Shown here: in pieces, positions 1 to 64,000 of the stretch | Position numbering within the stretch: position 1 is the stretch's first letter | How the letters are laid out: the number at the start of each line of letters is the position of its first letter | From: Candidatus Poribacteria bacterium | GTDB taxonomy: Bacteria > Poribacteria > WGA-4E > WGA-3G | NCBI GenBank assembly: GCA_022824265.1 | Contig: JAJEAG010000013.1 | Location: 1-64,000, forward strand | Reading direction: 5' to 3' | DNA length: 64,000 nucleotides | Program-made: the position numbers and the translations under genes | The notes under the pieces: model-generated | Told to the model about the DNA's origin: nothing | The model's input: only the letters and a program-made list of their open reading frames with translations | Database searches by the model: none

Positions 1-356
1 CCTTCTACTCGCACAGATTGTTCGTCTGTGGTATAAGCATCTCTAACACCACGTTTTTTAAACTTCGGAAACTTCGCACGTTTGGCTACCCAATTCGCAA
101 TACCTTGACCAAGATTTTTGATAGCATATAACGCCGCACGCTGATCCTGTGCTTTTACCCAATCGTAGCCTTTCTTTCTTTTATTAAAGTTATTGTTGAG
201 AGTTTGCCAAGATTGGAAGGTGTCTTGAGCTAAGTCTGTCTTAAAATCTGCTAACGCTTGGTTGGACGCAAAACGGGCATAACCGCATTGACTGCTAAAC
301 CAATGCCTTTGCTTAATAGTTGGTTCTAATGTGATTTTATGTGTTTTGTATGCCAT
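1..356 (-). CDS. TnpB-type (IS605 OrfB) protein, N-terminal part, cut by window edge
   Basis: Reading the minus strand from the ATG at 356-354 gives an open frame of 118 codons that runs off the left edge. It begins MAYKTHKITLEPT and continues as a Lys/Arg-rich helical protein with a KFPKFKKRG block near residue 103, which is the usual N-terminus of TnpB/OrfB proteins of the IS200/IS605 and IS607 groups (RNA-guided nucleases that are also ancestors of Cas12). The RuvC-like catalytic residues and the zinc ribbon lie outside the window, so completeness cannot be judged. No tnpA is visible on the upstream side. The family call rests on the N-terminal pattern only; the element end and any guide RNA would be to the left of the window. 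Confidence 0.75.
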   Translation of the reverse strand, partial: MAYKTHKITLEPTIKQRHWFSSQCGYARFASNQALADFKTDLAQDTFQSWQTLNNNFNKRKKGYDWVKAQDQRAALYAIKNLGQGIANWVAKRAKFPKFKKRGVRDAYTTDEQSVRVE

Positions 357-443
357 ACCTGACCCTTGATAAGAACCTGACCACCACTGAATCAGTCTTA
401 TAATTATACGACAAAATACCTCCAAATACCAACCTTTATTGGA

Positions 444-463
444 CCCACAACTAAAGCAGTGGG
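444..463. repeat. Small hairpin, possible left end of the IS605-type element
   Basis: CCCAC (444-448) and GTGGG (459-463) can pair around AACTAAAGCA, about 90 bp upstream of the TnpB-type start codon. IS200/IS605 elements carry imperfect hairpins of this look (CCCACAACT...) near their ends, so this may mark the left end. The cleavage site and flanking tetranucleotide cannot be fixed from one end. The rest of the 357-715 gap shows no open frame; it is AT-rich and contains a possible promoter for the methyltransferase. Confidence 0.3.
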
Positions 464-603
464 ATTGTCAGTTAATTCCCTTCAAATTTTACACGATATA
501 ATATGTATCGTCAAGATAAATATCAATGCATCAATATTCTATCTCATTATGCAAATTACCAAGTCTGATCCAACTTGATGTGTACAACTATCGACGAGAC
601 TTC

Positions 604-630
604 TTGACAATATAGTTGATAAATTATACA
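604..630 (+). promoter_or_regulatory. Possible sigma-70-type promoter for the methyltransferase
   Basis: A consensus -35 box TTGACA is at 604-609 and TATACA at 625-630. The 15-bp spacer is shorter than usual, which lowers confidence. The start codon is 86 bp further on. Confidence 0.3.
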
Positions 631-715
631 GACTCTGATACAATATTTCCACAAAATTGTCATCACGAGTAATTCTAACTATAATCACTTAAAATCACAA
701 ATTGAAAAAATCTGT

Positions 716-1579
716 ATGTCCACACATTCCCTCTATTATGGAGATAATCTCACAATTCTACAGGAGCATGTCTCTGATGAGAGTATCCACCTAATATACA
801 TAGATCCCCCATTCAACACAGGTAAATATCAACTCCGTACTGAAATCCAGGTTGAACAGGATGATAATGGAGATCGTGTAGGTTTTCAAGGCAAAACATA
901 CAAAACTCATAAAGGTGAAACAAGACATTATTCCGACAAATTTGAGAGTTCAAATGCCTTTTTGAAATTTTTACGTCCACGTTTTGAAGAAGCTTACCGT
1001 GTCCTACATCCGTATGGAAGTTTTTTCCTGCACATAGATTACAGAGAGGTGCATTATTGTAAGATTCTCTTGGATGAGATATTTGGACGTGCATCATTTA
1101 TGAATGAAATAATTTGGGCGTATGATTTCGGTGGTCGTTCCAAAACCCGTTGGCCTACTAAACATGATAGTATCCTTTGGTATGCTAAAACACCAAAACG
1201 TTATACATTCAATTTTGATGAAATGGACAGGATACCGTATATGGCACCGGGTTTAGTAGGAAAAGAAAAGGCAGCACGAGGTAAAACACCTACTGATGTT
1301 TGGTGGCATACAATTGTAAGCACAAATGGCACCGAAAAAACTGGCTATCCAACCCAAAAACCCCTTGGAGTCGTTAACCGTATTGTTAAGGTACATTCAT
1401 CACCAGAGGATACATTGTTGGATTTTTTCGCTGGAAGCGGAACATTTGGTGAAGCAGCAGCATTACATAACCGTTCCTCTATATTAATCGACAACAATAT
1501 AACTGCTATCCATAGTATCATGTCAAGATTAACAATCTTTGGGGTTGAACTTGTCAACGCAAATTACGATACATTGTAA
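716..1579 (+). CDS. Orphan beta-class site-specific DNA methyltransferase (N6-adenine or N4-cytosine)
   Basis: A 287-residue methyltransferase that would transfer a methyl group from S-adenosylmethionine to an exocyclic amino group in DNA. The catalytic motif IV is DPPF at residues 30-33 in the context YIDPPFNTGK, and the AdoMet-binding motif I is FFAGSG at 237-242 near the C-terminus. Catalytic motif before the AdoMet motif is the order of the beta class (CcrM, HinfI and relatives). YPTQKP, about 25 residues before motif I, is also typical. Between them lies the likely target recognition region. No restriction endonuclease gene is next to it, so it is probably a solitary methylase; the TnpB-type gene to the left and the gap to the right suggest an accessory location. 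No clear ribosome binding site precedes the ATG. Confidence 0.85.
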   Translation: MSTHSLYYGDNLTILQEHVSDESIHLIYIDPPFNTGKYQLRTEIQVEQDDNGDRVGFQGKTYKTHKGETRHYSDKFESSNAFLKFLRPRFEEAYRVLHPYGSFFLHIDYREVHYCKILLDEIFGRASFMNEIIWAYDFGGRSKTRWPTKHDSILWYAKTPKRYTFNFDEMDRIPYMAPGLVGKEKAARGKTPTDVWWHTIVSTNGTEKTGYPTQKPLGVVNRIVKVHSSPEDTLLDFFAGSGTFGEAAALHNRSSILIDNNITAIHSIMSRLTIFGVELVNANYDTL

Positions 1580-1734
1580 CTAATGCTGCAAATGACTAAA
1601 TTTTATATCTTATGATAAATCATTTTAAGTTTATATCTATCTTCTCTGTTCCAGATGTCTCTAAATATATATATATATGACTTATATTGCCACTTATCGG
1701 TATCTATGAAGGTATAGACATCAGGAGGGAAACA

Positions 1735-2406
1735 ATGAAAAGACTAATTGCTATCTCAGAACAGATTACAGAGAGAATCAACAAGTTTATAGAGGATTTA
1801 GAAAAAAACGGGTCAACGCTTGATCAGACCATTTATGATATGAAAAAAAGGATCAATGTTGCGAAAGAACATGTTGCTACAGCAATTGCGGGAGAACAGA
1901 CGCTCAAACGCACATATCAGATGGTAGTTGATAAAGTAAGAGTGTGGGATGAAATTGCTAAAACGTCTATTGAAAATGGAAATCATGTGCGAGCAAGCGA
2001 GGCGAATCAACATAAAGAACAACTTATACGACGCGCACAAGATATAGAACAACGGATTCAGACTCAGGAAAATATAGTAACTGAACTGAAAACGGAACTT
2101 CTCGAATTTTATCTCAGATTAAAAAAATCATCAGAGCATGTAGAATCGTTATCTCACCGCAAAAAACAGGCAGAAACCCGTGCAGCATTCTATAGAGTCT
2201 TGGCAGAATTTGATTTGTCTGATGATAATAACACCTTTCAACAAGCTGAAGAGGAGTTGAAGGCTGCAGAAGAAGAAGCAAAAAAGTGGGAAGAAAGAAG
2301 GCGTAAAACTACTGTGAAGCGTGAAACTCCTAAGAAAGAAAACAAACTCGACGAAGTTCTCGCAGCACTCAAAAACGATATCCTTGGCGATAGTCAAAAT
2401 GATTGA
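1735..2406 (+). CDS. pspA: PspA/IM30 (ESCRT-III-like) membrane-remodelling protein
   Basis: A 223-residue, almost wholly helical, highly charged protein of the PspA/IM30/LiaH family. Such proteins polymerise on the inner face of the cytoplasmic membrane and counter membrane stress. Heptad-like Glu/Lys/Gln patterns span residues 1-190, followed by a charged tail. An upstream in-frame start exists at 1687, but the ATG at 1735 has a strong AGGAGG at 1723-1728 with six bases between and is chosen. The stop overlaps the next gene start by 8 bp (ATG at 2399), so PspA and the ABC ATPase are probably translationally coupled. Family assignment is secure at the fold level; whether it acts in stress response or with the ABC exporter is inference. 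Confidence 0.8.
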   Translation: MKRLIAISEQITERINKFIEDLEKNGSTLDQTIYDMKKRINVAKEHVATAIAGEQTLKRTYQMVVDKVRVWDEIAKTSIENGNHVRASEANQHKEQLIRRAQDIEQRIQTQENIVTELKTELLEFYLRLKKSSEHVESLSHRKKQAETRAAFYRVLAEFDLSDDNNTFQQAEEELKAAEEEAKKWEERRRKTTVKRETPKKENKLDEVLAALKNDILGDSQND

Positions 2407-3157
2407 GACCACAAACTTAACCAAATATTTCGGTAAATTGTGTGCTGTCGATTCACTCATGCTACAGGTAGACTCTGGTGAAATATTCGGATTTCTTGGA
2501 CCAAACGGCGCGGGAAAGACAACAACAATCAATATGCTCACAGGGTTACTACAACCTACATCTGGCACAGCAACACTCGGTGGGTTTGATATACAAAAAC
2601 AGAGTTTACAAGCAAAAGCTATTCTCGGTCTTATGCCAGATACACCCCAACTTTATGAAGCATTAAATGGCAGACAGTTTGTGCGAATGATTGCAGATTT
2701 GTATGAAGTGCCTCCGCAACAAGCTGAAAATGAAATGAATATGCTTCTTGAACAATTGGAACTTGCTGATGCTGCCGATGACCAGATAAAAGGATATTCC
2801 TACGGAATGCAGAAGAAAATTCTGCTCATCTCAGTACTCATTCACCATCCTCAAATTCTCTTCCTTGATGAACCCACAAGTGGATTAGATCCAAAAAGTG
2901 CTCGCACCGTTAGAGAGATTCTACGACAACGGTGTGAACATGGATGTACTGTCTTTATGACAACACACATACTTGAAATTGCCGAGCGAATCTGTGATCG
3001 GGTTGGTATCATCAGTAAAGGGAAACTTATTGCTGTCGGTACTATTGCTGAACTTCAACAGAAGAAACGTGAGTCACATACACAACCATCAGAGATAAAA
3101 CCTGATCAGACAGAAACCTTAGAGGATATTTTCCTTGATCTCACTGCAGATGTTTAG
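2399..3157 (+). CDS. ABC-2 type transporter ATP-binding protein
   Basis: A 252-residue nucleotide-binding subunit. Walker A is GPNGAGKT near residue 37, the signature is degenerate (YSYGMQKK in place of LSGGQ), Walker B is ILFLDEPT, followed by SGLDP and a switch His in TTHILE. This pattern is that of drug/polysaccharide or ABC-2 exporters of the CcmA group. An upstream in-frame start at 2321 lies inside the PspA-like gene and is rejected in favour of the ATG at 2399, which overlaps the previous stop by 8 bp. Its likely membrane partner is the permease starting at 3724, although a 566-bp gap containing repeats separates them. Confidence 0.88.
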   Translation: MIETTNLTKYFGKLCAVDSLMLQVDSGEIFGFLGPNGAGKTTTINMLTGLLQPTSGTATLGGFDIQKQSLQAKAILGLMPDTPQLYEALNGRQFVRMIADLYEVPPQQAENEMNMLLEQLELADAADDQIKGYSYGMQKKILLISVLIHHPQILFLDEPTSGLDPKSARTVREILRQRCEHGCTVFMTTHILEIAERICDRVGIISKGKLIAVGTIAELQQKKRESHTQPSEIKPDQTETLEDIFLDLTADV

Positions 3158-3252
3158 ATTGTATAATATTGCAGGACTTACGCATAAAAGGTAGGCGCGC
3201 TTTGATGAAGATTAAGAATTTAATCGGGTAATTTTTGTTTCTTGTAACGTCC

Positions 3253-3650
3253 GGTGCGGTTAGGAGACCGCACCATTAGCGTCAATTTAGTGATTCTTGC
3301 CTATCTGAATTGCTTGTTGTCTGAACCAGGATTTTCGGGATTACAAGATTTACAGGATTAGGAGTTGGTAAGTATATATTCCGTTGTAAGGATGAAGGAC
3401 TACCTTTTGCCAAGGAACATTGGCGTACAAATCTCTTATCCTGAAAATCCTATAATCCTGAAAATCCTGGTTCAGACAGAATACATGTCGGAGGTCACTT
3501 TGCTCGTTCCGACCTGCAGGACTGTATGAGAGAGAATACTGGCGAGGAGACCTCGCCCTTACGAGAATGTCCGAGGATCAATGAATTGCGCGACTACAAA
3601 CACATCTCTTCCTAAAATTGACGCTTATGGTGCGGTTAGGAGACCGCATC
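3253..3650. repeat. Nested inverted-repeat element (possible non-autonomous mobile palindrome)
   Basis: The gene-free stretch 3158-3723 holds nested inverted repeats. Outer arms: 3268-3288 and 3615-3635 (21 bp, one mismatch, core ATTGACGCT). Inner arms: 3318-3343 and 3453-3478 (26 bp, one mismatch, containing CCAGGATTTTC). Each outer arm abuts a short hairpin of the REP type: GGTGCGGT-TAGGAG-ACCGCACC at 3253-3274 and a close copy at 3629-3650. A further hairpin, GGCGAGG-AGA-CCTCGCC, is at 3541-3557. There is no open frame. Similar hairpins recur at 17.2 kb, 5.9 kb and 56.3 kb, so these are dispersed repeats rather than gene remnants. The rest of the gap shows nothing else recognisable. Confidence 0.7.
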
Positions 3651-3723
3651 TACTGGGATTATGTACTTATTTTAGTTTTCACTAAAAATGGATCGGATAC
3701 AATCTCGTTTTAGATAATAACCT

Positions 3724-5364
3724 ATGTTTAAGAATGTAAGAGTACTGCTAAAAGCAGATTGTCAGGCATGGTTGAATAGTATTAAATACGATAGACAAGC
3801 ATGGAGAAAAGGTATTTTTAAAGTTATTGGATACCTATTTTTCATCGTAGCATTGTCGGTGTTAGGATATACGCTTTTCTCATTCTTGAGGACAACAGAC
3901 GCACCATCACAGACCACTTTAAGTGTCATTAACGGTTTCATGGTGTTTGGTATCATCATCATAGTAAAGGAATTGATGGAAAGTTCTTTGAAAATACTAT
4001 ATGAAGCACCTGATTCGCACTTGCTACATGCTGCACCTATTCGCCCAGTGTCAATCTTCGGATATAAGTTCGTCCAAATTATGATTTCACGTTTGTTGAA
4101 TATGCTCTGCTTTTTGGGACCTCCGTGGGTTGTCTTTGGTGTATTATATGAATTACCATGGCATTTTTATATAGTACTAATTCCTTTGTCTGTGTGTCTA
4201 CTTGTAATAATTGCGAGTTATGTCACCATCAGCATGTTGGTGATTGCGCGATTTTTTTCATCCGCTGCACTTCTTACATCAATAAAGATAATCGGAGCTA
4301 TTGTCGGAGTGTCGGTAGGTTTCTTGCTATCCTTTTCTTTGTTTTCAGGTTCTGGATTACTTCCTGTAAAACGTGTTTTTCTTGATTGGGTATCTGCAAG
4401 GACTGCAGATACAAGCACTGCTTGGTTTCCACACGAATGGATAGGAACTATGTTGTTGAGTTGGGGAACGGAATCGACGATTTGGGAACGGGTAAAATGG
4501 GGGCTTGGTGGATTCACGGTTGGTATTGCATCTGTCGGATTGGCATTTCTCTCCGCACAACTGATTTATCAACGTGGTTGGGAAAATATCCGACAAATCA
4601 AAACCAAACGTAAACCCTCACGGAACAATGACAATGTTGAAGCATCTAATTTGAACGGATTGGTTGTTACCCTTGGACGTGGTAAGTTACAATCCATGAT
4701 GTTAAAAGACTTTCTCATTTTCATACACCATACTGGACGAGTAATTGCAATCATAATGTTAACGTTATTTTTAGTTATCCACATTGGTGTACTAGTTGCT
4801 GATGGAAGTAATATGGATGAAAATTCAGTTGTAATTCTCACCATTCAATTGTTACTATATAGTATATTAATCACCTTTGGAATCAGTTGTAATGGACTTC
4901 GTGATGAATCAAAAACGTGGTGGATGATGCAATCTTCCCCTGTTTCTGCTAAATTAGTATTCATGAGTAAGTATCTAACAACCTTATTATGTGCTGTATT
5001 TTATGCAGTATTCTGGTCTATAATAGCCGTTTTCTTGTTGCGTATTCCAGTAGATAATTGGACGCTTATCCTGATAACACCTGTCATCATACTACCGGTA
5101 GTTTGTGCCTTGAATACAACGATAGGGACATTACCATGGATGGCTGAACTCACCAATAATCCAAGACCTTTCTTTAGAGTATTAACTTTTACTGCTACGC
5201 TCATTCTTGATTTAGCATTCGTGATCATGCCTATAATTGCATGGCATTCGCAAAGTATATTGATTTTCTTGATGATGACAATCCTATTTATTGGCGTGTT
5301 CCTGATGTCATATAGGTTTGGAATCGGTAATCTAAATAAGTTTTTAGTCGCACAAGCGACATGA
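3724..5364 (+). CDS. ABC-2 type exporter permease (large membrane subunit)
   Basis: A 546-residue polytopic membrane protein with roughly a dozen hydrophobic segments in two clusters (about residues 35-250 and 335-540) separated by a hydrophilic loop around 290-320 rich in Lys/Arg and Asn. It lacks soluble domains with recognisable motifs. Size and topology fit the large single-chain permeases that pair with CcmA-like ATPases such as the one ending at 3157. It ends TGA at 5362-5364. The downstream gene's first possible ATG overlaps this stop by 4 bp. The transported substrate cannot be read from sequence. Confidence 0.7.
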   Translation: MFKNVRVLLKADCQAWLNSIKYDRQAWRKGIFKVIGYLFFIVALSVLGYTLFSFLRTTDAPSQTTLSVINGFMVFGIIIIVKELMESSLKILYEAPDSHLLHAAPIRPVSIFGYKFVQIMISRLLNMLCFLGPPWVVFGVLYELPWHFYIVLIPLSVCLLVIIASYVTISMLVIARFFSSAALLTSIKIIGAIVGVSVGFLLSFSLFSGSGLLPVKRVFLDWVSARTADTSTAWFPHEWIGTMLLSWGTESTIWERVKWGLGGFTVGIASVGLAFLSAQLIYQRGWENIRQIKTKRKPSRNNDNVEASNLNGLVVTLGRGKLQSMMLKDFLIFIHHTGRVIAIIMLTLFLVIHIGVLVADGSNMDENSVVILTIQLLLYSILITFGISCNGLRDESKTWWMMQSSPVSAKLVFMSKYLTTLLCAVFYAVFWSIIAVFLLRIPVDNWTLILITPVIILPVVCALNTTIGTLPWMAELTNNPRPFFRVLTFTATLILDLAFVIMPIIAWHSQSILIFLMMTILFIGVFLMSYRFGIGNLNKFLVAQAT

Positions 5365-5375
5365 AGGAAGGTCAA

Positions 5376-5891
5376 ATGATAATAGAATACGAGGGAATAA
5401 CACCAAATATACATTCCTCTGTCTTTGTCGCTCCGGGGGCAATGATTATTGGGAATGTGAAAATCGGTGAAGAATCCACTGTTTGGTTCAACTGTGTACT
5501 CCGAGGTGACCTTGAACCGATACATATTGGGTGTCGCACAAATATCCAAGACGGAACGGTAATACACATGGATAAAGAAATACCCTGTCTCATCGGTGAT
5601 GATGTTACTGTTGGACACGGAGCAATTCTTCATAGCTGCACAATTGAAAATGATGCATTGATAGGAATGGGAGCAATCTTATTAACTGGTTGCAAAATTG
5701 GTGAACGTGCAATTGTTGCCGCAGGAACACTTGTTCGTGAAGGGCAGGAAATTCCCCCTGGTACAATTGCAATGGGGGTACCTGCACAAGTACGCAGAGA
5801 AGCGACTGAAGCTGAATTTGAACGCGTCAGACACGGTAAAGATGACTACGTGTTACGCGGCAAAATTATGAAAGAAAGTTTGAATACATAG
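5376..5891 (+). CDS. Gamma-carbonic-anhydrase-like hexapeptide-repeat protein
   Basis: A 171-residue left-handed beta-helix protein made of hexapeptide repeats (VKIGEES, IHIGCRT, CLIGDDVTVG, ALIGMGAIL, CKIGERA, IVAAGTLV). The three zinc-ligand histidines of gamma-carbonic anhydrases are present in VIHMD, VGHG and ILHSC. Homologues include Cam, YrdA and PaaY; activity is not guaranteed because many members lack it. The first ATG at 5361 overlaps the permease stop, but AAGGAAGG at 5364-5371 is placed for the ATG at 5376, which starts MIIEYEG, the usual N-terminus of the family. It ends about 28 bp before a terminator-like hairpin. Confidence 0.87.
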   Translation: MIIEYEGITPNIHSSVFVAPGAMIIGNVKIGEESTVWFNCVLRGDLEPIHIGCRTNIQDGTVIHMDKEIPCLIGDDVTVGHGAILHSCTIENDALIGMGAILLTGCKIGERAIVAAGTLVREGQEIPPGTIAMGVPAQVRREATEAEFERVRHGKDDYVLRGKIMKESLNT

Positions 5892-5918
5892 TATTTTAAT
5901 ACTAAAGTTTGACAATTC

Positions 5919-5936
5919 GGGCGGGAAGACCCGCCC
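5919..5936 (+). terminator. GC-rich hairpin after the carbonic-anhydrase-like gene
   Basis: GGGCGGG (5919-5925), loop AAGA, CCCGCCC (5930-5936). No T tract follows. It belongs to the same dispersed family as the hairpins at 3541-3557 and 56303-56321, so it may be a REP-like repeat doing terminator duty. Confidence 0.5.
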
Positions 5937-6292
5937 TACAAGAATAAATGATACCAATTCTAATAATTCTTATCCCATTAGTTGTTGATTGGCAATCTTT
6001 CTTCTATAGGAGCGACCTCTTATCTCGAAATTCCGGTTTAGTCAATATTGAAAACTGAAAACTAAACCAAAAAACTGAAACGCATATCAAACATATTGGA
6101 TATATATTGTTATCAAAATCAATAACACTACAAAACTAAACGACCCTCAAGTATAATATAACCCAACATCCAATACACAACGGACAAAATTGAGGAACCC
6201 AATGACAATCAGCCAAATCCAAAAACGAAATCTTCAAATAAATCAAATAAAACTTCTGCAATGCGATGACAACATACCAAAACACAAAAACC

Positions 6293-6334
6293 AAAAAAAA
6301 ACAACTAAACGGTATGCTTTTAGTTGTTTTTTTT
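6293..6334. terminator. A/T-flanked palindrome, terminator-like in both directions
   Basis: CAACTAAA (6302-6309) pairs with TTTAGTTG (6319-6326), and the stem is prolonged by a run of A on the left and a run of T on the right. The shape is a bidirectional intrinsic terminator, but no gene ends nearby. The left arm sequence is repeated twice more at about 6407-6433. The rest of the 5937-6588 gap is AT-rich without a credible gene; two overlapping 70-residue frames on opposite strands over the palindrome look like by-products. Confidence 0.45.
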
Positions 6335-6539
6335 AAATTTCGCCAACAAAAAAAGTCGGCTTAAACCATTACCACTACAGGATCGAGGACACTTATCCAA
6401 AAATATAAAAAAAACAACTAAAAAACAACTAAATCTACCCGACCTACTAAATAATGTCCTGTTATCATTTAGAAATGGTATGAGATACGTCAAAATAAAA
6501 TATGCAATACGAGTACTTTCAATATTGTCCAAAACTTAG

Positions 6540-6545
6540 TATAAT
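6540..6545 (+). promoter_or_regulatory. -10 box TATAAT upstream of the Gfo/Idh/MocA gene
   Basis: TATAAT lies 43 bp before the start codon at 6589. A -35 box is weak (TTTCAA at 6517-6522, 17-bp spacing). Confidence 0.4.
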
Positions 6546-6588
6546 AAAATGCATAGAGAACACCAACATAGTTTGAAGAGGAGAAATT

Positions 6589-7629
6589 ATGGCAAAACAC
6601 ACCTGTTTAATGATCGGTGGAAGTGGTATGGCAGGCGGTTGGATTCACAACTTCCGGAATAACTTTAGCGATCGCGTAGAAATTATCGGTTTGGCAGATA
6701 TAAAACCAGATGTGCTTAAAAATCAAGGAGAAGCGTTAGGACTAAGTTCGTCTCAGCTTTTCACAGATTTTAACGAAGCGTGTGCAACCGTCAAAGCAGA
6801 TTTTTGTGGTGTTGCAACGCCACCACCATTTCATAGTCCGGCAGCAGTTGCTGCAATGGAAAATGGTATGCCTGTTATCAGCGAAAAACCGATTGCAGAT
6901 ACCTTGGACGCTGCAAAGGCTATGGTTCGCACATCACAGAAAACTGGATTGCCGTGTGCGATTATACAAAACTATCGTTATGCTAACAATAAACAGGAAT
7001 TGGTTCGTATCCGAGAAGAAGGTAGATTAGGACGGCTGCAACACATTGTAGGTAGATATGCATGTGATTATAGACGCTATCTATCATGGGGTGTAGACTG
7101 GCGACACGATATGGATTTTAGTTTGCTTTTTGAAGCATCAGTACATCACTTGGATATGCTCCGCTTTCTCTCTGGCGGTGATTGCGAAACGTTAGTTGGA
7201 TTCGGATGGAATCCTGAATGGTCAAGTTTCAAGCATTTTTCCAGTGGATACTATCTCATGCGGATGGACAACGGTGTGCATACCTCTTATGAAGGGAATA
7301 GTACCGCTGCAGGTATCATCAATTGTTGGAACGGAGAACACTACCGTGCTGAATTTGAGGAAGGCACAGTCGAAATTGGCGGTGGAAATCAGATAACAAT
7401 CCATCGTGTTGGCGGTGAGAAAGAGGTATATGAAGCACCGCCAATTAGCCATTATGCACATCATTACCTATTTAATGAATTTTTAGATTGGCTTGACGGT
7501 GGGGAACCTTCTGCAACCCGTATTGAGGACAATATCAAGAGCTTCGTTCTCGTTATTGCTGCAATGGAGACGACCGAAGACGGTCAACCGAAGCACATTG
7601 CCGATTATCTAAGTGATTTGAATTTATAG
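6589..7629 (+). CDS. Gfo/Idh/MocA-family NAD(P)-dependent oxidoreductase
   Basis: A 346-residue dehydrogenase of sugars, cyclitols or related compounds. The N-terminal Rossmann loop reads GGSGMAGGW (residues 10-18), the conserved EKP with its catalytic lysine is at 99-101 (SEKPIADT), and a HHLDML block near residue 188 provides the His/Asp pair typical of the C-terminal alpha/beta domain. GAGGAGA six to eight bases before the ATG supports the start. A small unknown gene follows 3 bp after the stop, so they are probably cotranscribed. The substrate cannot be inferred from sequence or neighbours. Confidence 0.9.
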   Translation: MAKHTCLMIGGSGMAGGWIHNFRNNFSDRVEIIGLADIKPDVLKNQGEALGLSSSQLFTDFNEACATVKADFCGVATPPPFHSPAAVAAMENGMPVISEKPIADTLDAAKAMVRTSQKTGLPCAIIQNYRYANNKQELVRIREEGRLGRLQHIVGRYACDYRRYLSWGVDWRHDMDFSLLFEASVHHLDMLRFLSGGDCETLVGFGWNPEWSSFKHFSSGYYLMRMDNGVHTSYEGNSTAAGIINCWNGEHYRAEFEEGTVEIGGGNQITIHRVGGEKEVYEAPPISHYAHHYLFNEFLDWLDGGEPSATRIEDNIKSFVLVIAAMETTEDGQPKHIADYLSDLNL

Positions 7630-7632
7630 AAT

Positions 7633-7932
7633 ATGTTGAGCCCAAAACCTGAAATACCGGTTGTCCTTGACGACATACCAGAATCTGAACAGCAAGAATT
7701 ACTTGAAAACCTTGCACAATGGATTGTTCGTCGAAGTCTTACTGCACCTGCTATTCTGATTATAGAAACTGGTAAACCTTTAAATTTTTTAGGGTCGCAA
7801 ATACTGATTGCTTTAAGCCCTTTTGTCCAAGCATTTTTCAAGGGAGACAAGTACCATAAATTAGCACTCATTTTGGAAAAAGATGAAAACGTAGAATTGC
7901 TCTTGCAGTATATAGAAAAGTCTGAAGGTTAG
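7633..7932 (+). CDS. Small hypothetical protein
   Basis: A 99-residue acidic, mainly helical protein that I do not recognise. It has no signal peptide, cysteine motif or clear membrane segment; a hydrophobic stretch near residues 48-66 (LNFLGSQILIALSPFVQAFF) could be a buried helix or a weak membrane segment. It starts 3 bp after the oxidoreductase stop and ends 26 bp before the E2 gene, all on one strand, so it sits in the middle of a likely three-gene transcript. Confidence 0.6.
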   Translation: MLSPKPEIPVVLDDIPESEQQELLENLAQWIVRRSLTAPAILIIETGKPLNFLGSQILIALSPFVQAFFKGDKYHKLALILEKDENVELLLQYIEKSEG

Positions 7933-7958
7933 AATATTAATTGATATAGGAGAGATTA

Positions 7959-9326
7959 ATGGCTGTTGAACTTAGAATGCTCCAGATGGACCAGACGATG
8001 ACAAAAGGTAAAATCGGGAAATGGCTTGTTAAGGAAGGAGATACCGTTACGGAAGGTCAACCTTTATTGGAGATAGAAACGGATAAAGTTGTTCATGAAC
8101 AGGAATCCCCTACTGACGGTGTTATTGCACAAATTCTTCCTGAAGAAGGAAGTGATGTACCTGTCAATGCACTGTTAGCGGTCATCGCAGCACCAGGAGA
8201 AAAAGTGGAACGTGTGGAAGCAGATGTTATTGATGCACCACCTCAGACAGACCAATCTGAGCAGACCACAACCCAACCCTCCATTACAACAAAAACACAA
8301 CCTTCTTCAACTATATCCACAAATATAAAGGTTTCACCCACAGCAAAAGAACTTGCGGAAAAACTCAACATTGACTTGACACAAGTAAAAGCATCTGGTC
8401 CTGGTGGACGCATTCTTGAAAGTGACATCAATCGTTTCATTGAAACAAGAAGGGAAACATCAACAGGAACTGAACGTCTTAAAGCCTCGCCACTTGCACG
8501 ACGTTTAGCAAAGGAATTTGGACTTGAACTCACAACTATTGATGGGTCAGGTCCTGACGGCAGAATTGTCCGAGATGACGTGCTGCAAGTCGCAGATGAA
8601 ATTCCTGCTCAGGTGTTACAAACAAAGCCTGCAGCATCAGAGGTAGTTGAGCTTAGCGGCATCCGCAAAATCATCGCCGAACGGATGACAATGAGTGTAC
8701 AGACTAACGCAAGTGTCACGCTACATACTGAAGTAGACGCAACAAACCTTGTTGAATTGCGCGGACAGCTCAATGAAATAGTACAACAACAACAACAAGA
8801 GATAAATATTACCTATACAGACCTGATAGTAAAGATTGTTGCTACTACTTTACGTGAACATCCAAATATAAACGCAACTCTTACTGATGAAGGGATACAC
8901 ATATTAGCAGATATCAACATTGGGGTAGCAGTGGCATTGGATGATGGACTTGTCGTACCGGTTGTCCGTAATGTTGATAAGATAGGTTTAGGTGAAATCT
9001 CTGCTCAGATTAAATCCTTAGCAGAAAAAGCACGTAATAATCAACTCACTCCAGGAGAACTTCAAGACGGTACATTCACTTTAACGAATCTTGGTAATTA
9101 TGGTGTTGACGCATTTACACCAATTATCAACCCTCCTGAGTCTGCAATACTTGGTGTTGGTCGAATTATTAAGAAACCCGTCGTCCACAATGATGAAATC
9201 GCCATACGACACATGTTGACCTTAAGCTTGACATTTGACCACAGAATTATTGACGGTGCACCCGCTGCACAGTTTTCACAAACAGTGTCACAATATATTC
9301 AAAACCCGTATTTATTACTTGTATAG
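7959..9326 (+). CDS. Dihydrolipoamide acyltransferase (E2) with one lipoyl and two E3-binding domains
   Basis: A 455-residue E2 component of a 2-oxo acid dehydrogenase complex. Domains: lipoyl domain at residues 1-80 with the lipoylated Lys43 in ETDKV; a Gln/Thr/Ser/Pro linker; a peripheral-subunit-binding domain at about 124-162 (core SGPGGRILESDI); a second one at about 175-212 (core SGPDGRIVRDDV); and the catalytic acyltransferase domain from about 228, ending with the DHRIIDG active-site motif at 427-433. Most E2 chains have a single subunit-binding domain, so the tandem pair is unusual. No E1 or E3 genes flank it in this window. A GGAGAG site precedes the ATG. Confidence 0.92.
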   Translation: MAVELRMLQMDQTMTKGKIGKWLVKEGDTVTEGQPLLEIETDKVVHEQESPTDGVIAQILPEEGSDVPVNALLAVIAAPGEKVERVEADVIDAPPQTDQSEQTTTQPSITTKTQPSSTISTNIKVSPTAKELAEKLNIDLTQVKASGPGGRILESDINRFIETRRETSTGTERLKASPLARRLAKEFGLELTTIDGSGPDGRIVRDDVLQVADEIPAQVLQTKPAASEVVELSGIRKIIAERMTMSVQTNASVTLHTEVDATNLVELRGQLNEIVQQQQQEINITYTDLIVKIVATTLREHPNINATLTDEGIHILADINIGVAVALDDGLVVPVVRNVDKIGLGEISAQIKSLAEKARNNQLTPGELQDGTFTLTNLGNYGVDAFTPIINPPESAILGVGRIIKKPVVHNDEIAIRHMLTLSLTFDHRIIDGAPAAQFSQTVSQYIQNPYLLLV

Positions 9327-9335
9327 GAACTTGAA

Positions 9336-9962
9336 ATGAAAAGATGGATCACATTACTGCTGGCGTTAACTTTGTTCACTGTTGGCAATGCAGAAGAATC
9401 AGATTATGATTATCAACTTACATCTGATATGAATGCCGATGGAATAGTCAACATCCTCGATCTGGTATTCGTTGCATCTCACTTCGGTGAAACACCATCA
9501 GACGATCAGTCCCCAAATCCAGATATAAACAGAGATAAGATTGTTGACATACATGACCTTACACGAATTGCCGAACACTTTGGTAAATATTCCGGCATTC
9601 CACTTATATTAACCGATAAGTCCTTTGACAAAGTAATTCAAAATGCCAAACTTCCAATTTTGGTTGAGTTTAAGTCCGATTACTGAATCTATTGCCAATT
9701 GATGAAACCGGTGGTTTCTGAAATTGCATTAGAATATCGTGATGTATTTGCTATAGCGAAATTAGATGTTAATGAAAATCCACAAAAAACATCTGAATTT
9801 CATATACGCGGTACTCCAACATACAAACTAATTTATGAAGGAAGGATTATAAGAACAATTAATGGAGCAATGCCGAAGGCGAGATTGGTAGAACGGATCC
9901 TTATAAGTTTATTGACGGTGATAGAACCACCACTCACAGATGAGCAGACCGACAGCGAATAG
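9336..9962 (+). CDS. Exported dockerin-thioredoxin fusion, probable selenoprotein (UGA at 9684-9686 read as Sec)
   Basis: Read through the single TGA, this is a 208-residue protein: signal peptide (1-19), two dockerin/EF-hand-like repeats (SDMNADGIVNILDL about 30-43, NPDINRDKIVDIHDL about 61-75), then a complete thioredoxin domain (about 92-205). The TGA is codon 117 and falls exactly where thioredoxins have the first active-site Cys: FKSDY-U-IYC aligned to FWAEW-C-GPC. The second Cys (120), the Pro after it and the cis-Pro in RGTPT (161) are all kept, which argues against decay. A hairpin resembling a bacterial SECIS follows at 9696-9726. TGA is a plain stop in neighbouring genes. The last 54 bp overlap the convergent BatA-like gene. 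If not decoded as Sec, the locus would be a truncated dockerin peptide plus an orphan fragment. Confidence 0.8.
9696..9726 (+). promoter_or_regulatory. SECIS-like hairpin downstream of the in-frame UGA
   Basis: Stem GAAACC (9704-9709) / GGTTTC (9713-9718) with apical loop GGT (9710-9712), then a 3x3 internal loop GAT/TGA that can form tandem G-A pairs, then a lower stem CAATT (9696-9700) / AATTG (9722-9726). The apical loop begins 24 nt after the UGA and starts with G, as expected for bacterial SECIS elements read by SelB. Confidence 0.65.
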
Positions 9963-11792
9963 CACAACCCATTGCCACACCTGTCGAGTGATAGGTTGAA
10001 GACTTTCCTTTTCCTTTCCTATTTCAGGTGCTTCAGTTGAGGAATGTGTTAAGGCAGATTCATTTGGATCAAGTAAATTAACAGCAAACCGTTCATAGAT
10101 TGAATTCTCATCAAGTATGGAATATAACCCTATTTGGTTTGTATCTGTGAATACATCACTGTCTAATTCTACTAAAGTTCCATCTGGTTTTTGCACACGA
10201 AAGGTAGAGGTATCCACACCAGATAATTCAAAGTGTAATTGTTCACCTGTTTGAAAATACTGTCCAGCATTGTCAGTTTGTCTATCAATAGATCTAATTG
10301 GGAGTGTCCCTGACTCCAACCACGTTAAACATTCATATATCAACAGTGGACCATCAGGAATAGTCGTTGTGAGAGGAGAGAATTCCGGATTAAACGCATC
10401 AAATTCGAACACTAAATACTGTCTCCCTAAATCTTCTCCAATCCATATAATTGAATCTTTCTCCGTTTCAACAAGTGGGACACCCCATAAAGGTAATTTT
10501 CTTTGAACAGATTCTTTTATCTGCATATTCATTAGTGATACGTTTTGCATTATTGGATGCGTTATGTTCTCCTTGATAACACGAACAGGTGTCTTTATCA
10601 CTTCAAAAGACGAATCTGTCATGAATGGCAATTCATCCTGCCAATTGATAAAGATTGCCCCTTGAGATTGATGGATGTTCAACTGCCCTTGTTCCGAGAG
10701 AACTTCTCTATCAAAAATGACGATATTCGCATCACCAGTACTGTGATATTCGTCGGTAGAAACCTTTTGGATTTCAACGTGTTCTCCATAGCTTTCCAAT
10801 AGTAAATTCAGGAATGGCAAGTTTCTGTTACTGACGAGAAGGATTCGGAATTGGTTTTTAGGATTTAGTATTGTCCATGTCCTATTGTCAATGTCAAAAT
10901 CGTCTTCTATCTCAACAAGGTGCAAACTAATAGCAACACCTTCTAACCTTTCCTCAATATTTATATTGAAGAGGACATTTTCCACCTTACCTGAGGGAAT
11001 AGATAGTGTTTTTTCATCAATAGGTATACCACCTTCTATTTCAAGTTGGGTTGCAACAACTTTTTCCGTGTCAGTCCAATTCTGGATTGCAGCAAATACA
11101 TGATATTGATTAACAATTCTTTCTGCTCTGAATTTGACAATTCCAATATTTTCCGCTTCATCACCAACCGTGATAATATTGATTGGCACAGAGGTAACAG
11201 GTATATTTTCAGGTGAATCGGTAATATAATATATTTGATCCTGTGGTGTATCAACATACCGCAACGCGTTATCAATAACTGATGTCAATCCTCCGCCGTT
11301 GTGCGTTGATTGAATACTATCTACTGCAGTTCGTAGTTTTTCTTTATCCGTTGTGAATATTTGTTGAATATAAGATGTAGGAGCATGCGTTACCATAACC
11401 ATCATACCTCCATCGGCAGAAACTTGGTTGATATGATTCAACACTTTCTGTTTTGCCTGTTCCAATCGAGTTTCTCCTAACTCTTTTGATAACATACTTG
11501 CGGAATTGTCAATAATATATATTATTCTACCGTGTATTATGCCCGGAATTTGTAGCGCAGGACGCGCAACACCGGTGATTATAAGAAGTAAGAGAAGGGA
11601 TTGTATGATTGGTAGTAATATATTACGCAGCCGTTGAAAAGGGACGTTTGCTTTCTGATCCTCAGCACTGGCACGCCAAAGCATTATACTTGGCACTACA
11701 TAACGTTGTCTGCGTAACTTGAGAAAATGTAACGCAATTACAACTGGAATGATTCCTAACAGGTAAAACGCATCAGGATTTAAAAACGCCAT
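9909..11792 (-). CDS. BatA/VWA-domain membrane protein
   Basis: A 627-residue protein with the BatA-type N-terminus (membrane segment 10-25, then LKLRRQRYVVPSIMLW), a second membrane segment about 57-75, and a von Willebrand factor A domain from about 90 whose metal site reads DNSAS (Asp95, Ser97, Ser99). A long extracytoplasmic region follows, and a C-terminal membrane anchor (about 603-625, rich in Trp). Such proteins usually sit next to a MoxR AAA ATPase and a DUF58 protein; neither is in this window. It is convergent with the dockerin-thioredoxin gene and overlaps its last 54 bp. Role beyond protein interaction at the membrane is unknown. Confidence 0.82.
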   Translation of the reverse strand: MAFLNPDAFYLLGIIPVVIALHFLKLRRQRYVVPSIMLWRASAEDQKANVPFQRLRNILLPIIQSLLLLLIITGVARPALQIPGIIHGRIIYIIDNSASMLSKELGETRLEQAKQKVLNHINQVSADGGMMVMVTHAPTSYIQQIFTTDKEKLRTAVDSIQSTHNGGGLTSVIDNALRYVDTPQDQIYYITDSPENIPVTSVPINIITVGDEAENIGIVKFRAERIVNQYHVFAAIQNWTDTEKVVATQLEIEGGIPIDEKTLSIPSGKVENVLFNINIEERLEGVAISLHLVEIEDDFDIDNRTWTILNPKNQFRILLVSNRNLPFLNLLLESYGEHVEIQKVSTDEYHSTGDANIVIFDREVLSEQGQLNIHQSQGAIFINWQDELPFMTDSSFEVIKTPVRVIKENITHPIMQNVSLMNMQIKESVQRKLPLWGVPLVETEKDSIIWIGEDLGRQYLVFEFDAFNPEFSPLTTTIPDGPLLIYECLTWLESGTLPIRSIDRQTDNAGQYFQTGEQLHFELSGVDTSTFRVQKPDGTLVELDSDVFTDTNQIGLYSILDENSIYERFAVNLLDPNESALTHSSTEAPEIGKEKESLQPITRQVWQWVVLFAVGLLICEWWFYHRQ

Positions 11793-11902
11793 TATTAAAG
11801 TTTGGTGATGAAAAAGAATTGAACATCAAAGAAATAAGATAAATTCTAATGTCCCAGAGTTATTAAGTGATACCTGATGAGATAGGTGAGAGTAAAATAT
11901 TG

Positions 11903-11950
11903 CCATCTATACCACAATAGGATATATAGTCTGTATTATGGTATAGATGG
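11903..11950 (-). terminator. Long hairpin after the helical-protein gene
   Basis: CCATCTATACCA (11903-11914) pairs with TGGTATAGATGG (11939-11950), and the stem continues inward with one mismatch. It lies immediately downstream of the stop of the minus-strand gene at 11958, so it probably ends that transcript. Confidence 0.6.
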
Positions 11951-11957
11951 ATGTTAA

Positions 11958-12395
11958 TTATGGATTAGATCCTTGTTCTTGAGGAGTAGTAGTAGACGAA
12001 GATTCTCCATTTTCTCTTTCGTTGAGATTGGTGATTACTTCCTCTGCATCGATCTTGCCAACTTCACCGTAGTTCTGGAGATGTTCACATGCTTCACGAA
12101 CTTTATCGTATTCTTCAAGTTCCAAATAGATGTTAGCTAAGTTTTTGTGCATTTCACGAAAAACACCGGGCCAATTCCGTTCACCTTCTTTGTCAATAAT
12201 CCGATTTGCATTTTCTATTGCAATGTTAACAACGTTATCAAGTTCTGCTTTTTCAGTAGCGGAAAAAGGGGCATTTTCCTGACTACGTTTTTCATTGTAG
12301 GAACGCAATGCTCCCAGAGCCTTATCACATTGGTTATAAGTCTTTTCAATACTCAATGCACCTTCAAATATCCGCGATAAAAAACCTAATTTCAT
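11958..12395 (-). CDS. Small helical (TPR-like) cytoplasmic protein
   Basis: A 145-residue predicted all-helical protein without signal peptide or membrane segment. The pattern ANIYLELEEYDKVREACEHL around residues 88-108 resembles one TPR hairpin, and the N-terminal part (LGALRSYNEK) is also amphipathic. The last 20 residues are a Ser/Thr/Gln-rich tail. I do not recognise a named family. It follows the LamG gene by 30 bp on the same strand, and a strong hairpin lies after its stop. Confidence 0.6.
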   Translation of the reverse strand: MKLGFLSRIFEGALSIEKTYNQCDKALGALRSYNEKRSQENAPFSATEKAELDNVVNIAIENANRIIDKEGERNWPGVFREMHKNLANIYLELEEYDKVREACEHLQNYGEVGKIDAEEVITNLNERENGESSSTTTPQEQGSNP

Positions 12396-12425
12396 AAAAA
12401 CTACACTCTATCAAAATATATTCGA

Positions 12426-13205
12426 TTATTTAGCTGATTTGAGTTGTCCCCAAGTAATTGCTAATTTGTCTTTAGCCTCTACAGCAAGGACTCCAGCAAC
12501 ACCTTGTTCCATTGAGGCTTTAACCTCTTCTTCCGTCAATGCTTTTGAATAGATAACAACTTCATCGATAATCGCATCCTCAATAGGGTGAGTATTTGGA
12601 CCTTCACCAGCACCAACATAAATATTAGCTTTCTTGTACTTCGCAAATGTAATGTTTTCATCTTTCGAACCGATCAATTCACCGTCGATATATATCTTTC
12701 CATCTTTCCCATTTGCTACTAAAACATAGTGATACCACTGTTTCGTTTCAAACGTAAAGTTAGCAAGACTTTTGTCTTGATGTTGTCCTGCATCCCAAAA
12801 AGGGTTAGAACTTGGTGATAACATCAGACGGAACAAGCAACATCCAGGATCATCGGTTTCAATTGAAATAACACCGCTATGACTTGCGTGATTATTTACA
12901 TATAACCATGCTTCCAGTGTAACCTCACCATTCTCACCTATAGGGACAACAAAATCACTTGGAGGACTATGTTGAACGACACCTCCATTTAAGTGAATTG
13001 CTTTGCCAAATTGACCATCAACGAGTTTACCGTTGCCAGTTAATTCAGCATCAGTACCGTTTCCGGATTCATCTATGACCGTTTTTCCATCAAGTTTATC
13101 AAAGGAATAATAAACAAGAATATCTTCCTTTTCGTATGCTATAGAATAACTGGCAGCACCAAATAATATAGCTGCCATTGCCAACAAAGTAATATATCTG
13201 AACAT
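12426..13205 (-). CDS. Exported LamG/concanavalin-A-like protein with WG-K tail
   Basis: A 259-residue exported protein: signal peptide (1-23, ending SYSIAYE), then a LamG-like jelly-roll domain (about 28-230) recognised by the opening YYSFDKLDGKTVIDESGNG, the central VTLEAWLYV strand and HYVLVANGKDGKIYIDGEL. LamG domains bind carbohydrate or protein ligands. The end of the protein, KDKLAITWGQLKSAK, matches the last residues of two other exported proteins here (KLTTKWGHIKR at 55.3 kb, KLTTTWGRLKRIN at 63.8 kb), suggesting a common C-terminal tag. AGGAGATATT precedes the ATG. Confidence 0.85.
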   Translation of the reverse strand: MFRYITLLAMAAILFGAASYSIAYEKEDILVYYSFDKLDGKTVIDESGNGTDAELTGNGKLVDGQFGKAIHLNGGVVQHSPPSDFVVPIGENGEVTLEAWLYVNNHASHSGVISIETDDPGCCLFRLMLSPSSNPFWDAGQHQDKSLANFTFETKQWYHYVLVANGKDGKIYIDGELIGSKDENITFAKYKKANIYVGAGEGPNTHPIEDAIIDEVVIYSKALTEEEVKASMEQGVAGVLAVEAKDKLAITWGQLKSAK

Positions 13206-13397
13206 AAATCAATATCTCCTTGGTTAAGTAGTTTTACCTGATTATATCATACATTTAGATAGATGTAAACAGGTTATGTTCAGATTATTTTCTTTCCATA
13301 ATTCTGCTACAATTCTATAGTTCATTATGTTCAATTGCGATTATTGCATGAATATACTGAAAACAATATTTCCTAAGCAAGTTAACAGGACTAACTG

Positions 13398-15704
13398 TTA
13401 CTTAGGTACAATCGTATATGTTTTTCCTGTTTCAGTATGAAAATTAACAACATGCTTTGATTGCGAGAACTTTACACGATTACCATCACATGTCACATTT
13501 ACATGCTTAGATGTTCTGAACCAACAATCATTGCCAAGGGTAGATAATAACTGCGCTTGCACGAGCTTACCATCTTTCCACTCAATATCAACTTCAAACC
13601 CGCCACGGGCACGGAGTCCCTTAACATGTCCTGTATGCCATGCTTCTGGAAGTGCAGGAAGTGGGTGTACCTCACCAGCATGACTCTGCAATAACATTTC
13701 AGCGATTCCCGCAGTGCCACCAAAGTTTCCGTCAATCTGAAATGGTGGATGTGTATCAAATAAATTCGTCAGAGTACACTTCGCCAGAAGTTGATGTAGA
13801 TGGTTATATGCTTCCTCTGCATCTTCGAGTCTTGCAAGGAAATTGACTAACCAAGCACGACTCCAACCCGTTTGTCCACCGCCATGTGCTAACCGATATT
13901 CTAAAGATGTCCTTGCTGCTTCTGCCAACTCTGGTGTGCCGCGCAAAGTTATCTGACAACTCGGATGGAGTCCATACATATGTGACATGTGTCGATGACC
14001 TGGTTCCGGTTCGTCATAATCGAAAATCCATTCTTGTAGTCTACCTGTTTTCTCACTAATTTGGAGTGGCGCAAGCCGTTCAAGTGCAGAAACCAACTCT
14101 TCACGAAAATCTGTATCCTCATCAAGAACATCAATACAAGCGATACAGTTTGTAAAGAGTTCATGAATGATCTCCAAATCTATCGTTGCTGCATAAGTGA
14201 ATAGAGATTTTGTTCCATCTGGCTTAAGGAAACTGTTTTCTGGTGAGTGAGAAGGATTGGGCACCAACTTACCAGCGAAAGGTGTACCCTCTGGTGCTTC
14301 AATCAAAAAATCAAGCATAAAACGTGCAGCCCCTTTCATCAAGGGATATGCCTGTTTTTTTAAGAATTCCACATCACCACCAAAAAGATAGTGTTCCCAC
14401 ACATGCTCACAGAGCCAAGCAGAACCTATAGGGGATATACCCCAGATACCATCAGCAGGAGTAGTGAATCCCCAAATATCTGTGAGATGGTGTACTACCC
14501 ATCCATCAGCACCGTAATGACGTTTTGCTGTTTGATTACCCGGTTCAACAAGTGTGTCCATAAAGTCAAATAAAGGTTTATGGCATTCAGCAAGATTACA
14601 GACTTCTGGCACCCAATAATTCATCTGAAGGTTGATATTGGTATGGAAATCGCTGTTCCATGGTGCGTTCATGTGTTCGTTCCAGATACCTTGCAAATTT
14701 GCTGGTAGACAGCCCGGTCTTGAACTTCCTATCAGCAGATAACGTCCGAACTGAAAGTATAGTGCAACAAGTCCCGGATCAGATGCGCCTTCTTTTACCG
14801 CTGCCAGCCGTTCATCAGTTGGTAGATTTTCTGCATCAGTTGTACCGAGATTCATATCTACCCGACGGAATAAAGATTGATGGTCAGCGATGTGGTCCGC
14901 ACGAATCGCTTCGTAAGATTTGTCTACAACGCCAGCAAGAGAGTTTTCGCATAATTCGTGCGGGTTTCCACTTGCATCTGACTGATTGATATAGCTTGTT
15001 GCTCCTGCAAGGAATAATGTTACTACATTTGCTTTGTTGACAGAAATTCTGTTTTCATCAGACTGGATTTCACCACCGTCAACTTGCACCTTTAAGTATG
15101 CTGAAAATCGCATACCGTCATCACCACACTGCCCACTGAGTCTGAGGATATCGTCAGAGATTGACTTTACGTCTGCATCCTGTTCACGGGTCATCGTCAC
15201 ATCAAAAGAGATATTCTCAGTTGGATCACATTCAATTTGAATAACGATGAGTTGGTCTACTGCTGTCGCAAATACCTCTCTACAATAACTGACATCACCA
15301 ATTGTATAGGTGGTTTTGGCAATTCCTATGTCTAAATCAAGTTCTCTGCGATATTCTGCCCCCTCGCTATCATGTGGAAACTCAAGGATGATGTCTCCTA
15401 AAGACTGATACGATTTTATTCGTGGTGGAATACCCATCATCGTTTCGCCAGCTAACTTTGTCGCTTCTTCGTTTTTGTCTTCAAAAAGTAGTTGTTGTAC
15501 TTTTGGAAGTGCCTCCAATGCTTTTGGATTGTTGCGGTTAAGTGGACCACCATCCCAAAGTGTATCTTCGTTAAGTTGTATTCGTTCACGTTCCACCCCA
15601 CCAAACACCATCGCACCGAGTCGTCCGTTTCCGACAGGGAGCGCATCTGTCCATGCATTCGCGGGTTGGTTATACCATAAGACAAGGTTATTATTGTTAT
15701 TCAT
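13398..15704 (-). CDS. Glycoside hydrolase family 95 alpha-L-fucosidase/galactosidase
   Basis: A 768-residue GH95 enzyme, an inverting hydrolase of alpha-1,2-linked L-fucose (some members act on L-galactose). It opens with the family's [20 protein letters not shown], continues with [20 protein letters not shown] (N-terminal beta domain), then the (alpha/alpha)6 barrel. Catalytic features by comparison with Bifidobacterium AfcA: Asn pair in NINLQMNYW (about residue 355), the Glu acid in [14 protein letters not shown] (about 557), and Asp in QIDGNFGG (about 656). There is no signal peptide, so the enzyme appears cytoplasmic and would act on imported oligosaccharides. It starts 64 bp after the end of the FGE-like array and may be read from the same transcript. 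Confidence 0.92.
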
Positions 15705-15768
15705 ATATCATCTCTCTATTTGAATTGTTAGACTGTTAAAATTTGCTTCAGTAAATTGATTCAAGATA

Positions 15769-17133
15769 TTATTTTAGCTTAGTATCCCAAGCACATCGGA
15801 ACCCTATATTTGCTACGAAACTGGAACCATACGATGAGGTGAGGAAGCTTGTAAGCATTGGTTTACCACTATATCGAACTGCTATCTGAACGGGAACTGT
15901 TGTAGTAAGCAATATGCCTCCGCGCAAAACGCGGTCGGTTGTAACCTCCCAAAAGTTTGAAAATAACTGATCTAAATCCTCTTTCGAGTTTACACCTGCA
16001 ATTGGGTTCTGTGGATGTAATGAGTTTAAATAATCTGGATCATACTCGTCAAGACACCACTCCCAGACGTTCCCAACCATGTCAAATAGACCGTAGTTAT
16101 TAGCAGGATACTTCCCAACAGATGTAGTTTCACCTGCCGACTTTTCGATCAGTGCCATATCCGAATTCAATTCATTTCCCCAAGGATATTTTTTCGCAGT
16201 TAATCCTCCTCGCGCTGCTTTTTCCCATTCCACCTCTGTTGGTAATCGCTTTCCCATCCATCTTGCGTATGCCATGGCAGCATACCAACTGATATGTGTA
16301 ACCGGGTGTTGATCCTTACCGTCCGGAAAGTTATTCTCATGCCAATTTAACAGATAATATGCATCAAAGCAATGTAAATTAAGATCAGCAGGTACTTGTC
16401 TCTTTCTTAATAATCTTCGTCGCTGTCCCTTTGAAATTTTTCGCCATATGGGATTTATATCAATGAATTTTTTATACTGCGCGTTTGTCACTGGATATTC
16501 ATCCAGACAGAATGCGTCAACGTGGACAGTTTGTCCAGAATTTTCCTTTGTATTTTCGGTTGCGACATTGATTTCCATCTGAAACTCACCTTCGTTGATA
16601 TGTACCATACCTTCTGGTATGGCAACACTTATATATTTTTGATCGGAAGGTGAAATCGCTTCAGTATCAGAAATAGGTGCGCCTTCTTGGTGAATGAGAT
16701 CAACAGGTTGTGGTATATCTGCATTTAGTATAGCGATATGTTCAACACGTTTTTGTGGTTCTATCAGGGTGTCACGCGCTTGATTCAATAGGTTTCTCCA
16801 CTGTTCTTGTGTCCTACCATCTGGTCGTGGTAGTCCACCTGCCCGTAAAGATGCACTGTAGGATAATTTATGTGCTTCCTCAACAAGATCAACTATTGCC
16901 GATTCATCTTGGTTCTGAAGTTCTTCAATAGACAAACCAAGTGTTGCAAAATAGTCTAATTTTTCTCCTACAGCAAAACCTGATTCTTTGAGAATTTCAT
17001 TCGCTTCTTCAAAGGACAGACCGTGCTGTTGTACTGCTTGTTGAAGAAGTGCTATTCGCTGCTCATCGGTAATCGTTGAGGAGAGTGCTTTGAGTGTGTT
17101 TATGACTGAAATAAATTCTTTGCGTTTTGACAT
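15769..17133 (-). CDS. Array paralogue A: J-like module + FGE/SUMF1-type domain
   Basis: A 454-residue cytoplasmic protein, last gene of the array. Residues 1-57 are a helical segment (TITDEQR...AVQQHGLSFEEANEIL); 59-133 resemble a J domain (DYFATLGLS, helix II SAIVDLVEEAH, loop with Arg103-Pro-Asp105 in place of HPD, helix III LLNQARDTLIEPQKR). Residues about 190-454 form an FGE-sulfatase/C-type-lectin-like domain (GEFQME, PVTNAQYKKF, GKRLPTEVEWEKAARGG, GNVWEWCLDEY, GFRCA). The usual RGGSW is RGGILL and the region between it and GFRC is the most diverged of the six. The two FGE catalytic cysteines are absent. A 308-bp gap with paired palindromes separates it from paralogue B. Confidence 0.85.
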   Translation of the reverse strand: MSKRKEFISVINTLKALSSTITDEQRIALLQQAVQQHGLSFEEANEILKESGFAVGEKLDYFATLGLSIEELQNQDESAIVDLVEEAHKLSYSASLRAGGLPRPDGRTQEQWRNLLNQARDTLIEPQKRVEHIAILNADIPQPVDLIHQEGAPISDTEAISPSDQKYISVAIPEGMVHINEGEFQMEINVATENTKENSGQTVHVDAFCLDEYPVTNAQYKKFIDINPIWRKISKGQRRRLLRKRQVPADLNLHCFDAYYLLNWHENNFPDGKDQHPVTHISWYAAMAYARWMGKRLPTEVEWEKAARGGLTAKKYPWGNELNSDMALIEKSAGETTSVGKYPANNYGLFDMVGNVWEWCLDEYDPDYLNSLHPQNPIAGVNSKEDLDQLFSNFWEVTTDRVLRGGILLTTTVPVQIAVRYSGKPMLTSFLTSSYGSSFVANIGFRCAWDTKLK

Positions 17134-17203
17134 GTGCTCTGTGTTAATAGTTGATTTGTGATTCTATTATAGTAAAACCATAATTATTTACACCCAACGG
17201 GTT

Positions 17204-17269
17204 GGTTCGGTTTCCTAACCGAACCGGTGTTTATACAGCGTCATAGATGCGGTTAGGAAACCGTATCTA
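17204..17269. repeat. Pair of REP-like palindromes in inverted orientation
   Basis: GGTTCGGTT-TCCT-AACCGAACC at 17204-17225 and TAGATGCGGTT-AGGA-AACCGTATCTA at 17244-17269. The loop is TCCT in the first and AGGA in the second, so the two copies are in opposite orientation. The same core (GCGGTTAGGA...ACCGC) occurs at 3253-3274 and 3629-3650. The gap 17134-17441 contains nothing else I can identify. Confidence 0.7.
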
Positions 17270-17441
17270 CCGAGGAGTGGGCACTTATTTATATGTTTCA
17301 CTATTAGGTAAATATTACAACACAAATGATTAGTTTGTATAGAACAGAATCGCCCAAAAGAGATCGTTCTGTGATACTCCATTATTATGTCAGAATTTTA
17401 TCATAGCATAGAGCATAAGAAAAGAAAATTTAGCAGTGTTA

Positions 17442-18791
17442 TTAATATTTCTCTGCCTTCACACAACGGAAACCAATTCTGGCGAGCGTTCGTGTGGGTA
17501 GATTTTTATAACGGTAGGCGGAAGTGAGAAATTGGGGTGGGTCAATCCAAGAACCTCCACGCAACACACGATGATTTGTTTTATCCATCATATCTGTTTT
17601 TATTGATTTTAGGTCACTTACTCCGCAAATGGGATTCCGTTTTGGTGAATTTAGATAATAATCCGCTTCATAAACATCAAGACACCATTCCCACACGTTT
17701 CCTGACATATCATAAACACCATAACCATTAGTAGGATATTGTCCAATTTCTGTGGTATCTCCTATATTGCTTTGGTAGTTGGCATTTGTAGTATCAATTG
17801 TATTTCCCCACGGATATTTCTGCCACATCAATCCACCGCGAGCTGCTTTCTCCCATTCTGCTTCTGTTGGTAAACGTTTACCAACCCATTGTGCATACGC
17901 CATCGCCGCATGCCAACTTACCCAAGTTACAGGATGATGTTCCTTCCCATCGGGATAGTTATTCCCATTCCAACTTTTAAGGTAATCACCATCATGAAAC
18001 CTCTTTGCTATGGATGTCTTCAACTTTTTATGCCAATCAAACCAATCTGATGGTTTTTGCCACTGCGGATTAGCATCCACAAATTCCTTGTATTGGATAT
18101 TAGTCACCAAGTTTTTGTCAATATTGAATGAATCCACATAGACAAGATGTAAAGGATTATCACTTGCATCAGCATTTTCATCATTGCATCCCATTGGATA
18201 TTCTCCCGCAGGAATGTATGCCATATCACTTGGTGCACCTGCTGTTGACTCTGTATGTTCAGAATCCGTATTTGATAACACAGTTCCAATATTTGTTCGT
18301 ATAATGTTGGAAGTTGCTGGTTTAGAGTTCTGAAATTCGTTATTATGGGGTGATTGATTGTCAGATGGGGATTGATTTAATCGGTATGAGACAAGATACT
18401 CTCGTCGTTTCTGTGGACTTTTAAGAGTATCACGTGCTTCATTTAGTAATGTCCTCCACTGTTCCTGTGTTTTTCCGTCTGGACGTGGCAGACCGCCTGC
18501 CCGTAAAGAAGCACTGTAAGCACTCCTATGTGCTGCATTAACACGAACAGATATTTCAGATTCACTTTTATCTTGGATTTCTTCTATGGAAAGGTTTAAC
18601 ACATCAAAGTAGTCGGCACTCTCTCCGATAACAATTCCTGAGGTATTCAGAATGTTCTCAACATCATCCTTTGATAAGTCATACTGATGTACTCCTTGTC
18701 GGAGGAGGAGGACACGTTGTTGTGTAGTAATAATTGGTAAGGTTTCTTTGAGTGTGATGACAACTGACCTAAATTCTTCGCGTTTTGACAT
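17442..18791 (-). CDS. Array paralogue B: J-like module + FGE/SUMF1-type domain
   Basis: A 449-residue paralogue of the array. The N-terminal helical segment (MSKREEFRSVV...) and J-like segment (DYFDVLNLS, SLRAGGLPRPDGKT with Arg-Pro-Asp for HPD, LLNEARDTLKSPQKRREY) are followed by a Ser/Asn/Thr-rich linker (about 140-190), then the FGE-like domain (MAYIPAGEYPMGCNDENADA, WVSWHAAMAYAQWVGKRLPT, GNVWEWCLDVY, RVLRGGSWIDPP, IGFRCVKAEKY). No Cys is found in the segment where FGEs have their CxxxxC pair. The gene starts 68 bp after paralogue C on the same strand. Confidence 0.85.
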   Translation of the reverse strand: MSKREEFRSVVITLKETLPIITTQQRVLLLRQGVHQYDLSKDDVENILNTSGIVIGESADYFDVLNLSIEEIQDKSESEISVRVNAAHRSAYSASLRAGGLPRPDGKTQEQWRTLLNEARDTLKSPQKRREYLVSYRLNQSPSDNQSPHNNEFQNSKPATSNIIRTNIGTVLSNTDSEHTESTAGAPSDMAYIPAGEYPMGCNDENADASDNPLHLVYVDSFNIDKNLVTNIQYKEFVDANPQWQKPSDWFDWHKKLKTSIAKRFHDGDYLKSWNGNNYPDGKEHHPVTWVSWHAAMAYAQWVGKRLPTEAEWEKAARGGLMWQKYPWGNTIDTTNANYQSNIGDTTEIGQYPTNGYGVYDMSGNVWEWCLDVYEADYYLNSPKRNPICGVSDLKSIKTDMMDKTNHRVLRGGSWIDPPQFLTSAYRYKNLPTRTLARIGFRCVKAEKY

Positions 18792-18858
18792 CTGATAGTT
18801 TACCGATTTGTGTCGATTCTGATTAACCTACTATAAGATACAACCAACCATAGATTGT

Positions 18859-20205
18859 TTAATGTATATATTCACTTACACATCGAAACCCGTAGCAGTA
18901 GTAAGTAAAATTTGGTGATGCCCAACCGCTATATGCGACACGTAAAGCACGTTCGCTACTTGCCCAAGAACCACCACGTAGAATGCGATTGGTATTAGTG
19001 TCCATATAATGATTGTTTATTTTACTAATACCGTCAGGTGTTAAAATAGGTTCACGATGTGTTGCATTTTCATTATATTCATCAAGACACCATTCCCAAA
19101 CATTACCCACTATATCATATACACCGTATCCGTTAGGTGTATACTTTCCAACAGGTGTTGTTTTGCCAAGATGCATTCCGTAATTTGCCATACTTACATT
19201 TATCTCGTCACCCCATGGATATATTTTCCCCTCTAAACCGCCGCGGGCAGCCTTCTCCCATTCTGCTTCAGTTGGTAATCTTTTACCAACCCATTGTGCG
19301 TACGCCATTGCTGCGTACCAACTTACCTCAACGACCGGATGATCTTCCTTACCACGAGGATAGTGGTTACCAATCCAAGTTGGCAAGTAGTTTCCATTGT
19401 GATGAATTCGAAGAAGACTGTTTTTCTGCCATTGAGGGTTTTCCATCAAAAATGTTTTGTATTGGGCGTTACTAACAGGATATATATCCATCATAAAACT
19501 GTCTATGTGGACAGTTTGAACATCTATTTTTGGATGATTTGATTCTTCCTCCTGACTTCCCATCAAAAACTCACCAGCAGGAATAAGTACCATTTCAGTG
19601 GAGACATCAAGATTAGGAGGAATTGCATTTGGTAAGGATTCAATGTCGTTTGCTGGGGGCTGTTCTATGTTTTCACTTGGAGTCGTTAGTGCTGCTGTGG
19701 CATTGGGAGTATTTATCGTTATCGGTTCGCTACTTTGAAATTCTTCTGATGGACTTGTAAGGTTGTCCAAAGACACATCTACTGCTTTATCCTGAGATAG
19801 TATTTCCAGATATTCTCGTCGTTTTTGTGGATCTATCAGCGTTTCACGTGCTTGATTCAAAAGGTTACGCCACTGTTCTTGTGTTCTACCGTCCTTACGA
19901 GGTAGTCCTCCTGCTCGTAAAGATTCACCATAGATATGGTTATGTGCTTCGTCAATACGTCTCTCAATATCAACTTCATTTTTGTTATGGAGTTCATCTA
20001 AGGAAAGTTCTAACACTTCTAAATAGTTGACTTCGTCTGTGACCATCAATCCCAGCGAGTTTAGTATCTCTGAAGCTTCATCAACAGAGAGATCGTAATT
20101 TTGCACCGCTTGTTTCAGTAACCCAAGACGTTGGACATCGGTAATACTCGGGGATACAGTTTTAAAGGTGTTAATGACTTGGATGAAATCCTCGCGTTTA
20201 GACAT
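18859..20205 (-). CDS. Array paralogue C: J-like module + FGE/SUMF1-type domain
   Basis: A 448-residue paralogue. An upstream in-frame ATG at 20226 would add seven residues, but the conserved MSKRED start at 20205 is preceded by GGAG eight bases before and matches the other paralogues, so it is chosen. J-like segment: NYLEVLELS, loop GLPRKDGRT (Arg-Lys-Asp), helix III LLNQARETLIDPQKRREY. A long Thr/Pro/Ser-rich linker (about 140-205) leads to the FGE-like domain (MVLIPAGEFLMGSQEEE, VVEVSWYAAMAYAQWVGKRL, GNVWEWCLDEY, RILRGGSWASSERALRVAYS, YGFRC). It lacks the FGE active-site cysteines at the usual place. Confidence 0.85.
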   Translation of the reverse strand: MSKREDFIQVINTFKTVSPSITDVQRLGLLKQAVQNYDLSVDEASEILNSLGLMVTDEVNYLEVLELSLDELHNKNEVDIERRIDEAHNHIYGESLRAGGLPRKDGRTQEQWRNLLNQARETLIDPQKRREYLEILSQDKAVDVSLDNLTSPSEEFQSSEPITINTPNATAALTTPSENIEQPPANDIESLPNAIPPNLDVSTEMVLIPAGEFLMGSQEEESNHPKIDVQTVHIDSFMMDIYPVSNAQYKTFLMENPQWQKNSLLRIHHNGNYLPTWIGNHYPRGKEDHPVVEVSWYAAMAYAQWVGKRLPTEAEWEKAARGGLEGKIYPWGDEINVSMANYGMHLGKTTPVGKYTPNGYGVYDIVGNVWEWCLDEYNENATHREPILTPDGISKINNHYMDTNTNRILRGGSWASSERALRVAYSGWASPNFTYYCYGFRCVSEYIH

Positions 20206-20264
20206 GATAGATACTCCAATAAACATACTTTATGTATACAGACATACAAGGAATGTAGTCCCAC

Positions 20265-21485
20265 TTAAGACTTAACAGACATCGCACAACGAAAACCGAT
20301 ACTTGAATTTGTATAAGTTGGTGGAGCCGCGCCCCGTTTCGCAACACGCAAGTTTTTCACCGAATTGTACCAGGAACCTCCGCGTATCACATGAAATGCT
20401 TTTGAACTTGTATAATATTTACTTATGCTATCAATACTACCACCAGAAACAGGATTTAGTGTGGGTGAGGACATATAAAAACGACTATCCCATTCATCAA
20501 GACACCATTCCCATACGTTTCCTGGCATATCATATAATTCGTAACCGTTTGCAGGATATCTCCCCACAGGAGTCGTCTGTCCAATGTTTCTACCATAATT
20601 TGCCATTTTATAGTCTACTGTGTTACCCCATGGATATTTTTGACTTACCAACCCACCACGTGCTGCTTTCTCCCATTCTGCTTCTGTCGGTAAACGCTTA
20701 CCTTTCCACTCTGCATACGCCATTGCTGCATACCAACTTACATGAGCAACTGGATGATTACTTATTTCTTCAGGATAGTCATTCTTATACCAATGGTGTA
20801 GGTAATAGCCATCATGGTACCACAAAGACATGAATCGCATCAAACCTTTGGGTTTACTCCACTGTGGGTTTTCATCCACGAATATCTTAAAATCTGCATT
20901 TGTTACAGGATATTGGTCAATATAGAATTCATCAGTAAAAACTGTGTGAACAGGTTTTTCATCATCAAATCTATCTATTTCATTACTACCCATCTCAAAT
21001 TCACCTTTGGGGATTAGTGCCATATTTTCAATAAATAAAGGTGCTGATGGGGTGTCACTGACTAATTCCTCTGTTTGAAAAGTTGTAAGGTGTGTCTGTC
21101 GTTTATATTGATCTGTAAGTGCATCACGTGCCTGATTTAGAAGTGTCCGCCACTGTTCTTCAGTTCTACCATCAGCTCGTGGGCGGCCTCCTGCCTTCAA
21201 CGACTCACTATATTGTTTTTTATGAGCCGCTTCAATAAGATTGACAATATCCGATTCACTTCGGTTTTCAAGGTCTGAGAGAGCAATATCCAACACATCA
21301 AAATAATCAACTTGTTCACCGATAGACAATCCTGACGCATTGAGGATATCAGTTGCTTCATCAGTAGTGAGACTATACTGTTGAACTCCTCGCTGAAGCA
21401 GTCCTTTACGTTGTTCATCAGATATCGTTGTTGATAAACCTTTAAGTGTGTTGATTAGTGCAATAAAGTCATCACGTTTTGACAT
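20265..21485 (-). CDS. Array paralogue D: J-like module + FGE/SUMF1-type domain
   Basis: A 406-residue paralogue, the shortest, with a reduced linker between the J-like module (DYFDVLDIA, loop GRPRADGRT, LLNQARDALTDQYKRQTH) and the FGE-like domain (MALIPKGEFEMGSNEIDRFD, PVTNADFKIFV, AHVSWYAAMAYAEWKGKRLP, GNVWEWCLDEWDSRFY, HVIRGGSWYNSVKNLRVAKR, IGFRCAMSVKS). A 48-bp stretch at 21230-21277 is identical to the corresponding part of the WD40 paralogue F, which is far higher similarity than in the rest of the two genes. 39 bp separate it from paralogue C. Confidence 0.85.
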   Translation of the reverse strand: MSKRDDFIALINTLKGLSTTISDEQRKGLLQRGVQQYSLTTDEATDILNASGLSIGEQVDYFDVLDIALSDLENRSESDIVNLIEAAHKKQYSESLKAGGRPRADGRTEEQWRTLLNQARDALTDQYKRQTHLTTFQTEELVSDTPSAPLFIENMALIPKGEFEMGSNEIDRFDDEKPVHTVFTDEFYIDQYPVTNADFKIFVDENPQWSKPKGLMRFMSLWYHDGYYLHHWYKNDYPEEISNHPVAHVSWYAAMAYAEWKGKRLPTEAEWEKAARGGLVSQKYPWGNTVDYKMANYGRNIGQTTPVGRYPANGYELYDMPGNVWEWCLDEWDSRFYMSSPTLNPVSGGSIDSISKYYTSSKAFHVIRGGSWYNSVKNLRVAKRGAAPPTYTNSSIGFRCAMSVKS

Positions 21486-21547
21486 TTTTTGTTTAGTATT
21501 TAATCCTAAGGAATTTGTAATGTAACTAAGAAAAAAGTAGATACTGT

Positions 21548-22813
21548 TTACGTGTCAACTGATCTTACACACCGAAACCCGACAAGACTGCTTGTTTTCC
21601 ACGAAGCTAACCGGTCACGATTTGATACTCTGAGATCTTGTTCAGAAGAATACCATGAACCACCGCGTATTACCCGTAATGTTTTAGATTTTGTTGCGGT
21701 ATCTATGATACTTTCTATACTACTCCCTGAAACAGGATTTCGCCTTTCGGAATATTCATAGAATTTGCTATCCCATTGATCAAGACACCATTCACTTATG
21801 TTGCCTACAATGTCACCTAAACCGTATTCATTTTCAGGATATTTCCCTACAGGTGTTGTTTCAGCAACCCGCTTATCATAATTTGCATAACTATCATTAA
21901 CTATCTGACCCCATGGATATTTTTGTCGAGTTAAACCACCACGGGCAGCCTTTTCCCATTCCGCTTCAGTCGGCAACCGTTTACCAACCCAATTCGCATA
22001 AGCCATCGCAGCATGCCAACTGATCCAATTGACAGGATGGTCTGCTTTTCCAGTTGGATAGTTGCCTTTAAACCAGTTTAACAAGTAATCGCTATCTCGT
22101 AATTTAAAAATATGATGATAATCAAACCACCCAAGATTACGCCATTGTGGGTTAGCATCTATAAATTCCTTATACTGAGAATTAGTCACAGGATATTTGT
22201 CTATATGAAATGCATCAACATAGACAGAATGTGCTGGTTTTTCTTCATCGGGTATGTCATAATCGTCGCATCCCATTTCAAATTCACCGGCTGGGATGAG
22301 TATCATACTATCTTGTTCTAATGTCCTTAATGGAATGGACTCAGTCTCTGAGGGAATAGTCTCTGATGTAGAGATAGATTCAGTTGCGTATAAATCATCA
22401 TGTTGTAGCATTGCAATGTGTTCTTGTCGTTTTTGTTCATTATTGAGAGTGTCACGTGCTTGATTTAGAAGTGTCCGCCATTGCTCTTCTGTCTTACCAT
22501 CTGCACGAGGACGTCCCCCTGCTGCCAACGAAGCATTATACAGTCTCTTATGTGCAGTCTCAACACGACTCTTTATAGATAATTCATCCATCCTTTGGAT
22601 TTCATCAATTTCGATTCCTAACACATCAAAGTGGTTAACATGGTTGTCAACCACCAATCCAAAAGACTTCAGTATATCTGTTGCTTCCTCTACAGATAGT
22701 CCAAAGTTATTCACTGCTTGACGTAGGAGACCTATTCGTTGTTCATTAGAAATAATATTGGAAGCCTCACTGAGTGTGCGGATGATTGCAATGTATTCAT
22801 CAAGTTTTGCCAT
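21548..22813 (-). CDS. Array paralogue E: J-like module + FGE/SUMF1-type domain
   Basis: A 421-residue paralogue with the most diverged N-terminus (MAKLDEYIAIIRTLSEASN). J-like segment: NHFDVLGIE, helix II SIKSRVETAHKRLY, loop GRPRADGKT, helix III LLNQARDTLNNEQKRQEH. FGE-like domain: MILIPAGEFEMGCDDYDIPD, PVTNSQYKEFIDANPQWRNL, WISWHAAMAYANWVGKRLPT, GNISEWCLDQWDSKFYEYSE, RVIRGGSWYSSEQDLRVSNR, VGFRCVRSVDT. GNISEW replaces the usual GNVWEW. It lies 71 bp after the WD40 paralogue on the same strand and has no signal peptide. Confidence 0.85.
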   Translation of the reverse strand: MAKLDEYIAIIRTLSEASNIISNEQRIGLLRQAVNNFGLSVEEATDILKSFGLVVDNHVNHFDVLGIEIDEIQRMDELSIKSRVETAHKRLYNASLAAGGRPRADGKTEEQWRTLLNQARDTLNNEQKRQEHIAMLQHDDLYATESISTSETIPSETESIPLRTLEQDSMILIPAGEFEMGCDDYDIPDEEKPAHSVYVDAFHIDKYPVTNSQYKEFIDANPQWRNLGWFDYHHIFKLRDSDYLLNWFKGNYPTGKADHPVNWISWHAAMAYANWVGKRLPTEAEWEKAARGGLTRQKYPWGQIVNDSYANYDKRVAETTPVGKYPENEYGLGDIVGNISEWCLDQWDSKFYEYSERRNPVSGSSIESIIDTATKSKTLRVIRGGSWYSSEQDLRVSNRDRLASWKTSSLVGFRCVRSVDT

Positions 22814-22883
22814 ACAATGACCTTATTAAGTTTAAGAATATACGTAAATCAATGGAATACATAAGAAAATATTCTATGTGGAT

Positions 22884-24266
22884 TCAATCCGTTTCTCGAC
22901 TAAGATTTAGATTCCACAAACGTACATTCTTATCCGTGCTACAACTTGCGAGTATTTCTCCATCAGGTGAAAAGGCAAGTGAGTTTACTGTAGAATTATG
23001 TCCAGTAAGTGTAGACTTAAATTTCGCTGTTGCAAAGTCCCACAGACGTACCAATCCATAGTAACTACCACAAGCGAGGGTATTACCATCAGGTGAAAAG
23101 GCAACAATATTAAACCAAGAGAGATGATCCGCAAGAAAGTTTTGTGGTTTCCCAGTAACAGAATCCCACAAATGAACAGTACCATAAAGACTTGTGCAAA
23201 CGACGGTATTACCATTGGGCGAATAATTTACTGAACTTATACTATTCTTATGACCATCCAAGATGAATTTATTGAAGAATGTGTCTGCATCCCACACACA
23301 AACAGTCCTGTCATAGCTTCCACTTGAAATTGTCTTACCATCTGGCGAAAAGGCAACTGAACTTACCCAATTGCTATGTCCCTTGAGAATTGTTATAAGT
23401 TCTCCTGTAGAAGACTCCCACAAACGAACAGTACCATCGTAACTACCACTTGCAATAAATTTACCGTTGGGTGAATACGCCACTGAACTGACTGCATCTT
23501 TATGTCCCAATAAAGTATCTTTTACCTCACCAGTTTCAGAATCCCACACCTGAACAGTTCGATCATTACCACCACTTACGTTTGTTTTGCCATCGGGGGA
23601 ATAAGTCACAGAATTTACAACGTCTTTATGTGCAATGAATTTATATTTTGGTTTGCCACTTAAAACATCCCAGACATATACTGTGTTATCTGAACTACTA
23701 CTTACAATGGATAAACCATCTGGGGAAAATGCAACTGAATTGACTGGTCCCTTATGTTCTGAGAGAACGGTATCTTCTATTATAATTTGCTTTTTGGCAA
23801 GTGAATTACTTGTATGTAAAGGAACCTCTTTAGCATATTTATCTGTAATCTCGGTCCTAATTTCCTTGATGTGATTTTGACGTGTCTGTGGATTCGTAAG
23901 CTTATCTCTCGCTTGATTTAAGAGTTTACGCCATTGCTCTTCTGTTTTTCCATCCGTACGAGGACGACCCCCTGCTGTCAACGAAACACTATAGAGTTTT
24001 TTATGTGCTGCTTCAATAAGATTGACAATATCCGATTCACTTCGGTTTTCAAGGTCTGTGATTGATAAACCTAATGTTTCAATATAATTAACTTGTTCAC
24101 CAATAGTCAAACCTGACGAATTTATGATTTCAGTCGCTTCATCAGCAGAGAGACCATACTGTTGGACACCTCGCCGAAGCAGCCCTTTGCGTTGTTCATC
24201 AGTAATCATAGGAGAAATCGATTTTAACTCATTGATGAAAACAATATATTCATCATGTCTTTTCAT
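22884..24266 (-). CDS. Array paralogue F: J-like module + seven WD40 repeats
   Basis: A 460-residue member in which the FGE-like domain is replaced by a WD40 propeller. Residues 1-135 are the same helical plus J-like module (NYIETLGLS, loop GRPRTDGKT, LLNQARDKLTNPQTRQNH). From about 168 to 455 there are seven WD repeats opening with EHKGPV, AHKDVV, GHKDAV, GHSNWV, GHKNSI, DHLSWF and GHNSTV, each with an AFSPDG/SYDGTV/VWD pattern, enough for a closed seven-bladed propeller. About 110 bp of the J-like region (24001-24110) match the FGE-type neighbour G with a single difference, showing recent module exchange or conversion. It starts 11 bp after the stop of G. Confidence 0.88.
   Translation of the reverse strand: MKRHDEYIVFINELKSISPMITDEQRKGLLRRGVQQYGLSADEATEIINSSGLTIGEQVNYIETLGLSITDLENRSESDIVNLIEAAHKKLYSVSLTAGGRPRTDGKTEEQWRKLLNQARDKLTNPQTRQNHIKEIRTEITDKYAKEVPLHTSNSLAKKQIIIEDTVLSEHKGPVNSVAFSPDGLSIVSSSSDNTVYVWDVLSGKPKYKFIAHKDVVNSVTYSPDGKTNVSGGNDRTVQVWDSETGEVKDTLLGHKDAVSSVAYSPNGKFIASGSYDGTVRLWESSTGELITILKGHSNWVSSVAFSPDGKTISSGSYDRTVCVWDADTFFNKFILDGHKNSISSVNYSPNGNTVVCTSLYGTVHLWDSVTGKPQNFLADHLSWFNIVAFSPDGNTLACGSYYGLVRLWDFATAKFKSTLTGHNSTVNSLAFSPDGEILASCSTDKNVRLWNLNLSRETD
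24001..24110 (-). repeat. Near-identical module segment shared with 25277-25386
   Basis: By eye, one mismatch over 110 bp with the segment at 25277-25386 (paralogue G), covering helix II of the J-like domain and the stretch before it. The first part also matches 21230-21277 in paralogue D exactly. Flanking parts of the genes are much less similar. Confidence 0.75.
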
Positions 24267-24276
24267 TTATATTCTC

Positions 24277-25539
24277 TTAATTGGTATTGGGAACACTTGA
24301 TTGGATTCCAATTGATTGTGTCTGTGAAGTGTTGTAAGCTGGATTTCCCCATACACAGCGAAATCCGATTACATTCATGCAAAATGTCGGAAATTCAGCG
24401 TTACGATTCGCAATTCGCACCAACCATGCTGGTATTCGCCAAGAACCTCCCCGTAATACGCGATTTGATTCTACGTCTAAATAGTGGTGAACAATCCATT
24501 CAATAGAGTTAGCTCCAGAAATCGGATTTTGTGGGGACGCACTCATTGCAGTGTCTTTATGATAAGCGTCAAGACACCACTCCCATACGTTTCCACACAT
24601 GTCATACAAATCGTATCCATTCGGAGGATACTCACCCACTTGTGTCGTTCCGCCCATGTTCCAATCATAATTTGCTTTGGAGGGATCAGCAACATCACCC
24701 CACGGAAATTTATTACCAGATAACCCGCCACGTGCAGCCTTTTCCCATTCTGCTTCTGTTGGAAGACGTTTACCCACCCACTGTGCATAAGCCATAGCAG
24801 CAAACCAACTGACATTGATTACCGGATAATCTGCTTCGGTATTCTTATAAGTATTTCCTTGCCAATGTCTGAGGTAGTCAACATCACAGTATTTATCTGG
24901 AATATTGTCTATACTCCATTGCGGATTATCGTCAACAAACAATTTGTACTGAGCATTCGTGACTGGATATTTATCAATGTAAAATGCGTCAAGAAAAACT
25001 GTGTGTATCGGATGTTCATCACCGAATGCTTCCTCATCATTGCCTCCCATCTCAAATTCACCTGTAGTGATGAGTGCCATATTATCAAGATTTGGTGGAT
25101 TCTCTACCTTATGTATGTGTCCTTTCTTATAACGTAATGTTGACAAGTAGGTTTGACGATTTTTGGGTTCTAAAAGTGTGTCACGTGCTTGATTCAAGAC
25201 CGTTCGCCACTGTTCTTCTGTTCTACCATCCACACGAGGTCGTCCCCCTGCCTTCAATGACAGACTATACAACTGCTTATGTGCTGCTTCAATAAGGTTG
25301 ACAATATCCGATTCACTTCGGTTTTCAAGGTCTGTGATTGATAAACCTAATGTTTCAATATAATTAACTTGTTCACCAATAGTCAATCCCGATGCATTTA
25401 TGATCTCAGTCGCTTCATCAGCAGACAGACCATACTGCTGTACCCCTAACCGAATGAACCCTTTACGTTGTTCATCGGAAATTGATGAGGAGGCAGTTCT
25501 GAGCGCGTTGATAATCTCCAAGAATTCCTCACGGGACAT
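24277..25539 (-). CDS. Array paralogue G: J-like module + FGE/SUMF1-type domain
   Basis: A 420-residue paralogue, first of the array after the Hsp70 gene (90 bp gap). N-terminal helical segment MSREEFLEIINALR; J-like segment NYIETLGLS, loop GRPRVDGRT (Arg-Val-Asp), VLNQARDTLLEPKNRQTY. FGE-like domain: MALITTGEFEMGGNDEEAFG, PVTNAQYKLFVDDNPQW, NVSWFAAMAYAQWVGKRLPT, GNVWEWCLDAYHKDTAMSAS, RVLRGGSWRIPAWLVRIANR, IGFRCVWGNPAYN, then a short Gln/Ser-rich tail. The only Cys between RGGSW and GFRC is in FCMNV, not at the FGE active-site spacing. Confidence 0.85.
   Translation of the reverse strand: MSREEFLEIINALRTASSSISDEQRKGFIRLGVQQYGLSADEATEIINASGLTIGEQVNYIETLGLSITDLENRSESDIVNLIEAAHKQLYSLSLKAGGRPRVDGRTEEQWRTVLNQARDTLLEPKNRQTYLSTLRYKKGHIHKVENPPNLDNMALITTGEFEMGGNDEEAFGDEHPIHTVFLDAFYIDKYPVTNAQYKLFVDDNPQWSIDNIPDKYCDVDYLRHWQGNTYKNTEADYPVINVSWFAAMAYAQWVGKRLPTEAEWEKAARGGLSGNKFPWGDVADPSKANYDWNMGGTTQVGEYPPNGYDLYDMCGNVWEWCLDAYHKDTAMSASPQNPISGANSIEWIVHHYLDVESNRVLRGGSWRIPAWLVRIANRNAEFPTFCMNVIGFRCVWGNPAYNTSQTQSIGIQSSVPNTN
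25277..25386 (-). repeat. Near-identical module segment shared with 24001-24110
   Basis: Partner of the 24001-24110 segment (one difference by eye). Marks a recombination or conversion tract between an FGE-type and a WD40-type paralogue. Confidence 0.75.
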
Positions 25540-25628
25540 ACGTTCATATCCTTTAATGTAAATATGAAGGTGAAGACACGATATTATTATACTAATCCAG
25601 AAATGGTAGTACTATGTTAGATGTTGAC

Positions 25629-27224
25629 TTATTCAACGGTAAGGTCTTGTAGTTCTGTTTTTGCCTGTGCAACTTCCTCTTCATTGAGCGTAGGTCTATC
25701 AATAATAGAAAACAGGTCGTAGACAGCAGTTGCATCATCGTTAGATAGTGATTTTGCAGTTACCTCAAGGTTTTGGTCTAAGTTGTACTTGTAGTTTACT
25801 TCAATTGGTGATCCTTGTGGTAACCCCGGTGGAAGTTCAAGGGTACATTCACCCAATTTGTACTCATCAAAGAGATCTATTTCATCCCTACGTTGATCTT
25901 GTTCAAGACCTTGGACTACCTCAATTAATACCGATGGTTGATTGTGATCCACCGTCAAAAACCTATCCGCAATTTCACACGGTACAGCAGTCATTTTTGG
26001 AATCATGACATGGATAATATGCTGACGGATTGCGTTGAGAACAACAAGTCCAAGATTGTGAGTTGCTCCATCGGTTACGGTAACCTTCGGTGCACCATCA
26101 GGACCGATGAAACGATCGATGACTGCTTCTGGCATATCAATCGCTTCCGTGCTGCCTTCGGAAATCTGCCGTAATGTTCCCTGAATTGCTGCACCAATAG
26201 CAACGACTTCATCAGGATTGACTTCATGTGGATTGATCTCTTTACCGCTTAAAGATGCGATCATCTCCTGCACCATCGGCATACGGGTTGAACCACCTAC
26301 CAATAGGATTTTGTCTATTTCTTCCCAAGTCATTTCTGCTTCAGAAAGCACCATATTGCACAAAACCCTACATCGTTCAAGTAGGTCAGCAGTTAGTTGT
26401 TCGAACTTCTCGCGCGTCAACTCAACACGGGTCGTTTTACCATTATATCCACAAACAATGAGTGCGCGTTGTCTTAAGGACAATGATTCCTTGGCTGTGA
26501 TCGCATCCAATTGTAGGTCTTGGTAGGAGTGAAGATCTGCTAATGGATTTTCACCGTGTTCAATCTCAAACATCTCGGCAACATAAGTAATGATTTTATC
26601 ATCCCAATCCTTGCCACCAAGTCTATGATCCCCATTCGTTGCAAGCATCTGTATTTCCGAATCTGACACCTTCATGATGGTCACATCAAACGTGCCACCA
26701 CCAAGATCAAGCACAAATACATTTTGATTACTCCCTAATTGATCAATGCCATAAGCAAGTGCAGCAGCAGTTGGTTCGTTTAGGACTTGCAACACATTCA
26801 ACCCAGCAATTTTTCCAGCGTTACGAGTTGCTTCGCGCTCTGCATCGTGAAAATATGCGGGAACAGTGATGACAGCATCCGTAATCTCTTCATCCAGATA
26901 TGTCTCGGCATCTTGCTTGAGTTTGGTAAGTATTACGGCAGATAGTTCTTCTGGGGAATAGTCCTTATCATCAAATGTGCGATAGAATTCCGTTTTGGAT
27001 TTCCCCATCTCACGTTTGATAAACTCCACGATTTGTTCGGGGACTGCTCTGGCATTCTGCTTAGCGATTTTTCCAACAGTAACAAGAGCATCTTCAAACA
27101 TTACGACTGATGGTGTAATGCGTTCACTCTCAAGGTTTGGAATAATCTCTGGTTGACCGTGTTCATTCACATGTGCAATCACAGAGAATGTAGTACCGAG
27201 ATCTATACCAACGACCTTACCCAT
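25629..27224 (-). CDS. Hsp70/DnaK-family protein lacking the C-terminal lid
   Basis: A 531-residue Hsp70. The nucleotide-binding domain is complete: GIDLGTTFS (6-14), VLDLGGGTFDV (171-181), LLVGGSTRMP (307-316). The substrate-binding beta domain follows (about 380-492, with VVQGLEQDQRRD), but only about 38 residues remain after it, so the helical lid (over 100 residues in DnaK) is missing. The hydrophobic interdomain linker (DVLLLD in DnaK) is not conserved here (KVTVTD), and a short acidic insert precedes it. It overlaps the GrpE-like gene by 8 bp and is followed by seven J-like-module genes, with no classical dnaJ in view. I read it as a specialised paralogue rather than the housekeeping DnaK. 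Confidence 0.9.
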   Translation of the reverse strand: MGKVVGIDLGTTFSVIAHVNEHGQPEIIPNLESERITPSVVMFEDALVTVGKIAKQNARAVPEQIVEFIKREMGKSKTEFYRTFDDKDYSPEELSAVILTKLKQDAETYLDEEITDAVITVPAYFHDAEREATRNAGKIAGLNVLQVLNEPTAAALAYGIDQLGSNQNVFVLDLGGGTFDVTIMKVSDSEIQMLATNGDHRLGGKDWDDKIITYVAEMFEIEHGENPLADLHSYQDLQLDAITAKESLSLRQRALIVCGYNGKTTRVELTREKFEQLTADLLERCRVLCNMVLSEAEMTWEEIDKILLVGGSTRMPMVQEMIASLSGKEINPHEVNPDEVVAIGAAIQGTLRQISEGSTEAIDMPEAVIDRFIGPDGAPKVTVTDGATHNLGLVVLNAIRQHIIHVMIPKMTAVPCEIADRFLTVDHNQPSVLIEVVQGLEQDQRRDEIDLFDEYKLGECTLELPPGLPQGSPIEVNYKYNLDQNLEVTAKSLSNDDATAVYDLFSIIDRPTLNEEEVAQAKTELQDLTVE

Positions 27225-27933
27225 CTGTACTACCTCCCTTTTCGCTGATAGTTGATGGATTTACGTTGTCATCAGATTCCTGAGAAGTGGAATTGTAACG
27301 GTAAATAGTTACCTCTTCTGGTCGGAAAACTTTTCCTCGCCAATTAAACCCAATTTTATGTACTTCAGCTATCTTTCGATCCTGTTCTGGATTATCTGAT
27401 GGTATAACTTTGCGTGTCTTGTGCAGCTGTCTGTCAAGAGTATCAGATGATTCTGTATACGGTGACACGTCCATACGGAATAATACCTCTTCCAGTTTAA
27501 ACCGGAAGTTTTCTAAGTTTTTCCTGTATTGGGTCAACACAATTTTCATGTCCTCATCATTTCCACTGCCGATATCATCAAATTGAGATTCAAGGGATAC
27601 AAAGCTGTCGTATAGTTGGATCAGGTTGTGTATTATCGGTTTGTGCAGCACTTCAAGCAGAAAACTCTCTTTATAGTCCTTCATTTCAGCATATAACTTG
27701 TCAAACATCTCTGTCTGATTCTGGTTCCGAGAAATCTGTTTCTCAAAAAGGTCTTGTAATGCAGCTAAACTCTGACGCACTTCTGATATGGCGTTTGGTT
27801 GTATCAATTCTGTTTGATCCGCTTGCTCAGTCAGATTTGTAGTAGATTCCTGTATTTGTTCCGATTCAGCGGTATCATTATTCTCTTTTAAATCTAAGTT
27901 TACATTATCATCTCCGTTAATATTCTTACTCAT
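27217..27933 (-). CDS. GrpE-like nucleotide exchange factor
   Basis: A 238-residue GrpE-family protein. A GTG at 27945 is possible, but AGGTGG sits eight bases before the ATG at 27933 (MSKNING), which is preferred. After an acidic disordered N-terminus (1-60) comes a long coiled coil (about 60-110), a helical bundle part (KDYKESFLLEVLHKPIIHNL, LYDSF) and a C-terminal beta-rich part (IPSDNPEQDRKIAEVHKIGF, WRGKVFRPEEVTIYRY) as in GrpE. It is first in the operon with the lidless Hsp70. Its acidic tail (SEKGGSTDG) ends within the Hsp70 start. Confidence 0.82.
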   Translation of the reverse strand: MSKNINGDDNVNLDLKENNDTAESEQIQESTTNLTEQADQTELIQPNAISEVRQSLAALQDLFEKQISRNQNQTEMFDKLYAEMKDYKESFLLEVLHKPIIHNLIQLYDSFVSLESQFDDIGSGNDEDMKIVLTQYRKNLENFRFKLEEVLFRMDVSPYTESSDTLDRQLHKTRKVIPSDNPEQDRKIAEVHKIGFNWRGKVFRPEEVTIYRYNSTSQESDDNVNPSTISEKGGSTDG

Positions 27934-27968
27934 ATTTAAAACCACCTGTAGCTATATTTACTTTATAG

Positions 27969-28062
27969 GAGGCATCACTACTCGGTCAAACGCTCTTCTG
28001 ATTATACAATGTGAATAGGAGGAATGTCAAATAAAGTGATGCCTCAATTAATTGAGACATCA
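27969..28062 (-). promoter_or_regulatory. Promoter of the GrpE-Hsp70 array with three 9-bp half-sites
   Basis: On the minus strand TTGACA (28030-28025), an 18-bp spacer and TATAAT (28006-28001) form a near-ideal sigma-70 promoter; transcription would begin near 27994 and the ATG is at 27933. Three copies of TGATG(C/T)CTC surround it: 28037-28045 (plus orientation), 28054-28062 (minus) which together form a palindrome upstream of the -35 box, and 27969-27977 (minus) in the leader. No CIRCE element (HrcA site) is seen. The arrangement suggests an operator bound at both sides of the promoter. Confidence 0.7.
28037..28062 (-). terminator. Palindrome after the sulfatase gene
   Basis: TGATGCCTCAATT (28037-28049) and AATTGAGACATCA (28050-28062) pair with one mismatch. 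It lies 41 bp beyond the sulfatase stop and may end that transcript; it is also the upstream half-site pair of the next operon's promoter. Confidence 0.4.
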
Positions 28063-28102
28063 TACACCTGAGAAGATAGAAAAAACACCTAATATAATGC
28101 GG

Positions 28103-29383
28103 TTAACCCTTTTGCCAAGGAACGCTTCCTGCTTTTTGTATCTCTTCCTGTAATAGCTGTCCCATCTCTCTAAATTTCTGAGTGTTTGTCTTTGAAGTAT
28201 CAGTTGCTTCTAATGGATCACTTGATAGGTCATACAGTTCCAGTGGTTCAAATGGTCGATTGTGTAATAACTTTATGTCACCTTGTCGAATCGCGTGTTG
28301 ACTCAATCCACGAAACTGTTGTCCACCCTCGCGTCGTAGCCAATACAGCAGTCGATCTGAGAAGTCCTGTTTTTCACCTTGAAGTGTTTTCAAAATGGAC
28401 TGTCCCTCAATTTCGTGATTGATAGGAACATCCGCCACCTCACACACTGTCGGATATAAATCCATTAGCATTCCAACCTGATCCGTAACGTGTCCTTCAG
28501 GAATATGTCCTTGCCACATAGCACAGGTAGGAACTCGTATGCCACCTTCATACATCTCACCTTTCTGCCCGCGTAATGGACCATTAGTAGCACCAACCCC
28601 TATTTGTCCTCCATTGTCTGATGAATAGATGACAAGGGTATTAGAAAGTTGACCTGTATCCTCAAGTGCATCCAGCACACGACCGATTCCAGCATCCATG
28701 TGCTCAACAAGCGCAACGTATTTTGCACGTTGCGGTGAAATATCCTGTTCACGTTCCATCACACGTTCCACCCAATCATCAGGAGGTTGGATCGGTGTAT
28801 GTGGTGCGTTGTAAGCAAGATAGAGAAAGAATGGATGGGATGTATGTGCATGTGTCCGAATGAAATCAACACTCCAATCAGAAAAGAGGTCAGTAGCATG
28901 TCCCCTCGGATCAATTGTTTCTAAATCGTGCCGCATATAGTTATTATTGTGACGAAGGTGTGTGTAGTAGTCATCCATCATATCTCCGAGGAACCCGTGG
29001 AAATGGTCAAAGCCTCGTTTACATGGGTGATTCTCATCCTCAAGCCCCAAATGCCACTTTCCGATGATGGCTGTACGGTAGTCTTTCTGCTTCAACATTG
29101 AAGGCATTGTGATTGCATCCTGACAAAAATAACCCCAGTTATTCTCCGAATGCGTGCGAATCACACCAGGCACACCTACTCTATCCGGATAACGTCCTGT
29201 CAGAAGCGATGCACGACTCGGTGAACAAACAGAACAATTAGCATAGAACTGTGTAAATCGTGTACCCTCAGTTGCTATTCTATCAATGTTCGGGGTTTGT
29301 ATTGAAGGTCCATCGTGTGCGGATATATCGCCATATCCATGATCATCTGCAAGTATTAGTAATATATTCGGTGACTTTGCCAT
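28103..29383 (-). CDS. Type I sulfatase (arylsulfatase family)
   Basis: A 426-residue cytoplasmic-looking sulfatase that hydrolyses sulfate esters after conversion of Cys to formylglycine. The modification motif is CSPSR (Cys53-Arg57) in NCSVCSPSRASLLTGRYPDR; metal ligands are in LADDHGYGD (Asp13, Asp14). IIGKWHLG and the AYNAPHTPI block are typical, and SSDNGGQIG carries the later Asp-Asn pair. The ATG at 29395 is possible but GGAG fits the ATG at 29383 (MAKSPN), which is chosen. No signal peptide. It lies beside the mannonate dehydratase gene, pointing to breakdown of sulfated polysaccharide. The nearby FGE-like array lacks catalytic cysteines and is unlikely to be its activator. Confidence 0.92.
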   Translation of the reverse strand: MAKSPNILLILADDHGYGDISAHDGPSIQTPNIDRIATEGTRFTQFYANCSVCSPSRASLLTGRYPDRVGVPGVIRTHSENNWGYFCQDAITMPSMLKQKDYRTAIIGKWHLGLEDENHPCKRGFDHFHGFLGDMMDDYYTHLRHNNNYMRHDLETIDPRGHATDLFSDWSVDFIRTHAHTSHPFFLYLAYNAPHTPIQPPDDWVERVMEREQDISPQRAKYVALVEHMDAGIGRVLDALEDTGQLSNTLVIYSSDNGGQIGVGATNGPLRGQKGEMYEGGIRVPTCAMWQGHIPEGHVTDQVGMLMDLYPTVCEVADVPINHEIEGQSILKTLQGEKQDFSDRLLYWLRREGGQQFRGLSQHAIRQGDIKLLHNRPFEPLELYDLSSDPLEATDTSKTNTQKFREMGQLLQEEIQKAGSVPWQKG

Positions 29384-29479
29384 AATCATCTCCATGTAGT
29401 TATGTTATCTTATCAAACGGGGTGATCAATCTGCGATCTCATTCTATTCTATGTTATACGTTAATAGGATATTTGGTTA

Positions 29480-30481
29480 TTATTGATTTTCTGCATTAAC
29501 AGCCTGAATAAGTGCTTTGATATATCCAAACTGAAATGCCCATGCTTGTCGAACGCGTCCAGAAACTCCTTCTGGGGCTTTATCATCTGCGTGAGATGGT
29601 GCGTGATCTGGCATTAGCATATAGGGATACTCAACGTCTCGCAATGTCTGCGCTACCTTATACATGTCTACGTCACCTTCATCGGGCCATACTTCTTGGA
29701 AGTTATGCAGTCCACCGCGTATATTGCGAAAGTGTATGTTGAATATCTTCTTACGTTTACCAAAATATTCAACTATTTCGTAAAGTTCAGTGCCCGGGTC
29801 TTCTAACCCTTCTGAAACGACTCCACAACAGAAATTGAAGCCGTTATACGGACTATCTACAATCTCTGCATATCGTTTTAATCCATCGAAAATCGGATAA
29901 TTCCAACGTTCCACACCACGCAGAACAGGTGCAGGCGGATCGTTAGGATGGCAAGCCATCTGAATCTTATTCTCCTCAGCAACAGGAATGACGCGTTCAA
30001 GGAAATATCCTATACGGTCAAATGCTTCCTCGCGACTCACCTTACTTGCATCGGAAAGCGTCTCGTTGTCATACTTGGAGAGATCAAATGTACTGTATTT
30101 AGAACCACCACGTCCATCTGTCTGTTCTGTCCGTTGATGATTCAGGATACAGAAATTATAATTCAGTCCACGTAATCCTGCTGCGGCAGCATTTTCGATT
30201 GTCTTACAAACACCACCAATATCTCTATCTCGTTGTGGATCCTGTGCAAGCGTGATGCTTCTTGATATTCCGATGTGAATCATCTCCAGGCTGACACCTG
30301 CTACCGCTGCTTCCTCCTTATGCTTCATCAAAGTATCGGGTTGTGTTCCTTTGACTGATGCATCCATGTGTGTAACACCATGACGGACAAGGAATTCCAA
30401 TTCCTTTGTTGATGTGCCGATTCCTTGGACCCCTACGTGCATTTTTGCCCCATTGTTCGTCAGCTTTTTGCTATTGTTCAT
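29480..30481 (-). CDS. uxuA: D-mannonate dehydratase
   Basis: A 333-residue TIM-barrel enzyme of the UxuA family, which dehydrates D-mannonate to 2-keto-3-deoxygluconate in hexuronate breakdown. The metal-site motifs are visible: HPNDPPAP (residues about 180-187), FCCGVVSEG, NIHFRNIRGG and MPDHAPSHAD. Length is slightly below that of E. coli UxuA (394), close to the shorter bacterial form. Initiation at ATG 30481 is preceded by AAGGAGGG. It is divergent from the TPR gene at 30683 and upstream of the sulfatase on the same strand, so both may be expressed together. Confidence 0.88.
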   Translation of the reverse strand: MNNSKKLTNNGAKMHVGVQGIGTSTKELEFLVRHGVTHMDASVKGTQPDTLMKHKEEAAVAGVSLEMIHIGISRSITLAQDPQRDRDIGGVCKTIENAAAAGLRGLNYNFCILNHQRTEQTDGRGGSKYSTFDLSKYDNETLSDASKVSREEAFDRIGYFLERVIPVAEENKIQMACHPNDPPAPVLRGVERWNYPIFDGLKRYAEIVDSPYNGFNFCCGVVSEGLEDPGTELYEIVEYFGKRKKIFNIHFRNIRGGLHNFQEVWPDEGDVDMYKVAQTLRDVEYPYMLMPDHAPSHADDKAPEGVSGRVRQAWAFQFGYIKALIQAVNAENQ

Positions 30482-30621
30482 TGTCTGACCCTCCTTTTGA
30501 GATTGACTTCGTGCAATATATGATACACATCGGGAATTGTAGCATGTCCTGCTGATAAGGTCAAATCATAAGGTGCGGCTTCCTGTTGACCCATACATTC
30601 GCAACATTACAGAAATCGGGA

Positions 30622-30650
30622 TTGAAAAACAGGCATATATATGCTAAACT
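30622..30650 (+). promoter_or_regulatory. Sigma-70-like promoter for the TPR membrane protein
   Basis: TTGAAA (30622-30627), a 17-bp spacer and TAAACT (30645-30650); the start codon is 33 bp further on. Confidence 0.5.
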
Positions 30651-30682
30651 GAACATCATATCAGACAAAGTACTCACAATAT

Positions 30683-31543
30683 ATGAAACACATGAATAAA
30701 AGCATTTTCTTATTATTATCCCTTCTTATAGTTCTGACTCTATTCATCAATTCTACTTCAACTGCAGAAAATGATCTTCTCAAACTTGGTGACCACCTAT
30801 TGAAATTGGAAAATTATGATGCAGCCATAACTGAATATAAACGTTTTATCTTCTTTCATCCAGATGATAAACGGGTAGCGAATACATACTACAACATTGG
30901 ACTGGCATATCGCGTACAAGGATTCTGGCAAGAGGCTATTATTTCAATGCGAAATGCAATGTTTCACGCTTCAAACGATGACGATAAATCCGAATTCCAA
31001 ATAAATCTTGCTGTAACACTGATAGCATCAAAAAACTATGATCTCGCGCAATTGGAATTGATAAAAGTAATGCTACGAGATCCAAATGTTGCATTAGACA
31101 AACGCATTCTATTTTTGCGATCAGTTGCGTATATTTACCAGTTTCGGTGGGAGGAAGCGCGTGAAATCTTACAAGAGTATACGGATGACGATAAACTTGA
31201 CATACTTTTTAACAAAGTTGCAAATCTTCCACAAAAGTCCACCACCACAGCAAAGGTGTTATCTACAATAATACCAGGAGCAGGTCAGTTCTATACAGGA
31301 GACTGGCGTGGTGGATTAAATGCCTTTGTTCTGAACAGTTTACTTGGATATGTAGCAGTTGATGCCGTTCTGGATCAACACTACGCAGATGCTGCATTTT
31401 GGATATTCTTTATCTTCAACAGGTACTATCAGGGAAATTCTTACAGAGCGGAAAATGCAGTAAAGATATACAACAATAAAGTCTCTCAACGCGCAGCAGA
31501 TGCCTTATTGAATAGGTTACAAGAGATCGCTGCAGCACCTTAA
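30683..31543 (+). CDS. Exported TPR protein with C-terminal PGAGQFY-type membrane domain
   Basis: A 286-residue protein. N-terminal signal peptide or anchor (about 5-27), then TPR-like helical hairpins (about 30-165: GDHLLKLENYDAAITEYKRF, YYNIGLAYRVQGFWQEAI), and a C-terminal hydrophobic region beginning STIIPGAGQFYTGDWRGGLN (about 193-212) with two membrane segments (212-229, 236-250). The PGaGQFYxGxxxxGl pattern occurs in small bacterial membrane domains of uncertain role. A start at the second Met (30692) is equally plausible. It is convergent with the TRAP permease gene, 7 bp apart. Confidence 0.7.
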   Translation: MKHMNKSIFLLLSLLIVLTLFINSTSTAENDLLKLGDHLLKLENYDAAITEYKRFIFFHPDDKRVANTYYNIGLAYRVQGFWQEAIISMRNAMFHASNDDDKSEFQINLAVTLIASKNYDLAQLELIKVMLRDPNVALDKRILFLRSVAYIYQFRWEEAREILQEYTDDDKLDILFNKVANLPQKSTTTAKVLSTIIPGAGQFYTGDWRGGLNAFVLNSLLGYVAVDAVLDQHYADAAFWIFFIFNRYYQGNSYRAENAVKIYNNKVSQRAADALLNRLQEIAAAP

Positions 31544-31550
31544 TTTCAAA

Positions 31551-33443
31551 CTACGATTCAGCCTTATTCTGTAGAAAAACCACCACTCCAAGCAGTACCA
31601 TTCCTATAGTGAACGTCCAGATATGATGCGTAAATGCAAGAAACGCTGCGATCCCAAGCATAATTGTTTCATACCAACGCGTTTTTCTCATGAAGTAACC
31701 TATTGTCATAGTTGAAAAGAGAATAGTACCCACCAATGCTGTGGTTACAGACATGATATTTTGTAGATGTGTGCCAGAAAATAGGATATGCGTGTAGGCA
31801 AACAATAGCGGCATGATGTATAACAGTTTGGCAAACTTAAAGCATGCCCATCCAGTTTTCCACGGATCGGCACGGGCAATTGCAGCACCGGCATAAGCAC
31901 CCAATGCAACAGGCGGTGTAATGTTAGAATCTTGACTGAGCCAAAAGATGATAAGATGGGATGCGATGATTGATATGCCCATCTCTGGACTTGTCAGGAT
32001 AGGTACTGCAAGTTGAGAAGTAATCAAATAGGCAGCAGTTACTGGAATTCCCATTCCTAAAACAAGTGAAGCAGCAGCAAGAAGTAACACTGCAATTGCG
32101 CGATTACTACCTGCGACAGATAACACTAAATCCGGAAATTTCGTGCCTAAGTCTGTGAGATTTATGACACCAATGATGATTCCTATAGTCCCAACTGCCC
32201 CACCAATAGCGAGAGAGTTTTTGGCACCGGTTACCATCGCTTCCCAGATTCGTATCGGTGTTAATCTTGTTTCCCTTCGAAAGTAACTGACAACAATTGT
32301 GACAAGAATAGAAAAGAAGGCTGCTTTGAAGGCGGAGTATCCAGCCATGAGTGAAGCAATGAGAGTAACCAATGGCAGTAGGTAGAACCAACCTGATATA
32401 AGAAGCGTTGAAAATTTCGGTATTTCTGAGCGAGGTATCGGTTCAATTCCCTGTTTTTTGGCTTCAAAGTGAACCATTACCCATACTGACAGAAAATAGA
32501 GAACTGCTGGAACGATTGATATGAGTGCGATTTTACTATACGGTTCTCCTGTCCTCTCTGCTATCAGGAATGCACCTGCACCCATCACTGGGGGTAGGAA
32601 TTGTCCTCCAACAGACGCTGATGCTTCAACCGCGCCTGCGATGTGAGGACGAAAACCAGTACGTTTCATCAAAGGAATTGTAAATGCACCAGTAGTAACT
32701 GTATTAGCAATTGCACTTCCCGCAACTGAGCCAAAAAATCCAGAGGTAACAACCGAAACCTTGGCAGCACCACCGATTGACCTTCCCGTTAGAGACATCG
32801 GAAGGTCAATAAAGAACTGTCCTACACCAGATTTTTCTAAAAATGCACCGAAAAATATAAAGAGTATGACATAGGTCGCCATCACATTTGCCATGATACC
32901 GAATATGCCATCTTGATTAAAAAAGCAGTGCTCAATAATCCGCCTAAATGAAAAACCGGGGTTTTGGATGACCTCAGGCATAACACGTCCGAATAGGGCA
33001 TACAGTATTCCGACAATTGCTATGATAGACAATCCCCATCCAACAGTCCGACGACTCATCTCAAAACTAACGATGAGTCCGAATGCACCCATTACAATAT
33101 CTATATTTGTATAAGCACCGGCTCTATCGGCAATATTTGCGTAGTCTATAATCCAATAGCCAATTGCACAGACACTTAGACCTGCTAACACTATATCAAG
33201 AATGGATGGACGCTCGATAGGTGAACTTTGACGGAATTTGTAGAGGATGGCAATTAGGACAAAGGTAAATAGAAGATATAAACCGAGATGATACTGTTCC
33301 GATGCTGTGCCGAAACCTGCACTATAGATGTAGAAACCAACGAAAAAGACGGCACATATCTCAAAAATCCACTTTGAGATAACATTTAGATCAGTGCGTT
33401 GTTTTGTAAATCCTGCGACATCTGTTGTTTCAGTTTGTTCCAT
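31551..33443 (-). CDS. TRAP transporter fused permease (small + large membrane subunits)
   Basis: A 630-residue fusion of the 4-helix and 12-helix TRAP subunits that imports organic anions by ion symport. Hydrophobic helices cover almost the entire chain. Typical motifs are SRRTVGW, FGAFLEKSGVGQFFIDLP, SGFFGSVAGSAIANTVTTG, ASASVGGQFLPPVMGAGAF and LGMGIPVTAAYLITSQL. Fused permeases of this kind normally work with a TAXI-type periplasmic binding protein, but none is encoded beside it. It starts 6 bp after the beta-barrel gene in what looks like a single transcript with an ABC system. Confidence 0.92.
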   Translation of the reverse strand: MEQTETTDVAGFTKQRTDLNVISKWIFEICAVFFVGFYIYSAGFGTASEQYHLGLYLLFTFVLIAILYKFRQSSPIERPSILDIVLAGLSVCAIGYWIIDYANIADRAGAYTNIDIVMGAFGLIVSFEMSRRTVGWGLSIIAIVGILYALFGRVMPEVIQNPGFSFRRIIEHCFFNQDGIFGIMANVMATYVILFIFFGAFLEKSGVGQFFIDLPMSLTGRSIGGAAKVSVVTSGFFGSVAGSAIANTVTTGAFTIPLMKRTGFRPHIAGAVEASASVGGQFLPPVMGAGAFLIAERTGEPYSKIALISIVPAVLYFLSVWVMVHFEAKKQGIEPIPRSEIPKFSTLLISGWFYLLPLVTLIASLMAGYSAFKAAFFSILVTIVVSYFRRETRLTPIRIWEAMVTGAKNSLAIGGAVGTIGIIIGVINLTDLGTKFPDLVLSVAGSNRAIAVLLLAAASLVLGMGIPVTAAYLITSQLAVPILTSPEMGISIIASHLIIFWLSQDSNITPPVALGAYAGAAIARADPWKTGWACFKFAKLLYIMPLLFAYTHILFSGTHLQNIMSVTTALVGTILFSTMTIGYFMRKTRWYETIMLGIAAFLAFTHHIWTFTIGMVLLGVVVFLQNKAES

Positions 33444-33449
33444 AAGAAA

Positions 33450-34820
33450 CTAAAAATCTGTTGTAACCCCGAGCATGATGGAGGTCGTATGTATAGGCTC
33501 AAATTGTGAACTTCCATCATCTGTTTGAACACGTCTGAATCGGTACTGGTGCACGAAAATTGTTTGAATAGGTGGTACAACTACATAACTTACCTCCAAA
33601 TTCAGAGCGGATTTTTCGTCCAGATCAACCAGATCAGAGAAGAAACCTGTATCCCCATCTTCACCAATATTCCGTTTTGTATAGAATGCCCGAAAACTCA
33701 TTTGTGGCACTAACCCCGATTCATTAACACCTAAATAGATTTTAGATGTATTATTATCGTATTGTTCATAAGCACCTAAGAGTTGGAGTTCTGGCAACGG
33801 TTGAATGATTAGCTGCGTGAAGAATCCGCGCCTTGTATCGTTATTCGTTTCATATCCCCAAAAAATTGGTATACCAGTTTCATAGGTATAGTCAAAAATA
33901 GAAGGTATGTAGCCATTACTGAAAATACGATACTCAAATTTGAAAATCGCTTTGGTAGATGCCAATCCGATACCTGTTCCGTTGCCCCATGTGAGTTCTT
34001 CCTGTAGTGGGTCCCCATCATCTGATGACGATCCAGATGTCTCATCAACATCCATAAATTTCTGTGGTTTAACGGGTGGTGTCTGGACAGCATAATCATT
34101 ATAAAGATCTATTCGAAACGAACTTTGTTCAACTATAGGAAACCCAACATCTACACCCACTACGTCAAAAGTGTGGGAATCCCCATCAGGATAATTTGGG
34201 TCAATGTCGGTGATATAGGTAGCACCAAATTCCATTCGTGTCAGTAGGTTATTGTTTTCAAGTCGTTGGAATGGTCTGTAAAACCCTCGTCCACCAAATA
34301 TTGTTGGCTGTCCAAGGTCATTTACCATGGTTTCAACGCCATACTTGTTAGCTGATTCTCTTAGGTTTAGATGCAACCCGCGCCTATCATGATTTGAATA
34401 TCCTGACATGATAGAACCGTGACCGATTGTGAGGTAGTCGAATTCACCAAGACGGAAGTAAAACGGATCATAAAGATCACCATAACTAATGTAACGAATC
34501 AACCTTAACCATGTGCTTGCACTGTCCCAAACTTCACCATCTTCTGCCAAGAATTGGTCTTCTGCATTTTCAGCATAAGGATTGTAAAGCAAAACAAAGT
34601 TAAAACCCAAACCGACTTTTCCAATAGGAATCTCCGGCTGAAGTTGAATCCGAATATACGCATCACCATTGATGAATGTTAAACCCCCTCCGTAAAACCC
34701 ACTTGTGAGAAAATCTTTTTCTGTCATGGGAGTTAATGTATTCTGTGCGGATAGTGTTGGAACAAAGGCAACAATAAATGTGATTAATACAAAGACAGCA
34801 AGTAGTTTAGATGTGTTCAT
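33450..34820 (-). CDS. Probable outer-membrane beta-barrel protein
   Basis: A 456-residue protein with a signal peptide (1-25, ending PTLSAQ) and then alternating polar and hydrophobic strands rich in Gly, Tyr, Phe and Asn (YGGGLTFINGDAYIRIQLQP, LGFNFVLLYNPY). The last residue is Phe in SIMLGVTTDF, the classical outer-membrane barrel ending. A low-complexity Ser/Asp loop (ETSGSSSDDGDP) is near 265. No named family is recognised. Its ATG overlaps the stop of the LolD-like ATPase by 4 bp (ATGA), so the two are translationally coupled, and the TRAP gene follows after 6 bp. Confidence 0.7.
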   Translation of the reverse strand: MNTSKLLAVFVLITFIVAFVPTLSAQNTLTPMTEKDFLTSGFYGGGLTFINGDAYIRIQLQPEIPIGKVGLGFNFVLLYNPYAENAEDQFLAEDGEVWDSASTWLRLIRYISYGDLYDPFYFRLGEFDYLTIGHGSIMSGYSNHDRRGLHLNLRESANKYGVETMVNDLGQPTIFGGRGFYRPFQRLENNNLLTRMEFGATYITDIDPNYPDGDSHTFDVVGVDVGFPIVEQSSFRIDLYNDYAVQTPPVKPQKFMDVDETSGSSSDDGDPLQEELTWGNGTGIGLASTKAIFKFEYRIFSNGYIPSIFDYTYETGIPIFWGYETNNDTRRGFFTQLIIQPLPELQLLGAYEQYDNNTSKIYLGVNESGLVPQMSFRAFYTKRNIGEDGDTGFFSDLVDLDEKSALNLEVSYVVVPPIQTIFVHQYRFRRVQTDDGSSQFEPIHTTSIMLGVTTDF

Positions 34821-35491
34821 GCAGAGATAATTCTCCCATCTTTCAGATGAATTATACGATCTGCGTTTTCTCTTAGCCCCTCATGGTGGGTTACAATCGC
34901 GATGGTTGTTTGATGTTCTTGTCGTAGTTCTTCGATTAAGTCCATTAAGTTATCACTTTGACGGCTGTCTAAGTTTGCGGTTGGTTCGTCAGCGAAAATG
35001 ATTTTTGGTCGGTTGGCAAGTGCTCTGGTAAATGAGACACGTTGCTTTTCACCACCTGAAAGTTGCGCTGGTCGATGATGTAGTCGTTCACTTAAACCAA
35101 CTCGTGTCAGTAGTTCTATTGCACGTTTTTCTGCCTCTGCTTCCTTTGTTTTGGCTATGTCCATGGCTACCATTACGTTTTCAAGTGCAGTAAGATACGG
35201 CAAAAGATGGAACATCTGAAAAACAAAACCGATTTTATCTCTACGGACCGAACTCAGGTCATGATTTATTGGATCGATCATATCACCATCAATACGTAAT
35301 TCACCTGCATCTGGTGTTAATATACATCCGAGTAGGCTAATCAACGTAGTCTTGCCGCATCCGCTGTCTCCCACAATCATTACTAACTCACGTTCTTCAA
35401 TGCGGATATCGACTGAATCGATGGCGGTTACAGCAGCATCACCGATTCCAAATCGTTTTGTTAAGCCTATTCCTTCTACTATCGCTGCCAT
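34817..35491 (-). CDS. LolD/MacB-type ABC ATPase
   Basis: A 224-residue ABC ATPase of the LolD/MacB group. All motifs are canonical: Walker A GDSGCGKTT (about 41-49), Q-loop FVFQMFHLLPYLTALENV, signature LSGGEKQRVSFTRALA, Walker B IIFADEPTANLDSR and switch His in IVTHHEG. It pairs with the FtsX-fold permease upstream (28 bp gap) and couples by a 4-bp overlap to the beta-barrel gene downstream. This suggests lipoprotein or envelope-component export, but the substrate is unknown. Confidence 0.92.
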   Translation of the reverse strand: MAAIVEGIGLTKRFGIGDAAVTAIDSVDIRIEERELVMIVGDSGCGKTTLISLLGCILTPDAGELRIDGDMIDPINHDLSSVRRDKIGFVFQMFHLLPYLTALENVMVAMDIAKTKEAEAEKRAIELLTRVGLSERLHHRPAQLSGGEKQRVSFTRALANRPKIIFADEPTANLDSRQSDNLMDLIEELRQEHQTTIAIVTHHEGLRENADRIIHLKDGRIISA

Positions 35492-35518
35492 ATTACTGTC
35501 CTTGAGAGTATAATTCTA

Positions 35519-36709
35519 TTAATTTCCAATAAGTGCTACATTGGTAGTTGGCATATCAACATTTCTTATCGGAGTACTATCAATTTCCCCACGAAATGCA
35601 ATCATCGGATCTACCTTGATCCCTTTACGTGCAGCGAGATAACCGCTTCCACAACATACAATCAAACTGATACACGCTACGATGACAGATTCAACCAAGT
35701 TTATCTTTACAAAGATAGGAGCAGCAGCCGCAAATATGTAAGACAAACAAAATCCTATACCAACCCCGATAACCGATATCAGGGCAACCTGTTTTAATAG
35801 GAGTGTCATCACATAACTATTTGATGCTCCGATTGCTTTTAGCACACCAATTTCCTGAGTCTTTTCAAGCATTGTGACATAGGTAATCATTCCAACAAGT
35901 AAGCCAGCAACTAACCACAACATCACCCGCAAGAATTGCACTGCTTTCATCGGTTGATCTACCCAATACTCCATAATGTCTGAGAGGGTATGTTCCAAAG
36001 TACGCGCTTCTATGGCTCCAAAAGCGTCTAAGTTTGCTGCTACTTCATCGGGAGTATACTTGCTGTCTGTTTTTGCTACCATCATGTTGATATAAGGGGT
36101 ATTTTCCAATAGGACACGTTGTGCAGCACGGATATCCATAAAGAGCAAAGGTGTATCCAAAACGAACATCAGACTTTTTGCTTTTCCAACAACTCTTACT
36201 TCGTCCTTACTGATAGTGATTTTCTCACCGATTTCAAGCCCCATTTTTTCATCAACAATCACTTCATAAGGGACATGATCTTCAGGACGATAATCCATAT
36301 ATTTGCGTGGTGTGAACATCCTCCCCTCAACAACTTGTTTGGGACCGCCAAGATTTCCTAAAGTATATCCTACGACCATTGCTTTTGTAGGTTTACCATT
36401 TACTGTGGGACGCGCTTGTGCGAAGATCAGGGGGGAAGCAGAATTTTCCACTAATCCAGGAGACGAACCCAGAAATGCCATGAGTTCCTCTTCAAGTAAT
36501 GAGAAACCGATGAAGGCACCACCAGAACCCTCAGCAGAAATCCAGATGTCTGCACCAGTGGAATTGACATACTGTTGTGCTTGGATACGCATACCGTTCA
36601 TAATTCCACCAAGTAAAAGTATTAGTGAAATCAACATAGTAATTCCAAGCGTTGTCAAGACTACTCTGGCTTGACGATAACGCATGTCCTTAAGGAATAG
36701 GGCTTTCAT
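35519..36709 (-). CDS. MacB/LolC-type ABC permease
   Basis: A 396-residue FtsX-fold permease: one N-terminal membrane helix (about 16-36), a large periplasmic MacB_PCD-type domain (about 40-265), then three membrane helices (about 268-290, 310-340, 345-365) with the conserved EIGVLKAIGASNSYV coupling segment. It is the first gene of the set permease - ATPase - beta-barrel - TRAP on the minus strand. Such permeases act by transmitting ATPase movement to the periplasm rather than moving the substrate across the membrane. Confidence 0.9.
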   Translation of the reverse strand: MKALFLKDMRYRQARVVLTTLGITMLISLILLLGGIMNGMRIQAQQYVNSTGADIWISAEGSGGAFIGFSLLEEELMAFLGSSPGLVENSASPLIFAQARPTVNGKPTKAMVVGYTLGNLGGPKQVVEGRMFTPRKYMDYRPEDHVPYEVIVDEKMGLEIGEKITISKDEVRVVGKAKSLMFVLDTPLLFMDIRAAQRVLLENTPYINMMVAKTDSKYTPDEVAANLDAFGAIEARTLEHTLSDIMEYWVDQPMKAVQFLRVMLWLVAGLLVGMITYVTMLEKTQEIGVLKAIGASNSYVMTLLLKQVALISVIGVGIGFCLSYIFAAAAPIFVKINLVESVIVACISLIVCCGSGYLAARKGIKVDPMIAFRGEIDSTPIRNVDMPTTNVALIGN

Positions 36710-36778
36710 AAATGATCCTTATCCGTATCAACAAAAATAGATGTATTTCATCAGTTGAAAAATTACAATTTATATACT

Positions 36779-37072
36779 TTATTTTGATTCAATTTCTTTT
36801 GCCTTTTTGACCACCCAAAATGAAAACTTTCTAAGAACAACTATTAGGACAATCACCAGAATATTTTCCCAGAACGTAGCATGGATCGTTTGATTAAATC
36901 GTTCAAAGGTTGGAAGTGTTGGGTCTGTTGCTTTCCAAGCTTTTGAATTGAAATAGATAAATACTCCTAATGGAATCAGGTGTATCCAAATACCACATAG
37001 AAAAACGACAAAGTATAACGTCAGATCAGCTGCGTGTGACATTAACTTAAGAAGTTTATTGTATTTCTTCAA
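36779..37072 (-). CDS. Small two-helix membrane protein (TTG start)
   Basis: A 97-residue protein with two hydrophobic segments (about 19-45 and 70-88) and basic ends (VVKKAKEIESK). A longer frame starts at 37114 but would overlap the preceding gene; AGGAGGG at 37083-37077 is exactly placed for the TTG at 37072, so that start (LKKYNKLLKL, read as Met) is chosen. It follows the phytanoyl-CoA dioxygenase stop by 25 bp and is likely cotranscribed with it. I recognise no family. Confidence 0.6.
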   Translation of the reverse strand: MKKYNKLLKLMSHAADLTLYFVVFLCGIWIHLIPLGVFIYFNSKAWKATDPTLPTFERFNQTIHATFWENILVIVLIVVLRKFSFWVVKKAKEIESK

Positions 37073-37097
37073 GTTACCCTCCTGATTACTTCCTATA

Positions 37098-37997
37098 TTA
37101 ACTGATAGCTTCAATGCGTTCAGGCATTATTTGACGTTTTCGTCGGTGTAGTTTAACATGATCTGAATATACATCGTCATCTGCATCAGCACCTGTATTT
37201 CGTTCGAGAAAAAGTGGAAATTCGGATTCTGGTGGTTTGGCATTGTGATATGCATTACTATAACTCCGCATTATGATGCGTTGTTCTCGATTGAGAGTCT
37301 TTAGCCAGTCTGGTGAAGAATGGAATCGATCCGCAGGTGTAACCCACGATGGACAATATGCCACGAAGATATTGTAACGGACGACATCACTTTCATTGGA
37401 TTCTACACGGTGCCAAATACTGGAGTGCATCACCGTCATTGTTCCTTTTCTTGGACAAACAATCATCTCACCTGGTACGCTGTTATGTGTGTCGTATCCG
37501 TCCATATATTGATGACGATGGCTGCCCGGTAGCACAACGAGGTTACCCATTTTCTCATGTGGTAAGTCTGTCAACCAATACCCAATTTTGATTTGCAGTG
37601 GTAATTTCGGTGAAAATACACCGTAAGGTAGTGCACGTGCGCCATCTGGATGCCATTGGTTGTATTGTTTACCCCCAGGTGGACGTAGGAAGAATTGACT
37701 GATATGCAATTTTAGAAGCTCTCCAAAAATGTCGTAGGCATACCCTACATGTCTTTCATGATCAATCAAGCCTGAAAAGACAGGATCACGTTCGACTATG
37801 TTCTGCATACTGAGATAATCCCCCGGTTTATACTTCTGGTTTTTTGCCGCCACTCGATCTATCGCATCTTTATAAGTCTGGATATCCTCCTCCGAGATTG
37901 CATCTTCAATAAAAATGATTCCGTCTTCGTTAAAGGTCTTCCACTGATCTGCTGTAAATCCTGGTGGTGCGATGCGATATTTCTGTTCAATATCCAT
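37098..37997 (-). CDS. Phytanoyl-CoA dioxygenase (PhyH) family Fe(II)/2-oxoglutarate oxygenase
   Basis: A 299-residue non-haem iron oxygenase. The iron ligands are His116 and Asp118 in QWHPDGAR and His196 in SIWHRVES; Arg207 in VVRYN would bind 2-oxoglutarate. Family members hydroxylate a wide variety of small molecules, and the substrate cannot be predicted. The first Met at 38087 adds 30 residues of unrelated sequence; GGGAG seven bases before the ATG at 37997 (MDIEQKYRIAPPGF) supports the shorter start. The leader contains mutually exclusive repeats at 38039-38093. Confidence 0.9.
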   Translation of the reverse strand: MDIEQKYRIAPPGFTADQWKTFNEDGIIFIEDAISEEDIQTYKDAIDRVAAKNQKYKPGDYLSMQNIVERDPVFSGLIDHERHVGYAYDIFGELLKLHISQFFLRPPGGKQYNQWHPDGARALPYGVFSPKLPLQIKIGYWLTDLPHEKMGNLVVLPGSHRHQYMDGYDTHNSVPGEMIVCPRKGTMTVMHSSIWHRVESNESDVVRYNIFVAYCPSWVTPADRFHSSPDWLKTLNREQRIIMRSYSNAYHNAKPPESEFPLFLERNTGADADDDVYSDHVKLHRRKRQIMPERIEAIS

Positions 37998-38038
37998 TGG
38001 ACAACTCCCTTCGTTGAATTTAGAAAAACTGCGCGTAA

Positions 38039-38093
38039 GTTGGGTTGAATCTGAGAAATTCAACACCCAAAATAGATGTCTGTTCAACCCAAC
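38039..38093 (-). promoter_or_regulatory. Inverted repeats in the PhyH leader, possible switch
   Basis: GTTGGGTTGAA (38039-38049) can pair with TTCAACCCAAC (38083-38093), or with the nearer TTCAACACCC at 38059-38068. They lie 42 bp upstream of the PhyH start. The rest of 38094-38331 has no gene or recognisable element. Confidence 0.4.
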
Positions 38094-38447
38094 CGACAGG
38101 TTTAGTTTATCTCACTTTCATAGAAGCAATTTCTGTGCCAGTTTGAATAGTGTTTTACTGATAGGTTTCTTTGTGAACTACTCTGAAATCATTGCACAGA
38201 AAAGTACAGACTAATATAAGCTGCACGGAATAGGGCAGTGTTTTTTAGTTTACATCTGTTGCATCGTTTATGGTAACAACATTGACTCAGTCTAACATAT
38301 AACGATTATATCCGCAATATATTTCACCCAAGGGTGTGTAAAGTTTTTGTACAAGTATCTGTTGAAAAGAGTTTTTGCGCTGTATAACAAGAAATGGTAT
38401 CCTATCCTAATAATAACGTATTTTAAATTACATAGGAGAGGATACCA

Positions 38448-39785
38448 ATGTTTAGTATATCTTTAGAAAGTTGTGAAGTCAATGAATTTCAAGAAGTTGC
38501 GACACATTTTGTAGAAAGCATCAACATTTTTTTACAGGATCTTGATGCTCATATTAGTTCTCCGATAGAAGTCTTGGAACTAAAAGTCTTAGAAGGGGTG
38601 CGTGCGTTGTGTCGTCAGTTATTAGAAATGATTGTTTCAAAAGTAGCAAGTGAACAAGTTAGTGGTTCTGTGATTTGTCCTGAATGTGAACAGGAATGTC
38701 GTCCGTGGTGTAAAAGAGAGCGTGGTATTACGACATTGTGTGGTGTTATCCGAATGTGTGGTGTTATCCGAATAGAGCGTTGGGTGTATCGTTGTGCGTT
38801 GGGACATAATCATGCGCCGTGGGATTTGTGTCAAAAGTTGCGGGGTCAATACACACATCGTGTTGCTGAGGTTATGTGTCGTCTTGTGGCGCGTCTTGAC
38901 TTTAGAGAAGCATCAGAGGAGTTGTCATCTCACGGGATAGAAGTGAGCCACACAACGCTCCATCAAAAGGTGCGTGAGTGGTCACAAGGATTGCGAGTGC
39001 CAGAACAAGTTGATACGCAGCGTCTTGAAGAAAATCAGCGTTGGTATGTGAGTTGTGATGGGTGTCATACAAACTCTCGTGAGGGTTGGAAAGAAGTCAA
39101 AGTGGGTTGTATTTACAAGGATTATCCACAACAAGGTTTTGGTAGCATTGCGAGTGCCAGAACGAGTAGTATGCGTTATGTTGCTTCTCGTAATGATGCG
39201 ACGCATTTTGGTAAGGAGTTGTTTTCATTAGCAACGCATAGCGGTATTTATCAAGAGGATATAGATACACAAGAGATTGTATTTATTGGGGATGGTGCTG
39301 CGTGGATTTGGAACTTAGCAGCTGAATACTTCCCCAATGCTGTTGAGATTGTGGATGTGATGCACGCAGCATCTCATCTGTATAATGTTGCCAAAGTTGC
39401 TTTTGAAGAGACACAAACACAAATGATTGAAGATTGGGTTGAAATGACAAAACCTTATCTCTATGCGGGTAATATAACAGAAGTTGTGGCACGCATTCGT
39501 GATTTAGCGACACAGAACTCAGAAACATCTGAGACCCTTGAAAGAGAAGCACGATATTTTGAAAAACATGCGAAGCGTATGCGGTATCAAGAGTTTAGAG
39601 AGAAAGGGTATCAGATTGGGAGTGGCGTGATTGAGAGTGCCTGTAAACATGTTGTCGCACAAAGATGTAAACAGGCTTCTATGAGGTGGGATAAGCCTGG
39701 GATCAATGCTGTGCTTGAGTGGAGATGTTTAGATAAGAATAAGGCTTGGAATAGGTATTGGTATCCAGACACAAAAGCCGCATAA
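38448..39785 (+). CDS. ISKra4-family transposase
   Basis: A 445-residue DDE transposase. An N-terminal zinc-binding part (CPECEQECRPWCKRE, then RCALGHNHAPWDLC) is followed by a helix-turn-helix-like region (LDFREASEELSSHGIEVSHT) and an RNase H-like core with Asp in YVSCDGCH, Asp in VFIGDGAAW and Glu in GVIESACKHVVAQR. The GSGVIESACKH...MRW ending is typical of ISKra4. An exact 18-bp tandem duplication at 38738-38773 repeats CGVIR. AGGAGAGG lies eight bases before the ATG. The frame is uninterrupted. Confidence 0.9.
   Translation: MFSISLESCEVNEFQEVATHFVESINIFLQDLDAHISSPIEVLELKVLEGVRALCRQLLEMIVSKVASEQVSGSVICPECEQECRPWCKRERGITTLCGVIRMCGVIRIERWVYRCALGHNHAPWDLCQKLRGQYTHRVAEVMCRLVARLDFREASEELSSHGIEVSHTTLHQKVREWSQGLRVPEQVDTQRLEENQRWYVSCDGCHTNSREGWKEVKVGCIYKDYPQQGFGSIASARTSSMRYVASRNDATHFGKELFSLATHSGIYQEDIDTQEIVFIGDGAAWIWNLAAEYFPNAVEIVDVMHAASHLYNVAKVAFEETQTQMIEDWVEMTKPYLYAGNITEVVARIRDLATQNSETSETLEREARYFEKHAKRMRYQEFREKGYQIGSGVIESACKHVVAQRCKQASMRWDKPGINAVLEWRCLDKNKAWNRYWYPDTKAA
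38738..38773 (+). repeat. 18-bp exact tandem duplication inside the transposase
   Basis: Two copies of GTGTGGTGTTATCCGAAT (38738-38755, 38756-38773) add six residues (CGVIRM/CGVIRI) without shifting the frame. Confidence 0.85.
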
Positions 39786-39863
39786 TCTCTGTACAAAAAC
39801 TTTACAGACCCGCTGTAAGAATGTTTATTGATTTTACCTGCTAAGTTGTGGTAATATTATCTT

Positions 39864-40928
39864 GTGAACTTAAAAAATGTTATAACACAATTTCAAAATA
39901 AACGGATTATGGTAATCGGTGATGTCATCTTAGATGAATACATCTGGGGTGAAGTCAACCGAATTTCACCTGAAGCACCAGTTCCTGTTTTTGATATGTT
40001 GGGTGAATGGATTGGTTGCGGTGGGGCTGCAAATGTCGCACAAAATATCGTCAGTTTAGGTGGTAATGTAGTATTAGTCGGTGTCATTGGGAAAGATAGT
40101 GATGGAGAAAAATTACTCCAAAGACTAAATACTTTAGGTATTAGCACAACTGATATTACTATGGATGTTCAACGTCCAACAAGCAAAAAAACACGCGTCA
40201 TAGTAAATGCTACCACTGAAGATTTAACATTAGTTGAGTCAGAGAATTCTGACAAGCAGTTTCTACATCAAGGACATCACCTGCTGAGAATTGATAGGGA
40301 ATCTAAACAGGAAATTGCTGATAAGTTAAAGGAACGTCTATTGCATAATTCCTTGTCCCAGATGGAGGATTGTGATGCTGTCATATTCGCTGATTATGAT
40401 AAAGGTGTTATTAATCAGGAATTTATAAAAGCAGTCGTAAGAAATGCAAAATCACACAACATACCAATTATTGTTGATCCAAAGCAAAATAATTTCTTAT
40501 ATTATAATGAAGTAACAGTTCTCACACCGAATCATAAGGAAGCAGCTGCAGCATTACAAGAAGAAATTACCGACGTATCTCACTTAATTTCAATTGGTGA
40601 AAAAATATTAGATCGATTATCCCTAAAAACATTGCTGATAACACGTGAAGAGCAAGGAATGTCTCTGTTCCAACGAAATTCGAACGGCACCTTAAAGGTA
40701 GATCATTTTCCTCCTATATCACAAGATGTAGTTGATGTAACAGGAGCTGGAGATACTGTCGTTGCTGTTTATGGGCTTGCAATTACTGCAAATGCAGATA
40801 ATCACACTGCAGCGAAACTATCAAGTCTTGCAGGAGGAATAGTCGTTGGAAAAATGGGGTGTTCTACTGTTACACCAGAGGAACTCCTTGAGGCAGTTCA
40901 GAGATTCAATGAAGATTATAATAGTTAG
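39864..40928 (+). CDS. rfaE1: D-glycero-beta-D-manno-heptose-7-phosphate kinase (RfaE1 type)
   Basis: A 354-residue PfkB-fold kinase. It matches the kinase half of HldE: VIGDVILDEYIWGEVNRISP (residues about 17-36), APVPVFDM, GGAANVAQNI, ADYDKGVI, VDPKQ and the catalytic DVTGAGDTVVAVY near the C-terminus. It phosphorylates heptose 7-phosphate at C1 for ADP- or GDP-heptose used in envelope polysaccharide. The adenylyltransferase half is absent, so that step is encoded elsewhere. The start codon is GTG. GmhB, the next enzyme of the pathway, follows after 43 bp. Confidence 0.9.
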   Translation: MNLKNVITQFQNKRIMVIGDVILDEYIWGEVNRISPEAPVPVFDMLGEWIGCGGAANVAQNIVSLGGNVVLVGVIGKDSDGEKLLQRLNTLGISTTDITMDVQRPTSKKTRVIVNATTEDLTLVESENSDKQFLHQGHHLLRIDRESKQEIADKLKERLLHNSLSQMEDCDAVIFADYDKGVINQEFIKAVVRNAKSHNIPIIVDPKQNNFLYYNEVTVLTPNHKEAAAALQEEITDVSHLISIGEKILDRLSLKTLLITREEQGMSLFQRNSNGTLKVDHFPPISQDVVDVTGAGDTVVAVYGLAITANADNHTAAKLSSLAGGIVVGKMGCSTVTPEELLEAVQRFNEDYNS

Positions 40929-40971
40929 GTTTTTTTATGGGTACAGGTAATCAGTTTCATCAAGGAAGTGC

Positions 40972-41541
40972 ATGAAAACCGTTATACTTGACCGAGATGG
41001 AGTTATTAATAAGAATCCTCCAAATAATGGATATGTTTGTGATTGGAACGATTTTATCTTTCTACCAAATGCGTTGGAAGCAATTCGCATATTGACACAG
41101 AACGGTTATAGTATCATTGTTGCAACCAATCAAGCAGGAATCAGCAGAGGCTTCTATTCTGAAAAACAACTGTCTGAAATTCATCAACAGATGTTAGATA
41201 TAATTGAAGCAGAGGGTGGGAAAATAGTAAAAATATACTACTGTCCCCATCATCCAGATGCAAAATGTGAGTGTCGCAAACCGAATCCTGGCATGTTGTT
41301 ACAAGCAGCACAAGATAGCGAATTTGAAGTGTCAACCACATTTTTCATCGGTGATTCAATCACAGATATTCAAGCCGCACATAACGCAGGGGTATTACCA
41401 ATTCTCGTGTTAACCGGACATGGACGTGAAACATATAAAAAGTATATCAATGCTGAATCAACATTGAGTCCATATAAACCAGAAAAGATATTCACAAACC
41501 TTTATTCAGCTGCACGATGGATGATCATGCCAAAAAATTAA
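40972..41541 (+). CDS. gmhB: D-glycero-D-manno-heptose 1,7-bisphosphate 7-phosphatase
   Basis: A 189-residue HAD phosphatase of the HisB-N/GmhB group. The nucleophile is in LDRDGVIN (residues 6-13), the second motif is VATNQAGISRG, a zinc-binding loop CPHHPDAKCECRKP follows, and the Asp pair is in FFIGDSITDIQAA. It removes the 7-phosphate from heptose 1,7-bisphosphate, following the kinase encoded just upstream. AAGGAAG precedes the ATG. The UDP-sugar dehydrogenase starts 4 bp after its stop. Confidence 0.92.
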   Translation: MKTVILDRDGVINKNPPNNGYVCDWNDFIFLPNALEAIRILTQNGYSIIVATNQAGISRGFYSEKQLSEIHQQMLDIIEAEGGKIVKIYYCPHHPDAKCECRKPNPGMLLQAAQDSEFEVSTTFFIGDSITDIQAAHNAGVLPILVLTGHGRETYKKYINAESTLSPYKPEKIFTNLYSAARWMIMPKN

Positions 41542-41545
41542 GATA

Positions 41546-42859
41546 ATGATAATAAAAAAGATAGAATCTCGTAGGGCGCGTTGCGGTGTAATAGGACTTG
41601 GATATGTTGGCTTGTCTCTTATGGTAGCAATAGCAAATGCGGGATTTAGAGTCACAGGGATTGATATTTGTCAGCAAAAATTAGAAAGGTTAAAGAACGG
41701 CATCTCTGATATTCCTGATGTTCCAGATTCAGTACTTGGACCATTTATCGAGTCAGGACAAATCCAGGTAACCGATGATTATAGTGTTTTAAGTGAACTG
41801 GACACAGTCAACATTTGCGTGCCGACGCCATTGAGTGAAAATAAATCACCTGACATGCAATTCATCACTGCAGCGGTACAGCAAATAGCAATGCATTTGC
41901 ATACTGAGCAACTGATAATACTTGAAAGCACTACATATCCCGGAACGACGGAAGAAATTATCCTCCCAATGCTGCAAAAAACCGACATAAGTGGCACACT
42001 ACAGGTTGGTCAAGACTTTTATCTTGCTTATTCTCCCGAACGTATTGAACCAGGTAATAGCACCTTTTTTATGGCTAACACACCGAAAGTAATCGGTGGT
42101 GTTACAACCAAATGCACGCAAATCGCAAATACTTTCTACGAGCAATATATAAACAAAACCCACACTGTCTCATCACCACGTATTGCTGAAATGGTGAAAC
42201 TTTTAGAAAATACGTTTCGGAGCGTCAATATAGGTCTAATTAATGAAGTAGCATTAATTTGTGATCGGATGGATTTGGATGTGTGGGAAATAATAGATGC
42301 TGCTGCCACAAAACCATTTGGTTTTATGCCATTCTATCCGGGTCCCGGACCAGGCGGACATTGTATACCAATAGATCCACACTATCTGTCATGGAAAGCA
42401 CGCACTTATCAATACCATGCACGATTTATTGAACTTGCAAGCGAAATCAATAGCAGTATGCCTAAACATGTGCTTGATAAAGTCATTCAGGCATTGAATC
42501 AACACCGTAAATCACTAAATGGTTCAAAAATTCTGGTTATCGGTGTGGCATACAAAAAAGACATTGGAGACATAAGGGAATCGCCTTCATTTGAAGTCAT
42601 GCGATTAATACTTGACAACGGTGCACAAATTTTATATCATGATCCTCACGTTTCAAATATTATCCTTGGGGGAGAGGATATCTATCATTCAGAAACGCTT
42701 ACAAAATCTATAATCGAAAGTGTTGATTGTGTTGTAATCCTCACTGATCACAGCAATATAGATTACGAATTAATTGTTAGACATGCTGCTGTAGTAGTGG
42801 ATACACGTAATGCAACACATTCCATCCAGCACAGTTCAAGTAATATAATCAAAATTTAA
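41546..42859 (+). CDS. wbpA: Nucleotide-sugar dehydrogenase (UDP-N-acetyl-glucosamine/mannosamine type)
   Basis: A 437-residue UDP-sugar dehydrogenase, most like WbpA/WecC. Rossmann loop GVIGLGYVGLSLMVAIANAG (residues about 14-33), substrate-site ESTTYPGTT, SPERIEPGN, the SSPRIAEMVKLLENTFRSVN helix, and the catalytic Cys in GPGPGGHCIPIDPHYL. The C-terminal domain has GVAYKKDIGDIRESPS. It oxidises the C6 hydroxyl to a uronic acid in two NAD+-dependent steps for surface polysaccharide. It is the third gene of an envelope-sugar set with the heptose kinase and GmhB. Confidence 0.88.
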   Translation: MIIKKIESRRARCGVIGLGYVGLSLMVAIANAGFRVTGIDICQQKLERLKNGISDIPDVPDSVLGPFIESGQIQVTDDYSVLSELDTVNICVPTPLSENKSPDMQFITAAVQQIAMHLHTEQLIILESTTYPGTTEEIILPMLQKTDISGTLQVGQDFYLAYSPERIEPGNSTFFMANTPKVIGGVTTKCTQIANTFYEQYINKTHTVSSPRIAEMVKLLENTFRSVNIGLINEVALICDRMDLDVWEIIDAAATKPFGFMPFYPGPGPGGHCIPIDPHYLSWKARTYQYHARFIELASEINSSMPKHVLDKVIQALNQHRKSLNGSKILVIGVAYKKDIGDIRESPSFEVMRLILDNGAQILYHDPHVSNIILGGEDIYHSETLTKSIIESVDCVVILTDHSNIDYELIVRHAAVVVDTRNATHSIQHSSSNIIKI

Positions 42860-43026
42860 TACTAATATTGTATTCATAGAATACATAATTAGGAGGTATC
42901 TCAACAATTTTTTTATGGTTAGAAATATATAACTTTTTAGTGTCGTTTAGTTAAAATGTTAATGCGTGAGTGTAACATATAACTGAATTGGTATCTATAT
43001 GAAGAAATAACATTCGGAGGACTCTC

Positions 43027-44604
43027 ATGACAAAAACTAATATAAAATTAAATATTCAGCAGGATCAACTAAAGTGGTTTCTTGCTATTTTACTAAATGA
43101 GAGAGAGATTTCCCAACTACTTAAGCAATCAGGTCAGGTCATTGACTTGGACACTTTACAATCATCCTCAAAACAAGAAATATTAAACAGATTCGTAACT
43201 GCATTTGTAAAACAATTCCAAATTGACGATATCGTTGTAGAACATCTGTCGCAGAAAGCAGCAAGTGCAATTTCACGAGTGGGATTTATGGACGTTGATG
43301 AAATATATAATTTCTTTAAAACACCTGAATCACTATTTGAGACAGGTGAGTTTGAGGAAGTAGTCTGGGCACTGTTAATAGACTCTCGAGAAGATGTTAG
43401 TTTACACGGTTATAACTTAATATCACAAGCTTATGAAAATCGCAAATCACCTAATGACGATAGTGTTCAACAGGATACTCCTAATTTACCAAATCAACCA
43501 CAAATCACTACATCTGAAAGCCAAGTAATTCCTACACAAAATACGAGTGAACTTGGTGTTACTCAGAGCGAAGGAGACAATCAACAAAGTGAACTTGAGC
43601 AGCTTGAACAAGCGTTATCAAACCTACGAGAACAGTACTCTACTTTAGGTAAAAAGAATAAGAGATTGGAACTGCACTGTCAATATCTATTAGAAGAAAA
43701 TGAAGTATTAAAAGAAAAAGTTAATACATTTATTGAAAAAGAAAAGGAATTGGTATATCTTCAACAAGAAAACAAAGTTCTTCAGGAAAATTCAGTACTG
43801 CACGCTGAAACCAATGATAAGTTGTTAAACTTAGATGAAGAACATAAACAACTGTTGACAAAGTATGAGGAAATTTCTACACAACTAAATGAACTCGGTC
43901 AAATGAAATCTTCAAAAGCAACTTTCATGGTTGAGCTTAAGTTAGTTGAAGAAGCGGTTTACAAAGAAAAACAAACATTAGAACAACTTAAAACCGATTT
44001 ACAACTTCATTTTGACATGATAGAAAAGTCTCATGACATTTCTCAAAACGCCCTTAATCAAATTCGTCAGACCGTCAATTATATAGATGTGGCGAATGTT
44101 GAAATAATTGAGGATAGTGAGATAGAATCTGCACAACCGCGTGTAGGGGTTTTTGTGGATGTGCAAAATATGTTTTATGCTGCAAAAGATCGGTTTGAAC
44201 GTCGAGTTGATTACATCAAACTGCTTGACTTGATTGTGGGACCCCGTCAATTAATTACGGCTTATGCATACATTGTACAAATACCCGAAATCAAACAAGG
44301 GAATTTTATTTCATTATTAGAACATAATGGATATACTATTCGAAGTAAAGATTTACGCTTACGGGGTGATGGTTCTGCCAAAGGCGATTGGGATGTTGGT
44401 ATCGCTGTAGATGTCGTATCTATGCTTGGAAAGTTGGATGTGGTTATCTTAGCAAGTGGTGATGGTGATTTTTGCCCGCTTGCTGAACTCATCAAACAAC
44501 AGAATAAACGCATAGAAGTGGTCGCATTTGAGCATAATACATCAATGGACTTACAAACGATGGCTGACCAATTCTTTCCAATCGGTGAGGAATTGTTAAT
44601 GTAA
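43027..44604 (+). CDS. Coiled-coil NYN/LabA-type (PIN-like) nuclease
   Basis: A 525-residue cytoplasmic protein. Residues 1-140 form a helical domain of unknown type (LKWFLAILLNEREISQLLKQ), 140-180 a Gln/Ser/Pro-rich linker, about 185-340 a long coiled coil (LEQLEQALSNLREQYSTLGK ...). The C-terminal domain (about 375-520) is an NYN/LabA fold: GVFVDVQNMFYAAKDR with its first Asp, KGDWDVGIAVDVVSMLG, and LASGDGDFCPLAELIKQQNK with further acidic residues. NYN domains are metal-dependent RNases. GGAGGACTCTC precedes the ATG. Nothing in the neighbourhood ties it to a pathway. Confidence 0.85.
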   Translation: MTKTNIKLNIQQDQLKWFLAILLNEREISQLLKQSGQVIDLDTLQSSSKQEILNRFVTAFVKQFQIDDIVVEHLSQKAASAISRVGFMDVDEIYNFFKTPESLFETGEFEEVVWALLIDSREDVSLHGYNLISQAYENRKSPNDDSVQQDTPNLPNQPQITTSESQVIPTQNTSELGVTQSEGDNQQSELEQLEQALSNLREQYSTLGKKNKRLELHCQYLLEENEVLKEKVNTFIEKEKELVYLQQENKVLQENSVLHAETNDKLLNLDEEHKQLLTKYEEISTQLNELGQMKSSKATFMVELKLVEEAVYKEKQTLEQLKTDLQLHFDMIEKSHDISQNALNQIRQTVNYIDVANVEIIEDSEIESAQPRVGVFVDVQNMFYAAKDRFERRVDYIKLLDLIVGPRQLITAYAYIVQIPEIKQGNFISLLEHNGYTIRSKDLRLRGDGSAKGDWDVGIAVDVVSMLGKLDVVILASGDGDFCPLAELIKQQNKRIEVVAFEHNTSMDLQTMADQFFPIGEELLM

Positions 44605-44730
44605 ATAATACTCATTTTCGTATTCACTTCATGTTTTTCATAGCATAATCTCGTCATTTACCATGTCCTTCCTATGCTTTCTAACCTAAAATTATTGATA
44701 CCCGATTAATATACACCTATTTATATTCTG

Positions 44731-46197
44731 ATGAACGTAATTCCGGTTATATCTCAATTAAAATACAGATTCAAGGTTAGTATCACTGAAATTGTGCTGT
44801 CATTTTTTCGGCGAGGTATCCATAGTACCATCCTAATTTATCTCATACTATTACTCATCTGTGGTCAATCCACAACCAATTCCGATTGGGATCCAAAAAA
44901 CAATTTGCCTGTATGTGTAGCAGAAAATGAACAATTTTTTCCAGTGTTGACATTTGATGGAAATAAGGGAGTGATAGTCACATGGCGCGATGGACGAAAT
45001 GGGAATTACGATATCTATGCGCAGAGAATTGACATAGATGGTAATATAGTGTGGACACCTGACGGTATCCCTGTATGCGACCAAGCAGCGTCTCAAAGCG
45101 CACCTACTATTGTAACAGACATGAAAAGTGGTGCTATCATTGTTTGGGGTGATACGAGAAATGGTTCTCAAGATAGTTTTGCTCAGCGCGTGGATGCAAA
45201 CGGCACGAAAATGTGGGAAGCAGATGGTGTTTCTGTATGTATTGAGCCTACTTTACAAGACGATTTCACAGCAATTTCAGATGGTAACGGAGGCGTAATT
45301 GTTGTTTGGGAAGATTGGCGTTCTGGTAATCAAGACATCTACATACAAAAGATTTCATCAGAAGGAAAAGCTATTTGGAAGAATAACGGAATAGCAGTAG
45401 TCCGTAATGAAGGTGACCAATACGACCCAGCGTTGATCAGCGATGGTAAAGGAGGAGCTATCATTGTGTGGTGGGATATCAGCACCCCCGATTGGAATAT
45501 CTATGCCCAACACATAGATAGCGATAGCAACCTGGTGTGGGAATCCCCTAATCCTGTGTGTACAGCAGATGGACATCAAGGTGCTCCATCTATCGTTACT
45601 GATGGCAACGGTGGTGCATTCTGTGTTTGGGCAGACTATAGAAACGATCCAAATTTTTTGACTTCTGCACAACTTTTTGCACAACACATCGCAGCGGATG
45701 GTAAACACCTATGGAAAAAGGATGGTATACAAATATGTGATCTACCTGTTAATCAGCAACAACACCATACTGTGATTGATGAAAAAGGTGGATTCATCGT
45801 TACGTGGTGGGATGATCGGGATGTTTTTGCTGATATCTATGCGCAACGCGTTAATGTTGAAGGTCAGATAATGTGGGATAAAGTAGGTGTACCTGTATGT
45901 ATCGAGGGAGGCGTGCAACAGAACCCAATGCTCATTTCTGATGGTGCAGGTGGTGCTATCATATACTGGCTTGATTATCGTGAAGATTTCGGGAATACGA
46001 CTGAAGATGCAATCTATGCCCAACGGATTGATGAAAACGGAACTGCACTTTGGCAAGAAAACGGTATTCCAGTCTGTAATGCAGAAAAAGAACAGATTTC
46101 GCCAAATGCCATTTCTACAAGCATAGGTAGTGCAATAGTTGTATGGAGTGATGCCCGTGGAAATGATCACGACATTTATATAAACCGTGTCCAGTAG
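44731..46197 (+). CDS. Secreted protein with eight WxDxR...DIYAQR repeats
   Basis: A 488-residue exported protein. A hydrophobic signal segment lies at about 32-46 (TILIYLILLLICG), preceded by an unusually long N-terminus. The rest is eight repeats of about 55 residues, each with the pattern GGAIIVWxDxRNGxxDIYAQRVDxNGxxxWxxxGIPVC. A Trp/Asp-rich repeat of this size suggests a beta-propeller or similar all-beta fold. One Cys recurs near the end of most repeats (IPVC, NPVC, IQIC). It is convergent with the phosphodiesterase gene. I do not know a function. Confidence 0.7.
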   Translation: MNVIPVISQLKYRFKVSITEIVLSFFRRGIHSTILIYLILLLICGQSTTNSDWDPKNNLPVCVAENEQFFPVLTFDGNKGVIVTWRDGRNGNYDIYAQRIDIDGNIVWTPDGIPVCDQAASQSAPTIVTDMKSGAIIVWGDTRNGSQDSFAQRVDANGTKMWEADGVSVCIEPTLQDDFTAISDGNGGVIVVWEDWRSGNQDIYIQKISSEGKAIWKNNGIAVVRNEGDQYDPALISDGKGGAIIVWWDISTPDWNIYAQHIDSDSNLVWESPNPVCTADGHQGAPSIVTDGNGGAFCVWADYRNDPNFLTSAQLFAQHIAADGKHLWKKDGIQICDLPVNQQQHHTVIDEKGGFIVTWWDDRDVFADIYAQRVNVEGQIMWDKVGVPVCIEGGVQQNPMLISDGAGGAIIYWLDYREDFGNTTEDAIYAQRIDENGTALWQENGIPVCNAEKEQISPNAISTSIGSAIVVWSDARGNDHDIYINRVQ

Positions 46198-46224
46198 GCA
46201 TTATATCATGACTAAACTGGTAAA

Positions 46225-48156
46225 TTATTCCAAATCAGCAAGCCGCGTAAGATGCCAATTTGGATCCATTAACGCTTCGTACACTACACCACCTTCAACA
46301 TTGTCAGGCATCGGTAAACCCAACAGATAACAGAGCGTAGGTGCAACATCAACCACGCGTACCTGTCGTTCCAATGCAACACCTTTCCTAACGCCTGCCC
46401 CTGAAAGTATAAAGGTAGAATGTTGCCCACCGATGCCAAAACTGACCGATGGTAACTGCTTCCCATGTGCACCATCAAACTCCGGACGCAATGCATATAC
46501 AACATCACCGACAAGTTCACCGTGCAAATTCAACATCTCTGCATCGGCATTTGTCACTGCTAATGAAAACGGATGCCTTCCTGTTTCCGTATCCTGGTAT
46601 GCATGAAGTGCTGCAATAATCTCTCGTTGAGTTGCTTCGTAATCCTCTGCGGGAACTATACCGTTGGGTTCACGACCTTCCAGATTGATGAATATATGTA
46701 CTAATCCAACATTGAGTGCACGTGTTTTCGTCCAATCTATTTCACCATTCTCCAACCTAACAATAAATCCAGTTTCTTCCAGAACCTTCTCAATATCAAC
46801 AGAACGGAATTGATTCGGTGTGCCGCCGTGGTCAGCACAGATGAGAACTACGGTGTCATCATCTGCCAGTTCAGCGATTCGTCCAATCATATTGTCTACA
46901 GATTCATAAGTACGACGCAAACCCTCCCGACACCTATGAATTGTTTCAGGTGCTGCCCCGCTAATTTCATCTGCTTGGCTAAGAAAGAAATGACTTGCAT
47001 AATCTGGAGCATGTGTCTCTACCATAAGAACATCCCAATCATTTTCGTCTGTAAGATATGTGGCAACATCTGCCAAACGTTGGTGGTGATAATCTAACAA
47101 CTCAAAATAGGTGTCATCGTCCACCTGTCCGAGTGCGTCTCTTGCTGGGTTCTGCAGGAACGAACCCACGTTCTCGTCAATTGCGGTGGCAATTTCCGCA
47201 GGTACAGTATATTCTGATCGGGGCCAAATTTGTGGGACGAAAAGTTCAAACGCATCCGCATTTGGTGTTAACGTGACTAACTTCATGCGAACATAACCTT
47301 CAACGTCACAACTATCTATATTAAATATATCTAACCACCAATCACTCCACTCCCCAACACCAAGATCTGCAACTACCTCATTTGTAGAACGACTGTGACA
47401 TATCATAATTCTATCGTACCCACTATTAGATGTAGCATATATTAGTCCATAAAGTGATTTGGGAATTCCGGTTTTACCACGGTTCATGTCCTCTCTACCA
47501 CGTGCTAAAGGTTGAATAGTGAGTTCTACTTCTTGCAATTGCCGTTTTGAATCGGGCAATGTCCCTTCCCACTGACTTGTATCCACTGGTTTTATATCAA
47601 CCGAATCTATATGTTTTATCTTTTGCAAAGCACTTGGGTCTAACGTTTCCGGATCCCGTTGTCCACCGATAGGACGTGGTGCCCATTTACCAGATACGAA
47701 TAGATGATAACCTGCAATTTGGTGATGATTAGAAACGCCTGGTCCAGTTCCTTCCACCTGAATACCTGTCTTTACGGTAGGGGGCCAAGACATTTCCCAT
47801 TTCACAAGAATTGGTTTACCCCCTGCACGTTCAACAAGATTCCACAGATATTCCGATTGACACAATCCAGTATTAATCCCCCACACTGTTTGATCAAGTT
47901 CTTTACCAACAGCACGTATGTTAAAATCCATAACTTTGTGGTTACCAGGCCAAGAACCGGTTGAGAGTGCTGTCCATCCTGGTGGTGTTAATGTTGGAAA
48001 TACACCCAGCATTGATCGATATACGCCAGCGTTGCGTAGTCTCGCCATATTTGGAGTGTGTCCCCATTCAATCATGTTATTTACAAGTTCCATGCTTGCA
48101 CCATCCATACCGATAATGATAGCGCGTTTAGCAGGGGATAGTTGTGTTCGTTTCAC
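46225..48156 (-). CDS. Type I phosphodiesterase/nucleotide pyrophosphatase-family protein
   Basis: A 643-residue alkaline-phosphatase-superfamily enzyme. IIGMDGASMEL (residues 14-24) has the first metal Asp, FPTLTPPGWTALSTG (53-67) contains the Thr nucleophile, and later ligands are in THAPDYASHF and LICADHGGTPNQ, with GGQHSTFILSG near the end. Family members hydrolyse phosphodiesters, phosphonates or nucleotide pyrophosphates. There is no signal peptide. The next gene's stop (PolX) is 1 bp before its start on the same strand, so the two are probably cotranscribed. Confidence 0.88.
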   Translation of the reverse strand: MKRTQLSPAKRAIIIGMDGASMELVNNMIEWGHTPNMARLRNAGVYRSMLGVFPTLTPPGWTALSTGSWPGNHKVMDFNIRAVGKELDQTVWGINTGLCQSEYLWNLVERAGGKPILVKWEMSWPPTVKTGIQVEGTGPGVSNHHQIAGYHLFVSGKWAPRPIGGQRDPETLDPSALQKIKHIDSVDIKPVDTSQWEGTLPDSKRQLQEVELTIQPLARGREDMNRGKTGIPKSLYGLIYATSNSGYDRIMICHSRSTNEVVADLGVGEWSDWWLDIFNIDSCDVEGYVRMKLVTLTPNADAFELFVPQIWPRSEYTVPAEIATAIDENVGSFLQNPARDALGQVDDDTYFELLDYHHQRLADVATYLTDENDWDVLMVETHAPDYASHFFLSQADEISGAAPETIHRCREGLRRTYESVDNMIGRIAELADDDTVVLICADHGGTPNQFRSVDIEKVLEETGFIVRLENGEIDWTKTRALNVGLVHIFINLEGREPNGIVPAEDYEATQREIIAALHAYQDTETGRHPFSLAVTNADAEMLNLHGELVGDVVYALRPEFDGAHGKQLPSVSFGIGGQHSTFILSGAGVRKGVALERQVRVVDVAPTLCYLLGLPMPDNVEGGVVYEALMDPNWHLTRLADLE

Positions 48157-48157
48157 C

Positions 48158-49918
48158 TTATAACTCCTTCTTCAAAGTCTTACGTAATTTCTCTAATGGG
48201 TATGTATTGATGACATCCTCTTTTGTTAAACCGCTACGACGTGCAACATTTACGCCATACTTATACCTTTCCGCCTCTGGTATTGAGTGGGCATCTGTAT
48301 TTACAGATATTAACACCCCCGCGTCTTTTGCTAAACGGATATATTCTGGTCCTAAATCCAACCGACTGGGAGAACCGTTTATTTCCAAAACAGTATCGTT
48401 TTCTGCAGCTGCAGCGATTATTTCATCAATGTTAATCGGATACATAGGTCGCTTACAAAGTAACCGTCCCGTTGGGTGTCCGATTATCATAACATACGGA
48501 TTTTCAATCGCACGAATCACACGTTTTGTCATCTTAACTTCAGATAACGTGAATTGACTATGTACACTTGCAACAACGATATCAAGTTGTGCCAGAATTT
48601 CATCTGGGAAATCAAGCGTTCCATCTCTTCGAATATCCACTTCAGATCCAGCTAAAATGGTGATACCTTCGGTTGTTGCATCCACCTCACGCACCTGTTT
48701 TATCTGTTCTAACAACCGTTTTTGATCCAATCCATTTGCTACGGTAGAGGAAACAGAATGATCCGTAATAGCGTAATATTCAAGCCCACGTTTTATAGCA
48801 GATTCAACCATTTCACTGAGTGTATGTGTTCCATCACTCCAATCCGTGTGTGTATGTAAATCGCCTCTTATATCACTGTATTCTATAAGTTTAGGCAATC
48901 TACCATCTAATGCTAACCTAACAGTATCAGGAAATTGTCTCAGCTCCGGTTCAATATACGACATTCCAATCTTCTCGTATATTTCTGTCTCAGTTTTATG
49001 CAGTGTTTCTTCCCAATATTCTGTTTTACCATCCTGATTTTCGACATTGATTAGTGTATTCGTTGGGAAAGCACGGAGATGTTCACTTGTCGGAGTTGTT
49101 AAGAACATAACTGCAGCAAACTCAGCAGATGAACTCAGGTAGATAGTCACTGGAAAACCATTGTCAACATTTAGGTGTATTTTTGTCAACGGATGCAACA
49201 ATGGATTAGTGGAATTGTCCTGTGCATCAATAATTTGTGTTGTAAGCGGTTGATTATGTGTTGTTATTATTTCAATAAGAGCATCATAAGTTGTTTTAAT
49301 ATCTTCTGCACATTCCACTACCATTTCAATACTACGACATATCTCCTCCCGTCGTCGAATATCACCTGTAAATTCATGACGTGTTATCGATACACAATGA
49401 CTAACAATATCAGATAGATGGTGACTTAGATCTAAACACCGTGCAAAAATACGTGCCTCACGGTATGTCATTAGGAATTCCAAACTTTTGGCTAAGGATG
49501 AAATAGTCTTTTTTCCAAATCCTTTTATACCCTCAAGTCTACCATTTTCAAGTGCTTCTGAAAATTGTTTTAGATTCTTAATATTGAAATCGTTATACAG
49601 TCGGCTTGCTGTTTTTTCTCCAACCCCACTAAGTTTCAATAGATCAAGGGCTTCAATCCCAATTTCTGCTATAAGTTTTTCATAGGCTTGACAGGTTCCT
49701 GTATCAAGTATTTCTTGAGTCTTTTCCTCAATTGTCTTCCCAATTCCTGCAATATTTTGAAATTTACCTTCATTAATTAACTCACTAACATCAACAGACA
49801 AGTCCTCTATGATGTCTGCGGCTTTGTCATAAGATCTTGTGCGAAAAGGTGAATCTCCTCTGATTTTCATCAGATTTCCTATGTTTCTAAAAATAACGCT
49901 AATTTCTATATTTCTCAT
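48158..49918 (-). CDS. polX: PolX-type DNA polymerase/PHP protein with altered polymerase active site
   Basis: A 586-residue protein with the PolX layout: helix-hairpin-helix domain (about 5-150: IAGIGKTIEEK, LSGVGEKTASRL, IKGFGKKTIS), family X palm (about 160-335) and PHP domain (about 345-580: RGDLHTHTDWSDG, AITDHS, GSEVDI, ASVHSQF, GHPTGR, NTDAHS). The PHP metal ligands are intact, implying 3'-5' exonuclease or AP endonuclease chemistry. In the palm, where PolX has GSxRR...GDID, this protein has GDIRR (185-189) and Ser-Ile-Glu (196-198), so both catalytic aspartates appear replaced. Polymerase activity is therefore doubtful. Confidence 0.88.
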   Translation of the reverse strand: MRNIEISVIFRNIGNLMKIRGDSPFRTRSYDKAADIIEDLSVDVSELINEGKFQNIAGIGKTIEEKTQEILDTGTCQAYEKLIAEIGIEALDLLKLSGVGEKTASRLYNDFNIKNLKQFSEALENGRLEGIKGFGKKTISSLAKSLEFLMTYREARIFARCLDLSHHLSDIVSHCVSITRHEFTGDIRRREEICRSIEMVVECAEDIKTTYDALIEIITTHNQPLTTQIIDAQDNSTNPLLHPLTKIHLNVDNGFPVTIYLSSSAEFAAVMFLTTPTSEHLRAFPTNTLINVENQDGKTEYWEETLHKTETEIYEKIGMSYIEPELRQFPDTVRLALDGRLPKLIEYSDIRGDLHTHTDWSDGTHTLSEMVESAIKRGLEYYAITDHSVSSTVANGLDQKRLLEQIKQVREVDATTEGITILAGSEVDIRRDGTLDFPDEILAQLDIVVASVHSQFTLSEVKMTKRVIRAIENPYVMIIGHPTGRLLCKRPMYPINIDEIIAAAAENDTVLEINGSPSRLDLGPEYIRLAKDAGVLISVNTDAHSIPEAERYKYGVNVARRSGLTKEDVINTYPLEKLRKTLKKEL

Positions 49919-49975
49919 CTGATGTAATGCCTATTAATTAACTTCAAATGTAGTTGAAGCATTGCATATAAAAAA

Positions 49976-50016
49976 TCGGTTATCGTCTGAATAGATTCGT
50001 TCATTTTGATAACCGA
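49976..50016 (-). terminator. Hairpin after ftsX
   Basis: TCGGTTATC (49976-49984) pairs with GATAACCGA (50008-50016) around a 23-nt loop, downstream of the FtsX stop at 50082 on the minus strand. Confidence 0.4.
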
Positions 50017-50081
50017 AATCCCATGTAACATTATTAATAATGTATTGTGTCCACATTTCACATAAATGAAATTAGAACACA

Positions 50082-50957
50082 TTATATTGATACAATTTTT
50101 TTGTGAGTCTTAGCATACTTTTTATATGCTGTTACACCTGCAAACATACCAATAATCATACCTGAAGAAACAACAGCGGTGAGTTGATACAAAGGAAGGA
50201 ACTCAAGAACTCCCAGTTGAAAAGTAAACAGACAGTAGAGTAGATAGAAACAGACAAGTCCCATTGTTGTTCCACAGAACCCGATAAAGATGCCTTGTAT
50301 GAGAAATGGAATTCGGAGATAGCCTCGCGTAGCACCAATATGGTTTAGCAGTTGTATTTCTTTATGTCGGGTCCTACCAGTTTTCAGGACTGATGCACGT
50401 ATAAGTAGTAATGTGATTATTACTGTAATTACAATGGTGGCAATAGTTGTCCGGTATGTCTGATGATATATATCAGTGAGAATCCCATGTCCTGTTAACA
50501 CAACATCATCAATTTTTTCATCGGATTCGATATCATAGGCGATTTCTTCAAGTTTTTTTCTCGATAAATTTGGTGTCTTAAAATATATCTCTAAGGATGC
50601 AGGAAAAGGATTACTACCGGAATATCCGCTCTTTATTAAAGCACCAAGAGAACCAAACTGTTTCTCGGCACGGTTCAGGTTTTCTTCCTTTGAAATGTAT
50701 TCAATGTAAAAGATATTGTTATTCTTCTGGATTTGGTCCGCAAAAATCTGTGCATCTTCTTCAGCAACTGTATCGTTTGCATACGCGATGAGCGGGGCAA
50801 CAGTTTTTCTTAGTGATAGCTCCTTATATAAAGTATTGTGATTAAATAGAAATGCATTCAGGATTAAAATAAAAAAAGCAAGCGCAATGATGCTAAATAA
50901 ATTGTGTAATCCGGTTCGTGCTATATGAACAAAGGCATTTTGTATCTGATATCGCAT
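50082..50957 (-). CDS. ftsX: FtsX-like cell-division permease
   Basis: A 291-residue protein with the FtsX layout: short cytoplasmic N-terminus, helix (about 20-41), periplasmic domain (about 45-165, with VVLTGHGILTDIYHQ at its end), then three helices (about 168-187, 213-240, 250-275) with EIQLLNHIGATRGYLRIPF between the second and third. FtsX couples septal peptidoglycan hydrolases to the ATPase FtsE. The FtsE-like gene lies 78 bp upstream on the same strand. Confidence 0.85.
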   Translation of the reverse strand: MRYQIQNAFVHIARTGLHNLFSIIALAFFILILNAFLFNHNTLYKELSLRKTVAPLIAYANDTVAEEDAQIFADQIQKNNNIFYIEYISKEENLNRAEKQFGSLGALIKSGYSGSNPFPASLEIYFKTPNLSRKKLEEIAYDIESDEKIDDVVLTGHGILTDIYHQTYRTTIATIVITVIITLLLIRASVLKTGRTRHKEIQLLNHIGATRGYLRIPFLIQGIFIGFCGTTMGLVCFYLLYCLFTFQLGVLEFLPLYQLTAVVSSGMIIGMFAGVTAYKKYAKTHKKIVSI

Positions 50958-51035
50958 TGTATTTTTATCTTATTCTATATTATTCACTATCTGATGTAAT
51001 ACCTAATCTAAATCCTAAATTAATATGAAATTCGG

Positions 51036-51707
51036 TTAGGTTGAGATACATCCATCTTTGAGGGTAAAGACACGTTTTGGTGCAGTATTATTTGCACTCA
51101 TAAACCTTTCTGGGAGTTCAGGATCAGATGTGGCAACTAAAACAGTGGTTCCTTGAAAATTGAGCGAATCAAAAAGTGTAAGCATTTCAATTGTAAGTTT
51201 AGGATCCAGAGGCTCTGTGGGTTGGTCCGCTATGATTAGCAGTGGACTATTGATAATTGCCCTTGCAATTGCAAGGCGATGTCGTTCATTGAAGGAAATC
51301 TGACCGGGCTTAGACATTTTATGATGGGATAATCCCATTTGATGTAATAGATTATCTACATTTTCACGTAATATCCTAATTTTTGTGCCGATTAATTTCT
51401 GAGGAAGTGCTAAATTCTGTTCAACAGTTTCGGTATCAACAAGGTTACAGTCTTGAAATACGATACCAATTTTTCGCCTAAAAAATGGTAGTGTTGATGG
51501 AGTAAGATCAGCAAGCGACTGACCGAGAACATTCAAAGACCCAGATGAAGGTATTAATGCACCGTAAATCAGTTTGAGTAACGTTGTTTTGCCAGCACCG
51601 CTTTCACCAACAAGGAATCCGTATTCTCCGCGTTCAAGACGAAAACTCGCTCTTTCCAACACACTTAAGTCATTATAACTGAAACTAACTTCATGCAGTT
51701 GAATCAT
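51036..51707 (-). CDS. ftsE: FtsE-like ABC ATPase with degenerate catalytic motifs
   Basis: A 223-residue ABC ATPase next to ftsX, hence FtsE-like. Walker A is normal (GESGAGKTT, 34-42) and the Q-loop is present (IVFQDCNL). But the signature is ISFNE (137-141) instead of LSGGE, the Walker B catalytic Glu is Gln162 (IIADQPTEPLD), and the switch His is Ser194 (VATSDPE). Three independent catalytic positions have changed, so it may bind ATP without efficient turnover. The LolD-like ATPase at 34.8 kb has canonical residues at all these sites, which makes sequencing error an unlikely reason. Confidence 0.82.
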   Translation of the reverse strand: MIQLHEVSFSYNDLSVLERASFRLERGEYGFLVGESGAGKTTLLKLIYGALIPSSGSLNVLGQSLADLTPSTLPFFRRKIGIVFQDCNLVDTETVEQNLALPQKLIGTKIRILRENVDNLLHQMGLSHHKMSKPGQISFNERHRLAIARAIINSPLLIIADQPTEPLDPKLTIEMLTLFDSLNFQGTTVLVATSDPELPERFMSANNTAPKRVFTLKDGCIST

Positions 51708-51772
51708 AATTCATTACACAAGCATTGATTATATACTCATCACTTTAAACAAAAGTGATGAGTAAATTAGAA

Positions 51773-54046
51773 CTATTGAGGTATATTCGTGTAATCACAG
51801 GTTTTGGATGCACAGGTGTGTATTGTATCACCTGTTTTTTGTACCTTCTCAACAATATATGGAGCATCACATTGCGGACAAGGTTCAGCGATCGGTTTAT
51901 CCCAACTCGCAAATCCACAAGTAGGATAGTTACTACACCCATAGAAAACTTTGCCTCTCTTACTGCGACGTTCACCTAAATATCCGTCACAATCAGGCTC
52001 CGGACAATCAACTCCCATAGGTATAGGTTTTGCATTTTTGCACTTCGGATAACCACTACATGCCATGAAACGTGCACCCGAACGGCTCTGCTTGATAACC
52101 ATCACTTCACCACATTTATCACAGAGTGTATCCGTTTCTTCCGGTTCAGCAGCAATATCATCACCATTCAAAGCCTTAATATTTTCGCATCCTGGATAGT
52201 TAGCGCAACCAAGAAATCGACCATATTTACCCCATTTTATGATCATATTTCCGCCGCATTTTTCACACTGCTGGTCTGTTTCAGTTTCCATTGCCTTCCG
52301 AGCTTCATACATTTTATCTGGTGCTTCTTTTAAGGCATCTTGAAACGATGGATAAAATTCGTCGAGTGTGTCTACCCAACCCGCTTTCCCTTCCGCGATA
52401 GTGTCGAGCTTCTGCTCCATTTCTTTTGTGAATTCAACATCAACAATGTCAGGAAATCCGTGTATCAAAAGTTCGTTAACGAGTCTACCGACATCTGTGG
52501 GCATTAGCCTTCGCTGTTCTTGGGTAATATAGTCTCTTCCCTGAATTGTTGAGAGGATTGTCGCATAGGTGCTCGGTCTACCAATCTCTTTCGCTTCTAA
52601 AGCCTTAACAAGCGTTGCTTCATTATAGCGCGGTGGCGGTTGTGTAAAATGTTGTTTCGGCTCCAACTTACGCACATCCAGCACATCACCTTCTGCGACA
52701 TTTGGTAAATTTACGTTTTCATCGCCTTCGTTGCTATCTCCATTAGTAACATCATCTTGACCTTCCATATAAATGCGTCTAAACCCATCAAACTTGATTA
52801 CGGAACCGGTCGCACGGAACATATATCGTCCTGCCTTGATGTCAATTGTCGTAGCATCAAAGATCGTTGGATTCATCTGACTCGCAATAAAACGTTTCCA
52901 TATCAGATCATAAAGACGATACTGATCATTACTTAGATAAGGTTTAAGTGATTCTGGAGTTCGTAAGTTTAATGTCGGACGAATCGCTTCATGGGCATCT
53001 TGAGCACTTTTTTTGCTTTTATATTGAATAGCCCGTGCTGGCAGATAATCTGAACCGTATTGAGATTTTATATATTTACGAGCAGCAGTTAGGGCATCCT
53101 GAGCAATACGCGTTGAATCGGTACGCATATAAGTAATTAACCCGACAGAACCTTCTTCACCGATAGTCAAACCTTCATACAGCTGCTGGGCAATCATCAT
53201 CGTCTTTTTTGCTGTATATCGTAGTTTACGGGATGCTTCCTGTTGAAGAGTACTAGTGATAAACGGTGGAACAGGTTTCTGTTTTCGTTCCCGTTTTTGT
53301 ACTTTATCAACAACAAAAGGCTGCTCTTTCGCATCTACAGCCAATTCATTTGCGCGCTCTTCATCAATACGGAATCCGTAATTATTGATCTCACCTTTCT
53401 TGGTGCCAATCTTGTGTAATTTTGCTGGAAACAGATGTTCTTTTGGTGTAGGTGTCACCGTCGCTGTCAGTGTCCAGTATTCTTCCGGTTTGAATGCTTC
53501 AATTTCCGCTTCGCGTTCACAAATAAGTCGCACCGCAACAGATTGAACCCTTCCGGCACTTAACCCAGGTTTTACACTACTCCATAAAATTGGACTGATC
53601 TTCCATCCGATGAGTCTATCTAAAACACGTCGCGCCTGCTGTGCATCAACAAGTGCTTGGTCAATTGTACCCGGATTTTGTATTGCATCTAAAATTGCAC
53701 TTTGAGTTACTTCGTTGTATACAATACGATAAATAGGTTTTTTTGATTTTTTTAATTCTGTTGCGAGATGCCAACAGATCGCTTCGCCTTCTCTATCCGG
53801 GTCTGCGGCAAGATAGATACAATCTACCTTTTTCGCCTTTTCTTGTATCTCCTTAACAACCGATCCTTTACCACGAATCATCACATATTTTGGTGTAAAG
53901 TTGTTATCAACATCAACACCAAGTTCTTTCTTTGGTAGATCGCGTATATGTCCAACGGAGGAGTCAACTATATAGTCTTTTCCCAATATTTTTTCTATTG
54001 TTCTTGCTTTCGCTGGTGATTCAACTACTACTAATGATTTCGACAT
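51773..54046 (-). CDS. topA: DNA topoisomerase I (type IA)
   Basis: A 757-residue type IA topoisomerase. Toprim domain at the N-terminus (SLVVVESPAKARTIEKILG, AADPDREGEAICWHL), gate domain with catalytic Tyr in GLITYMRTDSTRIA (about residue 305), and four C-terminal zinc-ribbon units (CEKCGG...CANYPGC, CDKCGE...CSGYPKC, CPEPDC...CSNYPTC, CPQCDA...CASKTC), one more than the common three. It relaxes negative supercoils and is a housekeeping gene. It lies 66 bp upstream of the FtsE-like gene on the same strand. Confidence 0.95.
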   Translation of the reverse strand: MSKSLVVVESPAKARTIEKILGKDYIVDSSVGHIRDLPKKELGVDVDNNFTPKYVMIRGKGSVVKEIQEKAKKVDCIYLAADPDREGEAICWHLATELKKSKKPIYRIVYNEVTQSAILDAIQNPGTIDQALVDAQQARRVLDRLIGWKISPILWSSVKPGLSAGRVQSVAVRLICEREAEIEAFKPEEYWTLTATVTPTPKEHLFPAKLHKIGTKKGEINNYGFRIDEERANELAVDAKEQPFVVDKVQKRERKQKPVPPFITSTLQQEASRKLRYTAKKTMMIAQQLYEGLTIGEEGSVGLITYMRTDSTRIAQDALTAARKYIKSQYGSDYLPARAIQYKSKKSAQDAHEAIRPTLNLRTPESLKPYLSNDQYRLYDLIWKRFIASQMNPTIFDATTIDIKAGRYMFRATGSVIKFDGFRRIYMEGQDDVTNGDSNEGDENVNLPNVAEGDVLDVRKLEPKQHFTQPPPRYNEATLVKALEAKEIGRPSTYATILSTIQGRDYITQEQRRLMPTDVGRLVNELLIHGFPDIVDVEFTKEMEQKLDTIAEGKAGWVDTLDEFYPSFQDALKEAPDKMYEARKAMETETDQQCEKCGGNMIIKWGKYGRFLGCANYPGCENIKALNGDDIAAEPEETDTLCDKCGEVMVIKQSRSGARFMACSGYPKCKNAKPIPMGVDCPEPDCDGYLGERRSKRGKVFYGCSNYPTCGFASWDKPIAEPCPQCDAPYIVEKVQKTGDTIHTCASKTCDYTNIPQ

Positions 54047-54287
54047 TTCTGTTCTATGGGTTCCTTTTTGATATATGTGTATTGGAAATAATTAAGTGTC
54101 AGCGGATATTTTCAAGTAATTATGTCTAATTGTACTATACCGCAATGATCTAAATAATGGATGTTTGAATTAAAAACGTCTAATTTCTAATTAAGTGACA
54201 GAAAAAGGAGAGTTTCGGATATTTACTCAGGTTTGAAAGTGTGTAACTTTAATTAAGGAATGAAACGCTGGCAAACCAATGTATTAA

Positions 54288-55058
54288 TTATATATATGAT
54301 ATCAGGTCGGTTAGTAACTGCCGCATTTTTTTACGATGAACGATGTGGTCAATGAATCCGTGTGCAACCAATGATTCTGCTTTTTGAAAGTTCTCAGGGA
54401 GTTCTTCCTGTAAACTCGCAACTGCTAATGGTCCGGCAAACCCAATACGCGCCCCCGGTTCAGCAACAATCACGTCCCCAAGTGAACTATAACTGGCAGT
54501 CGCACCACCAAAAGTCGGATCAGTCATGACGGAGATATAGAAACCTCCATTTTTAGCGTATTCAGTGCATGCAGCAGCTGTTTTTGCCATCTGCATCAAC
54601 GCTAAAGTCCCCTCTTGCATACGCATGCCACCACTAACGGATACGATAACAAGTGGCAATTGAGTTTCACATGCATGCTCAATGCATCGGGTAACCTTTT
54701 CACCTATGACCGCACCACAAGTTCCACCAATAAAACCTACATCTCCAATTGCAATTGCTATCGGATACCCACCAATTTTTGCAGCACCTGTAAGCATTTC
54801 AGAACGGAGTCCAGTTTTGGCAATGTCACGTTCAAGTTTATCTGGATATTCTGGGAATTCTAATGCATCAATAGAGTAGAGATTAGTATCAGTCTCTTCA
54901 AAACTATCTACATCAACGAGTAGATTAAGTCGTTCCTGAGCACTTATTGGATAATGTGCATCACAAGCAGGACAAACTTTTAGGTTCTTTGTTAATGCTT
55001 CAATTTTGATGTCTGCGTTGCAGAATCTACAGGTGAAGGTCGTTTGAGTCTTTTCCAT
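54288..55058 (-). CDS. accD: Acetyl-CoA carboxylase carboxyltransferase subunit beta
   Basis: A 256-residue AccD. The N-terminal zinc ribbon is present (CRFC at 10-13, CPAC at 29-32), followed by the crotonase-fold carboxyltransferase core: IGDVGFIGGTCGAVIGEK, VSVSGGMRMQEGTLALMQMA and MTDPTFGGATASYSSLGDV. With AccA it moves carboxyl from carboxybiotin to acetyl-CoA, giving malonyl-CoA for fatty acid synthesis. It is slightly shorter than E. coli AccD (304) at the C-terminus. accA is not in the window. A 240-bp gap without gene separates it from topA. Confidence 0.95.
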   Translation of the reverse strand: MEKTQTTFTCRFCNADIKIEALTKNLKVCPACDAHYPISAQERLNLLVDVDSFEETDTNLYSIDALEFPEYPDKLERDIAKTGLRSEMLTGAAKIGGYPIAIAIGDVGFIGGTCGAVIGEKVTRCIEHACETQLPLVIVSVSGGMRMQEGTLALMQMAKTAAACTEYAKNGGFYISVMTDPTFGGATASYSSLGDVIVAEPGARIGFAGPLAVASLQEELPENFQKAESLVAHGFIDHIVHRKKMRQLLTDLISYI

Positions 55059-55233
55059 AGCAGGCTCTGGTCAATAATCTGGTAACTTACAGTCCTTAAT
55101 GATACTATCAAATTTAGGTGTTTGTCAACTAAATCAAACTAATGTCACAGGTTCATTTGTTGTTAAGATTTCTCAGTTAACGCATGTTACTTAGAATATA
55201 TCTTATAGGTTGGGTTGAGGAACGGAATGCTTG

Positions 55234-55282
55234 ATACATTAATACTGTGAATGCCAATAGTGCATTCACAGTATTAATGTAT
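55234..55282 (-). terminator. 21-bp perfect hairpin after the LamG gene
   Basis: ATACATTAATACTGTGAATG and one further base (55234-55254) are exactly complementary to 55262-55282, with a 7-nt loop. It starts 6 bp beyond the stop of the minus-strand LamG gene and separates it from accD. Confidence 0.75.
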
Positions 55283-55287
55283 AGTTC

Positions 55288-56049
55288 TTAATGAATTAAC
55301 CCAATTCTCTTAATATGTCCCCATTTTGTTGTCAGTTTATCTTGGGGAGCAACATCTAAATACTCATCAAGACCTTTACCTAAAGCGGAAATTTCGTTTT
55401 CATCTAATGCCCGTGAGAAAATCGCAGCATCATCAATCGCGCCGCCATATCCCTCACCACCTTCGCCACCAAGACGATAGATTGCATTCCCACCACGAGT
55501 TTCCTGAAAGTTAGTTTCTTTTACATTCTCACCATTTACGTAAATTCTGAAATTATTACCATCACTTAGGATAACAGTGTGTGTCCATTCACCTTGCTTG
55601 ATGACGCCTCCACCTGTTTCGCACAATATAGTCCATCCACCAACTTGTCCTCTCCAAGAAAGCAGTCCTTGGTCTTTATTGACAAATAGGGTGTTATGAC
55701 CAGATGCAGCTGGTAAACTACGCCAAATCTGTTGCCATGCACCGCCTTCAAAGGTAGGATTTATCCAGACTGATATTGTAAACGGATCTGTTTTGAAAAT
55801 ATCTCCATGTAACGTTTCAGATACTTGCATCTCAACATGTGCACCTACATTAAGATGGATTGCATCTTTAAATTTACCCGTATCCCAATTAGAATCCCCT
55901 TTAAGTTCACCATGGTTTTCATTTCCAGAGGAATCCTCAGCATTACCGTCAAAAGAATAGTATGCTACCAATGCATCTTCAGCCAGAACACTAAAAGCCG
56001 GTATGCCTAAAAGAATAGCAAATATCAAAAGAAATAACATTTTTTTCAT
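55288..56049 (-). CDS. Exported LamG/concanavalin-A-like protein with WG-K tail
   Basis: A 253-residue exported protein: signal peptide (1-23, ending FSVLAED), LamG domain (about 26-225: LVAYYSFDGNAEDSSGNENH, FTISVWINP, WTHTVILSDGNNFRIYVNGE, AIDDAAIFSRALDENEI) and the C-terminal tail DKLTTKWGHIKRIGLIH. It is a paralogue of the protein at 12.4 kb by domain and by tail. The ligand is unknown. A strong hairpin follows the stop, so it forms a single-gene unit. Confidence 0.85.
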   Translation of the reverse strand: MKKMLFLLIFAILLGIPAFSVLAEDALVAYYSFDGNAEDSSGNENHGELKGDSNWDTGKFKDAIHLNVGAHVEMQVSETLHGDIFKTDPFTISVWINPTFEGGAWQQIWRSLPAASGHNTLFVNKDQGLLSWRGQVGGWTILCETGGGVIKQGEWTHTVILSDGNNFRIYVNGENVKETNFQETRGGNAIYRLGGEGGEGYGGAIDDAAIFSRALDENEISALGKGLDEYLDVAPQDKLTTKWGHIKRIGLIH

Positions 56050-56302
56050 TGCAAATGCTCCTTATAAAAATAAATATCTCATGAATATGAGATAATCGTT
56101 ACATTAATATATTAAGGGTGTCCACACAAACAGTACTATTGTTAAAATAATCTAACACATTTGATAATAATTGTCAAATTATGAAACAGAGCCATTTAGT
56201 TTTCCAAATCCTATTATTTTGAATATTAAGCCTTCCTTTGTAGAAATACTCTCCGAATCGCTACCTTTCACCCTGTAAAACTTGGTTCAGACTACATCGT
56301 AG

Positions 56303-56321
56303 GGGCAAGGTCTCCTCGCCC
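56303..56321. repeat. GC-rich REP-like palindrome
   Basis: GGGCAAGG (56303-56310) and CCTCGCCC (56314-56321) pair with one mismatch around TCT, in the gap 56050-56448. Just before it, CTTGGTTCAGAC resembles the inner-arm end in the 3.3-3.5 kb element. Nothing else is seen in this gap. Confidence 0.55.
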
Positions 56322-56448
56322 GTCTTCACCCCACACCCTCTCCTGTAGGAGCCTTTACCACACATTTCTACGATTTAACGAAATCTGAATGGCTCTGAAT
56401 TATGAAATAAGCGTTTTGTATATTTATGGATAATAGATATCCAATGCA

Positions 56449-58479
56449 TTACGACATTTGTTTCAGAATAAGATTTCCATAAACATCAACATCAGCGACG
56501 AAATTGGGAGGAATGACAGTCGTCGCACTAAATTCGGTGATAATTGCGGGACCTTCAATTCGATGACCCGTCAGTAGCAACTCCCGTTGATAAAAATTAG
56601 TCGGGATATATTCACCTTCAAAGTAAACAGGAATTTGTGATATACGTGCGTTGGTAGGATCTGTATCTGAAACCGATTCAGTGTTTGGTTCTGGTTTATC
56701 AGTTTCAACGATTGCATTTATCCGTAGGTTCACCACTTCTACCGTTGCATCGGGACGGGCATAACTAAACCGACGCGTGTGCATTGTATGGAATATACTC
56801 ACAAAATCGGTTTCTTCATCAAGATATGGTATATTCAACTCATAAGATTGTCCATCATATCGCATATCAAGAGAACGTTCTATTTTTATCTGCGAAAAAC
56901 TATATCCCTCTGATTGCATATCAACTTCTGCTCGGCTTAGCAGTGCCTTAAAACCGTTATCTAATAATCTATGTATATTCGTACCGCTATCTTCAGTTTT
57001 CAATAGCACAGTTTGTGAGTAATCTTTCATAATATCCGCATAGAGCATTCCATAAGCGGAAAGCAACCCACCATGAGGGGGAATCAGTACAGTAGGTATC
57101 CCAAGATTTTCGGCAAGAAATGCAGCATGCAAACCACCAGCACCACCAAACGACACAAGTGTAAAATCCCGTGTATCAAAACCACGTTCAACGGAAATAA
57201 CTTTTATCGCACGTTCCATTGCTGAATTGGCAATCTTCAAAATACCGTCGGCAGTATCAAGATTTGATAAACCGATCTTCTCAGAGAACTTTTCAATATA
57301 ATGACGGGTTTTCTCAGCAGCAAGAGACATTTGTCCACCTAAAAATTGGGTCGGTAAAATGCGTCCTAAGAAAAGATTAGCATCTGTTACGGTGATTTCT
57401 TCACCATTGTTACCATAACATATAGGACCAGGATCAGCCCCCGCACTTTCGGGGCCAACCCGTAATGCACCTCCTGTATCCACAGTTGCTATAGAACCCC
57501 CACCAGCACCAACTGTATGAATATCTATCAACGGAACTTTGATAGGTAATCCGCTGATAGTACTTTCAGTCGTCATAGAGATTCCCTCATCACAGAGGCT
57601 AACATCCGTAGAGGTTCCACCCATATCAAATGTAATAATCTTCTCATATCCAGCAGTCTTTGCAATATGGTATGCCCCGATAACACCACCTGCTGGACCA
57701 GAAAGAACAGTACGAATACCAGCAGCTTCAAAATTATTTGTACTAATACAACCCCCATTAGATAGCATTAGACGGAACGATTCAGGAAAACTCTCTGACT
57801 CTGTTAACGTTGATAAATGTTTTTCTAAGGTAGGACGGATATATGCATTGGCAACAGTCGTACTGAAACGTGCGTATTCGCGGTATTCAGGTAGGATTTC
57901 GTGTGAACATGAAATCGGAATATTAAGCGAGGAAAGATGTTCCGATACAACTTGTTCGTTTTTTGGATTTACATAAGAAAAAAGCAAACATATTGCAATC
58001 GCATCCAAATTTAATATTGCCAGTTGATCGATCAGTAACTTAAGATCATTGGTTGATATTTCAGTATGAATTTCTCCAGTATGAAGTGTGCGTTCCCTGA
58101 TTCCAAATCTACGTTCTGCCGGTATAAGGGGATCAGGACGTTCTACGAAAATGTCGTACAGATTCTGACGCGCCTGTCTTCCAATTTCTAAAACATCTTC
58201 AAATCCTTTTGTAGTAATAACTGCTATACGTGCACCCCTACGTTCAAGTAGTGCATTTGTAGCCACAGTGGATCCGTGAACAATATCAACATTCTCAAAA
58301 GAATTGATGTCATATCTTTCCAATATTTCACTGACACCTTTTATCACTGCGTGCGCTGGATTCTGTGGTGTAGAAAGTACTTTGTGAGTAAAAAGGGAAC
58401 CATCCATTGACATAACAATGTCAGTAAATGTACCACCAGTGTCTACACCGATTTTTCTTATCTTTTTATCTTTTAGCAT
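56449..58479 (-). CDS. Hydantoinase/oxoprolinase A-family protein (HyuA)
   Basis: A 676-residue HyuA-type protein: ATP-dependent N-methylhydantoinase, acetone carboxylase or oxoprolinase subunit. Opening VDTGGTFTDIVMS, DIVHGSTVATNALLER, then FDMGGTSTDVSLC, IDIHTVGAGGGSIA, GPESAGADPGPICYG and FGGAGGLHA, all typical of the ASKHA-fold HyuA. The usual partner HyuB is not adjacent. It is the last gene of a transcript with a 2-hydroxyacid dehydrogenase and a BMP-family binding protein, 38 bp after the former. The exact substrate is unknown. Confidence 0.92.
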   Translation of the reverse strand: MLKDKKIRKIGVDTGGTFTDIVMSMDGSLFTHKVLSTPQNPAHAVIKGVSEILERYDINSFENVDIVHGSTVATNALLERRGARIAVITTKGFEDVLEIGRQARQNLYDIFVERPDPLIPAERRFGIRERTLHTGEIHTEISTNDLKLLIDQLAILNLDAIAICLLFSYVNPKNEQVVSEHLSSLNIPISCSHEILPEYREYARFSTTVANAYIRPTLEKHLSTLTESESFPESFRLMLSNGGCISTNNFEAAGIRTVLSGPAGGVIGAYHIAKTAGYEKIITFDMGGTSTDVSLCDEGISMTTESTISGLPIKVPLIDIHTVGAGGGSIATVDTGGALRVGPESAGADPGPICYGNNGEEITVTDANLFLGRILPTQFLGGQMSLAAEKTRHYIEKFSEKIGLSNLDTADGILKIANSAMERAIKVISVERGFDTRDFTLVSFGGAGGLHAAFLAENLGIPTVLIPPHGGLLSAYGMLYADIMKDYSQTVLLKTEDSGTNIHRLLDNGFKALLSRAEVDMQSEGYSFSQIKIERSLDMRYDGQSYELNIPYLDEETDFVSIFHTMHTRRFSYARPDATVEVVNLRINAIVETDKPEPNTESVSDTDPTNARISQIPVYFEGEYIPTNFYQRELLLTGHRIEGPAIITEFSATTVIPPNFVADVDVYGNLILKQMS

Positions 58480-58517
58480 TCGTTGGTATGTGTTAGGGTA
58501 TGAGATTATATGTAATA

Positions 58518-59477
58518 TTACACCACAACATTTTGTGGATTGCCATCTAAATAAGCGATGATATTATCAACAGCACCTTCGTTGAGAAGATCAACACCTT
58601 CAGGAGTCATATCTGCACAATGCGGGGTAAAAACCACCTGTTCACATGCTAAGAGTGGGTGGTCTTTTGGAGGTGGTTCTTGATCATAAACATCAACAGC
58701 AGCACCAGCGATTTGTCCTTCGTTTAAAGCACGAACCAATGCATCAGTATCCAGAACTTGTCCGCGTGCTACATTTATTATGAGTGCGTTCGGTTTCATC
58801 ATAGCAAGTTCGTTCTCACCGATTAGATGATAACTTTCCTCAGTCAGTTTTACATGCAGACTGACAACATCGGACATCCGCAGTAAATCTTCAAGCGTCA
58901 CATATTTAATTCCAAGTTGTTTTGCTCGTTCATCAGACGGATTATATGTCCAAGCAATTACATTCATACCGATTGCATTTGCCAGCCTTGCCATTTCCGA
59001 ACCGATATGTCCAGTTCCGACAATACCGAGTGTTTTTCCTTGCAAATATACGTTATCCATGCGGTGCCATATTCCCGCCTTCATACCTGCAGTCATAAAA
59101 GCAGCGCGTTTAGCGAGGGCAAACATTAAACCGAAACTATGTTCCGCGACAACGGGTGCTGTTCTACCGGGTTGATTACAAACAACAATCCCTCTCTTTT
59201 TCGCTTCATCAAGATCAATCATATCTGTCCCGATTGAACAGAGAGAAATCATCTTCAGTTTTGGTAGATGCTTCAAAACATCCGCATACCATTTTACTAT
59301 TCCACGGGAGTTAATAAGAATATCTGCATCTGCAGCGCGGTTGATTTTTTCTTCAACGGATTCTGGACGATCAGTAAATACTACAACATCGCCATAAGGT
59401 TCTAAACGTACTAAATGAGGTGAACCTTGAATTTGAGGGGGAGAGTCGCCGGGGACAACAATCTTGAGTCGATCCAC
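58518..59477 (-). CDS. D-isomer 2-hydroxyacid dehydrogenase
   Basis: A 319-residue NAD(H)-dependent dehydrogenase. NAD-binding loop GIVGTGHIGSEMA (about 149-161), catalytic Arg in NVARGQVLDTDAL, Glu in DVYDQEPPPKDHPL, and His in FTPHCADMT. Substrate could be a 2-hydroxy/2-oxo acid such as phosphoglycerate or glyoxylate. The GTG start overlaps the last base of the upstream BMP gene (TAGTG), an arrangement of translational coupling. Confidence 0.92.
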   Translation of the reverse strand: MDRLKIVVPGDSPPQIQGSPHLVRLEPYGDVVVFTDRPESVEEKINRAADADILINSRGIVKWYADVLKHLPKLKMISLCSIGTDMIDLDEAKKRGIVVCNQPGRTAPVVAEHSFGLMFALAKRAAFMTAGMKAGIWHRMDNVYLQGKTLGIVGTGHIGSEMARLANAIGMNVIAWTYNPSDERAKQLGIKYVTLEDLLRMSDVVSLHVKLTEESYHLIGENELAMMKPNALIINVARGQVLDTDALVRALNEGQIAGAAVDVYDQEPPPKDHPLLACEQVVFTPHCADMTPEGVDLLNEGAVDNIIAYLDGNPQNVVV

Positions 59478-60493
59478 TACTTTTCCTTTTCGCTTTCAAC
59501 TTTCTTCGTTTGGGAACGTAAATGCGGTACTACTATTTCACCAGAAATAATTTTTGATTTGAAATCCTTAACCATTTCCAAAATGTCCTCAGACAATAAA
59601 GATTTGTTGTCATCATCTACAATATATTCTATACCACCCTCTTTTAGTCCGTAATTTTTTACTCCCCCGGTAAACTTGCCTGTAATCACATTCTCTATCA
59701 TCTGATAAACGGACAATTCCACACCTTTAATTATACTGGTAAGAACTTGACCCGGAACGAGTCCATTTCCATTTGAATCTACCCAAATTATGTACTTTCC
59801 TGTCTGTTTTGCTGCTTCAAGAACACCTAATCCACTTGCACCGGCAGCCGCAAGAATTATATCCGCACCTTTATTATATTGTGCAAGTGCCAACTCTTTT
59901 CCTTTTGCGGGATCATTAAAAGCTTGAGGTGTAACACCAACATAATTTACGAGCAGCTCAATATTTGTATCTGTGTTTTTTATTCCAGCAGCATATCCAA
60001 TTTCAAATGCCTCAACAAGAGGAACTTTCATTCCACCAACAAACCCAACTTTTTTTGTTTCGGTTTTTAACGCAGCGATGACACCTGCAAGAAATGTCCC
60101 TTCGTGTGCCTTATAAATAAGAGATGCCACATTTTCTGGTTTAGCGACTGCATCAATCAGTGCGAAGTTGACATTTGGAAAATCTACTGCTACGCGGTTC
60201 ATCGGTTCTTGAAATTGAAATCCGACACCGATGATGAGATCAAACTTTAATTTTGCAAGACGACGTAATGCCATTTCGGTATCTGTATTCTGTGTAGGAT
60301 TCACTTCAGTCAGTTTGATATTCCACTTGTCAACAGATTTCTTTGCACCATTATATGCAGCATCGCAAAATGACAGATCACCACGACCGCGCACATCGTA
60401 AATCAAACCGACCTTAATTGATGCAAACACACTACTTATATTTATAAGACTAACCATCAGGATAGGTAACATAAAATACAGATATTTCCTCAA
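59477..60493 (-). CDS. BMP-family (PnrA-like) periplasmic binding protein
   Basis: A 338-residue binding protein with signal peptide (1-24, ending SSVFA) and the BMP fold: IKVGLIYDVRGRGDLSFCDA, LIIGVGFQFQEPMNRVA, VGFVGGMKVPLVEAFEIGYA, ADIILAAAGASGLGVLEAAK and VDSNGNGLVPGQ. Relatives bind nucleosides for ABC importers. No lipobox Cys is present, and no ABC permease or ATPase is next to it, so the transport partner is elsewhere or it serves a sensing role. It leads a three-gene transcript with the dehydrogenase and HyuA. Confidence 0.9.
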   Translation of the reverse strand: MRKYLYFMLPILMVSLINISSVFASIKVGLIYDVRGRGDLSFCDAAYNGAKKSVDKWNIKLTEVNPTQNTDTEMALRRLAKLKFDLIIGVGFQFQEPMNRVAVDFPNVNFALIDAVAKPENVASLIYKAHEGTFLAGVIAALKTETKKVGFVGGMKVPLVEAFEIGYAAGIKNTDTNIELLVNYVGVTPQAFNDPAKGKELALAQYNKGADIILAAAGASGLGVLEAAKQTGKYIIWVDSNGNGLVPGQVLTSIIKGVELSVYQMIENVITGKFTGGVKNYGLKEGGIEYIVDDDNKSLLSEDILEMVKDFKSKIISGEIVVPHLRSQTKKVESEKEK

Positions 60494-60718
60494 GGCAATT
60501 TCTCCTATGTATCTAAAAAATATGAATTAGAGAAAGGGTTGACTGACTCTGATAAACGAAGAATAATGTTGTAAAATGATAATTGGTATATTTACGTAAT
60601 CAATTATTAGGATACACCATAGAGTAGGCAAATGCAAGATATTTCTATTACAGACAATCCAGAATATTTAACAAATGTTAAATATAGTTTAAATATGCAC
60701 AATTATGATGAAAATTAA

Positions 60719-60750
60719 TAGTGTTGTATAATCGTGCTTATACAACACTA
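60719..60750. repeat. Perfect 13-bp hairpin in a long divergent gene-free region
   Basis: TAGTGTTGTATAA (60719-60731), loop TCGTGC, TTATACAACACTA (60738-60750). No T run follows. The region 60494-61345 has no credible gene on either strand; it also contains GTTGAC-GTG-GTCAAC at 60918-60932, an operator-like dyad. Otherwise I see only AT-rich sequence. Confidence 0.55.
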
Positions 60751-61345
60751 TGGAATTATGAGGTATGTAATGGGCTGTTAACATCTTTTAGCAGGTGTAC
60801 AGCGCGGGTTTATAGAATTATTCTAAAATGGCACGTGAGTTAAATAAGTATCAACTGCTATCCTAATTATGCAATAGCAAATCTCAAACTGAATTGCACA
60901 ATAACGAATATTAATCCGTTGACGTGGTCAACACTGCGTGTTACAATAAATCCATCAGATTTATTCGTAATGCATTTGCACAATCAAGTTTAGACACAAT
61001 AACCATCTATATGATAGCAAATGCCAATTAACTTCGGAAGTGGTATGAAACTACGTACAGATTGCTTGATCAAGGAAACTAAATCATTAAATAGACAGAT
61101 ATAGACAGTCAATTTGCCCCAAACGGATTTTATAGGTATATTATATCGGAAACAGTAAAAAAATGCGTTATACGCCAACGTGAGCATTAATATTTTTAGC
61201 GAACTTCAACAATTTTCTTTATCCGAACAATTTAATTTTTCTGTTGGTCAAATTACAAAATCACATACCGCGTATAATTTGTTTCACATCATTTGTATAA
61301 ATTATCATAATTTCTATTTTCAACATTCGGTTTTGTATTTCTCTA

Positions 61346-63001
61346 ATGTGTACTTTTAATATAAAAACAAGCATAATAATATCTGTGCTACTATTAGTGA
61401 CTAATGTTGAGCTAAGTCAAACTCAGCAACAAATCTTAAATGAAAATGTACGGTTCATTGATGTAACTAAAGAAGTAGGTATCCGATTTCTTGATGAAAA
61501 TGGGGAAAGTGGGAAGAAGTACTTCATCGAACCATTGGGTAGAGGTCTTGCTCTCTTTGATTATGACAACGATGATGATTTGGATCTTTACCTCGTCAAT
61601 GGAAGCAATTTGCCCGGAAAGAAATCTGACATCCCTCCGAAAAATATGCTTTATCGCAATGACGATGGTGTTTATGTTGATGTTACAGATGTGGCATCTG
61701 TAGGGGACACTGGATACGGCTTAGGGTGCTGCGTAGGTGATTATAATAACGATGGATATAAAGACCTCTATATTACAAATTTTGGTCAAAATGTCCTTTA
61801 TAAAAACAATGGAGACGGAACATTTTCAGATGAAACCGATCAGACGGAAGTCGGTGGAACTCAACTCAGTAGTGGTTGTGCTTTTTTAGATTATAATGCT
61901 GATGGTCACTTAGATCTTTTTGTTGTCAACTATGTCAAGTTCAATACAGATGAAAATCCAGTATGTTCACGGAAAGGAGTACCAACCTATTGCACCCCTG
62001 AAGCACTTGAAGCTGAAGCAGATATCCTTTACCGTAACAATGGAGACGGAACATTCACCGATGTGACGGAAATCGCAGGAATAACTGCCCCAGCGGGAAA
62101 AGGACTTGGAGTTATTTGTGGAGATGTGGATAATGATGGGGATGGGGATGTTTTTGTAGCAAACGATACAACCCCAAATTTTCTCTACCTAAACAACGGA
62201 AACGGCACATTCACAGAAGATGCACTCTTTGCAGGTGTTGCCCTAAGTGAAGATGGACGCGCATTTAGCGGTATGGGAGCAAACCTCGGTGATTATGATA
62301 ATGACGGATTTCTGGACATTGTAATTACCAATTTTCAAGATCAAGTGAATAGCATTTACAACAACGCTCAAAACGGATTCTTCAACGATGTGAGTTATGT
62401 CACAGGTATTGGGGAAAAGAGTTTACCGTACTTGGCGTGGGGTGTAGATTTTGCTGATTTTAACAACGATGGTTTACTTGATCTGTTCGTATGTAACGGA
62501 CATTTAGACGATAACATTGCGGAGATAGACCCAGTCGGAAAATATGAACAACCAAATCATATATTTTGGAATAAACAAGAATCTACATTTGAGCTTGCTG
62601 AAGTCGGAGTTACGCATAAAGTTAGTCGAGGTGCTGCATTTGGTGATATTGACAACGATGGGGATATAGACATTGTTGTTACTAACTTGAAAGCATCTCC
62701 CACTGTTCTACGAAATGTTGGAGGAAATTCCAATAATTGGCTTAGCGTGAAATTGATTGGAAATCATTGTAACCACGATGCAATAGGTGCGCGGGTAACT
62801 GTTATCATAGGAAATTCTAAACAGATTCGAGAAGTCAAGAGTGGATCCGGATATCTTAGCCAAAACGACATGCGTCTACATTTCGGTTTGTCAAATCTCA
62901 CGAAAGTTGATAAAGTTATAGTCCGATGGACATGTGGAGATATTGAAAGTTACAATGATGTATTGGTGAATCAACATCTTGTAATAAAGGAAAACAGGTA
63001 A
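61346..63001 (+). CDS. Exported CRTAC1-like FG-GAP/ASPIC-UnbV protein
   Basis: A 551-residue exported protein. Signal peptide at 1-26, then FG-GAP/VCBS-type beta-propeller repeats with calcium loops (DYDNDDDLDLYLVNG, DYNNDGYKDLYITNFG, DYNADGHLDLFVVN, DVDNDGDGDVFVAND, DYDNDGFLDIVITNF, DFNNDGLLDLFVCNG, DIDNDGDIDIVVTN) and a C-terminal ASPIC/UnbV domain (IGARVTVIIGNSKQIREVKS, VDKVIVRW). NNGDGTF recurs between repeats. Proteins of this kind are exported and bind matrix or surface ligands. A Cys pair (VCSRKGVPTYC) sits in an insertion near residue 214. Confidence 0.9.
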   Translation: MCTFNIKTSIIISVLLLVTNVELSQTQQQILNENVRFIDVTKEVGIRFLDENGESGKKYFIEPLGRGLALFDYDNDDDLDLYLVNGSNLPGKKSDIPPKNMLYRNDDGVYVDVTDVASVGDTGYGLGCCVGDYNNDGYKDLYITNFGQNVLYKNNGDGTFSDETDQTEVGGTQLSSGCAFLDYNADGHLDLFVVNYVKFNTDENPVCSRKGVPTYCTPEALEAEADILYRNNGDGTFTDVTEIAGITAPAGKGLGVICGDVDNDGDGDVFVANDTTPNFLYLNNGNGTFTEDALFAGVALSEDGRAFSGMGANLGDYDNDGFLDIVITNFQDQVNSIYNNAQNGFFNDVSYVTGIGEKSLPYLAWGVDFADFNNDGLLDLFVCNGHLDDNIAEIDPVGKYEQPNHIFWNKQESTFELAEVGVTHKVSRGAAFGDIDNDGDIDIVVTNLKASPTVLRNVGGNSNNWLSVKLIGNHCNHDAIGARVTVIIGNSKQIREVKSGSGYLSQNDMRLHFGLSNLTKVDKVIVRWTCGDIESYNDVLVNQHLVIKENR

Positions 63002-63183
63002 TTATTCATTCACAAATCCAATCAATATGTGATTAGATTGACAATTGAATGGCTCTATATAGTCCTATTTTAAGATTGACTTTTTTTAACTAAAGCCGTA
63101 TGCTATATACAAGATTCACCCGATATAAGATGGGTATGATGTTATTATACCCACAACACTGGAAACACAAAAAAGGAGTTTCA

Positions 63184-63867
63184 ATGGATATGAGTACTAT
63201 TATATTACGAAGACTCGTCGTTTTGAGTTTTCTAACGCTTTTCTGTGTATTTGTATCGCAACCTTTGTTCGCTGGCACCCAATTGTGGGAATTTGATAAT
63301 AATGCAAATGACTGGAAAGTTGCTAACGGCAATTGGACAGTTGAAGATGGTGTGTATAAAGTTAGTCGTGGAGCTGAAGCTGAGCATTCCCTCATTGGGG
63401 AAAAGAATTGGGACAACTACACCATAGAGGCAAAGATACGTATAGATGAGCACCATTGGGCAGGACTTGCATTCCGCGCCAAAAGCGAAATGGAGTATTA
63501 CGTCTACTATATGAATGTTCCAGATAACAAAATCGAACTCTGGAAACATACAGCCGGAGCATGGACGAATCGACAGAACCTTGCCCAAATCCCTGCTGTC
63601 GGCGGTGTCCAGATAAAGAACGGAGAATGGATTGAGATGATGGTAGAGGTAGACGGAGACGATTTTACATTACATTTAAATGGTGAAAAACAAAGTGATA
63701 ATAGTGATGCCAGTTATGACGCTGGACAAGTCGGTGTCTGGGCATGGAATACTGCTGCAAGTTTTGATGACTTTACCGTTGAAGGTGATAACATTGAACA
63801 TACACTTGCTGTTGATCCCAACCGAAAATTAACTACAACTTGGGGACGACTGAAACGAATTAATTGA
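63184..63867 (+). CDS. Exported DUF1080/GH16-like jelly-roll protein with WG-K tail
   Basis: A 227-residue exported protein: signal peptide (about 1-29, ending SQPLFAG), then a concanavalin-A-like domain (WEFDNNANDWKVANGNWTVE, YTIEAKIRIDEHHWAGLAFR, EYYVYYMNVPDNKIELWKH, QVGVWAWNTAASFDDFTVEG), similar to DUF1080 or LamG-type lectin folds. The C-terminus is RKLTTTWGRLKRIN, the same tail as in the two LamG proteins. A longer frame begins at 63100 but AAAGGAG stands before the ATG at 63184, which gives a proper signal peptide, so that start is used. A terminator-like hairpin follows. Confidence 0.82.
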   Translation: MDMSTIILRRLVVLSFLTLFCVFVSQPLFAGTQLWEFDNNANDWKVANGNWTVEDGVYKVSRGAEAEHSLIGEKNWDNYTIEAKIRIDEHHWAGLAFRAKSEMEYYVYYMNVPDNKIELWKHTAGAWTNRQNLAQIPAVGGVQIKNGEWIEMMVEVDGDDFTLHLNGEKQSDNSDASYDAGQVGVWAWNTAASFDDFTVEGDNIEHTLAVDPNRKLTTTWGRLKRIN

Positions 63868-63880
63868 AAATCATTGGTGA

Positions 63881-63907
63881 AAGAGCGTACTATTAATGTA
63901 CGCTCTT
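63881..63907 (+). terminator. 10-bp perfect hairpin
   Basis: AAGAGCGTAC (63881-63890), loop TATTAAT, GTACGCTCTT (63898-63907), 13 bp after the stop of the preceding gene. Confidence 0.65.
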
Positions 63908-63963
63908 AACATCAATTAAATCCAAACACGGTTTGGGTAAACAATGGATTTAAGGAGTTTTAT

Positions 63964-64000
63964 ATGAAGTTTGTATTATCAGTTATATTCGGAATGTGTT
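63964..64000 (+). CDS. Start of an exported protein, cut by window edge
   Basis: ATG at 63964 preceded by TAAGGAG opens MKFVLSVIFGMC and runs off the window. The hydrophobic run after Lys fits a signal peptide. Nothing more can be said. Confidence 0.5.
   Translation, partial: MKFVLSVIFGMC

Follow-up and report, generated by a model that had tools for sequence, protein, structure and literature searches.

A poribacterial gene array encoding a lidless Hsp70, a GrpE-like factor and seven proteins that share a J-like module lacking the HPD motif

RESULTS

Array anatomy and DNA signals

Within the window, the 64,000-nucleotide stretch analysed here, nine minus-strand genes at 15769-27945 encode a GrpE-like protein, a lidless Hsp70 and then seven proteins with a common module of 135 residues (Table 1). 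All nine reading frames were open and, together with the Pfam matches, bore out the initial annotation of nine same-strand genes with an 8-bp overlap between GrpE and Hsp70. In order from the GH95 side, the gaps between the array genes are 308, 67, 38, 62, 70, 10, 89 and -8 bp. The GrpE gene starts at a GTG at 27945 or, alternatively, at an ATG at 27933. The strong promoter region previously assigned to the array contains a perfect sigma-70 consensus directly after the terminator-like stem (28037-28062) that closes the sulfatase unit, and such 12/12 matches also stand ahead of GrpE in L009, L013 and L027. The pattern of the array is not due to chance, since many poribacterial genomes have the same order of genes. 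As first read, six of the seven paralogues end in FGE-type domains, with PF03781 matches ranging from E = 1e-53 to 1e-63, and one ends in seven WD40 repeats.

Table 1. Positions of the array genes, module copies, promoter and flanking genes in the window
Feature	Position	Strand	Evidence and remarks
GH95 glycoside hydrolase	13398..15704	-	PF22124 E=7.5e-178; flanking, outside the system, one edge of the integration site
Module-FGE protein, longer FGE C-terminal loop	15769..17133	-	454 aa; PF03781 E=1.2e-53
Module-FGE protein	17442..18791	-	449 aa; PF03781 E=5.8e-58
Module-FGE protein	18859..20226	-	455 aa; PF03781 E=1.2e-63; start probably 20205 (MSKRED)
Module-FGE protein	20265..21485	-	406 aa; PF03781 E=2.1e-63
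Module-FGE protein	21548..22813	-	421 aa; PF03781 E=7.6e-62
Module-WD40 protein	22884..24266	-	460 aa; PF00400, seven stretches
Module-FGE protein 1	24277..25539	-	420 aa; PF03781 E=2.2e-60
Dedicated lidless Hsp70	25629..27224	-	531 aa; PF00012 E=3.6e-123
GrpE-like nucleotide exchange factor	27217..27945	-	242 aa; PF01025 E=2.2e-9
Sigma-70 consensus TTGACA-18-TATAAT	28001..28030	-	12/12 match; 55 bp before GrpE
Sulfatase	28103..29395	-	PF00884 E=1.6e-63; flanking, outside the system, other edge of the integration site
Module example (residues 1-58, N-terminal helical half; 59-134, J-like half)	21081..21485	-	Alignment; AlphaFold pLDDT 87
Further module copies	25135-25539, 23862-24266, 22409-22813, 19801-20205, 18387-18791, 16729-17133	-	Alignment

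The shared module has a J-like half without HPD

The modules, spanning about 135 N-terminal residues in all seven proteins, were 48-74% identical to that of the first protein, in agreement with their earlier description as paralogues. Profile comparison, two AlphaFold models and Foldseek agreed that residues 59-134 are J-like, and the predicted structures and profiles showed the helical hairpin of the J fold; a predicted structure unrelated to a J domain had been named beforehand as a result that would overturn the proposed system. When compared with true J domains by hhalign, this half gave a probability of 95 and a score of 42.6, whereas 100 column shuffles reached no more than 8 and 18.7, respectively. 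The best 25 matches in one Foldseek search were mostly J-domain entries and the best 14 in the other were all J-domain entries, with weak E-values (0.1-0.5). Among these matches was 5nro_B, the DnaK-bound J domain. The Pfam family matched by the largest number of module members was DnaJ (7/18, weakly; best E = 0.0099), the cut-off of which none reached, and no entry was matched when the module profile was run against PDB sequences. Since the Pfam cut-off was not reached and the Foldseek E-values were weak, it is the profile and the fold that support J ancestry. The HPD motif was found in 0 of 128 module sequences, and the charge of helix II was -0.6 in the J-like half versus +2.5 in true J domains. 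This absence of HPD throughout the module copies goes beyond what the initial annotation had observed.

The dedicated Hsp70 is altered at positions of J contact

The system Hsp70 consists of a nucleotide-binding domain and SBD-beta (residues about 402-520) and stops at residue 531, after SBD-beta, without an alpha-helical lid, as had been recognized from the first reading. The catalytic residues D8, T11, K70, P143, R151, E171, D194, T199 and D201 are kept, and the linker of the array protein reads VTVTD in place of VLLLD. Published J-Hsp70 contacts include D35-R167, H33-L391 and K48-D477 (PMC8215388, PMC13012618). The position of DnaK Arg167 is occupied by Gln, His or Lys in all 33 system Hsp70s, with Gln in the array protein, and L391 is also replaced in 33/33; furthermore, E206 is changed to K/R in 25/33 and D477 to K/R in 29/33. 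R167, E206 and D477 are kept in DnaKs and in two comparison Hsp70s encoded beside a GrpE gene, one of which also lies beside a Pfam DnaJ gene. Altogether, 103 of 299 positions that are invariant in DnaK have changed in the system Hsp70, and given this general divergence the loss of J contacts is not statistically special alone: the excess of altered residues at these contacts was insignificant by itself. The replacement of the residues that match HPD had not been seen in the initial annotation.

FGE-type faces differ among paralogues and lack the copper-binding cysteines

Across 101 FGE domains, no Cys stood at the aligned second Cu-binding position and the first position fell in a gap; the copper-binding cysteine pair of formylglycine-generating enzyme was absent, a point that had not been noted in the initial annotation. 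Identity of the FGE face was 0.74 within orthologue groups, the same as that of the core, and 0.145 between groups, so that faces are fixed within orthologues and near-random among paralogues. A search of the genome for reverse transcriptase (PF00078) gave no match with positive search controls; with faces conserved in orthologues, DGR diversification was rejected.

Distribution and exchange of domains

The module occurs in 29 of 85 genomes of Poribacteria, which are sponge-associated bacteria, and the system Hsp70 in those 29 and in one genome whose contig ends inside the Hsp70 gene, all within one poribacterial family. The genome contigs were scanned with two peptide patterns, and remote relatives may exist outside Poribacteria; the searches of phages, plasmids and viral contigs found no relative. 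The module was linked to the system Hsp70 at 26 of 31 loci and in 29/29 genomes, which speaks for association on the earlier question of whether module homologues lie mostly away from Hsp70 genes. Five module loci, together with permease and DctQ fusions, had no Hsp70 nearby.

The sulfatase and GH95 genes adjoin each other where the array is absent, marking the integration site, and turnover was fast, with gene insertions and an empty site. The proposed exchangeability of the C-terminal domains was directly evident in a sister genome, where a crossover within the module joined the start of one gene to the WD40 end of the next. In addition, the DNA of the WD40 protein matches that of protein 1 along the module at up to 100% identity, which then drops to about 0.4. 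Other C-terminal partners of the module include ankyrin, Ig-like domains, membrane segments, an ABC permease and DctQ, and L076 holds a natural fusion of the Hsp70 nucleotide-binding domain, the N-terminal half of the module and GrpE. Sister loci add Hsp70-vWA fusions, which keep R167 and E206, and a caspase-PEGA-FGE protein whose His/Cys pair is intact; judging from its signal-peptide-like start, this caspase protein is probably located outside the cytoplasm. A canonical J-FGE protein is encoded elsewhere in the genome at L086. The description of all proteins as cytoplasmic thus holds for the array itself and fails for sister loci, where membrane versions and caspase-linked loci exist. Neither these loci nor the restriction to one family had been part of that description.

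DISCUSSION

The alteration of both sides of the contact between chaperone and adaptor suggests a machine insulated from the main Hsp70, and the reading that we consider probable overall is that of an accessory Hsp70 machine, insulated and served by plug-in adaptors. We propose the following scenario. The dedicated Hsp70 and the GrpE-like exchange factor would run an ATP-driven cycle of binding and release. Through its J-like half, each adaptor may dock on this Hsp70 to the exclusion of the housekeeping DnaK, at a rebuilt interface to which the module brings no HPD and in which the Hsp70 no longer has the Arg167 of DnaK. The C-terminal domain of each adaptor, either an FGE/C-type-lectin face or a WD40 propeller, would bind a different protein, so that the adaptors give the Hsp70 a fixed set of targets, and the array may diversify by duplication and by crossovers within the conserved module. 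Physical docking and intruder recognition, both part of the initial proposal, are inferences, as are orthogonality to DnaK, the delivery of clients and any role in the cell, which may be quality control or defence. More tentatively, and with somewhat less than even confidence, the HPD-less J family and the R167-less Hsp70 may have evolved as an orthogonal pair, a natural second wiring of Hsp70 to J proteins that would serve as a modular hub of immune or stress recognition, its adaptors being lectin folds and propellers.

J proteins without HPD are generally regarded as not stimulating Hsp70, and type IV J proteins, Pam16 among them, are incapable of it (PMC13254874). The absence of HPD from every copy, and the canonical J-FGE protein at L086, would also fit a Pam16-like role, in which the module is a pseudo-J domain that inhibits other J proteins or forms dimers with them, or a structural tag, without driving this Hsp70. 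We regard this as unlikely, since no J gene with HPD was seen in the neighbours of the array that were scanned, the linkage of the module is to Hsp70, and this Hsp70 is altered on the matching side, unlike the Hsp70-vWA copies, in which R167 and E206 are unchanged, and unlike both comparison Hsp70s. Less likely still is sulfatase maturation or chaperoning, in which the FGE-like proteins would bind unfolded sulfatases as do FGE and SUMF2, a paralogue of FGE, and the Hsp70 would hold them for activation. Membership of the FGE family, the flanking sulfatase gene and the abundance of sulfatases in these genomes speak for it; however, the catalytic cysteines are missing, every f1 genome carries 24 or more sulfatases whether it has the system or not, the flanking gene belongs to the conserved empty site, and the idea does not account for the fusions to WD40, ankyrin and transporter domains. 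Sulfatase maturation was rejected as the lead idea on account of the missing cysteines and the empty site.

A conflict (defence) device, in our judgement less likely than not, would have FGE and WD40 faces recognizing parasite proteins or stress signals. The Hsp70 would then be a threshold switch, powered by ATP, for the release of effectors, an arrangement put forward for MoxR-vWA and GAP1-N2 systems (PMC7159879). Such a device would accord with the patchy occurrence inside one family, the rapid turnover and the caspase and vWA proteins of sister loci, and FGS, caspase, vWA and Hsp70+GrpE+DnaJ all occur in the systems of PMC7159879. However, the array in the window has no recognizable effector, PADLOC matched only repeat domains, the neighbours scanned gave no defence genes, the caspase protein is probably extracytoplasmic, and the recognition faces are conserved among orthologues instead of hypervariable. 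A defence role could also sit atop the insulated-Hsp70 mechanism.

According to a 2026 review (PMC13254874), it is enigmatic whether J proteins lose HPD by accident or under selection. Here, a whole expanded family has lost HPD and the arginine that would match it is gone from the linked Hsp70, making the question directly testable with natural pairs. If the insulated-machine reading is true, the array would offer an Hsp70-J pair possibly free of cross-talk with DnaK and equipped with swappable client-binding domains.

Among known systems, the Hsp70/GrpE theme of the GAP1-N2 conflict systems (Kaur et al., 2020, PMC7159879), reported mostly from actinobacteria and firmicutes, likewise places Hsp70 and GrpE genes next to a protein in which DnaJ is fused to a repeat or recognition domain, and we count the second Hsp70 without a peptide-binding domain in a subset of them as a further likeness. 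Those systems have a GTPase core and FNIII repeats, whereas the J domain of the poribacterial array lacks HPD, tandem FGE/WD40 adaptors are its main feature, and the flanking genes scanned with Pfam included no GAP1/TRAFAC GTPase. The MoxR-vWA ternary systems share C-terminal FGS/FGE protein-binding modules, caspases and vWA, but their ATPase is the AAA+ MoxR in place of Hsp70, and their FGS modules are often diversified by DGRs, which are absent here (PMC7159879). DGR variable proteins such as Treponema TvpA (2y3c) are likewise built on the FGE/C-type-lectin scaffold and vary at residues of the same C-terminal face; in contrast, the present genome is without reverse transcriptase and its faces are fixed within orthologue groups. 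The J fold without a canonical HPD is shared with type IV J proteins, e.g., Pam16, and DjlB/DjlC, which have an HPE motif, also pair with a divergent Hsp70, HscC (PMC13254874). The poribacterial case differs from both in the loss of HPD from an entire expanded family, the loss of R167 from the genetically linked Hsp70 and the exchangeable client domains. CnuD of the CoCoNuT systems is likewise a specialized Hsp70 in a multigene, possibly defensive system, but has degenerate ATPase motifs and McrBC partners (PMC11090510), whereas the Hsp70 described here has an intact ATPase and a GrpE-like partner.

Gene order and distribution

On the minus strand of contig C3 of a poribacterial MAG (G000), genes for GrpE, Hsp70 and seven proteins with a common N-terminal module run head to tail with small gaps. 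A perfect TTGACA-18-TATAAT lies 55 bp upstream of GrpE and downstream of a terminator-like stem, which would mark the end of the upstream sulfatase unit; the identical perfect element precedes GrpE in three other loci (L009, L013, L027), and a near-perfect one in two (L011, L026). One other Hsp70 gene, for DnaK on C27, is present in the genome, where Pfam recognises five or more J domains. Elsewhere in this genome, a protein combines a canonical DnaJ domain with FGE (table), and a PhyH gene follows its gene.

The module was present in 29 of 85 poribacterial genomes, every one within a single family, and the same 29 genomes, together with G047, whose contig breaks off inside Hsp70, carried an Hsp70 sharing 63% identity or more with that of the window. 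Hsp70 lay within the examined stretch of 26 of the 31 module loci; the remaining five were satellite arrays or contig ends, and their genomes have Hsp70 elsewhere. In L076, a single reading frame combines an Hsp70 NBD with the module's N-terminal half and part of GrpE. A genome-collection scan with two peptide patterns matched Poribacteria only, and no relatives were found in the viral contigs, plasmids and phages searched.

J-like module and altered Hsp70

Full-length module proteins gave no Pfam DnaJ match; J-like halves alone gave weak ones in 7 of 18 cases (best E 0.0099). When a profile built from 128 J-like halves was compared with true J domains in hhalign, the two aligned end-to-end (probability 95.2, score 42.6), against maxima of 8.1 and 18.7 for 100 column-shuffled profiles and probabilities of 0.2 for the reversed profile and 0.4 for the module's N-terminal half. 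The whole module (pLDDT 87) and the J-like half taken from the short form (pLDDT 79) were modelled with AlphaFold; in both models a short helix I is followed by a long helix II and then by helices III and IV. J domains were the best Foldseek PDB matches of both, with high probability and weak E-values (0.1-0.5). HPD occurred in none of the 128 J-like sequences, and J helix II has lost its basic charge (-0.6 vs +2.5 in true J domains). The module is predicted to be J-like, without HPD. The system appears to work like a J-protein/Hsp70 pair, yet by the HPD criterion its modules are not J proteins.

Published J-Hsp70 contacts are D35-R167/Q378, H33-L391 and K48-D477 (PMC8215388; also PMC13012618, PMC5519331). 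Among 33 distinct system Hsp70s (E. coli numbering), R167 is replaced by Q (30), H (2) or K (1), L391 is changed in all, and E206 and D477 have become K/R in 25 and 29, respectively; the acidic strand is less acidic. All four residues are retained in 19 poribacterial DnaKs and E. coli DnaK. R167, E206 and D477 are retained in two approximately 38%-identical Hsp70s of other poribacterial families, one adjoined by GrpE and a Pfam DnaJ (L150) and one by GrpE (L149), and four Hsp70-vWA proteins retain R167 and E206, not D477. J contacts were not significantly over-represented among the losses, because 103 of 299 DnaK-invariant positions were lost anyway; the argument for a putatively altered matching side of Hsp70 rests on the chemical match of the contacts and on the comparison Hsp70s. 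The system Hsp70 has no lid; catalytic and most pocket residues are retained, and it thus looks active. The L149 and L150 gene sets possibly represent the ancestral form.

Exchangeable ends and putative recognition faces

Besides FGE and WD40, the partners joined to the module or to its J-like half include ankyrin repeats (L076), Ig-like plus membrane segments (L078, L074), and FGE preceded by membrane segments and by a Pro-rich stretch (L068-L072, L075); two transporter fusions have no Hsp70 nearby (table). In L101, the sister genome's locus, Hsp70 is 99% identical to that of the window. The next gene matches two window genes in turn: FGE protein 1 over the 5' end, where the match extends into the intergenic DNA, and the WD40 gene from approximately nucleotide 100-250 onward. 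These matches indicate that the gene is the product of a crossover inside the module. The WD40 module of L010 shares 87% identity with its FGE neighbour vs 70% with the nearest other WD40 module. Inserted genes are listed in the table.

In 101 aligned FGE domains, which lack the catalytic cysteines, the positions after RGGSW, corresponding to the DGR lectin variable face, showed 74% identity within orthologue groups (core 76%) and 14.5% between them (core 57%); the differing faces form a fixed repertoire. DGR variation was rejected, as faces are conserved within groups and PF00078 had no match in the window genome.

Mechanistic reading and alternatives

The best reading, which we consider probable, is that module proteins would be plug-in adaptors docking on a dedicated Hsp70 through a rebuilt J interface. 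The candidate roles overlap one another. A defence-like switch is a tentative proposal whose chief support is by analogy: in a second layout, GrpE-Hsp70 adjoins membrane J-like-FGE proteins, with a caspase-PEGA-FGE protein upstream (signal-peptide-like start; His and Cys retained), and four of these loci also have Hsp70-vWA or a near relative; the layout resembles the conflict systems of PMC7159879. Pam16-like pseudo-J regulation by the HPD-less module is unlikely, and sulfatase handling very unlikely. Sulfatase numbers (counts of at least 24) do not track the system, and the flanking sulfatase and GH95 genes are adjacent, approximately 190 bp apart, without the array in L139 and L140, so what is conserved is the site and not the sulfatase. 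Between these two genes, L148 has a scar frame (table).

Several g4 arrays carry an ankyrin protein at the usual place of GrpE.

Coordinates of features in related loci
Feature	Locus and position	Remark
Scar frame	L148:8473-9516	Hsp70 residues 1-118 joined to FGE piece
Module-ABC permease fusion	L081:7064-9130	
Module-DctQ fusion	L092:7501-8577	TRAP transporter subunit
Reprolysin-like metallopeptidase	L101:3505-4632	Inserted in closest relative's array
DUF2971	L102:7256-8008; L091:9505-10323	Inserted in two module arrays
GrpE-Hsp70 gene set	L149:4947-7289	With TPR protein
GrpE-Hsp70 gene set	L150:732-3431	With DnaJ gene
Hsp70-vWA	L074:1500-3587; L076:2428-4518	vWA replaces lid; beside GrpE and dedicated Hsp70
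Ankyrin-repeat protein	L093:7558-8457; L095:5405-6394; L097:5676-6641	Directly upstream of Hsp70, at GrpE position
DnaJ-FGE protein	L086:9263-10282 (G000:C25)	HPD-bearing; elsewhere in window genome
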